NCBI GenBank assembly: GCA_002733765.1
Contig: NVWU01000011.1
Span: forward strand, 62,001-126,000
Direction: 5' to 3'
From: Colwellia sp.
Lineage (GTDB): Bacteria > Pseudomonadota > Gammaproteobacteria > Enterobacterales > Alteromonadaceae
DNA: 64,000 bases
Shown piece by piece: positions 1 to 64,000 of this stretch; the first letter of the stretch is position 1, and each line of letters opens with the position of its first letter. The notes under the pieces were generated by a model. It was not told where the DNA came from, did not search any database, and worked only from the letters and a program-made list of their open reading frames with translations. The position numbers were made by a program, and so were the translations under genes.

Positions 1-466
1 TGGTTTAGGTAGTGCTAAATATGTTCAACTTCAAGCCTGTTTAGAAATGTCAAAACGCTATTTGGCTGAACAATTAGCTCAACAAGGTAGTGCCTTAACT
101 TCATCACAAGCCACACGAGATTATTTGATTAGCGAACTACGCCATGAAACAAGAGAGGTATTTGCCGTACTCTTTTTAGATAATCAACATCATGTGCTTA
201 AATTTGAACGATTATTTTTTGGTACGATCAATGCTGCAGCGGTTTATCCCCGAGTCGTCGTGGAACAGGCATTAAAACATCATGCCGCCGCTGTTATTTT
301 GGCTCATAATCATCCGTCGGGGATAGCACAAGCAAGTATTGCCGATAAGCAAATAACACATAAACTAGAGCAAGCATTACAATTGATTGATATTCGTGTG
401 TTAGATCACATAATAGTTGCAGGGTCTCAGTGTTATTCTTTTGCAGAACGTGGTGAGCTTTTATGA
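1..466 (+). CDS. radC: RadC family JAB-domain protein (5' end cut by window)
   Basis: This is the C-terminal part of a RadC (DUF2466/MPN, JAB1-like) protein. The reading frame is open from base 2 with residues [20 protein letters not shown], the usual helix-hairpin-helix end, so the ATG at 47 is internal and the gene starts outside the window. The metal-binding JAMM signature is visible as HNHPSG followed by an Asp ten residues after the second His. The exact biochemical role of RadC proteins is unsettled; the family fold is a metal-dependent hydrolase. In many gammaproteobacteria radC is followed directly by rpmB and rpmG; here about 2 kb of other genes separate them. Confidence 0.93.
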
Positions 467-468
467 TA

Positions 469-661
469 ATACCCGTTCCAGCTGAATCATGCATTTTCAA
501 GTGGAACGGATATATTCCAATGGGATTAGTGATTTAAGTTGATAAATAGTTCAATGACAGTTACTTTTAGAAGATATTAAATATTTACGTACATACCATT
601 TCCATTTGATTATGAATCGCTCAGACTTTCTAAAGTGAGCACCTTCAAGTGGAGCGGGTAT
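469..661. repeat. Short inverted-repeat element (REP/MITE-like)
   Basis: The segment starts with ATACCCGTTCCA (469-480) and ends with TGGAGCGGGTAT (650-661), imperfect inverted repeats that extend inward into TTCAAG/CTTGAA-like bases. A second copy of the right-hand motif, TGGAACGGATAT, lies at 502-513 and pairs with the left end as a hairpin. It begins three bases after the radC stop and ends 18 bases before the PilZ gene. The inside is AT-rich and has no reading frame. It looks like a non-autonomous palindromic intergenic element; no target duplication could be assigned. Confidence 0.5.
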
Positions 662-679
662 CAATAAAAGGATCCTCTT

Positions 680-991
680 ATGACTGATAGTAGTTTTGAT
701 GAGTCGGAACGCCGTAGTTCATTTCGTTTGGATATGGAAAAAGAGTTAGTGGATATTATGTGGAAAGATGAAAATGGCCAAGAGAACAGCAAGAAAATTA
801 TCTGTTTAGATTTTGCTAGAGGTGGTTTGAAGCTTGACTGCGACATTGCTTTACCAGTAGAAACCGCTGTAACAGTGCTTTTCAAATCAGCGTCTGCGCA
901 TAATCAAAAATTATATGGCAAAGTTTTACGTTGCATCAAACAAGATACCGGTTGGTTTGAGATAGCTTTAGTACTTGATAAAAACGCTTAA
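680..991 (+). CDS. PilZ domain protein
   Basis: A 103-residue single-domain protein. The N-terminal ERRSSFR segment (Arg 11, 12 and 16) matches the RxxxR part of a c-di-GMP-binding PilZ domain, and LDFARGGLKL around residues 43-52 matches the DxSxxG strand (D44, G48, G49; Ala replaces the usual Ser). Such proteins bind cyclic di-GMP and regulate motility, surface polysaccharide or pili; the partner is unknown here. It lies 115 bases upstream of a ParA-like gene on the same strand, with no obvious terminator between them. The ATG at 680 is the only sensible start. Confidence 0.8.
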   Translation: MTDSSFDESERRSSFRLDMEKELVDIMWKDENGQENSKKIICLDFARGGLKLDCDIALPVETAVTVLFKSASAHNQKLYGKVLRCIKQDTGWFEIALVLDKNA

Positions 992-1105
992 TATTTCTCC
1001 AACAGGTTGCAAAAAGAGCTTTTGTTAAAATTGGACTACAATTAACACTTGACCTAGCTTTCTGTCTTTAAGTAAGCGCTGGGTAGTATTTAGGAAGAAA
1101 AATAT

Positions 1106-1774
1106 ATGATGATATTAGTGGGTGGCGAAAAAGGTGGTAGTGGCAAAAGCTGCTTGGCGCAAAATTTAGCGGTATATTTCGCACGAAATAAAAAAGCCAT
1201 AGTCTTAATGGTTGATTGTGATCCCCAACGCACCACATCAGATTGGATACAGGCTCGTAACAGTGATCCATCTCTTCCAGCGATTAATTGTATTCAACTT
1301 TACGGAAAAATTCGTAATGATTTGATTAGTTTAGCCCAGCATTACGATTATGTTATTGTCGATTGTGGTGGTCAAGATAATTTAGCTTTACGCGCGGCAA
1401 TGTCAGTTGCAGATCATGTTGTTATTCCATTAAGGCCTAAACGACGTGATTTAAAAACAGTGCCTCATATGGAAGATATGCTCAGTACTTGTAAAATGGT
1501 TAACCCGAAAATGTTGGCTTCTTTTGTGATGACTCAATGTCCATCATTGCCTAACCAAGCGCGTCGAATTATAGAAGCTAAAGAAGTCTGTACTTCATAT
1601 GGCATTAATGTCCTCAATGCTTTGACGTATAACCGTAATGTTTATGACGATAGTGAAGAGCTAGGTTCATCGGTTATTGAAATTGATCCCGATGGTAAAG
1701 CTGCTACCGAAATGATAGCCATCGCTGAAGAGCTAATGGCGATGAAACCGGATAATGCCCATGAGTTTAACTGA
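1106..1774 (+). CDS. ParA family ATPase
   Basis: A 222-residue ParA/MinD-type ATPase. The deviant Walker A box KGGSGKS is at residues 9-15 with both signature lysines, followed by VDCDPQRTTSDW (Walker A') and YVIVDCGG (Walker B). It has no N-terminal DNA-binding extension, as in type Ib partition ATPases. The next gene overlaps it by 20 bases and encodes a protein with a ribbon-helix-helix-like C-terminus, the usual partner of short ParA proteins. Because the pair sits between radC and rpmB on the chromosome, it is more likely a positioning or partition module of an old insertion than the main chromosome segregation system. Met1 or Met2 may be the start. Confidence 0.85.
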   Translation: MMILVGGEKGGSGKSCLAQNLAVYFARNKKAIVLMVDCDPQRTTSDWIQARNSDPSLPAINCIQLYGKIRNDLISLAQHYDYVIVDCGGQDNLALRAAMSVADHVVIPLRPKRRDLKTVPHMEDMLSTCKMVNPKMLASFVMTQCPSLPNQARRIIEAKEVCTSYGINVLNALTYNRNVYDDSEELGSSVIEIDPDGKAATEMIAIAEELMAMKPDNAHEFN

Positions 1775-2159
1775 TCTAAAGAAAAGCAAGGACAGACCCC
1801 ATTCGAAGGAAAATGTTAAAGAGCATTTTACTATTGATGAATTTATTGCTGATGCGGATAACTATGCAAAAGGTGCACCGCAAATAGTAAGCAATGAAAA
1901 TCATGGTAAAATGAATCTTAAACAGGCGATACATGACGCTAAGCGCCTTATAGAACGAAAAAAATCGTCGGGTGTGAAAAGCAAGCCTTTCAGACGAGCA
2001 ACATTTACGTTAAGTGAAAATACTATAGCGCAATTAAAACAATTGTCTGAGGGTACCGATCTCGCTAAGTCTCATATTATTCGTATCTTAATTGATGAGT
2101 TATCAAATAAAGAACAAGAAGAGCAAATTAAAAAATTATTTGAATCAGATATTGGCTAA
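1755..2159 (+). CDS. Putative ribbon-helix-helix partner of ParA
   Basis: Up to 134 residues; the ATG at 1761 (MSLTDLKK) is an alternative to the ATG at 1755. The N-terminal half is charged and probably flexible. The C-terminal 50 residues (RRATFTLSENTIAQLKQLSE onward) read as one strand and two helices, typical of MetJ/Arc-type ribbon-helix-helix DNA binders. The 20-base overlap with the ParA gene implies translational coupling. By analogy with ParG/omega-type proteins it probably binds a centromere-like site or autoregulates the pair. This function is inferred; the protein itself is not a recognised named family. Confidence 0.65.
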   Translation: MPMSLTDLKKSKDRPHSKENVKEHFTIDEFIADADNYAKGAPQIVSNENHGKMNLKQAIHDAKRLIERKKSSGVKSKPFRRATFTLSENTIAQLKQLSEGTDLAKSHIIRILIDELSNKEQEEQIKKLFESDIG

Positions 2160-2223
2160 AGCGACTTACTTTTTCCTGATTTGTTGGCAACTCAAAATGG
2201 CAAAGTATCGAAAAACTATCAGA

Positions 2224-2249
2224 AACTCACCTATATGGTGGGTTTTTTG
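2224..2249 (+). terminator. Rho-independent terminator after the ParA/RHH pair
   Basis: AACTCACC-TATA-TGGTGGGTT forms an 8-base stem with one mismatch and is followed by a run of T residues. It lies 65 bases after the RHH stop codon and separates this unit from rpmB. Confidence 0.65.
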
Positions 2250-2354
2250 TTATTACACCTGTTATAATTTATTGATTAATAAAGACTAAAGCTATTTTTT
2301 AGTTTATTTGTTAGCTTTTTACGCTTAGGGCTAGCATTCATAATTCAGTTTCTC

Positions 2355-2360
2355 TATAAT
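2355..2360 (+). promoter_or_regulatory. Candidate -10 box for rpmB-rpmG
   Basis: A perfect TATAAT lies about 90 bases before the rpmB start, after the upstream terminator. A -35 element at the expected distance is weak (TAGCAT), so the call rests mainly on the -10 hexamer and its position. Confidence 0.4.
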
Positions 2361-2451
2361 ATGCCACCTTTTTAAGGATCCGAAGGCGACGGTCTTGGGG
2401 AATACCCTTAGAAGAAATAAGCTCGAGCTGAAATTAATTTGGAGTACTCAT

Positions 2452-2688
2452 ATGTCTAAAGTTTGCCAAGTAACAGGCAAAAAGCCAATGGTTGGAAACA
2501 ACCGTTCGCACGCAAGAAACGCGACTCGTCGTCGTTTTTTACCTAACCTTCAATCTCACCGTTTTTGGGTTGAGAGCGAAAATTGTTTCGTTAAATTACG
2601 TTTAACTCCGAAAGGAATGCGTATTATCGATAAAAAAGGTATTGATGCAGTATTAACTGATATCCGTGCCCGTGGCGAAAAAGTTTAA
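2452..2688 (+). CDS. rpmB: 50S ribosomal protein L28
   Basis: A 78-residue protein, the normal length for L28, starting [20 protein letters not shown] and ending RARGEKV. The frame is open further upstream, but the ATG at 2452 has a GGAG ribosome-binding site nine bases before it and matches the universal L28 N-terminus. It is a structural component of the large subunit. rpmG follows after 36 bases in the usual two-gene operon. Confidence 0.97.
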
Positions 2689-2724
2689 CCTAGCGTTAAC
2701 TTTTGAAATAATTAAGGAATTATT

Positions 2725-2880
2725 ATGCGCGATAAAATACGTTTAGTTTCTAGTGCCGGTACTGGTCATTTTTATACTACCGATAAGAATAAAAAGACTA
2801 TGCCTGAAAAAATGGAAATCAAAAAGTTTGATCCAACCATTCGTAAGCACGTAATCTATAAAGAAGCTAAAATTAAGTAA
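2725..2880 (+). CDS. rpmG: 50S ribosomal protein L33
   Basis: A 51-residue protein, too short for many ORF filters: [20 protein letters not shown] and ending [10 protein letters not shown], which is the classic bacterial L33 sequence. It has no cysteine pairs, so it is the zinc-free (C-minus) paralogue form. An AAGGA ribosome-binding site precedes the ATG. It is followed by a strong terminator, closing the rpmB-rpmG unit. Confidence 0.97.
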
Positions 2881-2898
2881 TTAACTTTAACTTCTATT

Positions 2899-2925
2899 AA
2901 AAACCCGGTATTTACCGGGTTTTTT
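2899..2925 (+). terminator. Rho-independent terminator of rpmBG
   Basis: AAAACCCGGTATTTACCGGG followed by a T-run: a GC-rich stem directly after rpmG, with an A-tract on the 5' side. Confidence 0.9.
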
Positions 2926-2991
2926 ATTGTCAAAAATTCAGTATGATAAAGGGATACATATTTTAAATATTCAATTATCTACGTTAGGTCT

Positions 2992-3483
2992 ATGAAACTA
3001 TCTCGTACAGGCTGGAATAATGTCATTATTTTTTCAGTCATGATTATTATTTTACTCATAAATGGCACCAATGATCGTTTATTTCCTGAAGGCGATAGTG
3101 ATAGCGACAAGCACCTTTTACCTGAACATAGTGTCATTTTAACGTTAGTTATTAACTTTTCAGACAAGCGACAGTTAACATTTGAACGTGTTGGCAGGGC
3201 ATGGCAAATGACCAGCCAAGGCTTGTTGGTAGATTTAAGTAATCAACAAATAGAGCAACTGATGTTAGCATGGCAGCAGACCAGCGGCTTAGTACAAGCT
3301 GATGACATACTTGTTGAAGGGCTGCAAGGTGTTGAGGTCTTAATCAATACAGCGACAAGCAAGGAGGAGTTAGCTTATATGCTGTATCCTCTTGTTGATC
3401 AACTATTAGTGTTTAACTTACAAAATAACTTGTGGTTAGCTTTACCTACAGCAGTCGCTCATCAACTAATCCCCAATCAATAA
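2992..3483 (+). CDS. Membrane-anchored protein of unknown function upstream of mutM
   Basis: A 163-residue protein with one N-terminal hydrophobic segment (about residues 10-24, NVIIFSVMIIILLING) and no cleavage motif, so probably a signal anchor with the rest in the periplasm. The soluble part contains VILTLVINFSDKRQLTFERVGRAWQM-type beta strands, resembling a DUF4340-like fold only vaguely. It ends 12 bases before mutM and is likely co-transcribed with it. I do not recognise a family with certainty. Confidence 0.75.
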   Translation: MKLSRTGWNNVIIFSVMIIILLINGTNDRLFPEGDSDSDKHLLPEHSVILTLVINFSDKRQLTFERVGRAWQMTSQGLLVDLSNQQIEQLMLAWQQTSGLVQADDILVEGLQGVEVLINTATSKEELAYMLYPLVDQLLVFNLQNNLWLALPTAVAHQLIPNQ

Positions 3484-3495
3484 ATAGACATTATT

Positions 3496-4311
3496 ATGCC
3501 AGAATTACCTGAAGTAGAAGTGTGCCGCTTAGGCATTAGCCCTCATATTATTGACAATAAAGTAAGTAAAGTCATTGTGCGTAATGCTCGATTACGTTGG
3601 CCTATTCCTGATGATGTACAGAGTATTGTTGGTCAAAGCGTGATGGCTGTAGATCGAAGGGCTAAGTATTTATTAGTGCGTTTTTCTACCGGTACTTTAC
3701 TTTTACACTTAGGCATGTCGGGCACCATTCGAGTAATTAAGCAAAATACACCGGTTGCTAAACATGATCATTTTGAGTTGATTTTTGAAAATGGCATAAC
3801 ATTGCGTTTAAATGACCCTCGTCGATTTGGCGCAGTACTTTGGCTTGCAGGGCATCAAGATGCACAAGGTTTATTAAGTAAGCTAGGCCCTGAGCCGTTA
3901 AGTGATGATTTTTCGCATGGTTATTTATTTAGTAAAGCAAAAAATAGAAAAGTACCAATAAAAACATTTTTAATGAATAATCATATTGTGGTTGGAGTGG
4001 GAAATATATATGCCAATGAAGCCTTGTTTAAAGCCGGTATATTACCAATAGTAAAAGCAGGGGATATCAGCGAGCAACGTTTTAATAACCTAACAGACAT
4101 TATTAAACAAGTATTAAGTGCTGCGATTGAACAAGGTGGTACAACCTTGAAAGATTTCACTCAAGCCGATGGTCGTCCCGGATACTTTGCTCAATCACTT
4201 TTTGTTTATGGTCGCGCAGGCGAACCCTGTTTGACCTGTAAAGAGACGTTGTTAGAAATTAGGCAATCAAACCGTAGTTCAGTCTATTGCCCTAATTGCC
4301 AGAAAAACTAA
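3496..4311 (+). CDS. mutM: Formamidopyrimidine-DNA glycosylase
   Basis: A 271-residue Fpg/MutM base-excision repair enzyme that removes 8-oxoguanine and cleaves the abasic strand. The processed N-terminus PELPEVE provides catalytic Pro1 and Glu2; the conserved Lys of LLLHLGMSG and the Asn-Arg pair (NDPRRFGA) are present. The C-terminus has the four-Cys zinc finger (CLTCKE and CPNCQK). Length is normal. It converges on coaD with only one base between the stop codons. Confidence 0.96.
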   Translation: MPELPEVEVCRLGISPHIIDNKVSKVIVRNARLRWPIPDDVQSIVGQSVMAVDRRAKYLLVRFSTGTLLLHLGMSGTIRVIKQNTPVAKHDHFELIFENGITLRLNDPRRFGAVLWLAGHQDAQGLLSKLGPEPLSDDFSHGYLFSKAKNRKVPIKTFLMNNHIVVGVGNIYANEALFKAGILPIVKAGDISEQRFNNLTDIIKQVLSAAIEQGGTTLKDFTQADGRPGYFAQSLFVYGRAGEPCLTCKETLLEIRQSNRSSVYCPNCQKN

Positions 4312-4312
4312 T

Positions 4313-4795
<483 letters not shown>

Positions 4796-4895
4796 TTATA
4801 CACTAACCTTAGTCGCTATTGTTATTCTGATTGCCATTGTAATAGCTTAGGTAAGTTTTTGACAAGAGAGACATTTAAAAAAGATCATTAAATAT

Positions 4896-4920
4896 TAAAG
4901 TATTTACTCAAAATACTTTA
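4896..4920. promoter_or_regulatory. Perfect 10-bp palindrome in the coaD/tetR-family divergent region
   Basis: TAAAGTATTT-ACTCA-AAATACTTTA is a perfect 10-base inverted repeat with a 5-base spacer, about 105 bases upstream of coaD and 120 bases upstream of the TetR-type gene. Its shape suits a dimeric regulator operator, possibly for the adjacent TetR protein. Function is inferred from position only. Confidence 0.45.
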
Positions 4921-4975
4921 AATTTGATGAATTTTGGTAGTATGATAAGAAAACTTATGATTAATTTTTAGATTA

Positions 4976-5014
4976 TACCCAAGTGAATTTTAATATCGAG
5001 TTTACTTGGGTATT
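4976..5014. repeat. Hairpin with ATACCCAAGT arms
   Basis: ATACCCAAGT(G)AA and the matching ACTTGGGTAT arm form an inverted repeat about 39 bases long, ending 26 bases before the TetR-type start. Similar arms (ATACC-AAGTGAA) occur at the ends of the repeat at 62310-62503, so this could be a short member of the same repeat family rather than a dedicated regulatory site. Confidence 0.5.
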
Positions 5015-5040
5015 ATCATCAACGGAAAGAAGTAAAAATA

Positions 5041-5696
5041 TGAAGACCCGTAATAAGATAATTCAGGCGAGTATTGCATTGTTTAATGAGCAGGGAGAGC
5101 GAAATGTTACTACCAATCATATCGCCGCACATTTAAGTATAAGCCCGGGTAATTTGTATTATCATTTTCGTAATAAAGAAGACATTATTTTATCTATATA
5201 CGAAGAATATGCGAGTAATTTACTTCTTGAAACTTTTCCACAAGTAAGCAGTAAAGTTAAGCCGCTTGATACCATCATTTTATACATGGATGCGGTGTTT
5301 CAAATGACGATGAAATTTCGTTTTTTTTATAGTAACTTACCAGTATTACTTGATAAAAATCCAAGTCTTCGTGAAAAATATGTAGAGGTGCAGCATGCTA
5401 TCGCTGATCGCGTTAGCCAGTTACTTATCTCACTGCGCACTGAAAACATTATAAATTTTGAGGATGAGGAGCTAGCAGATATGGTGAGTATTTTACGTCT
5501 TATTAATACATTCTGGCTGAGCTTTTATCAAACGCAAAATATTGTAAATGAAATTAATGATTCTGTATTTTATCAAGGTGTATTGAAGATATTAGTTATT
5601 TTACGCCCATACACGACAGAGGCTTCTTTGCCTGAATTACTTAAAGCCCGGGATATGTATCAACAACGTTATCAGGATGCCTTAGGCACAGTATAA
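5041..5696 (+). CDS. TetR family transcriptional regulator
   Basis: A 218-residue regulator. The start is placed at the ATG at 5041 (MKTRNKIIQASIALFNEQGE), because the upstream in-frame extension runs through a hairpin repeat. Residues 1-55 form the TetR helix-turn-helix (NVTTNHIAAHLSISPGNLYYHF), followed by a mostly helical ligand-binding region with a long hydrophobic segment. No target gene is obvious; it lies alone between coaD and kdkA, which points away or converges. Autoregulation through the palindrome at 4896-4920 is possible. Confidence 0.88.
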
Positions 5697-5763
5697 AAGC
5701 CATAAACACTACTTTCCATGTCATATCAAAATGCGAGTGCCAGACTATTTGCGTAATGTATTA

Positions 5764-6513
5764 TTAATGACTCAGATAACCTTCAAGCAATAGCTGCCAA
5801 TTATCATGTTGATAATGAAATATAGGCAGTTTATTTAGCTCTTTTAAAAAAGAGCGTTGTAATCTTGCCATATTAGCTCGTTGCCAATTTGCTTGGTTAT
5901 TTTTTCTAATTTCTCCGCGATCAAAATCGATTAAAAAAACATTATCATTTTTATCTATCAAAATATTGTGAGCATTTAAATCATGATGATAAATATTATT
6001 ATCGTGAAAACGTTTAATTGTTATGCCTATTTTTTTCCACAATGCCGCTGATAATGTTTGTTTGGATAATAATGCAACTAAATCTTGTGCATTTTCAATA
6101 CGGCTACTCAGTAAATCAGCATGATAAAAAAAACCGTGGCGAATAACTCGACAAGCAATAGGCTTGGGGGCAGGTAGTGCCAAATTTTGCATATAACCTA
6201 ACAAAACAAATTCACGCACTGCTCGGGTATTTTCTTGTGAAGTAAACCAATAGCTATCATTGATTATTTTACCTATTAAGCCACCACGATAATAATGGCG
6301 TAATACCCAGTGTCTTACCTGTTTGCCTGTTTCATTAGTATATTTAACAAACCAAGTAGTACCACGCCCTTGTGCTGAGCCCGTGATAGCATTTGCTTGT
6401 TGCCAGTAGCTAACATCGAGCATGTTGGAGTCAAATGAGTTAATTTCATCGCTATCGTAGATACTATAGCTTTTATTTTGTTGAACAGTTTTTAGCTGTG
6501 AGCTGCTATTCAT
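5764..6513 (-). CDS. kdkA: 3-deoxy-D-manno-octulosonic acid kinase
   Basis: A 249-residue kinase that phosphorylates Kdo of lipid A-Kdo at the 4-position, part of inner-core lipopolysaccharide synthesis. The protein-kinase-like motifs are visible: RHYYRGG N-lobe region, catalytic HHDLNAHNILID and metal-binding LIDFDRGE. The start overlaps the stop of waaA by four bases (ATGA), so the two are translationally coupled. A single phosphorylated Kdo, as in Haemophilus and Vibrio, is expected from this pairing; that is inference from the family. Confidence 0.92.
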   Translation of the reverse strand: MNSSSQLKTVQQNKSYSIYDSDEINSFDSNMLDVSYWQQANAITGSAQGRGTTWFVKYTNETGKQVRHWVLRHYYRGGLIGKIINDSYWFTSQENTRAVREFVLLGYMQNLALPAPKPIACRVIRHGFFYHADLLSSRIENAQDLVALLSKQTLSAALWKKIGITIKRFHDNNIYHHDLNAHNILIDKNDNVFLIDFDRGEIRKNNQANWQRANMARLQRSFLKELNKLPIFHYQHDNWQLLLEGYLSH

Positions 6514-7796
6514 GATATTAATTCCTGCACTTGTGACATTGTTCGATCACTCGCGCCCTGATTATTCATTACAACTTGATGGGCTTGCTTGCCTAGTAAT
6601 GCTGCTTTTGGTGTATCTTGTAGTAGTTTAATTACCATTTCGGCTAGCTGAGATGCTTGCCCCGTACTGGTGTAACTTACTGGTAGTTGGATTATGCCTT
6701 GAAGTTGCTTTAACTGTTTCAATACCTCAGTAAAGTTACTCATATCGCTACCCACTATAATGGGCTTTTTAAACAAGGCTGGTTCCAACGGGTTGTGTCC
6801 TCCAATCTGGCTAAAACTGCCACCCATGGTGACTATATCGGCTAATGAATAGGCAGCCATTAATTCACCTAGCGTATCAAGCAACCAGATATCTTGTGAC
6901 TCTATAGGGGTATTTTCGCTACGCTTAACCAGTGAAAAACCGTCACTAGAACAAAGTTTTTCCACTGAATTAAAACGTTCAGGGTGTCTAGGTACAAGTA
7001 CTAAAAGTAGCGTTGGGAATAGAGTTTTAACTTGTTTAAATGCCGTTAAAGCAATTTTTTCATCTCCTGGGTGAGTGCTGGCGACTAACCAAAGCTGCCT
7101 GTGTTTAGGTAATAACTTTGTTAACTGAGCTTGTTTGTCTAAGATATTAGTATTGATACTGATATCAAATTTAAGGTTGCCAGATACAAAGCAGTGCTCA
7201 TTGTTTGCGCCTAGTTGGATGAAATTTGTTAAATTATCTTGGCTTTGGCATAGTATTTTATCAAACCGATTGAGTGTTGGTGTAATCAGCGGGCTTATTT
7301 TTTTATAGTTTTTCATTGACTTAGCAGACAGTCGGCCATTAATTAATAAAAGCTTTATCTGTTTTTTAGCACATTGGTTAATTAGGTTTGGCCATAACTC
7401 TGTTTCCATAAAAATCATGAGCTTAGGTTGTAATCGAGTTAAAAAAACCTGTGTACAAGGGAGAATATCTAAAGGTAAAAAGCAATGTTGTACTCGTGAT
7501 GAAAACTGCTTCTTTACTTGCGCTGATCCCGTCGGAGTAAAGGTGGTTAATGTTATTGGTAGTTGAGGGTAAGTTTGTAATAGCTGTTCAATAAAAGGCG
7601 TTAGCGCAATGACTTCACCAACACTGGCGGCATGTACAATAATGCCATTTTTTTTATATGGTTTTGGAATAAAGCCTAAACGTTCACTCAGTCGTTGGCG
7701 GTATTGTGGGTTACTGATTGAACGAAATAATAATGCCAACAATACAAGAGGTAAAAATAATAGTAATACTATTCGGTAAATTAGTAGTGCAAACAT
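6510..7796 (-). CDS. waaA: 3-deoxy-D-manno-octulosonic acid transferase
   Basis: A 428-residue GT30 glycosyltransferase that adds Kdo to lipid IVA at the inner membrane. It begins with an N-terminal membrane anchor (LLIYRIVLLLFLPLVLLALL), then the signature HAASVGEV, FMETELWPN and VGGSF/GGHNPLEPA segments of WaaA. Length is normal. It is the first gene of a two-gene leftward unit with kdkA. In E. coli waaA sits beside coaD; here they are separated by the TetR gene and kdkA but remain in the same neighbourhood. Confidence 0.95.
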   Translation of the reverse strand: MFALLIYRIVLLLFLPLVLLALLFRSISNPQYRQRLSERLGFIPKPYKKNGIIVHAASVGEVIALTPFIEQLLQTYPQLPITLTTFTPTGSAQVKKQFSSRVQHCFLPLDILPCTQVFLTRLQPKLMIFMETELWPNLINQCAKKQIKLLLINGRLSAKSMKNYKKISPLITPTLNRFDKILCQSQDNLTNFIQLGANNEHCFVSGNLKFDISINTNILDKQAQLTKLLPKHRQLWLVASTHPGDEKIALTAFKQVKTLFPTLLLVLVPRHPERFNSVEKLCSSDGFSLVKRSENTPIESQDIWLLDTLGELMAAYSLADIVTMGGSFSQIGGHNPLEPALFKKPIIVGSDMSNFTEVLKQLKQLQGIIQLPVSYTSTGQASQLAEMVIKLLQDTPKAALLGKQAHQVVMNNQGASDRTMSQVQELIS

Positions 7797-8242
7797 AAAT
7801 TTTTCTATAATAAGTTTATATTAGATTATACCTAACTTTGATTAAATGCCTATTAATACTGATGAATATGCTTAGTCAATAAAAATAAAGTATTCACTTT
7901 CACGTTTAATGGTCCATTTAGCCAAGCTAAAACTTCATATTTAGATGGGTTTAGTTAGCCGTTATCTATGGAGTTTTTTGAGTCAAATATTGTCATTATT
8001 CACAGGGTAAACTTAATGGAAAGATTAAAAGGAAGGAGTTCGATAAGGTTGTTTCAAGCGCTTTCTTCATTTTAGAAGTGATATTGTGGTTAACATTTAA
8101 GGATAAGAGGATATTTTTACAATATTCATTTTATAAATGATGAAAATGTCTTTGGCCTATACCCATCAAGCCTGCGTCTTATCTTAGAGTTCTTACTCTA
8201 TTGAAATTATTACTATTTATTTATTCACAGTTAAAAAATTGT

Positions 8243-8256
8243 TTGACCTAGATCAA
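8243..8256. promoter_or_regulatory. FNR/Anr-type binding site upstream of coxB
   Basis: TTGACCTAGATCAA fits the FNR consensus TTGAT-N4-ATCAA with one difference (C for T in the left arm) and is a near-perfect palindrome. It is 217 bases before the coxB start. In related bacteria FNR-type regulators repress high-oxygen oxidases under low oxygen, so a role in oxygen control of this locus is likely but inferred. Confidence 0.6.
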
Positions 8257-8371
8257 GTTTTGAGTGATTCTAGAATTGAAATCGAACAAAAAATAACAAT
8301 ATGCAAGAGTAAAAAAGACGTTAATGCGCTGGATATTTGCTTAGTCAGTTAAGTTGCGCTATTTCACGTCG

Positions 8372-8394
8372 GTTAATTTAATAACTAAATTAAC
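8372..8394. promoter_or_regulatory. Perfect palindrome in the coxB leader
   Basis: GTTAATTTA-ATAAC-TAAATTAAC is a perfect 9-base inverted repeat about 80 bases before coxB. It could be an operator or an mRNA hairpin; AT content is high and no T-run follows, so it is not a terminator. Confidence 0.4.
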
Positions 8395-8472
8395 AGACAT
8401 TCAGTTCAATGAGTTGTGATGTACATTACTGCGTTTCTGTTTTCTATTTTTAATAGATAGAGGAGAGGTTGA

Positions 8473-9636
8473 GTGAGCAGAGGTAACCAAAATTGGTTGG
8501 CGGGGGCTTGGCTATTTTTAGGGACTATATTTTCTAGTTCAGCATGGGCAGATACACAATTAAATCTGACTGAAGGGGTAACGGCTGTTAGTCGAGAAGT
8601 ATATGAACTACATATGCTGGTACTCTATATTTGTACTGCCATTGGTGTGATTGTGTTTGGCGCAATGTTTTGGTCTATGATTTTTCATCGTAAATCTAAA
8701 GGCGCGAAAGCCGCTGATTTTCATGAGAGCACTAAAGTAGAGATACTGTGGACGGCTATTCCAATCGTCATTTTAATTGCAATGGCTGTTCCGGCAACAA
8801 GTACATTAATTGACATGGAAAACAATGATGATTCCGATGTCACTATTCAAATCACTGGTTCACAGTGGAAATGGCATTACAAATATTTTGATGAAAACAT
8901 TGAATACTATTCGGTACTTTCAACGCCACGAGAACAGTATGAAAATCAAAATGGCAGCTTTAACGGTAATGGAGCCCACAAGGGCAAAAACTATTTACTT
9001 GAAGTAGATAAGCCTTTAGTTATCCCCGCCAATAAAAAAGTCCGCTTCTTAATTACTTCTGACGATGTTATTCATTCTTGGTGGGTTCCTGCTTTTGCCG
9101 TTAAGCAAGATGCTAATCCCGGTTTTATCAATGAAGCGTGGACTAATGTAGATAAGCTCGGAATTTATCGAGGCCAATGTGCCGAGCTTTGTGGTAAAGA
9201 CCATGGCTTTATGCCTATTGTCGTTGAAGTGAAATCTCCTGAAGATTATGACTCTTGGCTTAATGAGCAACATCAATTAACCGCGCAAGCCGCAGATGCT
9301 GAGCAAGCGGCCTTAAGTTCATCAATGTCTAAAGAGGAATTGATGCAATTAGGTGAGGCAATTTATATGGCTCACTGTGCTGCCTGTCATCAGCCTACGG
9401 GCTTAGGTTTGCCACCGACCTTTCCTGCGTTGAAAGGAAGTGCTGTTGCTACCCAAGGCATTATTGCTGATCATATATCTTTGGTGCTAAACGGCAAAGG
9501 CATGATGCCTCCATTTGGTAAACAGTTAAGTTTGAGCGAAATTGCCGCAGTAGTTACTTATGAGCGAAATTCTTGGGGTAATGACACCGGTGATATAGTG
9601 CAAACTTCAGATGTTAAAGCGGCAAGCGAGGAGTAA
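8473..9636 (+). CDS. coxB: Cytochrome c oxidase subunit II with fused cytochrome c domain
   Basis: A 387-residue subunit II of the haem-copper oxidase that accepts electrons from cytochrome c through the CuA centre. An N-terminal signal (AWLFLGTIFSSSAWA) and two membrane helices (about 45-67 and 85-108) are followed by the cupredoxin domain with CuA ligands in HSWWVPAF and CAELCGKDHGFM. A C-terminal cytochrome c domain (CAACH near residue 304, distal Met in GMMPPFG) makes it the caa3-like form. The start is GTG at 8473 with an AGAGGAGAGG site before it. coxA follows after three bases. Confidence 0.95.
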   Translation: MSRGNQNWLAGAWLFLGTIFSSSAWADTQLNLTEGVTAVSREVYELHMLVLYICTAIGVIVFGAMFWSMIFHRKSKGAKAADFHESTKVEILWTAIPIVILIAMAVPATSTLIDMENNDDSDVTIQITGSQWKWHYKYFDENIEYYSVLSTPREQYENQNGSFNGNGAHKGKNYLLEVDKPLVIPANKKVRFLITSDDVIHSWWVPAFAVKQDANPGFINEAWTNVDKLGIYRGQCAELCGKDHGFMPIVVEVKSPEDYDSWLNEQHQLTAQAADAEQAALSSSMSKEELMQLGEAIYMAHCAACHQPTGLGLPPTFPALKGSAVATQGIIADHISLVLNGKGMMPPFGKQLSLSEIAAVVTYERNSWGNDTGDIVQTSDVKAASEE

Positions 9637-9639
9637 AAC

Positions 9640-11241
9640 ATGGCAACAGAAATAATAAATGAATCGCTTGATGACGCGCATACTGATGATCATCACGACT
9701 ATAAAATGACTGGAATAAAGCGTTGGTTATATACTACAAACCATAAAGATATAGGGACATTATATTTATGGTTTGCATTCATTATGTTTTTAACTGGTGG
9801 TGCATTAGCGATGGTAATTCGTGCTGAGTTATTTCAGCCGGGTCTACAAATTGTAGAGCCAGACTTTTTCAATCAGTTAACCACAGTACATGGTTTGATC
9901 ATGGTGTTTGGCGCTATTATGCCTGCCTTTACCGGTTTTGCTAACTGGATGCTACCTATGATGATAGGTGCGCCAGACATGGCTTTGCCACGCATGAATA
10001 ACTGGAGCTTTTGGATTTTACCTTTTGCTTTTGCTATTTTACTTAGTTCATTTTTTATGGAAAGCGGCGCGCCTAACTTTGGTTGGACATTTTACGCTCC
10101 GCTATCTACCACTTACTCAAATGGTAGTACGGCATTCTTTGTTTTTGCTGTTCATATTATGGGGATTTCGTCCATTATGGGGGCAATTAACATTGTTGTT
10201 ACCATTATGAATTTACGTGCTCCAGGTATGACTTACATGAAAATGCCATTATTTGTGTGGACTTTTTTCATCACAGCTTACCTGCTAATAGCCGTAATGC
10301 CGGTATTGGCTGGTGTGGTTACTATGCTATTGACCGATACCTATTTTGGCACCAGTTTCTTTGATGCCGCAGGTGGTGGAGACCCAGTAATGTTCCAGCA
10401 TATTTTTTGGTTCTTTGGTCACCCTGAAGTTTACATCATGATCTTGCCTGCTTTTGGTATTGTTTCTACAACTATTCCTGCATTTTCACGTAAGAAGTTG
10501 TTTGGCTATAGTTCGATGGTTTATGCAACTAGTTCGATTGCCTTGCTGTCATTTGTTGTCTGGGCGCACCACATGTTTACCACAGGTATGCCGTTATTTG
10601 GTGAACTGTTCTTTATGTATTGCACTATGTTAATTGCAGTGCCAACGGGGGTTAAAGTCTTTAACTGGGTAGCGACTATGTGGCGGGGCTCTCTGAGCTT
10701 TGAAACGCCGATGTTGTTCTCTATCGCTTTTGTTATTTTATTTACTATCGGTGGTTTCTCTGGTTTGATGCTAGCGATGACTCCCGTTGATTTTCAGTAT
10801 CATGATACTTACTTTGTCGTTGCCCATTTTCATTATGTGTTAGTCACGGGCTCGTTATTCTCTATCTATGCTGGCGCTTATTATTGGTTGCCAAAATGGA
10901 CAGGGCATATGTATAACGATAGTTTGAGCAAATGGCATTTTTGGTGTTCACTCATTTCAGTTAATTTATTGTTTTTCCCAATGCACTTTTTAGGTTTAGC
11001 TGGTATGCCTCGTCGTATTCCAGATTATGCTTTGCAGTTTGCTGATTTTAATAAATGGGTCAGTATTGGTGGTTTTGCTTTTGGTTTATCGCAGTTGATT
11101 TTTTTAGCTGTGGTGATCAAATGTATTAAGGGGGGTAAGAAAGCGCCAGCTAAACCATGGGATGGTGCAGAAGGTTTGGAATGGACGGTGGCAAGCCCTG
11201 CGCCGTATCATACGTTTAGTACACCACCGAAGATTGACTAG
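9640..11241 (+). CDS. coxA: Cytochrome c oxidase subunit I
   Basis: A 533-residue catalytic subunit with twelve predicted membrane helices. Haem a and a3/CuB ligands are visible: TVHGLIM, WFFGHPEVYI (the His-Tyr cross-link pair), VWAHHMFTTG (CuB histidines) and VVAHFHYVL. It reduces oxygen to water and pumps protons in the inner membrane. The E of GHPEVYI marks an A-type oxidase with the D and K channels. It lies between coxB (3 bases) and ctaG (2 bases), clearly one operon. Confidence 0.97.
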   Translation: MATEIINESLDDAHTDDHHDYKMTGIKRWLYTTNHKDIGTLYLWFAFIMFLTGGALAMVIRAELFQPGLQIVEPDFFNQLTTVHGLIMVFGAIMPAFTGFANWMLPMMIGAPDMALPRMNNWSFWILPFAFAILLSSFFMESGAPNFGWTFYAPLSTTYSNGSTAFFVFAVHIMGISSIMGAINIVVTIMNLRAPGMTYMKMPLFVWTFFITAYLLIAVMPVLAGVVTMLLTDTYFGTSFFDAAGGGDPVMFQHIFWFFGHPEVYIMILPAFGIVSTTIPAFSRKKLFGYSSMVYATSSIALLSFVVWAHHMFTTGMPLFGELFFMYCTMLIAVPTGVKVFNWVATMWRGSLSFETPMLFSIAFVILFTIGGFSGLMLAMTPVDFQYHDTYFVVAHFHYVLVTGSLFSIYAGAYYWLPKWTGHMYNDSLSKWHFWCSLISVNLLFFPMHFLGLAGMPRRIPDYALQFADFNKWVSIGGFAFGLSQLIFLAVVIKCIKGGKKAPAKPWDGAEGLEWTVASPAPYHTFSTPPKID

Positions 11242-11243
11242 AA

Positions 11244-11801
11244 ATGGATAAAGGCTCAGCGCAAAACACAGATAAACCAAATAACAGCAAAGTTATTAAA
11301 AAGCTAGTGCTGGTTGTGTTTGCTATGTTTGGATTTGGCTTTGCGCTTGTCCCTTTATACGATGTGTTTTGTGATATTACCGGCTTGAACGGTAAAACCA
11401 ACGAAGTGGGCGTTATTTATAAAGATGAGGGTATTGATACTTCACGCACAATAACCGTGCAATTTATTACTCGAATGGCGAAAGGAATACCATGGCAATT
11501 CGAGCCAGAAATTAATGAAATATCTGTTCATCCCGGTGAAGTAAAATTTGTTAGTTTTTATGCTAAAAACAAATCGAAACACGATATCGTTGGACAAGCT
11601 GTACCTTCAGTTTCACCAGGAGTAGCCGCAGGTTATTTTCAAAAAATTGAATGTTTTTGTTTTACGCAACAACCGTTAAAAGCAGGTGAAGAAGTAGAAA
11701 TGGGCTTGCAGTTTTATGTTGATATTGATTTACCAAGTGAAATCACCACGCTAACGTTGTCTTATACCTTATATGACATTAGCGCAAAAGTGGGTTCATA
11801 G
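11244..11801 (+). CDS. ctaG: Cytochrome c oxidase assembly protein CtaG/Cox11
   Basis: A 185-residue Cox11-type copper chaperone that delivers copper to the CuB site of subunit I. It has one N-terminal membrane helix (LVLVVFAMFGFGFALVPLYDVFCD) and a periplasmic immunoglobulin-like domain with the copper-binding CFCF motif (IECFCFTQQPL). It starts two bases after coxA and is followed by a 49-base gap with a hairpin before coxC. Length fits the family. Confidence 0.94.
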   Translation: MDKGSAQNTDKPNNSKVIKKLVLVVFAMFGFGFALVPLYDVFCDITGLNGKTNEVGVIYKDEGIDTSRTITVQFITRMAKGIPWQFEPEINEISVHPGEVKFVSFYAKNKSKHDIVGQAVPSVSPGVAAGYFQKIECFCFTQQPLKAGEEVEMGLQFYVDIDLPSEITTLTLSYTLYDISAKVGS

Positions 11802-11817
11802 CAGCGTAATATTAAGG

Positions 11818-11836
11818 CTCTTATCTAAGATAAGAG
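11818..11836 (+). promoter_or_regulatory. Hairpin abutting the coxC ribosome-binding site
   Basis: CTCTTATC-TAA-GATAAGAG is a perfect 8-base stem with a 3-base loop whose 3' arm touches the GAGGAAAGGG ribosome-binding site of coxC (ATG at 11851). It could set subunit III translation relative to ctaG or protect the processed mRNA. There is no T-run. Confidence 0.4.
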
Positions 11837-11850
11837 GAAAGGGAACAAAA

Positions 11851-12744
11851 ATGACAACAAAAAAATATGAAAGTTATTATGTACCAGCACAAAGCCATTG
11901 GCCAATAGTTGGCGCTGTGGCCTTGTTTATGATTGCTTTTGGCGCTGGTAATTATGTTAGTGATAATTTTGGTAAAAACCCCACCACTGATGGTTATGGC
12001 GGTTACTTGCTTTTAGCGGGTATCGCGTTAGTTATTTATATGCTTTTTGGTTGGTTTCAAAATGTTATTAATGAGTCGATGGCCGGAAAATATAGTCATC
12101 AAATGGATCACTCCTTTCGACAGGGCATGAGTTGGTTTATTTTTTCAGAAGTGATGTTTTTTGTCGCTTTTTTTGGTGCGTTACTTTATATCAGAACTTT
12201 CTCAGTGCCTTGGTTAGACGGTGCAGGTAATAACGAGATGACAGGAGCTGTTTTATGGCCGGAATTTAGTGCAACTTGGCCATTATTAAAAACCCCCGAT
12301 GGTACTGAAACGACCGGTATGGGTTGGTTCGGATTACCCTTAATTAATACGGTTTTATTGTTAACCTCATCGATAACCGCTCACTTTGCTCATGTTGCCT
12401 TAGAGCAAAATAAACGTCCACAATTAAAAGCATGGTTAGGATTAACTATTTTCTTGGGTTTAGCTTTTTTGTTTTTCCAAGTACTAGAGTACTCTCATGG
12501 TTATTCTGATGAAATGCAATTGTACTTAACTAGTGGCGTATACGGCAACACGTTTTACATGCTAACAGGCTTTCATGGTATGCATGTCACACTGGGTTGT
12601 ATTATGTTAATTGTGATGTTTTTTAGAATATTAAAAGGCCATTTCACTCCGGATAGTCATTTTGCTTTTCAAGCGGCTAGTTGGTATTGGCATTTCGTTG
12701 ACGTTGTGTGGGTGCTTCTATTTGTCTTCGTTTACATTCTTTAA
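11851..12744 (+). CDS. coxC: Cytochrome c oxidase subunit III
   Basis: A 297-residue subunit III with seven predicted membrane helices, typical motifs SEVMFFVAFFGALLY, ALEQNKRPQLK and FHGMHVTLG, and the C-terminal WYWHFVDVVWVLLF. The start is placed at the ATG at 11851 (MTTKKYESYYVPAQ), which has a strong AGGAAAGGG site; the upstream in-frame extension overlaps ctaG and is not family-like. It stabilises the oxidase core in the inner membrane. Confidence 0.95.
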   Translation: MTTKKYESYYVPAQSHWPIVGAVALFMIAFGAGNYVSDNFGKNPTTDGYGGYLLLAGIALVIYMLFGWFQNVINESMAGKYSHQMDHSFRQGMSWFIFSEVMFFVAFFGALLYIRTFSVPWLDGAGNNEMTGAVLWPEFSATWPLLKTPDGTETTGMGWFGLPLINTVLLLTSSITAHFAHVALEQNKRPQLKAWLGLTIFLGLAFLFFQVLEYSHGYSDEMQLYLTSGVYGNTFYMLTGFHGMHVTLGCIMLIVMFFRILKGHFTPDSHFAFQAASWYWHFVDVVWVLLFVFVYIL

Positions 12745-12942
12745 TGGTTCTGCGTTGCTAAATACATGATAGCTACATTGAAGGTACTCATTGACTAGCG
12801 TCAACTCCGTGCCTTCGCTTTGCTCTAGTGAATCTATCTTAGCATGAACATATTAAAGTGATAAAAAAGTATTAAATTTATGTCACTCCGCTAAAGAGGC
12901 AATAGACTTTTTAAGCAGTAAGGGTAGAGAAAGAATAAAAAT

Positions 12943-13152
12943 TTAATAAGGTCGAGGGTTAGGGGTGATTAATCCCGTTAATAAGCCAACAAGTAGTAAT
13001 ACTACAATGGCGACAGAGAGCATTAACCGTCGACCAATATATTTGCTCATAGAGGGTTTGTTTGGATCATTTTTATTCATTATCAGGAGCGCACGGAATA
13101 AGTTGTAAACCATGAAAGCGAGCATAGCGACAATAACAATTTTAAATAGCAA
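12943..13152 (-). CDS. DUF2909 twin-helix membrane protein
   Basis: A 69-residue protein with two membrane helices (residues 2-20 and about 46-66) and a short polar loop NKNDPNKPSMSKYIGRR. It resembles the DUF2909 family, which is found on the opposite strand inside cytochrome oxidase clusters of many gammaproteobacteria, exactly as here between coxC and SURF1. The role is unknown. The longest frame begins with TTG; the true start may be slightly different. Confidence 0.8.
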   Translation of the reverse strand: MLFKIVIVAMLAFMVYNLFRALLIMNKNDPNKPSMSKYIGRRLMLSVAIVVLLLVGLLTGLITPNPRPY

Positions 13153-13229
13153 AATAAATGTCCATAATTTTATAAAGTTAAGTCTATAGTTAAGTATGTA
13201 TCAACACGTTGTAAGGAAGTAACCTTTAA

Positions 13230-13988
13230 GTGTCAAGTAGTAACAAAATGAATTTTTTGTGGTTAATGTTAACTGTGCTAGTTTTTTGTGCATTAGTAAA
13301 GCTTGGCTTTTGGCAAAATAGCCGAGCGTTAGAAAAAGAGTTGCGCTTAGCTCGAATTGAGCAGCTTAAGTCACAAAATCCTCTGTCGTTACAACAAGTA
13401 AACTTACTGGCAGTGAATGAAAATATCAATGACATGCCAGTACTAATTGAAGGGGTGTTTGATGAACTGACCACCTTTCTATTAGACAATCAAGTGAATA
13501 AAGGCCGCTTAGGTTATCGAGTCTATCAAGTATTAATGGCTGAACAATATGCAGTATTGGTCAATCTCGGTTGGGTGCAAGGCTCTATTAACAGGCAAGA
13601 GTTACCTAAAATAAAACCACTATCGGGTAAGCATTATATTCATGGGAATGTACGTTTAATTGAGGTAGGGATTCAATTGCAAGAACAAGTTTTCAGTGAT
13701 GTGCAATGGCCATTGAGAATTCAGCAAGTAGAGTTGGATAAGTTTTCGACATTAATTAATCGTAAGCTATTACCTTTTGTTATTTATGTCGAGAAAAATT
13801 CAGAGGTAGGATTTGAAAAAAATTGGCAACCCATCGTTATGCCACCAGAAAAACATCGAGCTTATGCTTTTCAATGGTTTAGTTTAGCTATTGCTTGGAT
13901 CATATTAATGGTGTGGGCTAAATTTGGCGCTAGAAAAAAAAGTGAAAATAATCAAAATAATAATTCACCTTTGAAAAAAGAGGCCTAA
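13230..13988 (+). CDS. SURF1 family cytochrome oxidase assembly protein
   Basis: A 252-residue SURF1/Shy1-like protein: two membrane helices at the ends (about 5-25 and 212-232) enclosing a periplasmic domain with the typical WQxxRxxEK-type start (GFWQNSRALEKELRL), VLVNLGWV and PFVIYVE elements. SURF1 proteins help insert haem a into subunit I. A GTG at 13230 with AAGGAAG upstream is taken as start; the ATG at 13248 is an alternative. It heads a second co-directional unit with the assembly genes that follow. Confidence 0.9.
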   Translation: MSSSNKMNFLWLMLTVLVFCALVKLGFWQNSRALEKELRLARIEQLKSQNPLSLQQVNLLAVNENINDMPVLIEGVFDELTTFLLDNQVNKGRLGYRVYQVLMAEQYAVLVNLGWVQGSINRQELPKIKPLSGKHYIHGNVRLIEVGIQLQEQVFSDVQWPLRIQQVELDKFSTLINRKLLPFVIYVEKNSEVGFEKNWQPIVMPPEKHRAYAFQWFSLAIAWIILMVWAKFGARKKSENNQNNNSPLKKEA

Positions 13989-13993
13989 GTAGT

Positions 13994-14575
13994 ATGAGCA
14001 CCGTAGAATCACCTGAAAATAACAATAACCAAAATAAAAGTCGCCGTAGTTTATTGCTGGTATTAGCGGCTTTTGCTTTACCTATTATTTTGGCTAAATT
14101 TGCTTTAGAGCAGCAATGGCTAGACATGGGGGTGACTAACAAGGGGACATTATTAACCAATGAATTAACGTTAGAAAAATTAGGTTTGAAGACGACTGAT
14201 TTTGAGCAACATTGGCTTATCATGTACAGTCTGCCTGAGCATTGTGCTAGTAATTGTCAGAAAACACTTGAAGCTGTACACAATACTTATGTTGCTTTGG
14301 GCAAAGAGATGCCAAGAGTTTTCCCCGTGGCATTATATCAACATGAATTGTCTAGTGAGCAACGTCAAAAAATGTCAAAAAGTAAATGGCAGCTACTTGC
14401 GATGCCTGAACAAGCAAAGCAACATATCGCTAAATCGCAAGTATTCATTGTTGACCCATTAGGTAATGTTTTTTTAAGTCACCAATTACCTAAAGATATT
14501 GAGCAGTTACCACAATTTGGTAAACAAATACTGGCCGATATGAAAAAACTGCTTAAATATTCTAAGGTGGGCTAG
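13994..14575 (+). CDS. Membrane-anchored thioredoxin-fold protein of the oxidase cluster
   Basis: A 193-residue protein with one N-terminal helix (LLLVLAAFALPIILAKFAL) and a periplasmic domain with weak Sco/thioredoxin character: HWLIMYSLPEHCASNCQKTL places a CxxxC pair where Sco proteins bind copper, and VFIVDPLGNVFLSHQ matches the later strand. It lies five bases after SURF1 and three bases before ctaA. Similar small proteins are common in gammaproteobacterial oxidase operons and probably serve in metallation or cysteine reduction; that function is inferred. Confidence 0.8.
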   Translation: MSTVESPENNNNQNKSRRSLLLVLAAFALPIILAKFALEQQWLDMGVTNKGTLLTNELTLEKLGLKTTDFEQHWLIMYSLPEHCASNCQKTLEAVHNTYVALGKEMPRVFPVALYQHELSSEQRQKMSKSKWQLLAMPEQAKQHIAKSQVFIVDPLGNVFLSHQLPKDIEQLPQFGKQILADMKKLLKYSKVG

Positions 14576-14578
14576 CAC

Positions 14579-15598
14579 GTGAGTGATGACCTTTATTTAC
14601 AACACAATCATGTGGTCAGAAAATTAGTTTTTGTCAGTATTTTATTGGCCTTGGTGGTGGTGACTTTAGGTGCTTATACTCGATTAACTCATGCAGGGTT
14701 AGGTTGCCCCGATTGGCCTACTTGTTATGGCTTGATTGATGTTCCCGAAACCGCAGAGCAAATTGCTTTAGCAGAACAAATATACCCTCAAAGCCGAGTG
14801 CAACCAGATAAAGCGTGGAATGAAATGATCCATCGCTATTTTGCCGGGGTGCTTGGTTTATTGATCCTAGCAATTGCTTTTCTTTCTGTTAAAAATCGTG
14901 CTCAAGGTACACCTTTGCGTTTACCTCTGCTCATTCTTGTTATTGTTATTTTTCAGGCGGCATTAGGTATGTGGACAGTAACTATGAAGCTTATGCCAAT
15001 AGTGGTTATGGGCCATTTATTGGGTGGTTTTACTACCTTGTGTTTATTATTTCTACTGTATTTACGTTTAAAGCCGCATCGTATAAATCGCAGCGATTTT
15101 TCAATCAAAAAATATGGTCGATTTGCCCTGTTGGGTATTGTGCTTCTCACTGGGCAAATAGCCTTGGGCGGTTGGACATCTTCAAATTATGCCGCGTTGA
15201 GTTGTGTAGAGTTACCTATTTGCCAATCAGGATGGCAAGCGCAACTAAATTTTGATAATTCGTTTGCTTTAATACCACCAGAGCGAGAAAGCTATGAATT
15301 TGGGCATCTATCCCATGATGAACGAGTGACCATTCATGTGGTACATCGATTTGGCGCTATTGCTATTACAATATACCTAACTTGGTTATTGTTAATGATT
15401 TACTTTAAAGCACAAACATCAACATTTAAAGCGTCTGCTGTTGTCGTCGGTTTAGCCTTAATCACTCAGGTAAGTCTAGGTGTAAGTAACGTTTTGTTTT
15501 CACTACCGTTATCTATTGCGGTCGGGCATAACTTAGTTGCGGCTTGTTTAATGTTGACACTAATCGCGTTAACTTACCGATTACGTCGAAAAATATAG
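14579..15598 (+). CDS. ctaA: Haem A synthase CtaA/COX15
   Basis: A 339-residue polytopic enzyme that oxidises the C8 methyl of haem O to form haem A. Eight membrane helices are visible, with conserved haem-ligand His in TRLTHAGLGCPDWPTCYG, EMIHRYFAGVLG and VHRFGAIAITIY/VGHNLVAACLM. The GTG at 14579 is the start, three bases after the previous stop. Next to ctaB, it completes the haem A pathway for the oxidase. Confidence 0.94.
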   Translation: MSDDLYLQHNHVVRKLVFVSILLALVVVTLGAYTRLTHAGLGCPDWPTCYGLIDVPETAEQIALAEQIYPQSRVQPDKAWNEMIHRYFAGVLGLLILAIAFLSVKNRAQGTPLRLPLLILVIVIFQAALGMWTVTMKLMPIVVMGHLLGGFTTLCLLFLLYLRLKPHRINRSDFSIKKYGRFALLGIVLLTGQIALGGWTSSNYAALSCVELPICQSGWQAQLNFDNSFALIPPERESYEFGHLSHDERVTIHVVHRFGAIAITIYLTWLLLMIYFKAQTSTFKASAVVVGLALITQVSLGVSNVLFSLPLSIAVGHNLVAACLMLTLIALTYRLRRKI

Positions 15599-15607
15599 GA
15601 AAAACTT

Positions 15608-16522
15608 ATGTCTGATGAAATGATGAATGAAACAAAAGTGGCTCCAGTAATTATGCCAAAATGGCGTGCATATTATGATCTCACTAAGCCTAGAGTTGTT
15701 GCATTATTAGTACTGACGGCGGTGGTTGGTATGAGTCTCTCGGTACCTGGAGGCTTGCCTTGGCAACTGTTTATACCTGCCATGTTAGGTATTGGCTTGT
15801 TGTCCTCAGCGGCAGCGGCAATTAACCATATTGTTGATGAAAAAATAGATGCCATTATGGGGCGAACTCATAATCGCCCTTTACCCGAAGGTAGAGTTAC
15901 CACGAATAATGCTATTGTATTTGCTTGTAGTCTTGCCTTGTTAGGTTTTGTTTTACTTATGGTTTTTGTGAATCCATTAACGGCTTATTTAACCTTAGCT
16001 GGCTTAGTAGGATACAGTTTCATCTATACTTTATATTTGAAGCGAGCAACGCCACAAAATATCACTATTGGTGGTTTGGCAGGCGCAATTCCTCCTTTAC
16101 TTGGTTGGACGGCAATGACTAACCAAGTTGATCCCAATGCTTTATTATTAGTATTGTTGATTTTTACTTGGACACCGCCTCACTTTTGGGCGCTAGCGAT
16201 TCATCGAAAAAATGAGTATGCTAAGGTAAATATTCCCATGTTACCCGTAACCCACGGTGTTAGTTTTACTAAAACTCAAATATTGCTTTATACGGTATTA
16301 TTGTTTGTGGTTGGTTTATTGCCCTATTTAGTTGGCATGAGTAATTGGTTATATTTGATTGGCGCAGTCACCCTAAATTTGATGTTTTTTGCATATGCGT
16401 GGAAACTTAAATTTCATGCCGATGAGAACACCGCGATGGAAACCTTTAAATTTTCAATCATTCATCTACTGTTATTGTTTGTGATTTTATTGCTCGATCA
16501 TTATTTATTGCCTATCGGCTGA
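15608..16522 (+). CDS. ctaB: Protohaem IX farnesyltransferase
   Basis: A 304-residue UbiA-type prenyltransferase that converts haem B to haem O. The first DxxxD-type motif appears in [21 protein letters not shown], and the second conserved loop in [25 protein letters not shown]. Nine hydrophobic helices are present. An AGGAAAAACTT sequence precedes the ATG at 15608. The paired ctaA confirms assignment to the haem A route; the name cyoE is used for the bo3 homologue. Confidence 0.95.
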
Positions 16523-16528
16523 GGTAAC

Positions 16529-17161
16529 ATGGGTATATCAATGAATAAAATTTTTTTTGGTTTTATAGCGATAGCCGCTACGGTTATTGGTGTTATTAGC
16601 TTTAAAGTGATTACTAAGTTACCCTCACCTGAGCATGCCTTATATTACCAAGAGTCAAGAGTGGTCAAACCTTTTGAATTAATGGATCATCATGGACAAG
16701 CTTTTACTAAAGATCAGCTCAATAAAAAATGGTCACTAGTGTTTTTTGGTTATACCTCCTGCCCTGATATTTGTCCTACGACGTTACAAAATTTAAACTT
16801 TATCTATGATGATTTGAAAGCGATTGCTCCTAATAGCCAAGTGTTATTAGTCAGTGTTGATCCTCAACGTGATAGCCAAGAAAAATTGGCGCAATATATT
16901 GCTTATTTTAATCGTGAATTTATCGCATTACGCGCGGGGCACGAGGTGTTATTTCCATTTGCACGCAATATGGGGCTTATGTACGCGATAAGTGGCGAAG
17001 GGGATAATTACTTGGTAGACCATAGTGCTTCTTTGGTGTTAATTAATCCGGCCGGTAAAGTCGCCGCTATTTTTAAGCCAGAACAAGCTGTCGGAACAGT
17101 GCCAAGTATTGATAGCGATAAACTGTTGAGTGACTACCAAAAAATAGTCGCACTGTATTAA
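16529..17161 (+). CDS. SCO1/SenC family copper chaperone
   Basis: A 210-residue Sco protein that helps load copper into the CuA site of subunit II. It has an N-terminal membrane anchor (residues 6-25) and a thioredoxin-like domain with copper ligands Cys78 and Cys82 (SCPDICPTTL) and His165 (DHSAS). A GAGGTAAC site overlaps the ctaB stop, so the ATG at 16529 is preferred over the one at 16541. It is the last gene of the oxidase assembly unit. Confidence 0.93.
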   Translation: MGISMNKIFFGFIAIAATVIGVISFKVITKLPSPEHALYYQESRVVKPFELMDHHGQAFTKDQLNKKWSLVFFGYTSCPDICPTTLQNLNFIYDDLKAIAPNSQVLLVSVDPQRDSQEKLAQYIAYFNREFIALRAGHEVLFPFARNMGLMYAISGEGDNYLVDHSASLVLINPAGKVAAIFKPEQAVGTVPSIDSDKLLSDYQKIVALY

Positions 17162-17255
17162 GGTAAGGATAAAGTAAGCGATGAGTAACAAAATACTACA
17201 GTTCAGCTGTTTCTCTTTGTAACTCGTAGCTATTAACTCGTTGCTCGCTTAGTCA

Positions 17256-18329
17256 TTATAAGTGATACCATTCACCACCTTCTTTTAAAACAAACCATGG
17301 TTTTGAATACCAATAATAACGTCCAGGTTTACTAATACTCGCGGCAGTACAGTTACAACGTACTCGGCCTATCGGTAAATCGCCACTAAAATTAATAGTG
17401 AAACGATTATCTCCTTGCCAAGTAATTTTCTGTTTACCTAACCCTGATATGTAACAATGCAAACCCGATTTATAAAAATCATCCGTTTCTACATCGAAGG
17501 TAATACTTTTAGTTTGTTTGAATTTAACAATGGTTTTAGCTTGTTCACCTTGTAATTTAATATTAAAAGGCAATGCATTGAGTTTATCTCGTAAACCTGA
17601 AATTTTGTCATAAGGCATAGAAGCTGGGAAGCGGGGCACATTTGTTAAATCTGTATACAAACCGATTGCCCCTGATTGTTGAGAAAAACCAATAAAATTA
17701 TTTTCTTTAAGCCAATATTGTATTTCAGGGCTATATTCACCGTAAGGGTAAGCAAAGTAATGCCAACTCTGTCCGGTTTTCTCTTTAATAATGGTTTCAG
17801 CTTTTAATAGTAATGTCGTTTGTTGTGCTAGCCATTGTTGTTGAGATAAGCCATCCGTGATTCGTGTTAATGAATCATGTTCAAAGCCATGATTGGCAAT
17901 GATTACACCTTCATCGCCCAACATTTTTAATTGCGCCCATGAAAGGTAATGTGAATTTATTCCTGTAACAAGAGCGTTTTCATTGCGATTAATAATGCCA
18001 GGATTTACATAAATAGTGTATGGGTAGTTATATTTATCAAGTAGCGGTTTAGCATTGGTTAATATATCGATATAAGCATCATCAAAAGTAATCGCAACGG
18101 TTTTGTTTTTTAATGGCTGTTGATTTTTTATGTTGTTGATTAGTTGTGATAGCGGGACTACATTGAAACTGTTTTCTTGTAAATACTTGAGGTGTACCGA
18201 AAATTGTTCAGGTGTGATACTCGTACTTTTTGGTGTGGTATCGCTAACGTGATGGTATTGTAAAATGACTGCGCCGAAACTGGAAAAGTGAAATAAAAGT
18301 AAAAAAATGACTAAAAAATTAGTTCTCAT
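17256..18329 (-). CDS. Secreted polysaccharide deacetylase
   Basis: A 357-residue protein with an N-terminal signal peptide (about residues 1-19) and a NodB-type carbohydrate esterase 4 domain: AITFDDAYIDI supplies the catalytic and metal Asp pair and ANHGFEHDSL the metal His pair. The YHHVSD start and YPYTIYVNPG segment resemble PgaB/IcaB-like deacetylases. The C-terminal 100 residues form a beta-rich extra domain ending in WYSKPWFVLKEGG. Substrate is unknown; an exported acetylated glycan is likely. It is a single gene convergent with the oxidase cluster. Confidence 0.87.
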   Translation of the reverse strand: MRTNFLVIFLLLFHFSSFGAVILQYHHVSDTTPKSTSITPEQFSVHLKYLQENSFNVVPLSQLINNIKNQQPLKNKTVAITFDDAYIDILTNAKPLLDKYNYPYTIYVNPGIINRNENALVTGINSHYLSWAQLKMLGDEGVIIANHGFEHDSLTRITDGLSQQQWLAQQTTLLLKAETIIKEKTGQSWHYFAYPYGEYSPEIQYWLKENNFIGFSQQSGAIGLYTDLTNVPRFPASMPYDKISGLRDKLNALPFNIKLQGEQAKTIVKFKQTKSITFDVETDDFYKSGLHCYISGLGKQKITWQGDNRFTINFSGDLPIGRVRCNCTAASISKPGRYYWYSKPWFVLKEGGEWYHL

Positions 18330-18432
18330 GAGGTTTTCTCTTATGATAGCGACAGTATAAAATAGCAGTGATATAAAATAACGCCTTTTGCGTTAATAGG
18401 AAACACTTCTTGTTAATAAATATCAATATAGA

Positions 18433-18573
18433 TCAACAGAAACAACTATTGTTACTGGGTTACTGGCATTACCGATGTTCTTATCAAATATCACTGTGCC
18501 ATTATTAGAATTAGTTGGTACCGCCGTTATTGATACGGCACTTAATTTAGCGGGTGGTTCTGAGCAAGTATAA
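18433..18573 (+). pseudogene. Remnant of a DinF-type MATE efflux gene (N-terminal fragment)
   Basis: The frame from 18433 reads a stretch containing ALPMFLSNITVPLLELVGTA followed by VID, which closely matches the first membrane helix of DinF/NorM-type MATE transporters (typically ALP-I-SNIT-PLLGLVDTAVIGHL). It then loses similarity and stops at 18573. There is no start codon with a ribosome site and no downstream MATE sequence, so this is a decayed fragment of a gene deleted from this locus. Confidence 0.65.
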
Positions 18574-18645
18574 TTTGATGCTCGCGAGGGGAGTCACTTT
18601 AGTATGGCATTATCGTGTTAAAAATTAATAATGCTATCAGCAAAA

Positions 18646-18885
18646 CTAATCCTGATCAGGTTTTAAGCTAGGAATACTGGTACTTCCCATAACATTCAAT
18701 ACTATGCCAACAGCAAAGCAGATAAAAGTAGTGGCTCCCATAGCGGCTTTATTGGCTTCGTTGACATCATCACCATAAATTAGTGTCAGTACTACACCAA
18801 TGGCGGCAGAGGCAAAGCTCAGTTTAGCTATAATAGCAGTGATTTTTTGCCATAAACGTTGAGGGGGGTGTCGAACTTTTTGCAT
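18646..18885 (-). CDS. Small membrane protein of unknown function
   Basis: A 79-residue protein with a basic N-terminus (MQKVRHPPQRLWQK) and two hydrophobic segments (about 16-38 and 48-65) joined by a polar loop GDDVNEANKAA. No family is recognised. It lies between the dinF remnant and a VanZ-like gene. The balanced topology and clean start support a real gene, but it could be dispensable. Confidence 0.55.
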   Translation of the reverse strand: MQKVRHPPQRLWQKITAIIAKLSFASAAIGVVLTLIYGDDVNEANKAAMGATTFICFAVGIVLNVMGSTSIPSLKPDQD

Positions 18886-18986
18886 AATGAGGCCATTAAT
18901 TGATGAGTAATTATTACGAACGCTAAAGACTAGTGTAGTCGGTTAATAAAAAATTATATTGATAATTGTCAAGTTACGGTCTGATT

Positions 18987-19349
18987 TTATTGAATAGGAG
19001 CATTTTTTTTAGTAGTAAAAAATACCATTATTTTCGCTACAACAAAGCCACAAATTAAGCCAAAAGCATTAGCGGCCATATCTAACCATTCACCATAGCG
19101 ATTTACATAAGGTTGTATTAATTCTATTGCGCCACTAAACGCAACAAAAGCTAAGGTTATTATCAACCAATGTTTTGGTTGTCTTAATGCCGTTGGAAAC
19201 ATTAATGCCGCGTAAGCGATAAAATGATGCATTTTATCTGTGCCTGGTACGTCGGGTAATTGTGCCGCAGGCCAAAGAGATAAACTAGCAATGGCGGTGA
19301 GTAATAACAGCGTAATAGTGAACCAATGTTTGCTAATAAACGTAATCAT
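18987..19349 (-). CDS. VanZ-like family membrane protein
   Basis: A 120-residue protein with four predicted membrane helices and the VanZ-like pattern PGTDKMHHFIAYAALMFPTA, followed by IELIQPYVNRYGEWLDMAANAFGLICG. VanZ-like proteins are small membrane proteins of unclear function; a few affect teicoplanin or lipoglycopeptide resistance. It is downstream of the PiuC-type dioxygenase gene by 22 bases and may be read with it. Confidence 0.82.
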   Translation of the reverse strand: MITFISKHWFTITLLLLTAIASLSLWPAAQLPDVPGTDKMHHFIAYAALMFPTALRQPKHWLIITLAFVAFSGAIELIQPYVNRYGEWLDMAANAFGLICGFVVAKIMVFFTTKKNAPIQ

Positions 19350-19371
19350 ACGGGGTTTAATATTTTTAAAT

Positions 19372-20052
19372 TTAACAGTTTGACCATGATCGCACTAAAT
19401 TATGGTAAATACCACTTAAGCGTTTAACTTCATAGTCATCGGCACCACGCTCACTGGTTAATACTTGAATTGATTGGTCAAGTTCAAACAATTGTTCTCG
19501 TTGTTGACTGTCACGCACTAAACTTTGCACCCATAAAAAAGCACAAATTCTACTGCCTTGGGTTACGGGTTTTACTTGATGTAAACTGGTTGATGGGTAA
19601 ACAATAAGATCGCCGGCATTTAGTTTGACTTCTTGCGCGCCGTATTGAGTTTCTATTGCTAATTCACCGCCTTCATAATCCTCAGGCTCAGAAAAAAACA
19701 GTGTTGCGGACACATCGGTACGTAAAGACTGACCATTAGCAAGTGACATAATGGCATTATCAACATGTAAACCATAATGGCCACCATGTTGATATTGATT
19801 AAATTTAGGCGGAAATATTTTATTCGGTAATGCCGCAGAAATAAACGTTGGGTGTGTTGATAGCCGAGTTAACAAGGTTTGACTTAAATGGCGTGTGAGC
19901 TCAGCGTTACCATCAAGTTGCTGGTTTGCTTTGACATGAATAGCTTGACCACCCGCGGTAAGCTTGCCGTCTTGCCATGGCGCACTAAGCAAGTGCTGTT
20001 TAAATTGTTGAACTTCATCTTTACTGAGAATTTCGGGAATAGTAAGTAGCAT
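19372..20052 (-). CDS. PKHD-type Fe(II)/2-oxoglutarate hydroxylase (PiuC/YbiX-like)
   Basis: A 226-residue oxygenase of the PiuC/YbiX family. The iron-binding triad is visible as HYGLHVDNAIM (HxD) and STSLHQVKPVT (distal His), with Arg of GSRICAFLWVQS binding 2-oxoglutarate. It lies in the leftward cluster headed by exbB and containing a siderophore receptor, the usual partner of piuC, so iron control is expected. Its substrate is unknown. It starts 14 bases after the hydroxy-acid oxidase gene. Confidence 0.92.
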   Translation of the reverse strand: MLLTIPEILSKDEVQQFKQHLLSAPWQDGKLTAGGQAIHVKANQQLDGNAELTRHLSQTLLTRLSTHPTFISAALPNKIFPPKFNQYQHGGHYGLHVDNAIMSLANGQSLRTDVSATLFFSEPEDYEGGELAIETQYGAQEVKLNAGDLIVYPSTSLHQVKPVTQGSRICAFLWVQSLVRDSQQREQLFELDQSIQVLTSERGADDYEVKRLSGIYHNLVRSWSNC

Positions 20053-20066
20053 ATTTTTTCCTTAAA

Positions 20067-21194
20067 TTAATAAGATGTGGCTTGAGGGTAAATACAATTA
20101 GGTTTGATATCAGCAATGGTAGGACAACCCATTAATGCCATCGTAATTTCAAATTCTTCAATAAATAGCCGTAACATATGTGCAACACCCAGCGCACCGG
20201 CAACGGCTAAACCATGTAGTTGTGGTCTACCAATTAATACTGCATCTGCGCCCAGTGCTATGGCTTTAAATGCATCTGAACCACGACGTATACCGCTATC
20301 TAATAACAGGGTGAAATCTTGACCGACACGTTGGCGTATTTCAGGAAGTACGGTAATAGTGGCGGGTAGTCCGTCAAGTGTACGGCCGCCATGGTTTGAC
20401 ACGACAACACCGGCTAAGCCCATATTTTTTGCTTGTTCAGCGTCATCGGCATTGATGATACCTTTAAGTAAAATAGGCAACTGAGTTTGAGTTTGTAGCC
20501 AAGCGATATCATCCCAAGTGGGGGCATTAGCCATAATGCCGTTTAGAATGATACTTTGATCGGGGTTTAACGTTTGTGGCGCAACACCAGCATAAGGCGC
20601 TAAGTTAACTGCTTGTACATTTTTTGGCATTTGAAAGTTAGCACGTTGGGCGCGATTACGTAAGCCATTAATCGGTGCATCTATGGTAATAACGAGTGTG
20701 CTATAGCCAGCTTGTTCTGCTCGTTTTACTAATGATAGAGTGGCCTGTTTTGACTCTTGAAAATATAACTGAAACCATTTATTTGTGGAGAGCTTATTTG
20801 CCATATCTTCCATGGATACTGATGATAATGTGCTAGTAATAAAGCCTACATTCATTACATTAGCCGCTTCAATTGTTGCCAGTTCTCCCTGTGGATGAAC
20901 TAATTTTTGATAGGCGACAGGCGCAAGTAATATTGGATATTTGAATGTTTGATTAAGTAAGTTACATTGACTTGATGCTTGGCTAAAGTCACTTAATATT
21001 TTAGGTTTTAACTTTATGTTGTCAAACGCTTGGCGATTACTATGTAATGTTAAATCGTCAGCAACGCCGCCTTCAATATATTCAAATATATCGTGAGGGA
21101 TAAAATCTTTGAATAAGCGTTGATAGTCACTAGGGCTTACAACGTCAGTGGGGATTTGAGTTAATTTTTCTCGTAGTTTGGTTGTCTTAATCAT
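20067..21194 (-). CDS. FMN-dependent alpha-hydroxy-acid oxidase/dehydrogenase
   Basis: A 375-residue TIM-barrel flavoprotein of the lactate dehydrogenase/glycolate oxidase family. Motifs: YIEGGVADD near residue 40, ILLAPVAYQKLVHPQGE, the catalytic His and Arg in VVVSNHGGRTLDG and LLDSGIRRGSDAFKA, and phosphate-binding ALGADAVLIGRP. It probably oxidises an L-2-hydroxy acid. Its place between a siderophore receptor gene and piuC is unusual and could reflect processing of a hydroxycarboxylate siderophore; that is speculation. A hairpin lies between it and the receptor gene. Confidence 0.9.
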   Translation of the reverse strand: MIKTTKLREKLTQIPTDVVSPSDYQRLFKDFIPHDIFEYIEGGVADDLTLHSNRQAFDNIKLKPKILSDFSQASSQCNLLNQTFKYPILLAPVAYQKLVHPQGELATIEAANVMNVGFITSTLSSVSMEDMANKLSTNKWFQLYFQESKQATLSLVKRAEQAGYSTLVITIDAPINGLRNRAQRANFQMPKNVQAVNLAPYAGVAPQTLNPDQSIILNGIMANAPTWDDIAWLQTQTQLPILLKGIINADDAEQAKNMGLAGVVVSNHGGRTLDGLPATITVLPEIRQRVGQDFTLLLDSGIRRGSDAFKAIALGADAVLIGRPQLHGLAVAGALGVAHMLRLFIEEFEITMALMGCPTIADIKPNCIYPQATSY

Positions 21195-21230
21195 GATGTT
21201 TCGATTGGTTGTGTACTGTATTGTTTATAT

Positions 21231-21276
21231 AAAACACGAACACAAGCCAATGTTTGTCAGCTTGTGCTCGTTTTTA
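21231..21276 (-). terminator. Hairpin after the TonB-dependent receptor gene
   Basis: On the minus strand CGAGCACAAGC and GCTTGTGTTCG pair over 11 bases with one mismatch around an 11-base loop, followed by GTGTTTTATA. It lies just after the receptor stop codon, so it may terminate or attenuate transcription into the hydroxy-acid oxidase gene. The T-run is short. Confidence 0.55.
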
Positions 21277-21293
21277 TATTATAAAATTAACCG

Positions 21294-23645
21294 TTAGAAA
21301 CCATATTCTACTGTTAATTGTGCGTTACGTGCATTACCAATATAAACGAAAGCACCATTACGGTAACCTGCAAGGTAATAGTCTTTATCAGTGACGTTAC
21401 CAATATTCAAACGTACGTTAAGTTGCTCATTAACTTTATAGCTAGCAAATAAATCTAGTACGGTGTAACTTGGTATTTCATAATTACCTGCTGGGCTGTC
21501 AGGTTGACCAACATAGCTTTCACTAGAATAAGTCACTATTGAGCCAACAGCAAATTTTGAGGTTGCTTGATAACGTAATTGGAAATAAGCACTGTTATCA
21601 GCAAAATTAGCTAATGGTTTACCATCAATATCTACAGGATTACCACTGCGATCTTTTGCTTCAGTTTCTAATATTTCTGAATCCATTAAAGCAGCACCAA
21701 ATTGCACGCTAAGTTCTTCAGTAATGTTACCTACCGCAGATACCTCAATACCTTTAACGCGGTTTTTTCCTGTGTTTAAGCTGCCTAATGCTTCATAGTC
21801 ACTATCACCAATACTTTCCATAACATCACTTTTAGTGATTTGAAAAATGGCAGCGGTAAGTAATAATTTGTCGTTTAAAACATTCCATTTAGACCCTAAT
21901 TCAATGTTTTCAGTTTGTTCTGGTTTGCTACCTTTAACTTGTTGAGTATTACCACATAGGCCGCCATAACCACAACTACTACCAACGTCTGACTCACCAC
22001 CATTAATGTTACTTGAAGTACTGTATGTCGCGTAAACATTAGCATCATCATTGATGTTATAAACTAAACCAATATGGCCATTAAATAAAGTATCAGAATA
22101 ATCGTATAATCCTGCATTTCGACCACTTATTTCATTTTTATAATCGAAACTATCAACACGTAGTCCTAAGAATAACGACCAGTGTTCATTAAAGGTAATA
22201 GTGTCCATTACTGATAATGATATTGTTTCTACTGAAAAATCAGAATCTTGCTCGATTTTAGTAATTTGACGACCTATTTTACTATTAATATTATCAAGAT
22301 AATTACCATTACCATCTGTTATATAATAATAATTTCGAGTGTAATCTCCATATCCAGGATAAAATGTTGTTACTGAATCATCAGGTGTATTACTAGCCGT
22401 TAACTTATAATTACCATTCGTTACATTCATATCTGAATATTCAATACTAAATACAAATTGGTTTTTAGTATTGGCTATATTGGCATCCATAAAAATATTT
22501 GATTGGTTGACAAAATAGTCAACTTCTTGCCAACCTTGGTGGTTATCAAGTGAAATTGCTGCAGCACCAGGAGCAATGGGGTCAGTGTCAGAACGAGTAG
22601 CATTAATTGCACCTGTAGTGACATAGCCATTATCAGTAGTACCATAACGTGTCGTATTATCTAATCTTAATGTGTCATTAAAATCATAGCCTAAGCTCAA
22701 AGTAGCTACATTAATTTTTGAATTAAGAAAATCTTCATTTTGTACATAAGCAGGAAGATTTTTAACTATTTCTGTTGTAGAACCTGGTGTATGCAATGAT
22801 CCTAAATCTGGAGAATCTTTAGCATCTAAATAATAGTAATCGGCAATAAAGTTTAATTTTTCGGTTGCTTGATAGCTACCTGAAAGTGCAATACCGGTAC
22901 GTTCTTTATCTGCTGGCGCACGATCAGGCACATCTTTTTCGCTGTATAATAAATTTGCACGTATAGCGGTATCATCATTAATTTTAATATTGCTGTCTAA
23001 AGCAATGCGACGGTAATTATCAGTCCCTAAACCCGCTTGTAGTTTATTAAAGTTGTATTCGGTACTTGCTTGCTTGGTTATCGCATTAATTGCGCCACCA
23101 GTAGTGCCGCGACCAGCAAAAGTAGAGCTTGGTCCTTTCGTTATTTCTATTTGTTCAACGGCAAAGCTTTCACGGGTAGTCATACCTGGATCACGTAAAC
23201 CATCAACAAATACATCACTACGTGCTTCATGACCACGAATAATATAGCGATCGCCAAAAGCATTACCGTTTTCACCTGTACCTAAGGTAATCCCTGGTTG
23301 TGCTGCTAATATTTCACTTAAATCAGTTTTTCCTGATTCTTGTATCGCTGTTTGCGTTAATACGCTAATGGTTTGTGGGGTGTCGGCTAATGGTTTAACG
23401 TGACGACTATCACCTGAAATTTTAGCTTTGTATGGAGCACCCGCTTCAGCGTATGGGTTAGTATCACTAGTACGCTCTTCAATGTGCATGGTATCAAGCA
23501 CTATTGGTTCGTCATTTTGTTGTGCATTTGCATTAATAGAAGCGCTAACTAATAATGCTGTGGTACTTAACAATAAAGCACTTTTACTGTGTGCAATGAT
23601 TGGCTTTCGTAAACTTAGTACGGGTTTGTGTATGCGAGATTTCAT
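21294..23645 (-). CDS. TonB-dependent siderophore receptor (Fiu-like)
   Basis: A 783-residue outer-membrane receptor. It has a long signal peptide (through SINANAQ), a plug domain (residues about 75-190; PLADTPQTISVLT, GENGNAFGDRYIIRGHE, ITKGPSSTFAGRGTTGGAIN) and a 22-strand barrel ending in the expected aromatic residue (VEYGF). The plug resembles catecholate receptors such as Fiu. It takes up ferric siderophore using energy from the TonB-ExbB-ExbD proteins encoded just upstream. Confidence 0.93.
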   Translation of the reverse strand: MKSRIHKPVLSLRKPIIAHSKSALLLSTTALLVSASINANAQQNDEPIVLDTMHIEERTSDTNPYAEAGAPYKAKISGDSRHVKPLADTPQTISVLTQTAIQESGKTDLSEILAAQPGITLGTGENGNAFGDRYIIRGHEARSDVFVDGLRDPGMTTRESFAVEQIEITKGPSSTFAGRGTTGGAINAITKQASTEYNFNKLQAGLGTDNYRRIALDSNIKINDDTAIRANLLYSEKDVPDRAPADKERTGIALSGSYQATEKLNFIADYYYLDAKDSPDLGSLHTPGSTTEIVKNLPAYVQNEDFLNSKINVATLSLGYDFNDTLRLDNTTRYGTTDNGYVTTGAINATRSDTDPIAPGAAAISLDNHQGWQEVDYFVNQSNIFMDANIANTKNQFVFSIEYSDMNVTNGNYKLTASNTPDDSVTTFYPGYGDYTRNYYYITDGNGNYLDNINSKIGRQITKIEQDSDFSVETISLSVMDTITFNEHWSLFLGLRVDSFDYKNEISGRNAGLYDYSDTLFNGHIGLVYNINDDANVYATYSTSSNINGGESDVGSSCGYGGLCGNTQQVKGSKPEQTENIELGSKWNVLNDKLLLTAAIFQITKSDVMESIGDSDYEALGSLNTGKNRVKGIEVSAVGNITEELSVQFGAALMDSEILETEAKDRSGNPVDIDGKPLANFADNSAYFQLRYQATSKFAVGSIVTYSSESYVGQPDSPAGNYEIPSYTVLDLFASYKVNEQLNVRLNIGNVTDKDYYLAGYRNGAFVYIGNARNAQLTVEYGF

Positions 23646-23664
23646 GTTTTTTCCTATATAAAGA

Positions 23665-24513
23665 TTAATGATTGGTGATCAGTGAATAGTCAATTGGTAT
23701 CACCAAGGTTAAGCGCTCTCTTTTAAGTTGTTCAGGTGGCTCCGGTAAAGGTTCAGCCAGCGCTAACATAGTGAGCGCCGATTGATCCAGTAACGAATGT
23801 CCTGAACTTTTTCTTATGCTTTTACTGAGTATTTTACCCAGTGGGTTTATGGTAAATTGCAGATGAACAATACCCTTTTGTTTTTGTTTTTTAGCTTCAA
23901 TGGGATAGCGTTTATATTGATTAAGCCAAGCCATTAAGTGAGTGTAATAGTCTTGATTACTGCCTTTAAAGCCACCAGTTGATTTTTGCTTACCGCTGCC
24001 AGTGGCTTTAATGCTAGCAACAGATGAAGATTGTTTTTCAGCTTTTTCTTTTACTAGCTCACTATCTGTAAGCTTTTCTTTAGTAACGTTTTTTTCTGGT
24101 TTTATTCGTTCTTTTTTAATCGGCAATAAAGTTTTTTTAGCCACGATATAGTCACCTTGCTTTTTGGCTGGTGGTAACTTTTTAGTCGTTAATTGCTTTG
24201 TAAGGAGCTCATTTTTTTTGATAACCTCTTTTTTTATTACGGAAGCCTTAATTGGCTTTTTCGGTATTATTTTTTTAGGCTTATCTTTAGGTTTCTCTTT
24301 AGACTTAGATTCTTCTTTTAATAGCTGATTAGTCATATCAACATAAGAGCCTATTTGGCCTAACCCTATATCAATACCACTTTCACCGTCACCTGTTGCA
24401 CCACCAACCTGTGTAGGAGTTGCATATGACAAATAACTTACGGCTATCATGAGATGAAACACCATTGAAAGCGTTAGCATAACTACCCAGCGAAACCATG
24501 GACGACTAACCAT
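23665..24513 (-). CDS. TonB-type energy transducer
   Basis: A 282-residue protein with an N-terminal membrane helix (WVVMLTLSMVFHLMIAVSYL, with the conserved His), a long Lys/Pro-rich periplasm-spanning region (about 65-175) and a TonB C-terminal domain (YKRYPIEAKKQKQKGIVHLQF, SSGHSLLDQSALTML). It transmits inner-membrane proton energy to the receptor next door. It lies 19 bases upstream of the receptor gene and abuts the second exbD. Confidence 0.92.
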   Translation of the reverse strand: MVSRPWFRWVVMLTLSMVFHLMIAVSYLSYATPTQVGGATGDGESGIDIGLGQIGSYVDMTNQLLKEESKSKEKPKDKPKKIIPKKPIKASVIKKEVIKKNELLTKQLTTKKLPPAKKQGDYIVAKKTLLPIKKERIKPEKNVTKEKLTDSELVKEKAEKQSSSVASIKATGSGKQKSTGGFKGSNQDYYTHLMAWLNQYKRYPIEAKKQKQKGIVHLQFTINPLGKILSKSIRKSSGHSLLDQSALTMLALAEPLPEPPEQLKRERLTLVIPIDYSLITNH

Positions 24514-24921
24514 TTAATTTGCCATCGATTTTTGAGTAATTAAATTAATGCCTTGTACTTTATGTTCTCTAATAACATTCAATACAGTATCTAAATCGAT
24601 TGCAGTTACCTGTTTATCGGTATGTAAATTGATATTTGTCGGCACTTGTTGTGTTAATACTTGCTGTAACTCCGTTAATGAAATTTTCTTATTACTCCAA
24701 TAAATTTCATTATTTTGGGTAAGTAATATTTGTGCTGGCAATGCTTTAATAGGGTTGTCAATATTACTTGCAATAGGATGATTAACGTCAACAGGTACTG
24801 AGGGCTGTATTGAGCCTGCAACCATAAAAAATATCAGTAATAAAAATACAATATTAATTAATGGAATAAGCGCATCATCAGCTGACTTTTTCTTTAATGG
24901 CTTTATTAATAACTGCTCCAT
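24514..24921 (-). CDS. exbD: ExbD/TolR family transport protein (second copy)
   Basis: A 135-residue ExbD-like protein with one N-terminal membrane helix (LIPLINIVFLLLIFFMVAGS; the Asp usually found in the helix is replaced by Asn, DALIPLIN) and a periplasmic domain ending in HKVQGINLITQK. It ends one base before the tonB start and follows the first exbD by two bases. The Asn in place of the proton-translocating Asp suggests that this copy acts beside the first ExbD, not as the sole proton carrier. Confidence 0.88.
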   Translation of the reverse strand: MEQLLIKPLKKKSADDALIPLINIVFLLLIFFMVAGSIQPSVPVDVNHPIASNIDNPIKALPAQILLTQNNEIYWSNKKISLTELQQVLTQQVPTNINLHTDKQVTAIDLDTVLNVIREHKVQGINLITQKSMAN

Positions 24922-24923
24922 CG

Positions 24924-25385
24924 CTATTGGTTGTCCTGCGTATTCAGTACATTGCCTAGCGTTACTTGCATTATTCCAGCGCTTTTTAATTGCGTTAACG
25001 TATCGATTATTTTTTGCACTTTTATTTGAGGCTCAGGAATTAATACCGTATGTATGTTGGGAGCAAGTTGAGAGGTTAATGTTAATAAAGTACTAAATTT
25101 TTGCTCTTTTTTATTGGTTGCGTTACCCCCATTTACTAGCAAAGAAAACTCATTATTTTCATGTAATATTATTAATTGGGTTTTCACTTCATCACTTGTG
25201 ATTGTGCTACCCGCGACTGACGTTTGTAAGGTCACGCTATGCCATTTGATGAAAGTTGAGGTGAGCATGAAAAACATTAATAGAATGAAAACCACATCAA
25301 TTAACGCGGTTAAGCTGATGGTTTTCTTAACTCTAGATGAGGCCAGAAAATTGACATCATTGGTTAAATTCAATGAGCTATTCAT
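24924..25385 (-). CDS. exbD: ExbD/TolR family transport protein (first copy)
   Basis: A 153-residue ExbD-like protein with the helix SLTALIDVVFILLMFFMLTSTF, which retains the conserved Asp of the proton path (LIDVVF). The periplasmic part ends in SAGIMQVTLGNV. Its start overlaps the exbB stop by four bases. With the following ExbD paralogue it forms a tandem pair of unequal subunits. Confidence 0.92.
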   Translation of the reverse strand: MNSSLNLTNDVNFLASSRVKKTISLTALIDVVFILLMFFMLTSTFIKWHSVTLQTSVAGSTITSDEVKTQLIILHENNEFSLLVNGGNATNKKEQKFSTLLTLTSQLAPNIHTVLIPEPQIKVQKIIDTLTQLKSAGIMQVTLGNVLNTQDNQ

Positions 25386-26065
25386 GAGGCGTTTTGTAAT
25401 GTCGCGGTAGGCTCTACTGTTTGTAGATGAATATTTTTATGGTTAATACTTGTTTGTAACGTAAATAACCAACCAATATCATCACTAATTTTACCTGTTT
25501 CTATTTCTACTTTACGCTCTAAGTAGCTGTGAACTATTGATACCGGAATTGCAACTGCCATCCCTACGGCTGTTGTTAATAATGCTTGCCAAATACCACC
25601 TGATAAAATAGCAGGATTAACTTGCGAGCCAGCAGCTTCCATTGCTTTGAAAGCTTCGATCATACCTAAAACTGTGCCGAGTAAACCTAGCAATGGGGCA
25701 ATCATGGCAATCACTTCTAATACGCGTAAATAACTGTTTAGTTGCGCAATTAATAGCTGTGCGAGGCGAATTGATTCAGATTTTGCGGCATTTAGGTCTA
25801 AAAGTGAATTATCAAATAATTGTAATATTTGAAATATTAATTGGGCACGTGGATTACTATTATTCTCAATTAGTTTTAAAGCATCATTACGTTGGTTTTT
25901 TTCAATGAGTTTACGGGCATTATCGGCGTTACTATCGGATAATTTTAATTCACCCCAAAATTGCCATACTTTATAAAAAAATACAGTAACCGCAATTATT
26001 GAACATAAAGTTAAAGACCAAATGACGGCACCGCCATTGAGGATAAGGTTAATAAAAGACAACAT
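25382..26065 (-). CDS. exbB: ExbB/TolQ/MotA family proton channel protein
   Basis: A 227-residue protein with three membrane helices: one at residues 8-30 and two in IAMIAPLLGLLGTVLGMIEAF and GIWQALLTTAVGMAVAIPVS, the signature of ExbB/TolQ. It forms the proton-driven motor with ExbD. It is the first gene of the iron-uptake cluster and lies 18 bases downstream of a Fur-like palindrome. Confidence 0.94.
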   Translation of the reverse strand: MLSFINLILNGGAVIWSLTLCSIIAVTVFFYKVWQFWGELKLSDSNADNARKLIEKNQRNDALKLIENNSNPRAQLIFQILQLFDNSLLDLNAAKSESIRLAQLLIAQLNSYLRVLEVIAMIAPLLGLLGTVLGMIEAFKAMEAAGSQVNPAILSGGIWQALLTTAVGMAVAIPVSIVHSYLERKVEIETGKISDDIGWLFTLQTSINHKNIHLQTVEPTATLQNAS

Positions 26066-26082
26066 GATTTATTGCGAACGCT

Positions 26083-26113
26083 AATATAAATAGGAATGAT
26101 TTGCATTTATATT
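26083..26113 (-). promoter_or_regulatory. Fur-box-like palindrome upstream of exbB
   Basis: A 31-base imperfect palindrome with arms AATATAAAT/ATTTATATT (9 of 9) and inner AAT/ATT around GGAATGATTTGCATT, matching the AT-rich AATGAT-CATT pattern of Fur sites. Its location before an ExbB-ExbD-TonB-receptor operon strongly suggests iron repression. Confidence 0.65.
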
Positions 26114-26175
26114 ATGTTTTATTTGTTATGGTGTCAATTATTTTATATCAGGTGTTTTTTAACTTTTAAGGGTGT

Positions 26176-26333
26176 ATACCAAAGCCTCTTCAAGATGCGA
26201 GCTTCAGGACTACACAGTAATTATTGATCATGGCGCATTTTTTTATTAATGGTCATTCCCTTAAAATACAAATGCAACGATGAGCATGATTTGCTCTGAA
26301 GCCCAGTAGGGCGAGCTTAAAGGGCATATATAC
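26176..26333 (-). repeat. Intergenic repeat family, copy A
   Basis: Read on the minus strand this segment has the order CCCTACTGGG, TCGTTGCAT, TTTTAAGGGAATG, CATTAATAAAAAAATGCGCC, GTCCTGAA, and CTTTGGTATA. The same blocks occur in the same order at 56883-57020 and 62310-62503. It has no reading frame and lies between exbB and a small membrane protein gene. It is probably a degenerate MITE. Confidence 0.6.
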
Positions 26334-26520
26334 TACGTTATTGATTTCGACAAGCGCTCGCTTATTAAAGAATGAAGGAGCATATTTTCCTGAACAACCA
26401 TTCTCTTTAATCAATGCTTTGTCTATAAGCTTTTTAATTCTCGCTGAATGCGGCGTATTGGGATGGTTTAGGTATATATTTTCTCAAGAGCGGTCTCTTG
26501 AAAGGGGGTTGTATAAAGGG
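26334..26520. other. Non-coding remainder between repeat copy A and the next gene
   Basis: With copy A and the Fur-like site this completes the 455-base gap between exbB and the gene at 26521. A 67-residue frame is open here but has no ribosome site and overlaps the end of the facing gene; I see no family resemblance and treat it as non-coding. Confidence 0.4.
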
Positions 26521-26754
26521 TTAACGTTTACTCAAAATAACTAATAAGCGATTAGCAAAAATGCCTAGATAACCCCAGGCCGCGATGATGCAAGCAAATA
26601 CGAGTATAACAACACCGACAACTTGCCATAAATGATGATAAAAATATCCTAGAGCAATAAAGAACAGACCTAAAGTAAAAAGGCCAAGCCCGCGCAAAAA
26701 TATAGCTAAGCTACGCTTTGGATCTTGACCTAATTTAGCGAGTAAATTATTCAT
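26521..26754 (-). CDS. Small two-helix membrane protein
   Basis: A 77-residue protein, MNNLLAKLGQDPKRSLAIFL onward, with two hydrophobic helices (about 22-42 and 44-66) and a basic C-terminus (NRLLVILSKR). No named family recognised. The positive charges at both ends suggest both termini are cytoplasmic. It lies 54 bases upstream of nfuA on the same strand and could be co-transcribed in the direction away from it. Confidence 0.6.
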   Translation of the reverse strand: MNNLLAKLGQDPKRSLAIFLRGLGLFTLGLFFIALGYFYHHLWQVVGVVILVFACIIAAWGYLGIFANRLLVILSKR

Positions 26755-26808
26755 CTATGCCAGCTCACTTTAGGGAACTTGCTCTGAGCCCGAGGAAGAA
26801 ATGAAGGC

Positions 26809-27387
26809 TTAATAGTAAGAATGTTCACCGCGTTCATGTTCAGTGGCATCTTTGACGCCTTTAATTTCATCACCCATTAACTCAACTAATTGTTTTTCAA
26901 TACCATCTTTAACTGTTACATCTATTTGGCTACAACCATTACAGCCACCACCAAATTGTAATACGGCATAACCGTCATCAGTGATTTCAACTAAAGTACA
27001 TTCACCGCCATGTCCGGCAAGTTGTGGATTAACTTCTGCTTGAAGAAAATAATGGACACGCTCAAAAAGTGAAGCATCATCAGCGACTTTACGCAATTTT
27101 GCATTCGGGGCTTTCAAGGTAAGTTGTGAGCCCATTTGGTCGGTCACAAAATCAATTTCGGCCTCTTCTAAGAAGTTTTTACTGTCCGCATCAATCATGG
27201 CGGAAAAGCCATCAAAAGGTAATGTAATATCATCAGGCTCTACTGCATCAGCAGGGCAGTATGAAACGCCACATTCAGCTTTAGCTGTACCTGGATTTAC
27301 AACAAATACACGAATATGTGTGCCCTCTGCTTGTTGGGATAGCAGCTTGACAAAGTGCTCTTGGGCGGTAGGTGAAATAGTGATCAT
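26809..27387 (-). CDS. nfuA: Fe/S biogenesis protein NfuA
   Basis: A 192-residue iron-sulfur carrier. The N-terminal half is a degenerate A-type scaffold domain ([15 protein letters not shown]) and the C-terminal half a NifU-like domain with the cluster-binding pair Cys149 and Cys152 ([15 protein letters not shown]). It delivers 4Fe-4S clusters to apoproteins under stress. The comF and bioH genes nearby reproduce the bioH-gntX-nfuA order of E. coli. A perfect 19-base stem lies 24 bases before its start. Confidence 0.96.
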
Positions 27388-27410
27388 AATACAGGGCTCT
27401 CTTTGTTCTT

Positions 27411-27451
27411 AAATAGATATACTTGAGTATTTTACTCAAGTATATCTATTT
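27411..27451. promoter_or_regulatory. Perfect 19-bp inverted repeat in the nfuA leader
   Basis: AAATAGATATACTTGAGTA, then TTT, then its exact reverse complement: a 19-base perfect stem with a 3-base loop, ending 24 bases upstream of the nfuA start. No T-run follows on either strand. It may be an operator, an mRNA stem controlling nfuA, or a palindromic insertion. Confidence 0.55.
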
Positions 27452-27767
27452 TACTCCGCAATCTTGTGATGTGCTAATTATTTTTATGCTTTTATTTTAA
27501 TTATTTTCATTTTTATATGCTGCACAGATGCAAAATTACTTATCCACCAAGGTTTGTTTTAACCTGAAAAAGTATTACTAAAGCAATTTTTGGTATTTAA
27601 AATAGGCCAACGTCATTTAAAGCCTGATCAATTAAACTGTATTGTGGGTGTTATTTATACGACTCAACTTAATAAATTATCCCCATTGGCCTTTAGCTTT
27701 CTCGTAATGAATCACCAGATAATAAGTTGTTTTTTTCTAAAATTCTTAGTACTCAAGATCAATAATT
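27452..27767. other. Intergenic region between nfuA and comF
   Basis: 316 AT-rich bases upstream of nfuA and downstream of comF, both on the minus strand. A 69-residue forward frame is open here but has no ribosome site and low-complexity hydrophobic content; I treat it as non-coding. The nfuA promoter must lie here or in the palindrome, but no clear hexamers stand out. Confidence 0.4.
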
Positions 27768-28547
27768 TTAGTTTTTTGGTAGCGTTAAACAAACAGTGAT
27801 GACAGTTACTTTTTCAACACCTTTGCATTTTAACAGTTTACTGATTTCGCTGGCGGTACTACCTGTGGTTAATACATCATCAATCAGCATTACATGTTTA
27901 ACCTTTTCAGGTAACGGTTGCGGTAAGACAAAAGCATTCGCTAAATTATTACGCCTTTGTGTGCCTGTTTGTCCAACTTGGCTGGTATTTTTTTTAATGC
28001 GAACTAAGGCTGAGCCTTGATAAGGTAATTGCAACAGTTGCGAAAACGGCTTGGCAATTAAATGCGCTTGATTATAGCCACGTAGTTGCCATTTACTGAT
28101 ATGCAGTGGCACACTTAAAACAAGATCTACGGATGATATTGACTGTGTTTCTAGCCATTTTTTTGCAAGTAAAGCAGCGAATAATGAGGCTAACTCAAAA
28201 CGACCTTGGTATTTTAATTGTGACAGCCAATGATTGAATGGCGCTAAATATGGTGAGAGGCAAAATAAATGATCGAAATGAATATTCGGTAAGCTTCTGT
28301 TTACTGCTGGCCAATTAAGTAAATCACCCTGAATAATTTCTTGTTTGAATAGCGGCAGATCAGCTAAACAAGTCGAACATATGAGTGTTTGTTGTTGGGT
28401 GGCATTGCCGCATAAGTCACACTGAGCAAAAACTAGACGAATGCGATGATAGTAAATATGAATTTGTGATTGCCAATTGTTTTTCAGTTTGCTTAACGCT
28501 AGCCATTCCATTGTTATCATCCATTTTGTAAAATAGTATTCATTCAC
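27768..28547 (-). CDS. ComF/GntX family amidophosphoribosyltransferase-like protein
   Basis: Up to 259 residues. An N-terminal zinc finger (CDLCGNATQQQTLICSTCLADLP) is followed by a phosphoribosyltransferase fold with the PRPP-binding loop VMLIDDVLTTGSTASEI and the conserved LRGYNQAHLIAK. Members (ComF, GntX/YhgH) aid uptake or use of external DNA. The start is uncertain: Met10 (28520) or Met13 (28511) are as good as the first, which lies only 20 bases from the divergent bioH start. Confidence 0.88.
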   Translation of the reverse strand: MNEYYFTKWMITMEWLALSKLKNNWQSQIHIYYHRIRLVFAQCDLCGNATQQQTLICSTCLADLPLFKQEIIQGDLLNWPAVNRSLPNIHFDHLFCLSPYLAPFNHWLSQLKYQGRFELASLFAALLAKKWLETQSISSVDLVLSVPLHISKWQLRGYNQAHLIAKPFSQLLQLPYQGSALVRIKKNTSQVGQTGTQRRNNLANAFVLPQPLPEKVKHVMLIDDVLTTGSTASEISKLLKCKGVEKVTVITVCLTLPKN

Positions 28548-28567
28548 TTACTGCTTAAGAGATAAGC

Positions 28568-29419
28568 ATGGCAGAAACGCTTCAATTTACCACTTACCTT
28601 AAACCAAAAAAACAATCTATTTCTATTGTTTTACTGCATGGATGGGGCTTGAATTCGGCTATATGGCAACCATTGATTGCGAGTTTACCTACTGAGTTGA
28701 TTGATGTTTTTCATGTGATAACCATTGATTTGCCTGGCTTTGGCATCAATGTTAATAAAGAAATCAGTCCTTATTCTTTGGTTAATATTTGTCAGCATAT
28801 TGCAAATACGGTAGAACAACCGGCAATTTATTTAGGTTGGTCTTTAGGTGGTTTAGTCGCTACTGAAATGGCGTTAATGTTCCCTGAAAAGGTGCTAGGT
28901 TTAATTACTGTTGCAAGTTCACCACGATTTCTTGAGCAAAAAATAGCAAAAGTTATTGAAGGAGAGGTAGTTAATCAGCTGGTATGGCCGGGGATAAAGC
29001 CACACGTTCTTGATGTTTTTCATCAGCAATTAGAAATAGATGCTGAAAAAACTATTAATGGATTTCTAAAGTTACAAGCGATGGGTAGCCCACATGTTCG
29101 CCAAGATATTAAACAAATAAGTCAATTAGTCTTTCAGCATGATATGGCAAATAAAAACACTTTAGATGAGTCATTAAAATTATTAGAAACAAGTGATTAC
29201 CGCTTAAGGTTAATAGATATAAATCAACCTTTTTTACGTTTATATGGCAGTGCAGATAGTTTGGTGCCTAAATCCGTTATTGAGCAAGTTGCTAAGTTTG
29301 CTAAGCATAATAGTGATCAACATATTTTTGAACGGGCATCTCATGCGCCTTTTATTTCGCACCTTGATGATTTCACTCAAGTATTAATAAATTGGCTATT
29401 AACTAAATTTGTTCGTTGA
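28568..29419 (+). CDS. bioH: Pimeloyl-ACP methyl ester carboxylesterase
   Basis: A 283-residue alpha/beta hydrolase of biotin synthesis that frees pimeloyl-ACP from its methyl ester. The nucleophile elbow GWSLGG places Ser92; the Asp in LYGSADSLVP and His in ASHAPFISH complete the triad. LLHGWGLNSAIW forms the oxyanion hole. Slightly longer than E. coli BioH (256 residues). It is divergent from comF, matching the E. coli neighbourhood and supporting the name. Confidence 0.9.
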   Translation: MAETLQFTTYLKPKKQSISIVLLHGWGLNSAIWQPLIASLPTELIDVFHVITIDLPGFGINVNKEISPYSLVNICQHIANTVEQPAIYLGWSLGGLVATEMALMFPEKVLGLITVASSPRFLEQKIAKVIEGEVVNQLVWPGIKPHVLDVFHQQLEIDAEKTINGFLKLQAMGSPHVRQDIKQISQLVFQHDMANKNTLDESLKLLETSDYRLRLIDINQPFLRLYGSADSLVPKSVIEQVAKFAKHNSDQHIFERASHAPFISHLDDFTQVLINWLLTKFVR

Positions 29420-29523
29420 TTTTTAATCATTTACTCAGTGTATGATACGACTTTACGCTTTACTTTTTTATTGTTTTGATTAATAATTAAGCAGTGCAAG
29501 GTGGGCGAAATAAGGGGGTTATA

Positions 29524-29814
29524 ATGGAAATACAATCAGCATTTAATTCAGGTATACAGGGTTTCCAAAAAGCAACGGACGAAGCTAATCAAGCCGCAGT
29601 AAATATAGCTGCTGAAACGAGTGCTAGTCGTGACGAAAGTACTATTACTCAGACAGAAATTAGCCAAACGGCAGTGAATAACGAGCAAAAAATACCTGAT
29701 TTGAATCAATCAATTGTTGATTTAAAAGTTGCTGAATTTCAAGCGAAATCATCAGCGCAGGTCATTAAGACCGCTGATGAAGTACTTGGCACTTTACTTG
29801 ATGTAACCGCTTAA
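29524..29814 (+). CDS. Miniature flagellar rod/hook-like protein (D0 helices only)
   Basis: A 96-residue protein; the ATG at 29524 is preferred to the GTG at 29494. Its first 25 residues (MEIQSAFNSGIQGFQKATDE onward) resemble the N-terminal helix of flagellar rod and hook proteins, and its last 40 (IVDLKVAEFQAKSSAQVIKT, then ADEVLGTLLDVTA) resemble their C-terminal helix. The large middle domain is absent, replaced by about 30 Gln/Thr/Ser-rich residues. No flagellar genes are nearby. The role is unknown; it neighbours a SprA-type protein by 25 bases. Confidence 0.65.
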   Translation: MEIQSAFNSGIQGFQKATDEANQAAVNIAAETSASRDESTITQTEISQTAVNNEQKIPDLNQSIVDLKVAEFQAKSSAQVIKTADEVLGTLLDVTA

Positions 29815-29839
29815 TTTTTTGGCTATGATCTAACTTATT

Positions 29840-30796
29840 ATGAATATTACTCCGCAAGCGCCTAATTTATCTGTTCCTACTGTGCTTAATCCGCACACGG
29901 AAAGCTTGCGTCGTGAAAATAACCAACGAGAAATTATCACTCAGCCTGCAGCACTGGCTCAGTCGGCAGCAGAAAAAGGTGTGTCGTCTGATCGAGAGCG
30001 GGGAAGAACGCCAGCTCAAAATAGTGAATATATTGATTTTGTTAGCCTAAAAGAAAAAGCAGAATTAGCGAACAATACTATCTCAGAGCAAAAAGGCGAT
30101 CAACAAAGCGAACACAAAGAAGAGCAGAACAAAAATTCTTCTCAACATTCTGCAATAAATGAAACACAAGATGATGAAAGCACGAACAATTTATCTGAAA
30201 GTGACTCTCACAATAAAGACGTTCAACAAGAGCGTGTTATTAATGAATTACAGCGCAGAGATAAAGAAGTTCGTTCTCATGAATTAGCACATGCGGCGGT
30301 AGGGGGATCTTTTACCGGAGCGCCTAATTATTCTTTTAAAACAGGTCCTGATGGCAAAAAATATGCGGTGAGCGGTGAAGTGTCGGTAGATCTATCTACG
30401 GTCGCAGGTAACCCCACAGCAACGATTGCAAAAATGCAAAAAGTGCATGCAGCGGCATTGGCGCCTGCCAACCCTTCAGTACAAGATACTCAGGTTGCCG
30501 CTAACGCGATACAGATTATTCTACAAGCACAATCTGAATTACAAATACAAGGTAGCCCAAAGGCCGTTGATGATGGTTTATTAGCGGTTGATTCAGATCA
30601 AATAACTGAAAGTGAATCAGGTGATGAACAACGGTTTGATGCTTTTATTAATAAAACACTGACCGCGCAAGAATCTGTTGCACCAACACAATCTAATGAG
30701 GTGTTGCAGCGCGCTGTCAGAGTTGAGACTTTTTATTCAAATATAATGCAGGCTTATGAAAAACCTGTTACTTACCAGTTTGAACTAACGGCCTAA
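29840..30796 (+). CDS. SprA-related putative metalloprotease
   Basis: A 318-residue protein of the SprA-related family (PF12118 type). The first 130 residues are polar and disordered (Gln/Glu/Ser/Asn-rich). The conserved region begins at LQRRDKEVRSHELAHAAVGG, where His147, Glu148 and His151 form an HExxH-like zinc site, and continues through GPDGKKYAVSGEVSVDLSTV, ending near residue 235. The family is found widely in proteobacteria and its substrate is unknown. It has no signal peptide. The mini rod-like gene directly upstream is a likely partner. Confidence 0.8.
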   Translation: MNITPQAPNLSVPTVLNPHTESLRRENNQREIITQPAALAQSAAEKGVSSDRERGRTPAQNSEYIDFVSLKEKAELANNTISEQKGDQQSEHKEEQNKNSSQHSAINETQDDESTNNLSESDSHNKDVQQERVINELQRRDKEVRSHELAHAAVGGSFTGAPNYSFKTGPDGKKYAVSGEVSVDLSTVAGNPTATIAKMQKVHAAALAPANPSVQDTQVAANAIQIILQAQSELQIQGSPKAVDDGLLAVDSDQITESESGDEQRFDAFINKTLTAQESVAPTQSNEVLQRAVRVETFYSNIMQAYEKPVTYQFELTA

Positions 30797-30831
30797 TTTT
30801 AATGACACTTACTTTCATTTAATCAATAAAA

Positions 30832-30855
30832 ACACCTGCAATCGCAGGTTTTTTT
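30832..30855. terminator. Terminator between the SprA-type gene and pyrE
   Basis: ACACCTGC-AATC-GCAGGT with T-run on the plus side and AATAAAAA on the other, so it can end transcripts from both converging genes. Confidence 0.85.
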
Positions 30856-30885
30856 ATTGAAACAAATAACGTGTTATAAAACGGT

Positions 30886-31551
30886 TTAAATCCCGTAGTC
30901 TTGGCGATACTGTTTAATACTGGCTAAACTTACGACTAATTCAGCATCTGTAGCCTTATCGCCGGTAAGCTTTTCTTCAAGAAAAGTAACTACGTCAGCG
31001 AGGGTGACAATAGCAATTACCTTAGTACCAAAATCGCGCTCAACTTCTTGAATGGCTGATAATTCACCTTGGCCTTTTTCTTGGCGGTCTAAGGCGATTA
31101 ATACCCCTGAAAGTTCGGCACCGTGTGCTTTAATTATTTCCATTGATTCACGAATTGCTGTGCCAGCAGTGATCACATCGTCAACCAACATGATTTTTCC
31201 GGTAAGCTCAGCGCCAACTAAGCTGCCACCTTCACCATGCGTTTTTGCTTCTTTGCGATTAAAGCAATAAGGCACATCAAGGTTGTGATGATCAAATAAT
31301 GCTACCGTGGTGGTGGTGGCAATAGGGATACCTTTATAAGCGGGGCCAAACACTAAATCAAAGTCAATGGCAGCATCAACCAGTGCGGTAGCATAAAAGC
31401 GTCCTAAACGGGCTAAATCACCACCGGTTTTAAATAAACCAGCATTAAAAAAATAGGGACTAGTGCGGCCTGATTTTAACGTAAACTGACCAAAGCGCAG
31501 TACTTGTTTAGATAAAGCAAACTCAATAAAGTCACGTTGATAATCTTTCAT
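30886..31551 (-). CDS. pyrE: Orotate phosphoribosyltransferase
   Basis: A 221-residue enzyme that joins orotate and PRPP to form OMP in pyrimidine synthesis. The start is the ATG giving [20 protein letters not shown], with a GGAG seven bases upstream; a longer frame would need a TTG overlapping that ribosome site. Motifs: [23 protein letters not shown], and the PRPP loop [16 protein letters not shown]. It follows rph by 27 bases, the classic rph-pyrE operon, though no attenuator was obvious in that gap. Confidence 0.97.
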
Positions 31552-31578
31552 TTTTTTCTCCAAATTACTTTATATATT

Positions 31579-32292
31579 TTAGCTTAATGCTGCTTTTTGG
31601 TGGTCGAATAACTCGTTGATGGCATCTTTAGATAGCTGCATCATTGCTTGCATTTCTTCAAAGCTAAAAGGCTCTTCTTCAGCAGTACCTTGCACTTCAA
31701 TAAGTTTACCTGTGTCTGTCATAACGACATTCATATCAGTGTCTGCATTTGAATCTTCTGCGTAATCTAAATCAGCGACGGCTTCGCCTTTATATATACC
31801 AACAGAGATAGCGGCAATCATATGCTTAAGTGGATTAGTTTTAATGATATCTTTAGCGCGCATATAATTAAGCGCATCAACTAAAGCAATACAAGCACCG
31901 GTAATTGAAGCCGTACGTGTACCCCCATCGGCTTGAATTACATCACAATCGACTGAAATAGTATTCTCACCTAAGGCTTTTAAGTCAACTGCGGCACGTA
32001 ACGCTCGGGCAATTAAACGTGAAATTTCTAAGGTGCGGCCACTTTGTTTTCCCATTGCTGCTTCTCTGCGCATACGGGTATGAGTAGAGCGCGGTAACAT
32101 GCCATATTCAGCCGTAATCCAACCTTTACCTTGGCCTTTCAAAAAACGTGGTACACCTTGCTCAACTGAAGCAGTACAGATAACTTTAGTGTCGCCAAAT
32201 TCAATAAGTACCGAGCCTTCAGCATGAGCGGTAAATTGACGAGTAATGGTTACTGGGCGAATTTGCCCTAATGTTCTGCCGCTTGGACGCAT
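31579..32292 (-). CDS. rph: Ribonuclease PH
   Basis: A 237-residue 3'-to-5' phosphorolytic exoribonuclease that trims tRNA 3' ends. It begins [20 protein letters not shown] and contains [20 protein letters not shown] and [19 protein letters not shown], signature regions of RNase PH. Full length, so unlike the E. coli K-12 rph-1 allele it should be active. First gene of the rph-pyrE unit. Confidence 0.97.
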
Positions 32293-32437
32293 AATGTGAC
32301 CCTTTTAATAAGCTTAATAATAATAATTGGCGGTATTATAATGCCTCAACACTTTTTTTGAAATATAGTTAAGACAATAAAGGTCATCTTGCCAGTAGAT
32401 CGTAATTTAATGCGATATTTTCAATAGTGAGAAAAGA

Positions 32438-32980
32438 ATGAAATCTGTTTTATTAGTGGTATTGGCTTTAATGGTGAATGTTGCTGTATTTTATGTCAGT
32501 CCAATTTATGCCGAGTCGGTTAATGATAATTTGTTATCTCACTTGTCTTTAGAATACGAACTACCGGAGTATAGTAAAGTCTATGATGATCAACGTGATC
32601 CATTTAGTGATGCCAATGCTGCTTTAATACTCGCTAAAAAAACCAATCGTAATGTTTTGATTGAGATCGGGGGAAATTGGTGTACTTGGTGTCATAAAAT
32701 GGATGCCTTCTTATTAGCAAACCCTAACGTCTATCAAGCACTGCATAACAAGTATGTACTATTAAAAATCAGCGTCAGTGATGTTAATGAAAATGAATCT
32801 TTTATGAAGTCATTACCGCCAGTTTTAGGCTATCCTCATATGTATGTTTCTACGGCAAGTGGCAAAATGTTATTGTCGAAAGATACGGCTGAACTACAAG
32901 ATAATAACGGTTACTCCAAAGAGTATTGGTTAACTTTTTTGAATCAATGGCAACGTAAAGCAACGTTACCAAAGCTATAA
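32438..32980 (+). CDS. Exported thioredoxin-family protein
   Basis: A 180-residue protein with a signal peptide (cleavage near SPIYA-ES, residues 21-26) and a thioredoxin-like domain (about 50-175) with the active site Cys82 and Cys85 in GNWCTWCHKM. The WCTWC form is typical of the Thioredoxin_7 group. It begins an operon with a Tat-exported subunit and a GMC oxidoreductase (10-base gap, then 4-base overlap), so it probably keeps that enzyme's cysteines reduced or assists its maturation in the periplasm. Confidence 0.85.
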   Translation: MKSVLLVVLALMVNVAVFYVSPIYAESVNDNLLSHLSLEYELPEYSKVYDDQRDPFSDANAALILAKKTNRNVLIEIGGNWCTWCHKMDAFLLANPNVYQALHNKYVLLKISVSDVNENESFMKSLPPVLGYPHMYVSTASGKMLLSKDTAELQDNNGYSKEYWLTFLNQWQRKATLPKL

Positions 32981-32990
32981 GGAGTATCAC

Positions 32991-33737
32991 TTGAAATCAT
33001 TTTTCGATAAAAACTATCAAAGCCCCCTTTGGTTTATGAAAAAAGGTGATAACAAAAGTGAAGATAATCAATCTCGTCGTCGATTTTTAAAGTCTGCAGC
33101 AGGCGCTACGGCCATTGCGGTATATCCTGTTATGCCACTGTCAGCAAAACAGCAAGAAAAAGCGCTTGTACAGCTAAATAAATTGAGAAAAACCGATCCC
33201 TGGTTAACGCTTGAAGCCACGCTTATGCACTTATTGCCTGAGTCGGAAGCATCAACTGAGGCTAGCCCAAGTGCAAAAAGCATTAATGCCTTAGCTTATT
33301 TGTATCAAGTAATGACAGTGCAACCAACAGAAGAAGAGGAAAAAGAATTCATTATAAAAGGGGTTGGCTGGTTGAATGGCTTTGCTCAAAGTCAGCAAGG
33401 AAAGCCTTTTGTACAATTATCAATTAAACAAAAAGAAGTAACACTTCGTGGGATCAGCAATTCGAGCGCAGGCTCTAATTGGTTATCAACTTTATTGGCC
33501 TATATATTTGAAGCCATGTTGGCTCCACCTGCTTATGGTGGTAACCCTGACGGTATTGGTTGGCAATGGCTTGAGCATCAAGGAGGATTTCCATTACCGA
33601 AAATAGGACAACGATATTTTGAATTGCCGTTACGTGGTAAAGCAAAAAATCAAATTGCTATTCGTGCAATAGAGCCTGTAAAAAGTAATACTCGTCTTGC
33701 TAATACTCCGCTAATTAAGAGAACAAACAAAGCATGA
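32991..33737 (+). CDS. Tat-exported small subunit, gluconate 2-dehydrogenase subunit 3-like
   Basis: A 248-residue protein starting at a TTG with AAGGAG six bases before it. The twin-arginine signal RRRFLKSAAGATA is at residues 29-41, preceded by an unusually long N-region of 28 residues. The mature part resembles the subunit 3 family of membrane-bound gluconate and related sugar dehydrogenases (a small chaperone-like subunit). It most likely carries the signal-less GMC flavoprotein encoded next across the membrane through the TatABC system, whose genes are also in this window. Confidence 0.8.
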   Translation: MKSFFDKNYQSPLWFMKKGDNKSEDNQSRRRFLKSAAGATAIAVYPVMPLSAKQQEKALVQLNKLRKTDPWLTLEATLMHLLPESEASTEASPSAKSINALAYLYQVMTVQPTEEEEKEFIIKGVGWLNGFAQSQQGKPFVQLSIKQKEVTLRGISNSSAGSNWLSTLLAYIFEAMLAPPAYGGNPDGIGWQWLEHQGGFPLPKIGQRYFELPLRGKAKNQIAIRAIEPVKSNTRLANTPLIKRTNKA

Positions 33738-35470
33738 AAAACATAACTTATGATATATGCATTGTTGGTAGTGGTGCTGGCGCCTCACCCGTTGCTTACA
33801 CTATGGCTAAAGCAGGCGCGAAGGTTTTAGTATTAGAAAAGGGGCCATGGCTAACAGAAAAAGAATTTTTTAAAGATGAATTAGCCATCAGTATTCATGA
33901 TGCTTATAACCCAAAGCTTAGTGATGAGCAGCATGTTATTGAAGAAGAATACGAAGATGCAGAAGGTAATGCTTTCTGGCAAGGAGAAAAAACGAGTGAT
34001 TCTGGCTGGACGTGGTGGAATGGTACGGTAGTCGGCGGCTCCTCAAATTTTATGAGTGGCTATTTTCATCGATTAAAGCCGATAGATTTTCGTTTGAAGT
34101 CTGAATTTGGCGCGATAAAAGGGGCTAATGTCGTCGATTGGCCCATTAGTTATGATGAACTTGAACCTTATTACGCCATGGTTGAACGCGAAGTAGGAGT
34201 TTCAGGACGTGTCGTTGAACATCCTCACCAAGAACCGCGCTCAACTGATTTTCCATATCCGCCCATCGCTGAAGTACCTATGTCGTCATGGATAGATAAA
34301 GCCGCAGATAAAATTGGTTATCATACAGTGCCAGTACCTCGCGCGGTGTTGTCGCAACCCGCAATGGGTCGACATAGTTGTGAATACTCAGGCTATTGTA
34401 GTAGTTATGGTTGTTCGTCGGGTGCTAAGGGCGGTGGGCGAGCTGCCTTACTTAATCATGCGGTTGCAACCGGTAACTGTACTATTAAGCCGAATGCCAA
34501 AGTGTATAAAATAGTAACAGATGATAAAGGTAAAATTACTGGTGTTCAGTATTATGATGCTCAAGGCCGTCAGCAAAGTGTTCGTGCAAAAACTTATGTG
34601 GTTGCTTGTCAGGCGGTAGAAACCTCTCGATTGTTATTGGCTTCCACAGGAGAGAAGTTTCCGTATGGTTTGGCTAATAATAATGGTCAAGTAGGTAAAA
34701 ATTTACTGTTTAGTGCTGGAGGCACAGGTAGTGGCGATTTTATTTATGAACAACTTAGTGCGCAACAGGTAAAAGAATTAAAAGTTGTTGGCCCATTTGT
34801 AAATAGAGCATTGCAAGACTGGTATCAAATTGATGACAAAGCTTTTGTTGGTGCCAATATGAACGGTCAGGCCAAAGGTGGCACCATTGATTTCTTATTT
34901 CATCAAAATCCTATTGCCCGAGCTAGTGGTACACAATGGGGTATTGATAATGAAGGGGAAGACAAATTACTTTGGGGAGAAGAATTAAAACAAAGTATCA
35001 AGCAAGAATTTACCACCTATAAAACCTTACGCTTTGAGGTATTTAATGACTGGTTGCCTACTGATGATTGCTTTGTTGCGTTAGATAATAAAGTGACGGA
35101 TAAGTGGGGCGATCCGGTTGCTAAAGTGCGTATTGGTTATCATGAGCATGATTTAGAAGTAGGTGAATACCTATCACTAAAAGCCGAAAAACTCCTCGTT
35201 GCTTTAGGAGCAAAAAATATTTCTTCTTCAGTGAGCAGTTATCCTGCAACGAACTTAATGGCAGGTGGTTGTCGTTTTGGTGATGATCCAAAAACATCAG
35301 TATTAAACAAAAACTGCCAAGCCCATGAAGTAGATAACCTTTACGTCACCGATGGCTCATTTATGCCTACGGGGGGTAGTGTGCCTTATACTTTTACTAT
35401 ATACGCCAATGCCTTTCGTGTTGCAGAGCATATTAAATATCATTGGCAGCAGGCTCAGAAACAGGCATAA
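33734..35470 (+). CDS. GMC family FAD-dependent oxidoreductase
   Basis: A 578-residue flavoprotein. The FAD-binding GSGAGA is at residues 8-13, VLVLEKGPWL ends the first beta-alpha-beta unit, GGSSNFMSGYFHRL is the second FAD contact, and the C-terminal GMC domain ends in NLYVTDGSFMPTGGSVPYTF. It resembles the large subunit of gluconate 2-dehydrogenase and sorbose-type dehydrogenases. It has no signal of its own and overlaps the Tat-signal subunit by ATGA. No cytochrome c subunit follows, which is unusual. Substrate is probably a sugar or sugar acid. Confidence 0.88.
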   Translation: MKNITYDICIVGSGAGASPVAYTMAKAGAKVLVLEKGPWLTEKEFFKDELAISIHDAYNPKLSDEQHVIEEEYEDAEGNAFWQGEKTSDSGWTWWNGTVVGGSSNFMSGYFHRLKPIDFRLKSEFGAIKGANVVDWPISYDELEPYYAMVEREVGVSGRVVEHPHQEPRSTDFPYPPIAEVPMSSWIDKAADKIGYHTVPVPRAVLSQPAMGRHSCEYSGYCSSYGCSSGAKGGGRAALLNHAVATGNCTIKPNAKVYKIVTDDKGKITGVQYYDAQGRQQSVRAKTYVVACQAVETSRLLLASTGEKFPYGLANNNGQVGKNLLFSAGGTGSGDFIYEQLSAQQVKELKVVGPFVNRALQDWYQIDDKAFVGANMNGQAKGGTIDFLFHQNPIARASGTQWGIDNEGEDKLLWGEELKQSIKQEFTTYKTLRFEVFNDWLPTDDCFVALDNKVTDKWGDPVAKVRIGYHEHDLEVGEYLSLKAEKLLVALGAKNISSSVSSYPATNLMAGGCRFGDDPKTSVLNKNCQAHEVDNLYVTDGSFMPTGGSVPYTFTIYANAFRVAEHIKYHWQQAQKQA

Positions 35471-35510
35471 TTAGCTTAATTCACTGGTATTAATCCACCG
35501 AGTCCTATTA

Positions 35511-35556
35511 TCGTCATTCCCGTAGTCACTTAGTCGGGAATCCATGCTTGCTTCAA
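35511..35556. repeat. Interspersed CGTCATTCCCG palindrome
   Basis: CGTCATTCCCGTAGTCACTT then AGTCGGGAATCC. The ATTCCCG/CGGGAAT arms and flanks match a palindromic repeat common in intergenic DNA of many proteobacteria. It lies between the GMC operon and yicC and may also act as a weak transcription end. Confidence 0.5.
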
Positions 35557-35638
35557 TCAAAAACCTCGAAGCGGGCATACTAATAGAGATGTCGATATAT
35601 TTGAGTACCATTTTTTAGCCATTTTTCAGGTAATTATT

Positions 35639-36502
35639 ATGATCCACAGCATGACGGCATTTTCACGTTTTGAAGTCAAAGGTGATTGGGGCAATGCAGT
35701 TTGGGAAATTCGCAGTGTTAACCAACGTTTTTTAGAAACTTATTTCCGTTTACCTGAACAGTTTCGGAGTATTGAACCCTTATTAAGGGAGCGTTTTCGC
35801 AAACAGTTAAACCGTGGCAAGGTTGAATGTAATTTACGCTTTAATGCTAACCCTGGAGCCAAAAATGATTTAGCACTCAATGAAAAGTTAGCTTTACAGT
35901 TAATTCAGCATGCTAACTGGATTAACGAGCAGACGTTAAACAGTAAAATCAATCCATTAGAAGTGATGCGTTGGCCAGGTGTGATGGAAGCCGCTGAAGC
36001 TGATGTTTCTGTTATTCAGGCTGAGTTGTTGGCGGGTTTTGAGCAAGCACTGAAAGATTTTATAAGTGCACGTGCTAGCGAAGGTGAAAATCTTAAAGTG
36101 ATGATTGAACAACGTCTTGATGCTATCAGCAGCGAAGCGGATAAAGTACAGAAATTTATGCCCGAAATTATTGAGTGGCAGCGTAAACGGATTACCGATA
36201 AATTTGCCGATGCTAACATTGATCTAGACTCTACTCGCGTAGAACAAGAGCTAGTATTATTAGCGCAAAAAATGGATGTTGCTGAGGAATTAGATCGCTT
36301 AACTAGTCATGTCAGTGAAACGAAAAAAATATTGATAAAAGGTGGCGCACAAGGTCGCCGTTTAGATTTTATGATGCAAGAGTTTAATCGTGAAGCGAAT
36401 ACGCTGGGCTCTAAGTCAATCAATACTGATGTTACTGCAAGTGCGGTTGAGTTAAAGGTGCTTATTGAGCAAATGCGTGAACAGATTGCGAATATAGAAT
36501 AA
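35639..36502 (+). CDS. yicC: YicC family endoribonuclease
   Basis: A 287-residue YicC-like protein: MIHSMTAFSRFEVKGDWGNA, SVNQRFLETYFRLPEQFR near the start and VAEELDRLTSHVSETKKILI, GRRLDFMMQEFNREANTLGS at the end. YicC proteins are reported RNases acting on structured RNA. The stop codon region (CAGATTGCGAATATAGAATA) is repeated 15 kb downstream and marks the insertion site of a genomic island; the coding sequence is intact after insertion. The original terminator lies beyond the island at 51479-51504. Confidence 0.95.
   Translation: MIHSMTAFSRFEVKGDWGNAVWEIRSVNQRFLETYFRLPEQFRSIEPLLRERFRKQLNRGKVECNLRFNANPGAKNDLALNEKLALQLIQHANWINEQTLNSKINPLEVMRWPGVMEAAEADVSVIQAELLAGFEQALKDFISARASEGENLKVMIEQRLDAISSEADKVQKFMPEIIEWQRKRITDKFADANIDLDSTRVEQELVLLAQKMDVAEELDRLTSHVSETKKILIKGGAQGRRLDFMMQEFNREANTLGSKSINTDVTASAVELKVLIEQMREQIANIE
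36482..36501. other. Left attachment-site repeat (attL core)
   Basis: CAGATTGCGAATATAGAATA, the last 19 coding and stop-codon bases of yicC, identical to 51427-51446. An integrase remnant begins 170 bases downstream. Confidence 0.85.
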
Positions 36503-36670
36503 CGTTCGTACCAGTTAACGCCTGCCCATAAACCTTTAAAAATCATCACTTAATTATAATTGCTGTTTGCTCTTGTTCGTAATAGTTTGCTAAAGTACAT
36601 GTCCAACTGGTTACTAAACCAAAGTAGTAACCATTGCATATAAATTTAGTAACCACTTTAGGCTAGCATC

Positions 36671-37821
36671 ATGAATGATAAGCAAATAAAGGCTTTTATA
36701 CGGACAGGAGTAAAACAAGAAAACCCGTTGGTGATGGTCTCTATATACGCGTACAAACCAAAGGGCTGGCGTACTGGGAAGTTCGCTACACCATTAATGG
36801 TAAACGCAGTTTTATGACTATAGAAGGTGGCCTGTACCCAACAATGCCATTAGTTGCAGCAAAAGCAGACGCTGCAAAAATAAAACTGCTTGCCAAAACA
36901 GGTAAAGACCCCTTAGCTGAACGTAATAGACTGGGTAACGGCCAACCAAAAACAGTTAATGATTTATTTGAAATTTGGTATGCAAAATTAAGCAAAAGAA
37001 TCAAAAGTCATGCTGCCAATAAACGCCACTATATTAATGAAATTAAACCTCATATCGGTAACTTAGCTATTACACAAGTTGTTCCAATAGACATTCAAAA
37101 TATTATCGATAAAATCGTCTCCAGTAAACGCCCAGCAGTCGCCAACAAAACATTAATATGCTTGAAACAGCTATTTAACGAAGCATGTAAGCTAGGTCTG
37201 ATGATTTATAATCCAGCAAGTCCTTTTAAAATAGCTGATGCTGGCGGTGAAGAAAAAAGTAGAGATAGAGCACTTAGTGAACCAGAACTTGCCATTGCAT
37301 TTAAAGTCCTACGCGATAATTCAGACATATTCACGCGAGATAATTATTTAACTTTAGCATTACTTGTTTCTCTTGGTGTACGTAAAGGCGAATTGATTGC
37401 CGCAAAATGGCAAGAGTTTGATTTTGAAAAGCAAGATTGGAGCCTACCGGTTAAGCGAAGTAAAACTGGCGTTGCGATAAACATCCCCATACCTGGCAGT
37501 ATCATCCCGTGGTTTGAGGAGCTTCATCTCAGATCTTGTGGATCTGACTATGTGTTTCCATCTAGAAGAGCAAGTAAACGCAGAGGCTATATTTCTGATG
37601 ATACCCTCAACCATGCACTCGCTAAAATACTTGGAAAAAAAGTTGATAGTAAAAAACAACCTTATGAAAACTTCCTTGGTAAGGCTGGTGTAGATGATTT
37701 TACCCCTCATGACATGCGCCGAACTTATCGTACCTTGTTATCTGGGCTTGGCATAACAAGAGAGATTGCAAAAAAGTGCCTTAATCACAAGGTTCAATGT
37801 ATTAAGCAGCAAACTTGCTAA
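36671..37821 (+). pseudogene. P4-type tyrosine integrase, frameshifted and truncated
   Basis: The ATG at 36671 opens a P4-type N-terminus (MNDKQIKAFIRTGVKQ) that leaves frame in the A-rich stretch at about 36712-36723; the rest continues one frame over (PVGDGLYIRVQTKGLAYWEV). One missing base explains it. The catalytic domain has Arg in LGVRKGEL, HDMRR and the His of CLNHK, but after CLNHK the sequence departs from the family and stops, so the catalytic Tyr segment is missing. An ATG at 36814 could still yield a shorter, inactive protein. It adjoins the left att repeat, as expected for the island integrase. Confidence 0.85.
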
Positions 37822-38275
37822 TGATACTGATGCTTTTATTCACTTAAGTCAATTATTAACAGATGCTCTTTTATTAGGTGATAAAATCGGAGTTTACAAT
37901 GAAAGTGTCGAAAACATTCAGGCATTAAGGGATAACGAAATAATCAAAAAGTCTCAAAGTGCTGGCGGTGATAAATCTAACGAGGTGAATAATAGAATTA
38001 AACTGCTAATCGTTAATATCAACAACAAAATGAAATCAGATAAACGCATTTATTCAGCGCCAATACCAGATAAGGCATTAGCTACATTTAACTTGTTAGC
38101 CAAATACAGACAAGAAAGTTTAGCTACCAGTACTTTGCAATATTATTTCAGCGAAGCTATGGATAAGAAGTCTAAAGGTGGTAGGCCACCAAAGGGTAAA
38201 CCATCAGAGGAAGAGCTTTCTCAATGGATGAATAAAACTTTTTCGGCACAAGATGTTAATCAACATTTCTTATAA
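37794..38275 (+). pseudogene. 3' remnant of an unrecognised island gene fused to the integrase end
   Basis: A frame of about 160 residues runs from near the end of the integrase to 38275 without a good start: the only in-frame initiator is a TTG at 37766 inside integrase codons. The C-terminal part is charged and helical (NEVNNRIKLLIVNINNKMKS, KKSKGGRPPKGKPSEEELSQ). I do not recognise it. The junction suggests that a deletion joined a 5'-truncated gene to a 3'-truncated integrase. Confidence 0.5.
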
Positions 38276-38297
38276 AACCGAAATAACCTACCGTCCA

Positions 38298-38322
38298 CTA
38301 GCATAACCCCTAGTTATGCTAG
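38298..38322. promoter_or_regulatory. Perfect palindrome upstream of the alpA region
   Basis: CTAGCATAAC-CCCTA-GTTATGCTAG is a perfect 10-base inverted repeat 69 bases before the first alpA-like start. It may be an AlpA or recombination-directionality binding site, or part of the transcription end of the upstream remnant. Confidence 0.4.
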
Positions 38323-38390
38323 CACTACCAAATATTACCCCCCTTAATTCATAGATATTCTCTCCTTAACTTAATTAAACGAGAGCAAAC

Positions 38391-38587
38391 ATGACCAACC
38401 CTTTACAGAACCGACCGAACGCCTTATTCGAGAATCAGAGAGAAGGCAATTAACATCCGTCTGTCGTACGGCTGCATGGACGATGGAACAACAAGGTCTA
38501 TTTCCAAAACGTCGGAAATTGCACCCTTCAGGAACCACGGTGTGTTGGTTATTAAGTGAAATAAATTTATGGATCAAGGAAAGATAA
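38391..38587 (+). pseudogene. AlpA-family regulator with a one-base frameshift
   Basis: The ATG at 38391 begins MTNP and then stops early. One frame over, the sequence reads EPTERLIRESERRQLTSVCR, AAWTMEQQGLFPKRRKLHPS, WLLSEINLWIKER, the standard AlpA/phage excisionase helix-turn-helix. Adding one T in CCCTTTACA at about 38400-38406 restores a 65-residue protein. AlpA proteins activate integrase or act as excision factors. The defect may be real or a base-call error. Confidence 0.7.
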
Positions 38588-38601
38588 GTAGTCAACCCAT
38601 C

Positions 38602-38826
38602 ATGAAGACACATTTTTCAGACCCTATTGAGCAATACATTGATGAAAACCGTCTTCTTGGTAAACCAGAAATTCAAAAGATACTAAAAGTAAGCCGTTCA
38701 ACGTTAGCTCGTCGTGTTAAAAAAAGGCAATTCCTAATGCCTGCAATTATACAAAATGGACGTTCATTATGGCGATTTAAAGATGTTCAATTGTGGCTTG
38801 AGCGAAATTTATCACGCCAGCGTTAA
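38602..38826 (+). CDS. AlpA-family helix-turn-helix regulator
   Basis: A 74-residue protein (MKTHFSDPIEQYIDENRLLG) with an AlpA-like DNA-binding motif KPEIQKILKVSRSTLARRVK and the closing WRFKDVQLWLERNL. It is a second copy next to the frameshifted one but distant in sequence. The ATG at 38569 is an alternative start overlapping the previous gene. Likely a regulator of excision or of the Gp2-like gene downstream. A clear terminator follows. Confidence 0.78.
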   Translation: MKTHFSDPIEQYIDENRLLGKPEIQKILKVSRSTLARRVKKRQFLMPAIIQNGRSLWRFKDVQLWLERNLSRQR

Positions 38827-38837
38827 TCAGTAATCAA

Positions 38838-38866
38838 AAGGCAGGTATGGCAACCTGCCTTTTTTA
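38838..38866 (+). terminator. Terminator after the second alpA-like gene
   Basis: AAAGGCAGGT-ATGGCA-ACCTGCCTTTTTT: a 7-base GC-rich stem extended by A-T pairs, with a T-run. Confidence 0.85.
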
Positions 38867-39053
38867 TATCTAACGATGACGCACTTTGACGCAGCTAGAG
38901 CATAAAAATAAGGCTTGAGAAATAATTAACCCCTTACTTTAACTGGTTATACATATCAAACAGTCAACTTTTTTCAGCGGACGTTTAATAATATAAAGCC
39001 AGCTCTATAGTCATTAAACAAATATTCTTATTAATGAAATACCTTAATTTATA

Positions 39054-39854
39054 ATGTTTAAAATAACAGATAATAATTCATTTCTTTTCGCCTATCTAAA
39101 TCATTTCTATAGTGTTTATCAACCTAAAAAGGGCACTCAAAATACAGTCGCATTAAAACGTGTATTTCGATTATTTGAAATCATGCTGTCTTATTACTCA
39201 AGAGTATTCTTAGTCAGAATAGATCTACACCCACAAGCTTTCAGTGTTGATAATAAAGTCACGAGCTTATTTCTAAAAATGTTCATCGCCAAGCTAGAAA
39301 ACCAATATCAATGTAAGGTGGGTTATTTCTGTGCAAGAGAACAAACCAAAGCTTACGAACCAGACAAACCTTACAAACAACATTATCATTTAGTATTATT
39401 GTTGAGTGGTCATAAGGCTATGCTCCCTCATAATATACTTATTCAACTTCAAGCAGATTGGGCACAACATTGCCAAGGTAGCGTCTACTTTGTTGATAAG
39501 CCTTATTACATGATACACAGAGGAGACAAAGCCTCAATCAATCCAGCGATATACCGTATAAGCTACCTCACTAAAAATCACACTAAGGAGCATAATAAGC
39601 CAGCTAACAGTTATTTATGTAATGAGATTAAGTTAAGAGCTAAATATAAGGGTAATTCAAACAATGAACACTTGCTCGTTGACCCTGTGATAACTCACCG
39701 AACCAAACAACAAGAACTTAAATATGAAAGTAATATAGCGGCGTATCAAAAGCCAAAACACTTCCAAGAATCAAACTCTAAGATTCAGCTCCATTCCAGT
39801 AAGTTACTTGCTACTAATATCTTAAAAGAAAATCATGTAACAGAACTGGCTTAA
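39054..39854 (+). CDS. YagK/YfjJ-domain (inovirus Gp2-like) protein
   Basis: A 266-residue protein resembling the YagK/YfjJ C-terminal domain family, also named inovirus Gp2. FLVRIDLHPQAF and KQHYHLVLLLSGH give an HxH-type metal motif reminiscent of HUH replication initiators, and IYRISYLTKN is a typical late motif. Such proteins occur in P4-like satellites and small prophages beside AlpA regulators, as here. A rep-like role is inferred. Four repeated CGCA motifs follow it. The C-terminal 60 residues are low-complexity and polar. Confidence 0.68.
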   Translation: MFKITDNNSFLFAYLNHFYSVYQPKKGTQNTVALKRVFRLFEIMLSYYSRVFLVRIDLHPQAFSVDNKVTSLFLKMFIAKLENQYQCKVGYFCAREQTKAYEPDKPYKQHYHLVLLLSGHKAMLPHNILIQLQADWAQHCQGSVYFVDKPYYMIHRGDKASINPAIYRISYLTKNHTKEHNKPANSYLCNEIKLRAKYKGNSNNEHLLVDPVITHRTKQQELKYESNIAAYQKPKHFQESNSKIQLHSSKLLATNILKENHVTELA

Positions 39855-40292
39855 GAGGTGAGATAATTACTTTTTGATTATTATTTATTCGTTGTTAACT
39901 GTGAAAATGCGCAGTTTTACACTAATTTTTTAATCCAAATTCGCAATTTTCGCAGTTGCTTTTCGCAGTGTAAATTGATTAAAACAAAGTATAAAAAACA
40001 ACAATCACTTAAATTTCAATCGATTATGAGTTTTGCAAATAGGGGTGCTTCAAAAAGGTTGAAGTTTAGTGCATACGTTTTTGAAAATACAACGATCGGT
40101 AAAATCCATTACCTTTCTTTTTGAAGTATTGAATACATTTTGAACGAAAATAGTACAAACCTAAAGCTAAGCTTTTTTGTTAAGCTCCTTTATTTATTGT
40201 AATATCACTACAGACTAAATAAGGTCAATAGTAATAATGGTTAGCTTATTTTACTTAATAGATGATAATGCAAATCAATAAAAAGGATTTAT
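39855..40292. other. 438-base gap with iteron-like repeats
   Basis: TGCGCAGTTTT (39908), TTCGCAATTTT (39940), TTCGCAGTTG (39949) and TTCGCAGTG (39962) are four related repeats within about 63 bases. An inverted pair TTTACACT/AGTGTAAA encloses them. The rest (40000-40292) is AT-rich with no gene and should contain the promoter of the mrr-type gene. The repeats could be iterons or a regulator-binding array. Confidence 0.45.
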
Positions 40293-41210
40293 ATGTCTGT
40301 ACCAAATTACCAATCATTTATGACACCATTGTTGCGCGAACTAGCTGATGGTTGTGTTGTTAGGCTAAAAGACATTGATACTAAGGTTTATAATCAATTA
40401 GGTTTAACTCCTGAGCAACTTCAACTGCGAATTCCAAGTGGCAAGCAAACCTATGCTTATCATCGGTTAGGCTGGGCTAAGACATATTTAGTCCAAGCGG
40501 GATTAATTGAACAACCTAAACGCGCTTACTGCAACATTACTGATATAGGCACACAAGCCTTAGCTTCAGGTAAAGAGATTGATAATAGATATCTCAGTCA
40601 ATTCAGCGATTTCATTGCTTTTAAAATGAGAAGTAATAAAGACGAAACTGAAGTACTGCAACACGATTTAGCTAATTCAAGTAATGAGCAAACCCCGCAA
40701 GAAACACTTGAAACAGCGTTTGAAACAATAAATTCTGCTTTAACTGCTGATATTCTCGATACCATATTGAAAGCATCACCAGAGTTTTTTGAAAACTTAG
40801 TGGTCGATTTAATGGTCGCTATGGGCTACGGCGGTTCACGAAAAGATGCCGGTCAGGCAACACAATATAGCCAAGACGGTGGTATTGACGGTATTATTAA
40901 AGAAGATAAATTAGGTCTCGAGATGATCTATCTTCAAGCAAAACGCTATACCAATAAAACCGTAGGGCGGCCAGACTTGCAAGCATTCGCTGGCGCACTT
41001 GATATGCATAGAGCTAAAAAAGGTGTATTTATAACCACCAGCAGTTTTAGTAAAGAAGCACAAGAATTTACCGGCATGATTGAAAAGCGAATTGTGTTAA
41101 TTGATGGTGAAAGGCTCACTGAACTTATGCTCGAACACAACCTAGGTGTCAGCATTAAGCAAGTATTTGAAATTAAAACTATTGATACAGACTATTTTTC
41201 TGAAGAATAA
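40293..41210 (+). CDS. mrr: Mrr-type restriction endonuclease
   Basis: A 305-residue protein. The N-terminal winged-helix Mrr_N domain (residues 1-100; YQSFMTPLLRELADG, YAYHRLGWAKTYLVQAGLIE) is followed by a PD-(D/E)xK nuclease domain: ENLVVDLMVAMGYGG, DGGIDGIIKED, and IYLQAKRY with the catalytic Asp and the Q-x-K pair. Mrr nucleases cut methylated DNA. It is encoded 13 bases before hsdR, on the same strand, so it may be co-expressed with a type I system. Length matches E. coli Mrr (304). Confidence 0.92.
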   Translation: MSVPNYQSFMTPLLRELADGCVVRLKDIDTKVYNQLGLTPEQLQLRIPSGKQTYAYHRLGWAKTYLVQAGLIEQPKRAYCNITDIGTQALASGKEIDNRYLSQFSDFIAFKMRSNKDETEVLQHDLANSSNEQTPQETLETAFETINSALTADILDTILKASPEFFENLVVDLMVAMGYGGSRKDAGQATQYSQDGGIDGIIKEDKLGLEMIYLQAKRYTNKTVGRPDLQAFAGALDMHRAKKGVFITTSSFSKEAQEFTGMIEKRIVLIDGERLTELMLEHNLGVSIKQVFEIKTIDTDYFSEE

Positions 41211-41223
41211 GAAAGGACATCTA

Positions 41224-44200
41224 ATGCTTAGTAGGGACAGTAACTTTGAGTTTTTAAAACAGCATGACCCTGTTTATTTTCAGCTGGCGAGTACAGCCGA
41301 ACAGGTGTTTGCTAGCGATCCCAATACCACTCTGATGAAATTACGTCAGCTAGGTGAAGCGCTGGCGCAAGATATTGCTGCCCGTTCTGGAGTTGAGTTT
41401 GACGATGCGACAAGTCAGCACGATTTACTGTATAGAATAAATCGTGCAATAAGTCTTGAACCAATAATAAAACAATTATTTTATACACTACGAGTTGAAG
41501 GCAACAGAGCCAATCATCAGTTTAAAACTAAACATAAAGAAGCATTAGACGGCTTAAAATTGGCACGTGAACTAGCAATCTGGTTCCATCGTTCTTTTGC
41601 TGATCTCAAGCAGACTTTTAAGCCTGGACCTTTCATTTTACCAGAAGACCCTAGCCACCAGCTACGACTGTTGCAAACCGAAATACTGACATTACAAAAT
41701 CAGTTGTTCGAAAATAACGAGCAAATTGATAACAGCCAAAAACTGACAAGTTTATTAGCGCAAGAAAAAGAAGAGTATGCCGTTCTTGCTGAGCAAATGG
41801 ATGTTGAAGCTCGAACATTAGCGCAACAAGCGCAATTTCATGAACAAACTATTATTGAGCAACAACAAGCATTTGACCTGCGACTTAAAGAACTGCAATT
41901 ACAACTTAAAGAAAAAGACAAAGAAGTTACAGCTGCCCGAAAACAGGTTGGTAAACGCACTAAAAAAGCCAGTAGTAACTTTGAGCTTAATGAAGAACTC
42001 ACACGAATTATCATCGACCAACAACTAATCGATGTTGGTTGGCAAGCAGATACCCAATTATTAACCTACGCCAGCGGTACTCGTCCTGAAAAAGGTAAAA
42101 ACATTGCTATCGCCGAATGGCCTACATTGTATCAAGGTAAAAAAGGTCGCGCAGATTATGTATTATTTTGTGGGTTAACAGCCATTGCAGTAGTTGAAGC
42201 TAAAAAAGAAAACACCAATGTTGCCGGAAAAATACCGCAAGCCGAACGTTATTCTAAAGGTTTTAAGGTCCATTCACCTATAACAGGAGCATGGATTAAT
42301 GAAGGGCGAACCGTTGCTTGGGCAGACGAATCAGACAGTCATTATCATATACCCTTTGTTTATTCCTCTAATGGTCGTAATTTCAATAAAAATATCAAAG
42401 AACTCTCTGGTACTTGGTTTCGTGATGTACGTAGAGCAAGTAATGCAGCTAGGCCATTAGAAAGCTTTCATTCACCTGATGGCTTAATTGATAAGCTAAC
42501 ACGTAGGAAAGAAGCGGCAGAACAACTACTTCAGCAAGAAGGTTTTAACTATTTAGGTTTACGTGACTATCAAGAAAAAGCAATTCAGGCGGTGGAGACA
42601 GCATTAGAACATGGTAAAACCAGCTGTTTACTGGCGATGGCAACTGGCACAGGTAAAACCCGTACCATTATCGGTTTAATGTATCGTTTTCTAAAGGCCG
42701 AGCGCTTTAAGCGCATTTTGTTTTTGGTAGATAGAACAGCCTTAGGAAGCCAAGCGAGTGACGCATTTGACGAAGCGCAACTTGAACAAAATAAAACACT
42801 GTCTTCAATTTACAATATTGCGCAATTAGGTGACATGGCAACTGAAGCAGAAACGCGAATTAAAGTAGCAACGGTACAGGCTATGGTTAACCGTATTTTT
42901 ATCTCTGATTCACCGCCGCCATTAGATGAGTTCGATTGTATTATTGTTGATGAAGCTCACCGTGGTTACGCGTTAGACAAAGATATGACTGAAGGTGAAG
43001 TAGCTAACCGAGATGCTAGCCAGTATTTATCTTCTTATCGACGAGTATTAGATTATTTTGACGCTGTGAAAATTGGTTTAACCGCAACACCAGCAAAACA
43101 CACCAGTGATATATTTGGCAAACCCGTTTATACCTATACTTATCGTGAGGCTGTTGCAGCCGACTGGTTAACCGACCATGAACCACCAATAAAATATGAA
43201 ACCTTATTGAGTAAAAATGGTATTACCTTTGATAAAGGGGAAACGGTTTCGGTTATCAACACCCAAACAGGTGAAGTTGAAACATCTGAGCTGGAAGATG
43301 AAGTTAAATTTAATATCGAATCATTTAATAGCCGCGTGATTACCAAGGAATTTAACAATGTTATCTGCGAACAATTGGTTAAAGAATTAGACCCCTTTAG
43401 CGACGAAAAAACCTTAATATTTTGCACCAGAGATTTACATGCAGATATGGTTAAAACGGCGCTCGATAAAGCTTTTATAGCTTTGTATCAAGATGATTAT
43501 AATCAAGCCGCGGTCGCTAAAATAACAGGTGAAAGCGATAAGGTTAATCAGCTGATTCGCAAATATAAAAACGAACGCTACCCAAATATTGCCATCACCG
43601 TTGACTTGCTAACAACAGGTATCGATGTTCCTAAAATATGTCACCTAGTCTTTTTACGCCGAGTGAAATCGCGTATTTTATACGAACAAATGATGGGCCG
43701 TGCGACTAGGCGTTGCGATGAAATTGGAAAAACGGCATTTAAAATATACGACCCCGTAGATCTCTATAGTGCTTTAGAAGATGTAAACACCATGAAGCCT
43801 ATCAGTAAAGATCCTAATATCACCTTAGAGCAGCTGATGGACGAACTCACCGATCCACAGCACCTTGAGCAAGCGCTTGATACACCAGGTGAACAAGAGG
43901 CAACGTCCCATGCTGACGATGTATTAAATCAGCTAAGCCAGAAAGTAATGCGCGTAATGCGAAAAGCGACTAAAAAAGCAGAAACGAAACCTGAGCTTAA
44001 AGATAAATTGAGTCAATTAGAGGCTAGTTGGGGAGTGGCTCCAGACAAACTTCACCAGCATCTTCATCAGTTGGGACCAAAAGACGCAGCAGTATTTTTA
44101 ATTAAACATAGTAGTTTATTAGATCAACTGGCTGAAGTAAGGCATATCGTTGGTTCAGACCAGATGCCAATTATTTATCAAGGAAAAGACGAGTTTCTAG

Positions 44201-44730
44201 GACGAGAGCAAACCTATGGTATTCATGAAAAACCTGCAGACTATTTAGACAGTTTTAATGACTTTATTTTAAATAACATTAACAAGTCTGCCGCACTTTC
44301 TGTGGTGGTTAATAGACCGAAAGATTTAACCAGGGAGCAACTCAAAGAAGTGAAGTTACTACTTGATGATGCGGGTTTCAGTGCCACTCACTTACAAACT
44401 GCTTGGCGAAATAATAGTAATCAAGACATCGCTGCCAGTATTATCGGCTATATTAGGCAAGCAGCTTTAAAAGAAGCCCTAATACCATTTGAGCAACGGG
44501 TACAAATAGCAATGTCACGAATCTATAGTGAGCATAGCTGGAATCCAAATCAACGAAAATGGCTTGAACGTCTAGCTAAACAGCTGGTGCACGAAGCTGT
44601 TATTGATCGGAATTTTGTTAACCAACGTTTCGCTGACCAAGGTGGTGCCAAACGCTTTAATAGCGTATTAGAAGATCAGCTTGATACTGTACTCAATGAA
44701 ATGAGTAGCTACATATGGGAAGTAGCCTAA
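41224..44730 (+). CDS. hsdR: Type I restriction enzyme R subunit (DUF4145-HsdR_N-helicase)
   Basis: A 1168-residue subunit, start at the ATG at 41224 (MLSRDSNFEFLKQHDP) with GAAAGGAC upstream; the longer frame overlaps mrr. Domains: DUF4145-like N-terminus (about 15-130), coiled coil (about 145-245), HsdR nuclease with RADYVLF and VVEAKKEN (about 305-335), SF2 helicase with Walker A MATGTGKTRT near 470 and DEAH near 575, RecA2 with TVDLLTTGIDVP and MGRATRRCDE, then a helical C-terminus like EcoEI R. It cuts unmethylated foreign DNA after translocation with HsdM and HsdS. Confidence 0.94.
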   Translation: MLSRDSNFEFLKQHDPVYFQLASTAEQVFASDPNTTLMKLRQLGEALAQDIAARSGVEFDDATSQHDLLYRINRAISLEPIIKQLFYTLRVEGNRANHQFKTKHKEALDGLKLARELAIWFHRSFADLKQTFKPGPFILPEDPSHQLRLLQTEILTLQNQLFENNEQIDNSQKLTSLLAQEKEEYAVLAEQMDVEARTLAQQAQFHEQTIIEQQQAFDLRLKELQLQLKEKDKEVTAARKQVGKRTKKASSNFELNEELTRIIIDQQLIDVGWQADTQLLTYASGTRPEKGKNIAIAEWPTLYQGKKGRADYVLFCGLTAIAVVEAKKENTNVAGKIPQAERYSKGFKVHSPITGAWINEGRTVAWADESDSHYHIPFVYSSNGRNFNKNIKELSGTWFRDVRRASNAARPLESFHSPDGLIDKLTRRKEAAEQLLQQEGFNYLGLRDYQEKAIQAVETALEHGKTSCLLAMATGTGKTRTIIGLMYRFLKAERFKRILFLVDRTALGSQASDAFDEAQLEQNKTLSSIYNIAQLGDMATEAETRIKVATVQAMVNRIFISDSPPPLDEFDCIIVDEAHRGYALDKDMTEGEVANRDASQYLSSYRRVLDYFDAVKIGLTATPAKHTSDIFGKPVYTYTYREAVAADWLTDHEPPIKYETLLSKNGITFDKGETVSVINTQTGEVETSELEDEVKFNIESFNSRVITKEFNNVICEQLVKELDPFSDEKTLIFCTRDLHADMVKTALDKAFIALYQDDYNQAAVAKITGESDKVNQLIRKYKNERYPNIAITVDLLTTGIDVPKICHLVFLRRVKSRILYEQMMGRATRRCDEIGKTAFKIYDPVDLYSALEDVNTMKPISKDPNITLEQLMDELTDPQHLEQALDTPGEQEATSHADDVLNQLSQKVMRVMRKATKKAETKPELKDKLSQLEASWGVAPDKLHQHLHQLGPKDAAVFLIKHSSLLDQLAEVRHIVGSDQMPIIYQGKDEFLGREQTYGIHEKPADYLDSFNDFILNNINKSAALSVVVNRPKDLTREQLKEVKLLLDDAGFSATHLQTAWRNNSNQDIAASIIGYIRQAALKEALIPFEQRVQIAMSRIYSEHSWNPNQRKWLERLAKQLVHEAVIDRNFVNQRFADQGGAKRFNSVLEDQLDTVLNEMSSYIWEVA

Positions 44731-44804
44731 TGCGGAGAATAAGTGCTGTTTTATAACGGATATAGGAAACAGCACTTATCTATACATAACGCCACCATAT
44801 GTAT

Positions 44805-44860
44805 AAAAAAACCATTTTTATATACACATTTAGTTAATATGTATAAACTATCGATAATTC
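44805..44860 (+). promoter_or_regulatory. Repeated ATATGTATAAA motifs upstream of the Fic gene
   Basis: ATATGTATAAA occurs at about 44808 and 44839 with an inverted TATATACACAT between them. The cluster sits 30-80 bases before the Fic start and could be an operator for the protein's own winged-helix domain, or a promoter region. Confidence 0.4.
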
Positions 44861-44885
44861 TATACCTATACTCAAAGAGACACTA

Positions 44886-45965
44886 ATGAGCCATAACCTT
44901 ACTGAGTTACCGTTGCCCAATATTGAAGCATGGGAAACCCGCGCAGTATTAAAACAAACAGCGCTAGCTCATCGCTATTTAGCCGAATTAAAAGGGGTTT
45001 CGGCAACCATCCCTAATGAAGCGATCTTAATCAACACCTTAACGCTGCAAGAAGCTAAGCACAGTTCTGAAATTGAAAATATCATTACCACTCACGATGA
45101 ATTATTCAAAGCTGAACTATTCACTGAAGCTGCATTAAACCCTGCCACCAAAGAAGTACAAGACTATGCTATTGCTTTGCGTACCGGTTTTTCTTTAGTT
45201 CGTGACAGTAAACTTATTCGCTTAGCTGACATCCTAGAGATTCAAAAAACGCTAGAAAATAACAAAGCTGGCTTTCGAAGGTTACCAGGCACTGAACTCA
45301 AGAACGCGCAAACGGGCGAAGTGGTTTACACCCCGCCGCAACACCCACAAGATATCGTTCAGTTAATGGATAATCTTGTTCAATACATTAATGATGATCA
45401 GCTTTGTGATGCTGACCCTCTAGTTAAAATGGCTATTATTCACCATCAATTTGAAAGTATTCATCCCTTTTACGATGGTAATGGTCGCACCGGTCGCATC
45501 ATCAATATGTTGTATTTAGTAGGACAAGACTTACTAGATCTACCGGTACTTTATTTAAGTGGTTATTTAATTCAAACCAAGACTGATTATTATCAAAAAT
45601 TACAAGCGGTGCGCGACAACGGCGAGTGGGAACCATGGCTGTTATATATGTTAGAGGGCATAGTACAAACCGCCCAAGCTACCATTAAACTGATCAAAAA
45701 CATCAAACAATTGATGCAAAATTTTAAACAACAGATACGCGAGCAATTACCAAAAATTTACCGGCAAGAACTACTTAATAATTTATTCAACCACCCTTAC
45801 ACAAAAATAGAATTCATGGTTAACGACCTCGATGTTAGTCGACTAACCGCAACTAAATACTTAGAGCAACTGGTTGAAATCGGCCTACTCACAAAAGAAA
45901 AAGTAGGACGAAGCAATTACTACATCAACCAGTCATTATTATCACTGCTGATGGCTCGCCAATAA
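44886..45965 (+). CDS. Fic family AMP-transferase-like protein with inhibitory motif
   Basis: A 359-residue Fic protein. The catalytic motif HPFYDGNGRTGR is complete at residues 193-204. The N-terminal segment HSSEIEN (Ser60, Glu64, Asn65) fits the class II inhibitory motif [S/T]xxxE[G/N], so the enzyme is expected to be self-inhibited. A C-terminal winged helix (FMVNDLDVSRLTATKYLEQL) suggests DNA binding. It lies between hsdR and hsdM, on the same strand, with its own upstream region of 155 bases containing repeated ATATGTATAAA. Fic genes inside type I loci are known, but the role is unclear. Confidence 0.93.
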   Translation: MSHNLTELPLPNIEAWETRAVLKQTALAHRYLAELKGVSATIPNEAILINTLTLQEAKHSSEIENIITTHDELFKAELFTEAALNPATKEVQDYAIALRTGFSLVRDSKLIRLADILEIQKTLENNKAGFRRLPGTELKNAQTGEVVYTPPQHPQDIVQLMDNLVQYINDDQLCDADPLVKMAIIHHQFESIHPFYDGNGRTGRIINMLYLVGQDLLDLPVLYLSGYLIQTKTDYYQKLQAVRDNGEWEPWLLYMLEGIVQTAQATIKLIKNIKQLMQNFKQQIREQLPKIYRQELLNNLFNHPYTKIEFMVNDLDVSRLTATKYLEQLVEIGLLTKEKVGRSNYYINQSLLSLLMARQ

Positions 45966-46028
45966 TAGATTGCAGAAACAGTCAAATAAACGAACTAAAC
46001 ACGATTTAAACATATTTTAGGAAGACCA

Positions 46029-47564
46029 ATGAACAACAACGACATCGTACAAAAACTGTGGAATCTTTGTGACGTATTACGAGATGACGGCATTAACTAC
46101 AGCGACTATGTTACCGAATTAGTCTTGTTACTGTTTTTAAAGATGGTGCATGAAAAAACCGAAGCGGGACTATTCAATAAACATCCCTTGCCCGATGGTT
46201 GTTGCTGGACAGACATAGAAAAAAAATCAGGTTTGAACCTGCTCGATGATTACAAACAAATATTATATAAACTGTCGACTGGTAAAGATGCCCAAGGCGA
46301 TTTCGTTCATAATGATCCACTAATTTTAGCCATTTATGCCGATGCACAAACTCGGTTGCGTGAACCGCGTCACCTTGAGCAACTAATAAAATCACTGGAT
46401 AAAATTGATTGGTTTAGTGTCACTAAAGACGGTTTAGGCGATCTTTACGAAGGCTTGTTAGAAAAGAACGCCAATGAAACAAAATCAGGTGCTGGTCAAT
46501 ATTTTACTCCACGTGCCTTAATTGACTCTATGGTACGTTGTATTAAACCAACTCCGGGTGAGGTTATTCAAGATCCCGCCGCGGGTACTGCAGGTTTCTT
46601 AATTGCCGCCGATCATTACATGAAAGGTTTGAGCGATGATTACATGGACTTAATCCCCAAAGAAGCTAATTTTCAAAAGAATGAAGCATTTGTCGGTGTC
46701 GAGTTAGTACCATCAACCCGCCGTTTAGCATTAATGAACTGTTTATTACACGGCATGGAAGGTGACGATGAAGGTGTGGTGCATTTAGGGAACTCGTTAG
46801 GGCAAGTAGGTGCTAGTTTGCCTAAAGCCGATATTATCCTAGCCAACCCACCTTTTGGTACCTCTAAAGGTGGCGACGCCTCTATTACTCGCGACGATTT
46901 AACCTTTCCCACCAGCAATAAACAATTGGCATTTTTGCAACATATTTACCGCAACTTAAAGCCCGGTGGTCGCGCTGCCGTGGTACTGCCAGACAACGTA
47001 TTATTTGAAGCAGGTATCGGTAAAGACGTGCGCAGCGATTTAATGGATAAATGTAATCTGCATACTATCTTGCGCCTGCCAACGGGTATTTTCTACGCTG
47101 CTGGCGTTAAAACCAATGTGTTATTTTTTACCAAAGGCAGCGTCAAAGACAAGCACCAAGAAGAAAACTGCACCGACAATACTTGGTTTTATGATCTACG
47201 TACTAATATGCCAAGTTTTGGTAAACGCACACCTTTTGGTCAAAGCCACCTTAAACCATTTGAACTTGTTTTTGGCGAAGATGCCAATGGACAAAACACT
47301 CGCAAGGAAGGCGAATGGAGTTTCACCGAAAAAGATAAGGTGAATGATGCAGTCTTCAGCCGCTGGCAGTGTTTTAGTCGTGATTTCATTCGTGATACTA
47401 AAGGTGATTCACTCGATATCAGTTGGATTAAGGATAAAGACAGTGTTGATGCTGCTGATTTAGGAACACCTGAAGAACTAGCCGGTGAAGCTATGACGGA
47501 GCTGAAAGGCGCACTGGCAGGACTTGAATCTTTGATAGCCTCGTTAACTGATAAGGTGAAGTAA
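46029..47564 (+). CDS. hsdM: Type I restriction-modification methyltransferase subunit
   Basis: A 511-residue N6-adenine methyltransferase. HsdM_N helical domain (about 5-130), then GAGQYFTPRALID, motif I DPAAGTAGFL (182-191) and catalytic motif IV NPPF (273-276). It methylates the host recognition site and forms the core of the complex with HsdS. The stop codon overlaps the hsdS ATG by one base (TAATG). Confidence 0.96.
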   Translation: MNNNDIVQKLWNLCDVLRDDGINYSDYVTELVLLLFLKMVHEKTEAGLFNKHPLPDGCCWTDIEKKSGLNLLDDYKQILYKLSTGKDAQGDFVHNDPLILAIYADAQTRLREPRHLEQLIKSLDKIDWFSVTKDGLGDLYEGLLEKNANETKSGAGQYFTPRALIDSMVRCIKPTPGEVIQDPAAGTAGFLIAADHYMKGLSDDYMDLIPKEANFQKNEAFVGVELVPSTRRLALMNCLLHGMEGDDEGVVHLGNSLGQVGASLPKADIILANPPFGTSKGGDASITRDDLTFPTSNKQLAFLQHIYRNLKPGGRAAVVLPDNVLFEAGIGKDVRSDLMDKCNLHTILRLPTGIFYAAGVKTNVLFFTKGSVKDKHQEENCTDNTWFYDLRTNMPSFGKRTPFGQSHLKPFELVFGEDANGQNTRKEGEWSFTEKDKVNDAVFSRWQCFSRDFIRDTKGDSLDISWIKDKDSVDAADLGTPEELAGEAMTELKGALAGLESLIASLTDKVK

Positions 47565-49150
47565 TGAACCAAGTACTACCTAAAGGCTGGTTAGATACAA
47601 AGTTGGGCAGTATTGTCGATTATGGTAAGGCTGTTAAAAGTGTTTTGTCAGATGTAGAACCGGACTCTTGGATATTAGAGCTAGAAGATATCGAAAAAGA
47701 TTCATCAAAATTACTGAAGCTTGTAACCGCATCTGAACGACCTTTCAAAAGTACAAAAAACACCTTTAAAAAAGGTGATGTTTTGTACGGTAAATTACGC
47801 CCATACTTGAATAAGGTCATTGTTGCCATTGAAGACGGAGTTTGTTCTACAGAGATAATTCCAATAAATTCAGAACCATTTTGTTTGAATAAATATATGT
47901 TTTATTGGCTAAAATGTTCTAAATTCCTACATTATGTGGATGAAGTAAGCCATGGCGTAAATATGCCTAGGCTTGGTACTTCGGATGGTAAATCTGCACC
48001 ATTTCGCTTAGCACCACTAGCTGAACAAAAAGAAATTGTTACTCAATTGGACAAACTATTAGCGCAGGTCGAAAGCACCAAAGCCCGCCTCGATGCTATT
48101 CCCACCATCCTAAAGCGCTTCCGCCAATCCGTTCTCGCCGCCGCGGTGAGTGGAGAATTGACGGAGAAGTGGCGAAGCGATGAATCTAAACTATGGAAAA
48201 AAATTAAGCTACAGGAAGCGGCTAATATTATAGATCCACAACCTAGTCATAGAACTCCAAAGGCTGTCGAAGGTGGTGTTCCATATGTGAGTATTGGTGA
48301 TCTTAAAAGTGACGGCACTATTAACTTTGAAGGTGCAAGAAAAGTCTCACATGATGTACTCGTTGAGCATAAAGCTCGTTATCAATTAAAGAAAGGTGAC
48401 TTTGTTTTTGGAAAAATAGGTACGCTTGGGAAAGCAACTGAATTACCAATCGACATAGAGTATACCTTGTCGGCAAATGTAATTTTAATTCAACCTAATA
48501 CTGCTGTTTCTTTACCTAAATTTATACAATATTTTTTGTCTTCACCAACAACAATGGAGGAGGTCGCTAGACAATCTAATTCAACATCTCAAGCAGCGTT
48601 TGGGATAAAGAAAATGAGAGCTTTTGTTTGTGAACTTCCCTCACTTGTCGAGCAAACCGAAATCGTCCGCCACGTAGAAGAACTATTTGGCTATGCAGAT
48701 AATGTTGAAGCCCAAGTCAACGCAGCTCAAGAACGGGTTAATAACCTCACTCAATCAATATTAGCCAAAGCATTTAGCGGCGAACTCACCGCTAAATGGC
48801 GGGCACAAAACCCTGATTTAATCACCGGCGAAAATTCCGCAGAGGCCTTACTTGAAAAAATTAAAGAAGAGCGTGCAGCACTTGCCGTTAAAAATAAAAC
48901 AACTAGAAAGAAAAAAACAATAAAAAAAGTTGTTACTAAAAAAATAGTAAAGCTTGCAAAGGAGCTAAGTAATCCTATCGAGCGGGTATTGGCTACAGAG
49001 GGGGCACTCAGTCCACAGCAAATATTTGATAAATTAGCTAATGATTTATCTTTGCCCGATGTTTTTGCCGAAATAGCAAAATTGTTAGCTGACAATAAAA
49101 TAGCAGAAACCAGCAAGGATGGCGTGAAAGCCGTAACATTGACCTTATGA
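47564..49150 (+). CDS. hsdS: Type I specificity subunit with C-terminal extension
   Basis: A 528-residue specificity subunit with two target-recognition domains (about 1-160 and 205-365), each followed by a helical spacer: LAPLAEQKEIVTQLDKLLAQ with SVLAAAVSGELTEKW, and LVEQTEIVRHVEELF with SILAKAFSGELTAKW. Beyond the second spacer is a long tail: a Lys-rich linker (KTTRKKKTIKKVVTKK) and about 60 residues that look like a winged helix (GALSPQQIFDKLANDL). Usual HsdS proteins are 400-460 residues. It overlaps the next gene by ATGA. Confidence 0.94.
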   Translation: MNQVLPKGWLDTKLGSIVDYGKAVKSVLSDVEPDSWILELEDIEKDSSKLLKLVTASERPFKSTKNTFKKGDVLYGKLRPYLNKVIVAIEDGVCSTEIIPINSEPFCLNKYMFYWLKCSKFLHYVDEVSHGVNMPRLGTSDGKSAPFRLAPLAEQKEIVTQLDKLLAQVESTKARLDAIPTILKRFRQSVLAAAVSGELTEKWRSDESKLWKKIKLQEAANIIDPQPSHRTPKAVEGGVPYVSIGDLKSDGTINFEGARKVSHDVLVEHKARYQLKKGDFVFGKIGTLGKATELPIDIEYTLSANVILIQPNTAVSLPKFIQYFLSSPTTMEEVARQSNSTSQAAFGIKKMRAFVCELPSLVEQTEIVRHVEELFGYADNVEAQVNAAQERVNNLTQSILAKAFSGELTAKWRAQNPDLITGENSAEALLEKIKEERAALAVKNKTTRKKKTIKKVVTKKIVKLAKELSNPIERVLATEGALSPQQIFDKLANDLSLPDVFAEIAKLLADNKIAETSKDGVKAVTLTL

Positions 49151-50718
49151 GATTAATCTACTTAAAAATCATATCAGAGTTTAAAAACCTTCAAGGCATT
49201 GAGTTAAAGTTAAATGCTGAGGAAAATCGTACTGTTATTATTGGTCAAAATGGTACGGGTAAGTCTAATATTATCGAAGCTCTGGTACATATTTTTAAGC
49301 AGTTGGATTCTGGCGAACCACCAGTATTTAGTTATGATATAAAGTATAAAGTAGGTGATGGCGAGGTGGAAACTTTGCTGCATATAATTACCGATAAAGA
49401 CAATGAACCCTACTATGATATTAAATATCAGGAGTATAACTCGGGTGTAGCTATAACGGACTGGTTGCCTGTTAATATAGCTAAAGTTAAACGTGATCAA
49501 TATGGTTTATCTCCCTACCTTCCACGAAATGTATTTGCTTATTATTCCGGCCCAAGTGATAGATTAGAATCATTGTTTTATGAAAAACGCCGAGAATTCT
49601 ATTTAGAAGTGATAAAAGAAGACTCAAATATTCGAGATAATATTCGACCATTCTTTTATGCTAAACCTTTTCATAGCCAGTTTTCATTACTTGCCTTTTT
49701 TATTGCTCGCGGCTTTCCTCAAGCAGAAAAGTTTCTTCAGCGAGAACTATCAATAGAAAGCTTTCAATCAGCTACTTTTGTACTAACTCAACCATCATGG
49801 GGCAATAGCGATGTGAATGATTTTTGGGGAGCTACAGGAGCAATTCGTGACTTTCTCGAATTAATTAAAGAGCATTGTCTTGGCTCTGTTGAAACAGTAG
49901 AACCCATATTAAATGATTTATCTCGTCGTCAAAAAACAAAAAAAACATTGAGTTTCTACTTGCCGACTAAAGCAAAACTAGACCAACTAGCACGCAATAT
50001 GCGACCTGAAGATCTCTTCAAAATATTAGAAGCAACTTATCTTTCAGGTGTGTTAGAGCGTGTTGAAATTAAAGTTAAACAAACTAAATCTCTACAAGAA
50101 GTTGTATTCTCTGAGCTTAGTGAGGGTGAGCAACAGCTGTTAACTATTTTTGGTTTATTGCAATTTACCGCGAAGCGAGATGCGTTATTTTTACTTGATG
50201 AACCCGACACTCACTTAAACCCGAACTGGGCTGCTAAGTATCATCAGTTTTTGGAAATATTTATTCCTGAAGGTTTTAAAAGCCACATCATAATGACCAC
50301 CCATCATCCGTTGTCTATTGCAGAGTTAAAGCAAGAGCAAATTCAGGTGGTAAAACGTAGCTATGAGACACAGAAAATATCAGTAAAGAGTCCCGATAAA
50401 AGCCCTAGGGGAATGAACGTCAATGGCATTTTAACCAGTGACATGTTTGGAATGTTAACGACGTTAGACAACGATACTCAAAGCCTCATTAGAGAACGGC
50501 GGGAGTTAGTTGTTACCAACGTCGATCCCGAGCGGCTTGAACAGCTGAATACGAAGCTGGAGGTGTTAGGATATGGTTATATTCATCCTGATGAAGATTA
50601 TCGCCAATTTTTAATTGCTCGAAGTAAATATCTTGAATATGGCAAAGAGGTAGCATCTGTAGAAGCTCGCAAGAAAATGATAAAAAACATACTTGCTGAT
50701 ATGAAGGTCTCAGGATGA
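49147..50718 (+). CDS. Restriction-system-associated AAA ATPase
   Basis: A 523-residue ABC/RecF-like ATPase. Walker A GQNGTGKS is at 33-40, the signature LSEGEQQLLTIFGLL near 330 and Walker B LFLLDEPDTHLNP near 345-357; the H-loop lies in MTTHHPLSI. The family is regularly found downstream of type I hsdS and beside an HNH gene; here both are present. It resembles PtuA-type ATPases of Septu in plan. It overlaps hsdS and the HNH fragment by four bases each, so it is a coupled part of the operon. Confidence 0.9.
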   Translation: MRLIYLKIISEFKNLQGIELKLNAEENRTVIIGQNGTGKSNIIEALVHIFKQLDSGEPPVFSYDIKYKVGDGEVETLLHIITDKDNEPYYDIKYQEYNSGVAITDWLPVNIAKVKRDQYGLSPYLPRNVFAYYSGPSDRLESLFYEKRREFYLEVIKEDSNIRDNIRPFFYAKPFHSQFSLLAFFIARGFPQAEKFLQRELSIESFQSATFVLTQPSWGNSDVNDFWGATGAIRDFLELIKEHCLGSVETVEPILNDLSRRQKTKKTLSFYLPTKAKLDQLARNMRPEDLFKILEATYLSGVLERVEIKVKQTKSLQEVVFSELSEGEQQLLTIFGLLQFTAKRDALFLLDEPDTHLNPNWAAKYHQFLEIFIPEGFKSHIIMTTHHPLSIAELKQEQIQVVKRSYETQKISVKSPDKSPRGMNVNGILTSDMFGMLTTLDNDTQSLIRERRELVVTNVDPERLEQLNTKLEVLGYGYIHPDEDYRQFLIARSKYLEYGKEVASVEARKKMIKNILADMKVSG

Positions 50719-50903
50719 GATATATAGATAAAGATAGGTTCAATAATTGTAAACCTGCAGACTGGGATACAAATGCTCTTGCTTGGTCTTTAAGGGTTGA
50801 GCGTTCAGTCACTCCTAAAGATGTTATTAGGAGTATTGGTAACAAGTGGAGTTTACTCAAGCCTGGTTTTATCAGTGAATATGGGGATAAGTGTTGGTAT
50901 TGA
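50715..50903 (+). pseudogene. HNH (PtuB/TIGR02646-like) gene, 5' fragment cut by an IS remnant
   Basis: The first 62 codons, MRYIDKDRFNNCKPADWDTN through ISEYGDKCWY, resemble the N-terminus of TIGR02646/PtuB-like HNH nucleases, where KCWYC begins the zinc-binding site. The frame ends at TGA (50901) exactly where IS-like sequence begins, one residue before the second Cys. The HNH catalytic part is gone. It overlaps the ATPase gene by ATGA, so the ATPase/HNH pair was once coupled. The product should be inactive. Confidence 0.75.
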
Positions 50904-51115
50904 TCAGCGATGTTTTTCGCTTGAATCTTTTCGTTACGAACAAAACGATATGCACCTTCCATATCCGCAGGAGAGTGAGTTATTTGCACTATAGGCTTTC
51001 CTGGCTCTCTCACTAGTGCTGCTGCTAATTTTACCAAGCGAGATGTTCTTCTTGGGTCACCTAGATTTGCTGTTCCAAATTGGGTATTTGCCCACTCGTT
51101 GCTACTATCTATCAT
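50903..51115 (-). pseudogene. Tn5/IS50-like (IS4 group) transposase, N-terminal fragment
   Basis: On the minus strand, MIDSSNEWANTQFGTANLGD, RRTSRLVKLAAALV, HSPADMEGAYRFVRNEKIQAKNIADQ match the N-terminal DNA-binding domain of Tn5-like transposases (ALGDPRRTARL and EGAYRFIRN are hallmarks). After about 71 residues the frame enters the HNH gene antisense and similarity ends. No catalytic DDE domain is present. Confidence 0.82.
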
Positions 51116-51221
51116 CAGTTAAGTCACTTTTGTTATGTACCTCCTGATCTGATCGCAGTAAATTTATTTAGTTCAAAAAAATCTCAAATTTTTCAATCTA
51201 GGATTTGTGTATAAGAGACAG
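50903..51221 (-). mobile_element. Remnant of an IS50/Tn5-like insertion sequence
   Basis: It consists of the transposase N-terminal fragment and an outer end at 51202-51221, GATTTGTGTATAAGAGACAG, which closely resembles the 19-base Tn5 outside and mosaic ends (TGTGTATAAGAG-CAG). The CAG terminus faces right, so the element lay to the left; its other end and most of the transposase were deleted and the break is joined to the HNH gene. Confidence 0.75.
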
Positions 51222-51426
51222 CCTAAAGGAAGGGATGAACCCCTTACCCATAAACTAGAAATAATGACTTCATAAGTTCTTTTTAAGGCTTATTCTAATA
51301 ATTAACTGTAAGCATCAAACGTTAAGTGACATCAATGACTATACCCAGAAAAAAATACACGGCTAAATTAAACTCTGTTACGAAAATAGTGATGAAAAAT
51401 TATCGCTTTACTTACTACTCAAGATT
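51222..51426. other. Non-coding right edge of the island
   Basis: About 205 AT-rich bases between the IS end and the right att repeat. No reading frame or repeat was recognised. Several short runs (CCCCTTACCC, TAAGTGACATCAATGA) might be integrase arm sites, but this cannot be shown by eye. Confidence 0.4.
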
Positions 51427-51446
51427 CAGATTGCGAATATAGAATA
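51427..51446. other. Right attachment-site repeat (attR core)
   Basis: CAGATTGCGAATATAGAATA is identical to the yicC 3' end at 36482-36501. It is followed by ordinary chromosomal sequence and the terminator at 51479. Confidence 0.85.
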
Positions 51447-51478
51447 GTTATTACCCAACGAATTTTGTCTATTAAATG

Positions 51479-51504
51479 GCCATCATGAAACGATGGCTTT
51501 TTTT
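51479..51504 (+). terminator. Displaced yicC terminator
   Basis: GCCATC-ATGAAAC-GATGGC followed by seven Ts. It lies 33 bases after the right att copy; before insertion it would have stood just after yicC. Confidence 0.8.
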
Positions 51505-51588
51505 ATGTGTAATTAAACATGATTACGTAGTAAAGGTACCTATTGCTTGCTATAACATCAGTAGAAATTTTATAAGGATACCTTCAAT

Positions 51589-52245
51589 ATGATTACCCTA
51601 TCCGCAGAGCAATGTCGCATTATCGGCGTAATGCTAGAAAAAGAAACCACAACACCAGAGCAATATTCGCTTTCTGTAAACGCTATTACTACCGGCTGCA
51701 ATCAAAAAAGTAATCGTGATCCAGTCATGTCACTTGCAGATGGTGAGGTACAAAACGGTGTTGATGAACTGGTAAAAATGAGCCAGTTAATGGTGGATCA
51801 CAAAGCTTCAGGCCGAGTAAGTAAATATTTTCATCTTTTTTGTGATACCGAATTTGGCAGTTTGAAGTTTACAGCTCAGCAACGAGCCATTATTTGTGTA
51901 CTACTGCTCAGAGGGCCTCAAACACCAGGTGAATTAAGAACTCGCACTAATCGTTTAGCTGACTTTACCGATGTAAGTGAAGTTGAAACAGCCCTTACTC
52001 AATTGCAAAGTTTAAGCAACCAACCCCTGGTTAAAAAACTTGAGCGTGAGTCCCGCTACGTACATTTATTCTCAGATATTGATGAAAGCTACTTGGTTGA
52101 GTCTAACGATAACAGTATTCAAAGTGATGCTGCCTCTTCAGAAAATAATAAGCAACTAGCGCAGAGAGTAACAGAGTTAGAGCAACAAGTAGCTTTATTA
52201 ATAGAACAAGTTACCTGTTTAACTGAGTTACTTGAAGATAAATAA
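51589..52245 (+). CDS. yceH: YceH family protein (UPF0502)
   Basis: A 218-residue DUF480 protein: LSAEQCRIIGVMLEKETTTP at the start, NQKSNRDPVMSL, RGPQTPGELRTRTNRLADF in the second winged-helix domain, and a C-terminal coiled coil (NKQLAQRVTELEQQVALLIE). The family has two winged helices and unknown function. It follows the island and forms its own unit. Confidence 0.92.
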   Translation: MITLSAEQCRIIGVMLEKETTTPEQYSLSVNAITTGCNQKSNRDPVMSLADGEVQNGVDELVKMSQLMVDHKASGRVSKYFHLFCDTEFGSLKFTAQQRAIICVLLLRGPQTPGELRTRTNRLADFTDVSEVETALTQLQSLSNQPLVKKLERESRYVHLFSDIDESYLVESNDNSIQSDAASSENNKQLAQRVTELEQQVALLIEQVTCLTELLEDK

Positions 52246-52452
52246 TTGTTAAATAAGTAGCGTGAGCAGATAAAAAATATAGGATGATATTTTTTATCAT
52301 TATTTTAATGTTCTAAAAGTCCATAAAGCCAATAATTTTGTTGTGTTTTTCGATCTATCCTTAGATGCTTTATTAAAAGTTACTTTGAATCGCTTCTGTA
52401 CTTGCTCGTCATTCACTATTAACCATTTTCATGTTTATATGCATAACATCCG

Positions 52453-52482
52453 AGCATAGGGTCGCTTTGCTGACCCTATGCT
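52453..52482. terminator. Hairpin terminator candidate after yceH
   Basis: AGCATAGGGTC-GCTTTGCT-GACCCTATGCT is a perfect 11-base stem followed by GGTTTTG on the plus strand. It lies between yceH and the convergent gene at 52499 and may serve both. Confidence 0.6.
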
Positions 52483-52498
52483 GGTTTTGTTCGCTTTA

Positions 52499-52843
52499 TT
52501 AATCTGCAGAGGGGGCGGCAAGATTAATGCCCGTTGCCGAGCTGATTGCCTTCCATAAAACACCAATAATTGCATTCCATACTTTTTCAATGGTAACCAT
52601 TAAAAGTCCTCTAAGTGTTTTAGCAAAATTCAGCGCCATATCCTCAAGAGAATCTAAAAAGAAATCTCGTAAGTCTTCGTCAATGTCTCCTGATACTACA
52701 CCCGCAGCGATTATCTCCCCTTGTTTAGCAAGAGCCTTCAATTGCCGTTCAGAAAACCCTCGCAAAGCGGTCACGTCTTGGTTTATTACTTGTGATATAG
52801 CACCTTTCATATCGGTAATTAACTGCTCAATATCAATAGACAT
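52499..52843 (-). CDS. Small helical protein of unknown function
   Basis: A 114-residue protein with AAGGAGAAAGTT just before its ATG. It is predicted wholly helical: charged first half (MSIDIEQLITDMKGAISQVI, LRGFSERQLKALAKQGEII), then an amphipathic stretch and a hydrophobic C-terminal segment (LLMVTIEKVWNAIIGVLWKA). It might be membrane-associated. No family recognised. It lies between yceH and an IS1595-type element, so it may be accessory. Confidence 0.65.
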   Translation of the reverse strand: MSIDIEQLITDMKGAISQVINQDVTALRGFSERQLKALAKQGEIIAAGVVSGDIDEDLRDFFLDSLEDMALNFAKTLRGLLMVTIEKVWNAIIGVLWKAISSATGINLAAPSAD

Positions 52844-52920
52844 AACTTTCTCCTTTATCTATCTAAAAATGATTCATAAGTAAGCGCTTGATCCATTGAA
52901 ATGATTACAGCATTTTTAAA

Positions 52921-53962
52921 TGGCTCTGTTGTAGCTAATTGTTGTCTATACTTGTAAATAAGACCTAACTGATTGAAGGTACTAGCAATGAAGACTAAAT
53001 CATTTGTAAGTAAGCTTAATCTAATCACTAAAGCACTTTTCTCTATGACACCAGCCCAAAGAGAGGTAGTTCACCAGTCAATTCAAGCATTAGGCACTGA
53101 AATTAGCACGGATGAGTTAATCCAGCCACTTTTCGATGCGCTATCCCAATGCCCACACTGTCATTCTAACCGTTTAAAAAAATGGGGGAAGTCTGGTTCA
53201 ATACAACGCTATCGTTGTAAGGGGTGCTTTAAAACCTTTAATAATAAGACCAATACACCACTCGCTAAACTACATAAGAGTCACTTATGGGAAGAATATG
53301 CACGCTGTATGATGTTAAGACTAACCCTAAGAGAAGCCGCCGATATTTGTAATATTAACCTTAGAACTGCTTTTCTATGGCGTCATCGTTTCTTGAAGGC
53401 TCAATCGGGTAACAATCACGATAAATTATCTGGCATTATTGAAGTTGATGAGTTTTTCCTTGCCTACTCAGAAAAAGGATCGAACACATTAACAAAGCAA
53501 ACTAAACCCAGAAAACGGGGTGGCAATATTGATAAAAGAACTAAAGGTGGACAGGTCAGCGTACTTTTATCTATTGATCGTAGTAACCATATGATTAACC
53601 CTATATTATCGGCTGATACTACAGCAGAAATAGCGGCAAACCTTACGGATAATATAACGGAAAACTCAGTATTATGTAGTGATGGGTCATGGTCATATGT
53701 GACGATTGCGAAAGAAAAAAACTGTGATCATAAACGACTAATAAACGGTAAATTGAGGGTGATAGATAAGGTTTATCATATCCAAACAGTGAACGGAGCA
53801 ATAGCTCACTTTAAGGGATGGGTTAACGGAAAGATGAAAGGAGTGGCCACAAAGTATTTATCAAATTATCTCGCTTGGTTTAGGGAAAGTAACGCAAAGC
53901 TCAATAAACAGGAAATATTAGTGGCGGCCTATGGGTGACAACAGTGTTCTACAACAGAGCCA
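52921..53962 (+). mobile_element. IS1595-family insertion sequence, apparently complete
   Basis: Ends TGGCTCTGTTGTAG and CTACAACAGAGCCA are perfect 14-base inverted repeats; similarity extends to 26 bases with mismatches, ending TGTTGTC. They enclose one intact transposase gene. Flanks are AT-rich (TTTTTAAA left, TAAAAAAA right), so an 8-base target duplication cannot be confirmed. The element sits between a small gene and rpoH. Confidence 0.85.
52988..53938 (+). CDS. IS1595 family transposase
   Basis: A 316-residue transposase, start at the ATG at 52988 (MKTKSFVSKLNLIT) with GAAGG upstream; a TTG extension is less likely. It has an N-terminal zinc ribbon (CPHCHSN and CKGC, residues about 54-82), a helix-turn-helix and an ISXO2-like DDE domain with IIEVDEFFLAYSEKG, VLCSDGSWSY and HFKGWVNGKMKGVATKYLSN. 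No frameshift or stop, so it may be active. Confidence 0.93.
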   Translation: MKTKSFVSKLNLITKALFSMTPAQREVVHQSIQALGTEISTDELIQPLFDALSQCPHCHSNRLKKWGKSGSIQRYRCKGCFKTFNNKTNTPLAKLHKSHLWEEYARCMMLRLTLREAADICNINLRTAFLWRHRFLKAQSGNNHDKLSGIIEVDEFFLAYSEKGSNTLTKQTKPRKRGGNIDKRTKGGQVSVLLSIDRSNHMINPILSADTTAEIAANLTDNITENSVLCSDGSWSYVTIAKEKNCDHKRLINGKLRVIDKVYHIQTVNGAIAHFKGWVNGKMKGVATKYLSNYLAWFRESNAKLNKQEILVAAYG

Positions 53963-54162
53963 TAAAAAAAGACCGAGTTAACAAATTTTAACAAATATTT
54001 CACTAAATAAATGTAAGATCATCTTGTTTCGTCCTTTCTATTAAGATAATGTTTGTCGGCACTTGGCGCTCTATGTATGGTGTAGGTAGTTAAAACACCC
54101 ATTTTATGTTAAAATATCGAGCGAAAAACAAGTAAAAGGTTTCAGAAAAGAGGTTTTTATAT

Positions 54163-55017
54163 ATGAGTAATACAATGCAACTTATTTTACCACAAAGTGG
54201 TAGTATTGAATCGTACATGCAATCAGCATATAGCATTCCTATGCTCACTGCTGAAGAAGAGCATAATCTTGCCACTAGTCTTTATAATGAGAATGACTTA
54301 CAAGCTGCGCAACAGCTGATTATGTCGCATTTACGCTTTGTTATTCATATTGCCAAAGGTTATTCTGGTTATGGGTTAGCACAAGCTGACTTGGTACAAG
54401 AGGGTAATGTGGGCTTGATGAAGGCCGTTAAGCGTTTTAATCCTGAAGTGGGTGTGCGTTTGGTCTCATTTGCCGTGCATTGGATCAAAGCAGAAATACA
54501 TGAATATGTATTGAAAAACTGGCGAATCGTAAAAGTAGCTACCACTAAAGCACAACGTAAATTGTTTTTTAATCTGCGTAAGAATAAGAAACGCTTGGGT
54601 TGGTTTAGTAATGATGAAGTCAATACTGTTGCTGAAACGTTAGGTGTTAGTACCAAAGATGTTTTGGAAATGGAAAACCGCATGAGCAGTCATGATCAAG
54701 CTTTTGAGCTTTCTTCTGATGACGACGATAATGCCAGTGCAGGTAACTTTTCACCGGCGCAGTATTTAGAAGACAAACAATCAGACTTAGCGATTGAAGT
54801 CGAAAATGCTAACTGGAAAAGTCACGCTAATAACCGTTTATCTTCGGCATTAGTTGCGCTAGATGATCGCAGCCAAGATATTATTAAAACGCGTTGGTTA
54901 AGCGAAGATAAAACAACGTTACAAGAGTTAGCCAATAAATACCAAATTTCAGCTGAGCGTGTTCGACAATTAGAAAAAAATGCTTTAAATAAGCTGAAAA
55001 ATACTATGGTGCTCTAG
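54163..55017 (+). CDS. rpoH: RNA polymerase heat-shock sigma factor (sigma-32)
   Basis: A 284-residue sigma factor. Region 2 includes [26 protein letters not shown], the RpoH box is [10 protein letters not shown] (131-140), and region 4 ends with [20 protein letters not shown]. It directs transcription of chaperone and protease genes. In many relatives ftsX lies upstream; here yceH, an unknown gene and an IS element do. The leader (54100-54162) may fold over the start, as in the E. coli thermosensor, but this was not modelled. A terminator follows. Confidence 0.96.
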
Positions 55018-55037
55018 TGTTAATTTAGCCTCATATT

Positions 55038-55064
55038 TTAAAACCGACTAAGGTCGGTTTTTTT
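55038..55064 (+). terminator. rpoH terminator
   Basis: AAAACCGACTAAGGTCGG followed by a T-run: a 6-base GC stem extended by A-T pairs, 20 bases after the stop codon. Confidence 0.88.
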
Positions 55065-55342
55065 ATGCCTGTAATTTGAACTCAGGTCATAGTCTCAATC
55101 AGAAAAATATAGCTTTACTATATATTTAAAAAACTAGATAAAAATTGTGAATATCCTTTTTTTAATGAACCGTCTATTTTAAACTTTGTTTTGGCGCATT
55201 ATTTCATTAATGAGTGTATGCTTTTACTCGTTTACTGGCCTCATTTGAGTATATAATGTCAAATCTATTAAGTTAGTGCTGAAGCAGGAATAAATTTAAT
55301 AGATTTGGTATAATAGCAGTAATTAGATTTTAGGAGTTTGTT
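55065..55342. other. Gap upstream of the tat operon with inverted repeat and -10 box
   Basis: CAAATCTATTAA (55260-55271) and TTAATAGATTTG (55296-55307) form a perfect 12-base inverted repeat, directly followed by TATAAT at 55309-55314, a likely tatA -10 box. A second TATAAT lies at about 55253. The rest is AT-rich with no gene. Confidence 0.5.
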
Positions 55343-55612
55343 ATGGGTGGTATCAGTATTTGGCAATTATTAATTGTTGCCGTTATTGTCGTTTTATTGT
55401 TTGGTACTAAAAAATTGCGTAACTTAGGTGGCGATTTAGGCTCGGCTGTAAAAGGCTTTAAAAATGCAATAGGTGATGAAAAAGACTCAGCTGAAAAAGA
55501 TTCAGCCAGCAAAGTAGAGCAAAATTCAGATACGTTAGGTGATAACAGTAGTACTACTGCACACGAAGCTAGCAAATCTAAAGAAAGCCAAAAAGAAAAC
55601 AGTCAGGCGTAA
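55343..55612 (+). CDS. tatA: Sec-independent protein translocase TatA
   Basis: An 89-residue TatA: short periplasmic start MGGISIWQ, one membrane helix ([13 protein letters not shown]), then the amphipathic helix [20 protein letters not shown] and a polar tail. TatA forms the variable pore of the twin-arginine system. It is first in tatABC; AGGAG lies six bases upstream. Confidence 0.95.
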
Positions 55613-55615
55613 TTA

Positions 55616-56095
55616 ATGTTTGATATTGGTTTTTGGGAATTAACACTTATTGGTATTATGGGTTTAGTGGTACTTGGCCCTGAACGTCTACCAGTAGCGA
55701 TTCGAACCCTTAAAGGTTGGGTCACAGGTGTACGTAAGTTTAGTGATTCGGTGAAATCTGAGCTTTCAGAAGAGCTAAGAATTCATGAACTACATGCAAA
55801 CCTTAAAAAAGCAGAGCAGGCAAACATGGCTAACCTAAGCCCTGAAATTGCGGAATCGGTTAAGTCGTTGAAAGAAGCTGCTGCGATGGTCAATGAACCA
55901 TTTAAGAAGATCGATAAAAGTGCGATGGACTCATTTATTTCGACGTCATTAGCAAGTCAATCTTCTATAGAACAAGCCACTAGTGCTGAACCGAACAATA
56001 ATACTCAGGCAGATGCGACTCAAAATATTGAGTCATCGGATGGGCTTCAAAAAAGCGCCCCGAATATTGAGCACGAAGTTAAGCAGGACAAATGA
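55616..56095 (+). CDS. tatB: Sec-independent protein translocase TatB
   Basis: A 159-residue TatB starting MFDIGFWELTLIGIMGLVVL with the conserved Glu8 and LGPERLP, followed by an amphipathic helix and a long polar C-terminus. It binds Tat signal peptides with TatC. It is three bases after tatA and overlaps tatC by four bases (ATGA). Confidence 0.95.
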   Translation: MFDIGFWELTLIGIMGLVVLGPERLPVAIRTLKGWVTGVRKFSDSVKSELSEELRIHELHANLKKAEQANMANLSPEIAESVKSLKEAAAMVNEPFKKIDKSAMDSFISTSLASQSSIEQATSAEPNNNTQADATQNIESSDGLQKSAPNIEHEVKQDK

Positions 56096-56892
56096 ATTCA
56101 TCGGTAGAACAACATTCAAAATCCTCAGAGTCAATGGCAGCAGAGCCCTTAGCATTAGAGAAAAACGTGACGCTTTTTGACCATTTAATTGAACTAAGAA
56201 CACGTTTATTACGCGCAGTGTTAGGTATTTTGTTGGTATTTTGTTGTTTAGCCTATTTTGCTCAAGATATTTATCAATACTTAGCACAACCTTTGTTGCA
56301 AACTATGCCCGCTGGCTCACAAATGATTGCAACGGATGTAGCATCGCCTTTTTTTGCTCCTTTTAAACTCACCATCGTCTTATCTATTTTTCTTGCTATG
56401 CCTTACATTTTATATCAAATTTGGTCATTTGTTGCACCAGGCTTGTATCGTAATGAAAAACGATTGATTGCACCACTGATGTTTGGGTCTACTTTGTTGT
56501 TTTATAGTGGTATCGCTTTTGCTTACTTTATTGTCTTTCCAGTAGTCTTTGCTTTTTTTACATCGGTTGCACCTGAGGGGGTAGTGATTGCTACCGATAT
56601 TAGCAGTTATTTAGATTTTGTTTTAAAATTATTCTTTGCTTTTGGTGCCGCATTTGAAATACCTGTTGTGGTTATCCTATTATGCTGGACGGGTGTGACT
56701 AGCCCAAATGACTTAAGAAAAAAACGTCCTTATATGGCCGTCGGTGCTTTTGTTATTGGTATGCTATTAACGCCTCCTGATATTATTTCGCAATCTATGT
56801 TAGCTATTCCTATGTTACTGTTGTTTGAAATCGGCATTATTATTGCCTCGCTATATCATAAAGAGGAAGATGAGGTAGAGGACCCTGTGTAG
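56092..56892 (+). CDS. tatC: Sec-independent protein translocase TatC
   Basis: A 266-residue protein with six membrane helices. Conserved LFDHLIELRTRLLRA near residue 29, FVAPGLYRNEKR and FGAAFEIPVV are TatC signatures. It recognises twin-arginine signals such as that of the GMC operon at 33 kb. Its last codons lie at the edge of repeat copy B. Confidence 0.96.
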   Translation: MNSSVEQHSKSSESMAAEPLALEKNVTLFDHLIELRTRLLRAVLGILLVFCCLAYFAQDIYQYLAQPLLQTMPAGSQMIATDVASPFFAPFKLTIVLSIFLAMPYILYQIWSFVAPGLYRNEKRLIAPLMFGSTLLFYSGIAFAYFIVFPVVFAFFTSVAPEGVVIATDISSYLDFVLKLFFAFGAAFEIPVVVILLCWTGVTSPNDLRKKRPYMAVGAFVIGMLLTPPDIISQSMLAIPMLLLFEIGIIIASLYHKEEDEVEDPV

Positions 56893-57020
56893 GGGCGTCT
56901 GATCAGAAAAATTCATCGTTTCATCTGTTTTTAAGGGAAATAACTATTAATAAAAAAATGCGCCTCGAGCATTATACGCTTAGGAATTCTGAAACTCGCA
57001 TAATGAAGTGTTTTTAGTAT
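56883..57020 (+). repeat. Intergenic repeat family, copy B
   Basis: Contains in order CCCTGTGTAGGGG, CATCGTTTCAT, TTTTTAAGGGAAA, CTATTAATAAAAAAATGCGC, GAAACTCGCATAATGAAG and TTAGTAT, matching copies A and C. It begins over the tatC stop codon and fills the tatC-tatD gap up to the tatD start. Confidence 0.6.
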
Positions 57021-57021
57021 T

Positions 57022-57816
57022 ATGCTGATCGATATAGGTGTGAACTTAACCAATAAACGTTTTGATAAAGATCGAGATGAGCTGATTATTCGCGCAAAAA
57101 ATCAAGGCGTTGAAAAACTCTTGATTACAGGTACAAGCGTACATGAAAGTCAGCAGGCCTTAGCTTTGTGTCAATATTACCAACAGATATTTCCTCATAC
57201 GCTATTTAGCACAGCAGGCGTTCATCCTCACGATGCTGATGGTGTAAATGATGATTATTTAGCACAATTAATCCAATTAGCAGAACAACCGGAAGTTAAA
57301 GCCATAGGGGAGTGTGGTTTAGATTTTAATCGTAATTTTTCTGCACCAGAACAACAATTAAAAGTTTTTAAAGAACAAATTGGCTTAGCAGCAGAGCTTA
57401 ATATGCCATTATTTCTGCATCAACGTGATGCATTTTCTCCTTGGTTTGCGGCACTGAAGCCTTTTTTTCATCGAATTCCCGCGATGGTTGCCCATTGCTT
57501 TACCGGTAATAAAGTAGAATTAGAACAGTGTATAGCAGCCAACATGTATATAGGTATTACGGGTTGGCTCTGTGATGATCGTAGAGGAAAAGAACTACAA
57601 GATATCATTAAATTAATTCCATTAAACCGCTTATTAATTGAAACAGATGCGCCTTATTTAACTCCTCGAACAATTAGACCTCGTCCTAAAAGTAGTCGTA
57701 ATGAACCAAGCTACTTACCCTATATAGTTCAACAAATTGCGGATATAACAGCTATTGACGTCGATGAAATAGCTTGTCAAACTAGCAAGAATGCCCATAA
57801 AGTTTTTAACTTATAA
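57022..57816 (+). CDS. tatD: TatD family metal-dependent DNase
   Basis: A 264-residue TIM-barrel hydrolase. Metal ligands: IDIGVN at the start, ECGLDFNRN, LHQRDA, HCFTGN and ETDAPYLTPR. TatD is a 3'-5' DNase and is not needed for Tat export despite its position. The start ATG at 57022 comes right after repeat copy B, so that copy probably contributes the leader. Confidence 0.94.
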   Translation: MLIDIGVNLTNKRFDKDRDELIIRAKNQGVEKLLITGTSVHESQQALALCQYYQQIFPHTLFSTAGVHPHDADGVNDDYLAQLIQLAEQPEVKAIGECGLDFNRNFSAPEQQLKVFKEQIGLAAELNMPLFLHQRDAFSPWFAALKPFFHRIPAMVAHCFTGNKVELEQCIAANMYIGITGWLCDDRRGKELQDIIKLIPLNRLLIETDAPYLTPRTIRPRPKSSRNEPSYLPYIVQQIADITAIDVDEIACQTSKNAHKVFNL

Positions 57817-57827
57817 AGAAACTAGCT

Positions 57828-58640
57828 GTGACTGACCCTACCCATCAATGTAATGAACTGTTTTTTCAAGGATTAACCATCGGTTTTATCGTTTGCTTGG
57901 TGGTAATGTTAATTATTATTTATACATTTTATCAAAAATATTTAATAGAGAAAAAAGTTTTAAAAGGTCAATTAGCTAACGCAAATGTAGTTATTTTATC
58001 AGCAGAAAGCTCTTATCAACTTTTGTTAAATCAGCAACAAGAAAGCCAGGATTTATTAGAAGAAAGAGTTCAAGAGCGTACTTTGGAGTTGCATATTGCT
58101 TTGCAAGAGCTAGAAGAAGCTAATTCTGAATTAGAGCAAAAAAATACCTTAGATGAATTAACAGGATTATTTAATCGTCGATTTTATGACCAGAAAATTC
58201 TTGCTGAATATCGTCGTAGTAAACGTAATTTAACCCCATTAAGTTTGATCATTATTGATATTGATTATTTTAAAGTCGTTAATGATAGTTATGGACACCT
58301 CGCTGGTGATCACTGTTTAGTTTGGCTTAGTAATCATCTCAAACAAAGTTTAAAACGCAGTAGTGATATGGCTTTTCGCTATGGTGGAGAAGAGTTCTGT
58401 GTAATATTACCTGATACTGATGCAAAAGGTGCAATGGCTTTGGCTGAATCCTTAAGAAAAAGTATTGAACATCAAGCATGTACTTATAAAGGTATTGAAA
58501 TACCATTAACAATTAGTAGTGGTCTATTTACTTATGTACAGCAAAGTGAAGTACAGCCAGAACAGATATTTACGAGAGCGGATAAAGCACTTTATGAGGC
58601 GAAGAATAACGGACGTAATCAGACTACTGCATCACTATAA
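57828..58640 (+). CDS. Membrane-anchored diguanylate cyclase
   Basis: A 270-residue protein starting at GTG 57828. One N-terminal membrane helix (LTIGFIVCLVVMLIIIYTFY), a coiled coil of about 70 residues (QESQDLLEERVQERTLELHI), then a GGDEF domain with active-site RYGGEEF and the metal-binding IIIDIDYFK. It should make cyclic di-GMP, the ligand of PilZ proteins such as that at 680. The inhibitory RxxD site is not present in the usual position, so product inhibition may be absent. It lies 11 bases after tatD. Confidence 0.92.
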   Translation: MTDPTHQCNELFFQGLTIGFIVCLVVMLIIIYTFYQKYLIEKKVLKGQLANANVVILSAESSYQLLLNQQQESQDLLEERVQERTLELHIALQELEEANSELEQKNTLDELTGLFNRRFYDQKILAEYRRSKRNLTPLSLIIIDIDYFKVVNDSYGHLAGDHCLVWLSNHLKQSLKRSSDMAFRYGGEEFCVILPDTDAKGAMALAESLRKSIEHQACTYKGIEIPLTISSGLFTYVQQSEVQPEQIFTRADKALYEAKNNGRNQTTASL

Positions 58641-58722
58641 AACCCTATTACGAACTTCTTATTTTAGCTAAAGCCTGCACCTTGAGGTAATGGACATATA
58701 TAAGATAGTATTGAATAATTAG

Positions 58723-59793
<1,071 letters not shown>

Positions 59794-59813
59794 AGTGGGC
59801 TCTGTTATCGTTT

Positions 59814-59914
59814 AGTGTTGGTGAGTAAACAAGCGAGACGCATAAACCCATCCATGGGGCTCTGCACAAGCATCCATGCTTGTGATGCTCGCTTTTATCA
59901 CACCACCAACACTC
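59814..59914. repeat. Nested palindromic element between hemB and ppx/gppA
   Basis: An outer pair AGTGTTGGTG (59814-59823)/CACCAACACT and a middle pair AAGCGAG (59831-59837)/CTCGCTT (59888-59894) enclose two small hairpins, CCCAT-CC-ATGGG (59847-59858) and ACAAGCAT-CC-ATGCTTGT (59866-59883), that share the core CATCCATG. As RNA or DNA it would fold into a cruciform of about 100 bases. It may be an interspersed repeat and may end hemB transcription. Confidence 0.6.
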
Positions 59915-59986
59915 ACCGTCAAATCAATACGTTACGCTTTGACCAACACCTAACTACAATACAGCCGTAAAGTGTCGAGCTACGAG

Positions 59987-60943
59987 CTACGAATTTCGGG
60001 GAGGAAGCATCTCATAGAGCAATCCTTCACGAAGCGCTCCAGTCGAAAGTGTTAGCTCGGTAATGTTAAAAACCTCAAATAAAGCAATGAGAATACTCAA
60101 GCCACTAGCGAGCACGGGTGCTCTATCGGCTCTTAATCCTGAAAACGATATATTATCAATAGTTTTACAGTGAATAAGTGCCTGTTTTATTTCTTGTAAA
60201 AAAGCTGAAGTGATTATGATTGGTTGTTTTCTGTCATGAAGAATTTCGGCTAACGCTTGCATACAGCCAGATCTACCTAAAACAGATTGCCAACCTAAAT
60301 TGAGGAAATCCACGGATATTGGAGTAATGATTTTACTTGCTGCAGTAATCGCAGCGGCAAAGTTTTTATCCGTTAATAAATTGTCAGCAAAAAACTTTTC
60401 TTTAAAACTAACACAGCCTAAATTTACGCTAATGGCATGTTTCGCATCAAAGCCTTGACCAATAATTAATTCAGTACTTGCGCCACCTATATCAATAACC
60501 AATTGCTTTTTATCACAATAACCTGGGCAGGTATGGGCAACACCACTGTAGATTGTTTTGGCTTCTTGTTCACCACTAAGTAGTTTGATATCTAATGGCA
60601 AAATTTCATTAGCCAGGGTTAAAAAATCATTACGATTTATCGCTATTCTTAACGCAGCAGTAGCAACAATTCGAATATTGCTTACAGGGATATTCACGAG
60701 GTGTTGAGAAAATAAGGTTAAACAAGCAATACCACGGTTAATCGCATCCGGGCTTAATTCATTGTGATTATTTAAACCTGCAGCCAAGCGGACTTTTTGC
60801 TTTATTTTGGCTACAACCTTAACTTGGTTGTTAACTAATTGAGTAATCTGTAAATGGAAGCTGTTTGACCCTAAATCAACCACAGCATAATGAGAATTTG
60901 TATATTCCGCATTCTGCTGTGGTGTTTTTTTTTGTATAGTCAT
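59987..60943 (-). CDS. Short Ppx/GppA phosphatase family protein
   Basis: A 318-residue protein with the actin-like Ppx/GppA fold: AVVDLGSNSFHLQI, VATAALRIAINRNDF, LSGEQEAKTIYSGV, LVIDIGGASTELIIG, and TLSTGALREGLLYEM. It hydrolyses polyphosphate or pppGpp. It lacks the C-terminal HD-like domain of E. coli GppA and Ppx (about 500 residues), as in short family members. It follows rhlB by 16 bases, matching the gppA-rhlB pairing of E. coli. Confidence 0.9.
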   Translation of the reverse strand: MTIQKKTPQQNAEYTNSHYAVVDLGSNSFHLQITQLVNNQVKVVAKIKQKVRLAAGLNNHNELSPDAINRGIACLTLFSQHLVNIPVSNIRIVATAALRIAINRNDFLTLANEILPLDIKLLSGEQEAKTIYSGVAHTCPGYCDKKQLVIDIGGASTELIIGQGFDAKHAISVNLGCVSFKEKFFADNLLTDKNFAAAITAASKIITPISVDFLNLGWQSVLGRSGCMQALAEILHDRKQPIIITSAFLQEIKQALIHCKTIDNISFSGLRADRAPVLASGLSILIALFEVFNITELTLSTGALREGLLYEMLPPRNS

Positions 60944-60959
60944 TTAAAGCAAAGAAGAA

Positions 60960-62237
60960 CTAACGGCGAGGGCGAGAATTGCTGTTGCCGTTTTGTCTAA
61001 AGTTACCACGGCTTCCTTGTCGGTTACCACCAGGTTTATGGCGGCGTTGGCGTGGAGGAGGTTTAGGTAAGTCATCAAGCAACGCTTCATGTAAGTACTT
61101 TGTTACTGGCAATGAGTGATCAATGTACTCTTCAATCGCAGGCAAGTTAAATACATATTGTTCACAGGCTAAGCTTATCGCATGTCCAGTTTCACCGGCA
61201 CGACCAGTACGACCAATACGGTGCACATAATCTTCACAATCATCGGGCAAATCATAGTTAAAAACATGCGTAACCGATGGAATATGTAAACCACGAGCGG
61301 CAACATCCGTAGCCACGAGTATATCTAAAGTACCCTTGCTAAATTGCTCTAGTATTTTCAGGCGCTTCTTTTGGGGAACATCGCCAGTTAATAATCCTGC
61401 TCTTAATTTATCAGCAACCAGATGATCAAAAAGTTTTTCACAAACATGCTTAGTATTGGCAAAAATAATGGCTTTTTCAGGCCAGTCTTCTTCTATTAAC
61501 GTTTGTAATAAAGCCATTTTGTCTTCATTAGAAGGATAAAATAACTCTTCGCTAATGCGTGTATTGGTTTTTTGTTCTGGTGCAATTTCTACACTGGTTG
61601 GATCATTCATATGCTCGAAAGCAAGTTCTTTCACTCTAAAGGACAATGTTGCCGAGAACAGCATACTTAAACGCTGTGTCGCAGGAGGCATTTTATTGAA
61701 CATATAGCGAATATCTTTAATAAAACCTAAATCGAACATTCTATCGGCTTCATCAAGTACGATAACTTCAATATTGCTTAAGTTATAAATGCCTTGTTTT
61801 AAATAGTCTAATAAGCGACCACAGGTGCCAATTAAAATATCGACACCTTGTTCTAATTCTAAGCGTTGACTTTCATAACCTTCACCGCCATAAACAATAC
61901 CAAGACGTAGTCCGGTGCTTTTTGACATTTCGATAGCATCACGATGAATTTGAATAGCAAGTTCACGTGTTGGTGCCATAATTAACGCACGAGGTTGATT
62001 ATGTGTCGGTGCTTCTACTTGTAGCAACCGATGAAAAGTTCCGGCTAAAAACGCAATGGTTTTACCTTCGCCTGTTTGAGCTTGGCCTGCTATGTCAGTG
62101 CCTTTAAGCAATATAGGTAAAGACTGTTCCTGAATGGACGTACAATGTTGGAAGCCCATGGCTTCTAATCCGGTCACTACTTGCGGAGCAAGATTTAAGT
62201 CAGCGAATTTTGTTTCTGTTAAGTGTGTTTTTTTCAT
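60960..62237 (-). CDS. rhlB: ATP-dependent RNA helicase RhlB
   Basis: A 425-residue DEAD-box helicase, the degradosome-type RhlB. Q motif [16 protein letters not shown], Walker [25 protein letters not shown], and [10 protein letters not shown] are present. The C-terminal tail is basic ([20 protein letters not shown]), probably RNA-binding. The neighbours trxA and rho lie divergently, matching E. coli. Confidence 0.95.
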
Positions 62238-62309
62238 GGCGGTAGCTTAACACCATAGCTATACCAATTGAAGTAATGAATTGATCATTCAGCGAGAATT
62301 AAAAGGTAC
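62238..62309. other. Left part of the rhlB-trxA intergenic region
   Basis: The rhlB-trxA gap is 594 bases in all and holds repeat copy C. This left part contains the rhlB leader and another TATACCAATTGAAG motif (from about 62263) resembling the start of the repeat family. No gene seen. Confidence 0.45.
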
Positions 62310-62503
62310 ATACCAAAGTGAATTCAAAGGGCAGGTTTTAGTTGGAATTAGAAACGTTTTTAAACCAACCCTACGGGGACAACTGAGCAAACCATCTACT
62401 TCGTTGCATCCTTTTTTAAGGGAGCAGCATTAATAAAAAGATGTGCCTTGTATATGGCTCGATCAATTGTCCTAAAATCCGCTTTTTGAGTTCACTTGGG
62501 TAT
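62310..62503 (+). repeat. Intergenic repeat family, copy C with terminal inverted repeats
   Basis: Ends ATACCAAAGTGAATTCAAAG and CTTTTTGAGTTCACTTGGGT-AT are inverted repeats with about 17 of 20 matches. Inside lie CCCTACGGGG, TCGTTGCAT, TTTTTTAAGGGAGCAG, CATTAATAAAAAGATGTGCC and GTCCTAAAA, shared with copies A and B. At 194 bases and without a gene it fits a MITE. Confidence 0.68.
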
Positions 62504-62831
62504 AGAGGCAAGACATTGATTTAAGAGAATGGTTACTCCCTTGTCAAAATCAATAACGCTGCTATGAACCTTTTAAACTCGCCAGTGGAAGCTTGTCAGG
62601 AAAGTGATAACGTGACTATATACGTACAAATTCTGCTTGTTCTAACTTCCCTGACACAGCTCTGAATTGACTCATCCATTATTTTAATTGGTATTAATTA
62701 ATAACTAACTTTAGCAGCGTTAAGTGAATATAAAAGAAAACAAACTTGAAAAATAGGCAAGCTAGCCTCATAAATGTATAATATTGAAATTAAATAGCGT
62801 GGCACAATTGCCATAAGTAACGGAGAATGAG
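62504..62831. other. Right part of the rhlB-trxA intergenic region
   Basis: About 330 bases with the trxA promoter presumably near its end. ATTGATTT and AAATCAAT at about 62516 and 62544 form a loose inverted repeat. No reading frame with family resemblance was found. Confidence 0.4.
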
Positions 62832-63158
62832 ATGAACGATAAAATTGTTCAGCTAACTGATGATAGTTTTGAAGCCGATGTTTTAAAAGCCTCAGGTTTA
62901 GTGTTAGTTGATTTTTGGGCGGAATGGTGTGGTCCTTGTAAAATGATAGCACCAGTTCTTGATGATATAGCGGTAGAATATGATGGCAAGGTTACGGTTG
63001 GTAAATTAAATATTGATCAAAACTCAGATACTCCACCTAAGTACGGTGTACGAGGAATTCCAACATTGTTATTATTTAAAGATGGCGAAATTGCTGACAC
63101 TAAAGTTGGCGCCTTATCAAAAACTCAATTAAAAGAATTTTTAGATAAAAACCTTTAA
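62832..63158 (+). CDS. trxA: Thioredoxin 1
   Basis: A 108-residue thioredoxin with the active site WCGPC (Cys33, Cys36), VLVDFWAEW and the cis-Pro loop RGIPTLLLF. It reduces disulfides in the cytoplasm. GGAGAATGAG precedes the ATG. It lies divergent from rhlB and upstream of rho, as in E. coli. The family's PAPKYG is PPPKYG-like here (TPPKYGVRG). Confidence 0.96.
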
Positions 63159-63178
63159 TGCGTTAATCACTAAATATT

Positions 63179-63208
63179 TTAAAAACCTGAAATTACTTCA
63201 GGTTTTTT
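63179..63208 (+). terminator. trxA terminator
   Basis: AAAAACCTGAAATTACTTCAGG followed by a T-run: CCTGAA/TTCAGG stem extended by A-T pairs, 21 bases after the stop codon. Confidence 0.88.
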
Positions 63209-63448
63209 TATGCATGCGTTAAAAATAATTGCTTACATTTTAACTGGCGACTTTACCTAGTTAACTTTTAATGCTAAGTTTAGTCCCTGAGTATCAAAGA
63301 ACATTTCTATATCCCTATTCTCTTATCTTTTTTCGCTACTGTATTAGCTTTTTTTATTAGGTAAGAAAATTATAAACACACATATAAAATTAACTGTCAT
63401 CGGCAATCGCCAGGACATAACCACTTAAAATAGTTTAAGAAACCCCCT

Positions 63449-64000
63449 ATGAATCTTACCGAACTGAAAGAAAAATCCATTAATGAATTGGTTAAACTAG
63501 CTGAAACTATGAAGCTAGACAACCTTGCTAGAACCCGCAAACAAGACATAATTTTTGCTATTTTAAAAAAGCATGCCGAAAACGATAATGATATTTTTGG
63601 TGGTGGCGTTTTAGAAATTTTACAAGATGGTTTTGGTTTTTTACGCTCTGCCGACTCTTCCTATTTAGCCGGCCCAGATGATATTTATGTATCACCAAGT
63701 CAAATTCGCCGCTTTAGTATGAGAACGGGTGATACTATTCAAGGTAAAATTCGTTCACCGAAAAAAGGCGAGCGTTATTTTGCCTTGTTAAAAGTAACGG
63801 AAGTGAATTTTGATCGCCCTGAAAATACCCGTAATAAGATTTTATTTGAAAACTTAACCCCCATTCATCCTATCGATAGACTTACCATGGAACGTGGTAA
63901 TGGTTCTACCGAAGATATTACCGCGCGTGTTATTGATTTAGCATCGCCAATTGGTAAAGGCCAACGTGGTTTAATTGTTGCACCACCTAAAGCGGGTAAA
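63449..64000 (+). CDS. rho: Transcription termination factor Rho (3' end beyond window)
   Basis: The first 184 residues of Rho: [20 protein letters not shown], the cold-shock-like RNA-binding domain [20 protein letters not shown], and [19 protein letters not shown] at the window edge, which is the P-loop. Rho is the hexameric RNA helicase that ends transcription. It follows trxA by 290 bases; no separate leader peptide was identified. Confidence 0.96.

Follow-up and report, generated by a model that had tools for sequence, protein, structure and literature searches.

The closest described precedent for an effector gene within a type I restriction-modification (RM) operon is PrrC. PrrC is held inactive by the type I enzyme to which it is linked (PMC2610378), and T4 Stp sets it off (PMC12707154); the PrrC170 locus is arranged in the order HsdR, HsdS, PrrC, HsdM (PMC11555353). 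Septu pairs are described, in the literature searched, as stand-alone or under retron control. A small antitoxin, AS1, is reported downstream of E. coli Sofic (PMC12249575). PMC12839542 cites Krishnan 2020 on RM-like systems in which an ABC ATPase is paired with a nuclease; the bare association of ATPase and nuclease with RM may already be in print. The full-text literature searched, which most subscription papers fell outside, held no recognisable description of PtuAB together with an HsdS tail.

The locus considered here lies in a window of 64,000 nucleotides from Colwellia sp., the whole stretch of DNA analysed. It is an island-borne EcoKI-like type I RM operon with Mrr and SoFic-like add-ons and the remains of a PtuA/PtuB pair. 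The island, which is mobile, measures 14.9 kb, lies in yicC and is bounded by exactly matching 20-bp direct repeats on the + strand, probable att sites at the 3' end of yicC (36482..36501) and at the far end of the island (51427..51446). A tyrosine integrase ORF (36814..37821, +; PF00589, 5.6e-14) is apparently cut short; its Phage_integrase match stops at profile position 157 of 172. The sequence-only reading had described seven same-strand genes with overlaps of 1, 4 and 4 bases from hsdM onwards, and both coordinates and overlaps were confirmed: hsdM/hsdS share 1 bp (at 47564), hsdS/ptuA 4 bp (49147-49150) and ptuA/ptuB 4 bp (50715-50718). Tight coupling is confined to hsdM, hsdS, ptuA and the truncated ptuB, with 155 bp between hsdR and fic and 63 bp between fic and hsdM. 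Six of the seven genes (mrr, hsdR, fic, hsdM, hsdS, ptuA) are open.

Profile matches bore out the identities proposed for the restriction genes and for fic, all on the + strand. The mrr gene (40293..41210) encodes a type IV modification-dependent endonuclease with both an Mrr_N (PF14338) and an Mrr_cat (PF04471, 125 bits) domain above cut-off, a PADLOC mREase_IV score of 289 bits (1.5e-86) and 96% identity to its counterpart in the relative locus L003. The EcoKI-like restriction subunit gene hsdR (41224..44730; NF008521, 1582 bits) was listed as an ORF starting at 41146; family matches begin only at residue 31 of that ORF, so the start is probably the ATG at 41224. The fic product (44886..45965) is a SoFic-like protein adenylyltransferase by PADLOC (SoFic, 3.5e-120, 400 bits), by comparison with PDB SoFic chains (best E 9.6e-83) and by its Pfam SoFic-like_C domain (100 bits against a cut-off of 27), and its stretch HPFYDGNGRTGR fits what we take to be the Fic motif; on the NCBI SoFic equivalog it scores 384 bits, under the cut-off of 550. 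The N6-adenine methyltransferase gene hsdM occupies 46029..47564 (PF02384, 4.8e-73; PADLOC MTase_I, 712 bits). HsdR, HsdM and HsdS are thus all present and open, as in an EcoKI-like type I RM system, and from their sequences look able to act as an ordinary type I enzyme.

The specificity subunit gene hsdS (47564..49150, +; PF01420 in two stretches; PADLOC 429) encodes two target recognition regions, followed by an extension at the C-terminus. The protein aligns with EcoKI HsdS to residue 450, and the extension (codons 455-528; 48926..49147, +) was modelled by AlphaFold2 (pLDDT 80) as helices followed by a beta hairpin. Its Foldseek matches were Zalpha, MarR and TubR winged helices (best E 8e-3), and the tail is accordingly predicted to be a winged helix.

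Behind hsdS, ptuA (49147..50718, +) is open over its full length and matches the PADLOC PtuA profile PDLC00293 at 537 bits over positions 1-518 of 527. Of the 50 best PDB matches of its model, 49 were chains from PtuA entries, either of Septu or of type I-A retrons, so the ATPase half of the Septu-like ATPase/HNH pair proposed earlier stands, and with it the PtuA component of a type I Septu system. PrrC has a Pfam model of its own; the models found on this ATPase were AAA_21, SMC_N, AAA_15 and other ABC-type families, and none of the PrrC type. The HNH half does not stand. The ORF at 50715-50903 corresponds only to positions 1-68 of 283 in a PtuB profile (5' fragment 50715..50900, +; PADLOC PtuB, 1e-06) and holds 62 codons of about 287, the length of PtuB in the relative loci L003 and L004 being 287 aa. 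An alignment of 39 PtuB that takes in duplicate loci has 25 columns with conservation of at least 90%; the fragment lacks 21 of them, including the histidine at position 76 of L003 PtuB, within the stretch DVDHYWPK that we take for the HNH motif. No further pieces of ptuB were found across the 41-contig draft genome. Because the fragment lacks this motif and the remainder was not found, we discarded the idea that the ATPase/HNH pair is active in this genome; the PtuB nuclease that adjoins PtuA in type I Septu is missing from the window. The labels TIGR04435 and TIGR02646, suggested for the two genes, were also abandoned: the first reached 126 bits where the cut-off is 300, and the second matched neither the fragment nor L003 PtuB.

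What ended ptuB can be partly reconstructed from L003, whose homology stops at window position 50900 and restarts at 51222. Between them lies a 321 bp IS4/Tn5-family remnant (Tn5/IS50-like; 50901..51221, - strand; PF14706, 9.2e-19; NF049926, 1.1e-15; borders from the L003 alignment) that comprises an N-terminal transposase piece (ORF start 51115) and a 16-bp element end, CTGTCTCTTATACACA, at 51206-51221. An IS50-like element would have inserted downstream of ptuB, and a later deletion would have taken most of the element together with the last ~225 codons of ptuB, which would have left PtuA without its nuclease. Codon differences from L003 (ptuA: 398 same, 88 silent, 37 changed; hsdM: 305, 152 and 54) are not clearly unlike between the two genes and speak neither for nor against relaxed selection on ptuA after the loss. 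To judge by the window, whose open RM operon retains PtuA without PtuB, the pair is dispensable.

The co-occurrence survey proposed in the sequence-only reading showed PtuA and PtuB conserved behind hsdS, beyond chance neighbourhood in defence islands. Of 38 non-duplicate loci with a strong PtuA (E<1e-140), 37 have it immediately after an hsdS on the same strand, with gaps of -71 to +42 bp; the remaining one (L073) starts 89 bp into its contig. PtuB came next in 36 of the 38, split in two in L048, and no PtuB was scored in the window or in L090, where the contig ends. The association spans three type I backbones, and hsdS was upstream of all six plasmid PtuA matches, one of which (L086) has all genes broken. 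PtuB of L003, L070 and L063 match PtuB1 profiles. Phage records held no PtuA match at 1e-20. These counts omit L077 (coordinates and scores equal to those of L076), L088 (contig shared with L004) and the extensions L097, L087 and L098; 15 of 16 PtuA places were taken in, all but G550:C5, where only part of PtuA is matched within an exceptionally long open frame, and a PtuA piece at a contig start (L066) and a PtuA fragment (L062) stand outside the 38. The order sample comprises 47 HsdM places; 9 of these have fic and 9 have strong ptuA, but the two coincide only in L034 and in the window. The modules mrr, fic and ptuAB are separate and optional around hsdRMS; as they vary independently, the proposal that all seven genes form a single system was rejected.

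The tail of HsdS follows PtuA closely. A profile trained on 14 HsdS matched 28 of the 37 HsdS that precede a strong PtuA, including 14 loci beyond the training set (E<=3.1e-5; one in a split ORF), and none of 47 HsdS rows without a strong PtuA behind. On 878 ORFs from 12 plasmid HsdM control loci and K-12 its best E was only 0.45, and leave-group-out profiles recovered groups a-d. The nine loci missed are those of backbone iii and L085; six backbone-iii tails match solely by profile-profile comparison (87%), which left out L063 and L096. Pfam gave nothing above cut-off on six tail stretches. The sister operon L045, with no PtuA behind hsdS, lacks a tail, and its close relative L046 is the tailed counterpart. 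On an HsdM tree of 67 loci, a quick tree with several long branches flagged, PtuA changes 15 times on the best tree, 11 of them forced by well-supported branches; the tree excludes L029 and L030 (repeat copies in one genome), L086 (broken genes) and L101-L113. When backbone iii and L085 are set aside, the tail moves in step with PtuA in all ten independent pairs (p=0.002); with these included, the tail follows PtuA in 9-10 of 11 pairs, and none runs opposite. At the level of sequence, this co-occurrence supports a link between HsdS and PtuA, while the tail could alternatively bind DNA or be regulatory. The coupling of the pair to hsdS that had been suggested therefore holds in its fixed order across backbones and in the tail, but the pair itself is broken in the window genome.

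The reading that we prefer, and consider probable rather than assured, is that PtuAB serves in intact relatives as an effector which docks to the HsdMS methyltransferase via the HsdS tail, the window holding a decayed copy. We infer that the extra winged-helix domain would hold PtuA, that PtuB would thereby be kept silent on the methylase-specificity complex, and that it would be freed or activated upon contact of this complex with phage DNA or with an anti-restriction protein of a phage, its target being DNA or tRNA. The fixed gene order, the joint changes of tail and PtuA, the winged-helix fold and the slot that prrC holds elsewhere speak for this reading; the nine loci missed by the tail profile, the roughness of the tree, an uneven signal of hsdR loss and the dispensable pair in the window speak against it.

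A tentative alternative, short of an even chance, is that PtuAB acts as a PrrC-like guard, masked by the HsdMS core and freed upon attack by an anti-restriction protein of the Ocr or Stp type; the outcome would be abortive infection via tRNA or DNA cleavage, with no role in restricting unmodified DNA. It draws on the operon slot, which ptuAB shares with prrC, and on the PrrC precedent of silencing by the linked enzyme and triggering by T4 Stp. PARIS, a related system built on an ABC ATPase, detects Ocr and cuts tRNA (PMC12839542), and PtuAB of retron-Eco7 and of Septu EcB88 are reported to cleave tRNA-Tyr. However, a full-length PtuB ORF persists in 8 of 8 loci without nearby hsdR, so PtuAB is unlikely to guard HsdR alone; that it guards HsdM/HsdS is possible.

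These same loci are central to a somewhat less likely alternative, in which HsdM2S would locate unmethylated sites on invading DNA and recruit PtuAB via the tail, PtuB would cut, and HsdR would be optional. At 8 of 33 informative loci (L004, L056, L079, L082-L085, L094) hsdR is absent nearby or reduced to a C-terminal remnant, and hsdM, hsdS, ptuA and ptuB are open; L053, L058, L064 and L078, with a contig end too near upstream, are excluded from the count. Among comparison loci lacking a strong PtuA, hsdR was missing in 1 of 36 (Fisher p=0.011, comparison loci counted by hand); in 8 of them a different ATPase follows hsdS and in 28 no ATPase does, three being copies in one genome, and the HsdM places that the class sample gave (34 of 369 genomes) lie outside this set. 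In one tabulation a tailed HsdS stood in 8 of 8 loci against 0 of 36, those eight HsdS having been used to train the tail profile. On plasmids alone the contrast was 4/5 vs 1/11 (p=0.013), where the controls were 12 of 64 HsdM records chosen by eye for variety, less L113 (HsdM alone). On genome contigs alone, however, it was 3/24 vs 1/36 (p=0.29), and the tree contrast gave a median p of 0.125. The compared sets were also found differently, by PtuA search and by HsdM search; hsdR is retained in 25 of the 33 loci (broken in L090 and L096), and HsdR could act in trans, its loss being scored at the locus only. Equally doubtful, in our estimate, is a methylation-gated Septu, with HsdM and HsdS as self/non-self sensor, the tail as a dedicated PtuA adaptor and PtuAB, not HsdR, doing the killing. 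With PtuAB as the killing arm, hsdM-hsdS-ptuA-ptuB would be a complete system and HsdR dispensable, and the window would be a mirror-image decay, with HsdR retained and PtuB lost.

Crowding of known modules in a defence island, with the tail inherited along one HsdS lineage, could account for the many combinations of mrr, fic and ptuAB, K-12 likewise having mrr beside hsd; we regard it as very improbable, given the fixed hsdS-ptuA-ptuB order with gaps near zero on three backbones, the joint changes in all ten independent pairs and the lack of a tail in closely related sister operons whose hsdS has no PtuA after it (L045 beside L046). Least credible of all is an assembly or library artefact behind the ptuB truncation and IS end. 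In its favour, the 16-bp element end is identical to a portion of the Tn5 mosaic end that library kits (Nextera) employ. Against it, family matches identify the N-terminal part of a transposase gene in this stretch, native sequence picks up right where the element stops, and the stretch is embedded in a contig of 181 kb, with no second copy in the genome.

If the preferred reading, that of PtuAB docked on HsdMS, is true, an RM-bound PtuAB clade with a private HsdS adaptor would account both for the targeting of the pair and for its being held in check, would broaden the PrrC principle beyond a single enzyme to an effector slot that hsd operons have in general, and would predict type I systems that function without HsdR. 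The tail would serve as a sequence marker for annotating such coupled systems.

Among known systems, type I-A retrons (Ec78, Ec83) use the same type of ATPase/HNH pair, but its partner here is HsdMS, and no reverse transcriptase was found among the 12 window proteins scanned with profiles. SoFic is matched over nearly its full length, including the SoFic-like C-terminal domain, but with a score below the NCBI cut-off and with fic placed between hsdR and hsdM. The immigration control region of E. coli K-12 shares the order mrr-hsdR-hsdM-hsdS and EcoKI-like subunits; there, however, mrr is on the opposite strand, fic and ptuAB are absent, and the 464 aa EcoKI HsdS ends where the window tail would begin. 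Type I Septu (PADLOC PtuA1/PtuB1) is resembled in the PtuA profile and structure matches and in the PtuB1 matches of relatives, but the relatives carry the pair within hsd operons, after a gene for a tailed HsdS, and in the window PtuB is destroyed. EcoprrI/PrrC likewise has an ATPase-type effector within a type I RM operon directly behind hsdS; the embedded gene is found here and the PrrC protein itself is not. A single anticodon nuclease there stands against PtuA with a separate HNH protein here, hsdR can be missing here, and HsdS of the ptuA loci, in which it was examined, carries the extra winged helix. In PrrC170, prrC occupies the place that ptuAB holds in backbone ii.

Six of the seven genes that the sequence-only reading had assembled into a composite defence operon (40293-50903) were confirmed on the + strand at the positions it gave: mrr, hsdR, fic, hsdM, hsdS and a gene for a PtuA-type ATPase. 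The seventh, taken for an intact HNH gene, is a truncated ptuB fragment. The window lies on contig 15 of a 41-contig genome that is 98.9% complete. The tight coupling proposed for three junctions held (overlaps of 1, 4 and 4 bp), and fic is spaced more loosely, 155 bp from hsdR and 63 bp ahead of hsdM. Family matches to HsdR cover the listed open reading frame (ORF) only from residue 31 onward, which makes 41224, 13 bp past the mrr stop, the probable hsdR start. The mrr-hsdR-hsdM-hsdS order is that of E. coli K-12, although mrr is inverted there; adjacent Mrr and HsdR, which restrict modified and unmodified DNA respectively, thus reproduce the classical layout. The Fic protein is SoFic-like (PADLOC E 3.5e-120; SoFic structures, best E 9.6e-83) and scores under the NCBI SoFic equivalog cut-off (384 vs 550 bits); Sofic is reported as a single-protein abortive-infection system (PMC12249575). 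Among the best 50 structural matches to the PtuA model, ranks 1-49 were Septu or type I-A retron PtuA chains by entry title, with modest TM-scores (0.28-0.39 by query length).

The 62-aa ORF at 50715-50903 matches the PtuB profile over its first 68 of 283 positions only. In Colwellia piezophila (locus L003), where PtuA is 93% identical to that of the window, ptuB encodes 287 aa. DNA homology between the two ends at window 50900 (L003 11757) and restarts at 51222 (L003 12996); the 321-bp unmatched stretch encodes, on the - strand, the N-terminal part of an IS4/Tn5-family transposase (PF14706, NF049926) and contains an IS element end, CTGTCTCTTATACACA, at 51206-51221. In the simplest history we infer, an IS50-like insertion 3' of ptuB was followed by a deletion that took most of the element and the last 225 ptuB codons. 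The fragment lacks 21 of the 25 columns conserved at >=90% among 39 PtuB ORFs, including the histidine of a DVDHYWPK stretch that we read as the HNH motif of PtuB; a search for further ptuB pieces across the 41 contigs found none. The window copy is a decayed example of a wider pattern. Other copies are also decaying: ptuB of L048 (5188-6065) is split into two ORFs, every gene is broken in L086, a plasmid of V. anguillarum, L090 has hsdR and the HsdS tail in separate ORFs, and hsdR is divided between two ORFs in L096.

An exact 20-bp repeat of the yicC 3' end (36482-36501 and 51427-51446) bounds a 14.9-kb island that contains the entire operon and begins with an apparently truncated integrase; a similar Shewanella operon (L004) also has yicC upstream, and yicC is a known island site. 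Within 36814-38275, the Phage_integrase match reaches only position 157 of 172 and is followed by an overlapping ORF in a different frame; the island may therefore have lost the ability to mobilise itself. Between integrase and mrr (38569-39854) lie an 85-aa ORF, AlpA-like by eye with weak PADLOC matches only, and a 266-aa ORF with no NCBIfam or PADLOC match. Adjoining the right repeat, 51222-51411 matches L003 12996-13145 and 13308-13355 and is the remnant, internally deleted in the window, of an ORF 260 aa long in L003.

In an order sample of 394 genomes (PtuA E<=1e-30; window-type HsdM E<=1e-60), PtuA of the window type was found in 15 genomes (16 places) and window-type HsdM in 44 (47 places); family and class samples contained this PtuA in 7/147 and 2/369 genomes. 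We fetched the window, the 46 other HsdM places, and PtuA places from family, class, order, genus, viral and plasmid searches, and annotated the loci by profiles. The proposed association of PtuA/PtuB with the hsd operon is real and recurring: with duplicates removed, strong PtuA (E<1e-140) lay directly 3' of an hsdS on the same strand in 37 of 38 loci (gaps -71 to +42 bp), the 38th (L073) starting 89 bp into its contig. PtuB followed in 36 of the 38, one copy being split (L048); it was not scored in the window, which has only the fragment, or in L090, where the contig ends. Three backbones recur: (i) the window type, [mrr]-hsdR-[fic]-hsdM-hsdS-ptuA-ptuB; (ii) [mrr]-hsdR-hsdS-ptuA-ptuB-hsdM; and (iii) [mrr]-hsdR-hsdM-hsdS-ptuA-ptuB, with a different and shorter HsdR.

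The idea of one composite system did not survive this survey of hsd loci: the sequence-only reading had merged independent modules. Among the 47 HsdM-selected loci, strong ptuA occurred in nine; fic also in nine, always between hsdR and hsdM; and Mrr matches in ten, eight of them 5' of hsdR (exceptions: L050, at the opposite operon end, and L060, a weak match in an 822-aa ORF). Six more of the 47 carry other ATPase genes followed by an HNH-like ORF (four scanned against PADLOC, two judged by eye), directly behind hsdS in L019, L022, L026, L032 and L055 and after two intervening genes in L044; the place behind hsdS therefore looks like a general effector slot. Five of these (all except L032) share a second ATPase type with a 355-399-aa HNH-like protein, weakly matching PADLOC candidates PDC-M01/M62 in the three scanned (L019, L044, L055); their HsdS gave no tail-profile match, although the L055 extension is 108 residues long. 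An Abi-family gene replaces fic on a Pseudoalteromonas plasmid (L081 5735-6730), so the hsdR-hsdM slot looks exchangeable as well. In L073 (1945-3818), fic overlaps the end of ptuA-ptuB, a second kind of PtuAB-Fic linkage.

What deserves following up is the wider pattern, the HsdS tail most of all. EcoKI HsdS aligns up to residue 450 of the 528 in window HsdS and stops there. Fourteen canonical HsdS preceding strong PtuA extend 112-127 residues past the last AFxGEL-type motif, as against 37-52 in most HsdS without PtuA; the exceptions are L045 (3), L055 (108, another ATPase behind) and L059, L033, L049 and L057 (88-439, only an inner motif being found), and the measurement does not apply to backbone iii. 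A profile trained on 14 tails and searched over 3,249 ORFs matched solely HsdS preceding PtuA (28 of 37 loci, 14 outside training) and none of 47 HsdS rows, fragments included, without strong PtuA behind; across K-12 and 12 HsdM control loci from plasmids no E-value was better than 0.45. The nine misses were backbone iii and L085; by profile comparison, six backbone-iii tails matched at 87% probability, against 1.7% and 0.8% for two controls. When groups were left out of the profile one at a time, the tails of groups a-d were still recovered (E 3e-9 to 0.11; best outside PtuA loci 0.13); for group e, which is backbone iii, three of the four members were borderline (0.2-0.6) and L063 did not match. 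In a quick HsdM tree covering 67 loci, with several long branches flagged, PtuA changes 15 times on the best tree, and 11 changes are forced by well-supported branches; the tail changed in the same direction in 10/10 independent pairs when backbone iii and L085 were left out (p=0.002), and in 9-10/11, never opposite, with them included. The tail is modelled (AlphaFold2, 6 sequences) as a winged helix (pLDDT 80), nearest to Zalpha, MarR and TubR domains with weak E-values (best 8e-3). HsdS itself varies: window (47564-49150) and L003 (8298-10004) copies are only ~46% identical amid mrr, hsdR, fic, hsdM and ptuA at 89-99%, and target recognition regions were therefore probably exchanged.

Fixed order, overlapping or abutting frames, and an HsdS domain gained and lost with PtuA suggest that PtuAB is physically coupled to HsdMS, and we favour a reading in which PtuAB would be an effector module docked on HsdMS. 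Two rivals are kept. PtuAB may be a replacement effector recruited by HsdMS, with HsdR optional. HsdR is missing from 8/33 informative PtuA loci (a C-terminal remnant in L004 and L079; none in the DNA scanned of the other six), all eight with a PtuB ORF of 260-305 aa, and from 1/36 loci without strong PtuA (there ~12 kb away; Fisher p=0.011). Plasmids alone show the difference (4/5 vs 1/11, p=0.013). Against it stand the genome contigs alone (3/24 vs 1/36, p=0.29), the tree contrast (median p 0.125) and the different searches from which the two sets came; we treat HsdR-independence of PtuAB loci as no more than suggested. Alternatively, PtuAB may guard the type I enzyme, being released upon attack on HsdMS; the hsdR-less loci lean against a guard of HsdR itself.

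A docked PtuAB module would have a known precedent. The PrrC170 locus runs HsdR, HsdS, PrrC, HsdM, with prrC in the same slot (PMC11555353); the type I enzyme linked to PrrC keeps it silent (PMC2610378), and inhibition of EcoPrrI by T4 Stp activates it (PMC12707154). PtuAB of retron-Eco7, like that of Septu EcB88 (PMC13096335), cleaves tRNA-Tyr, and an E. coli Septu is reported to act on nicked DNA (as cited in PMC11555353).
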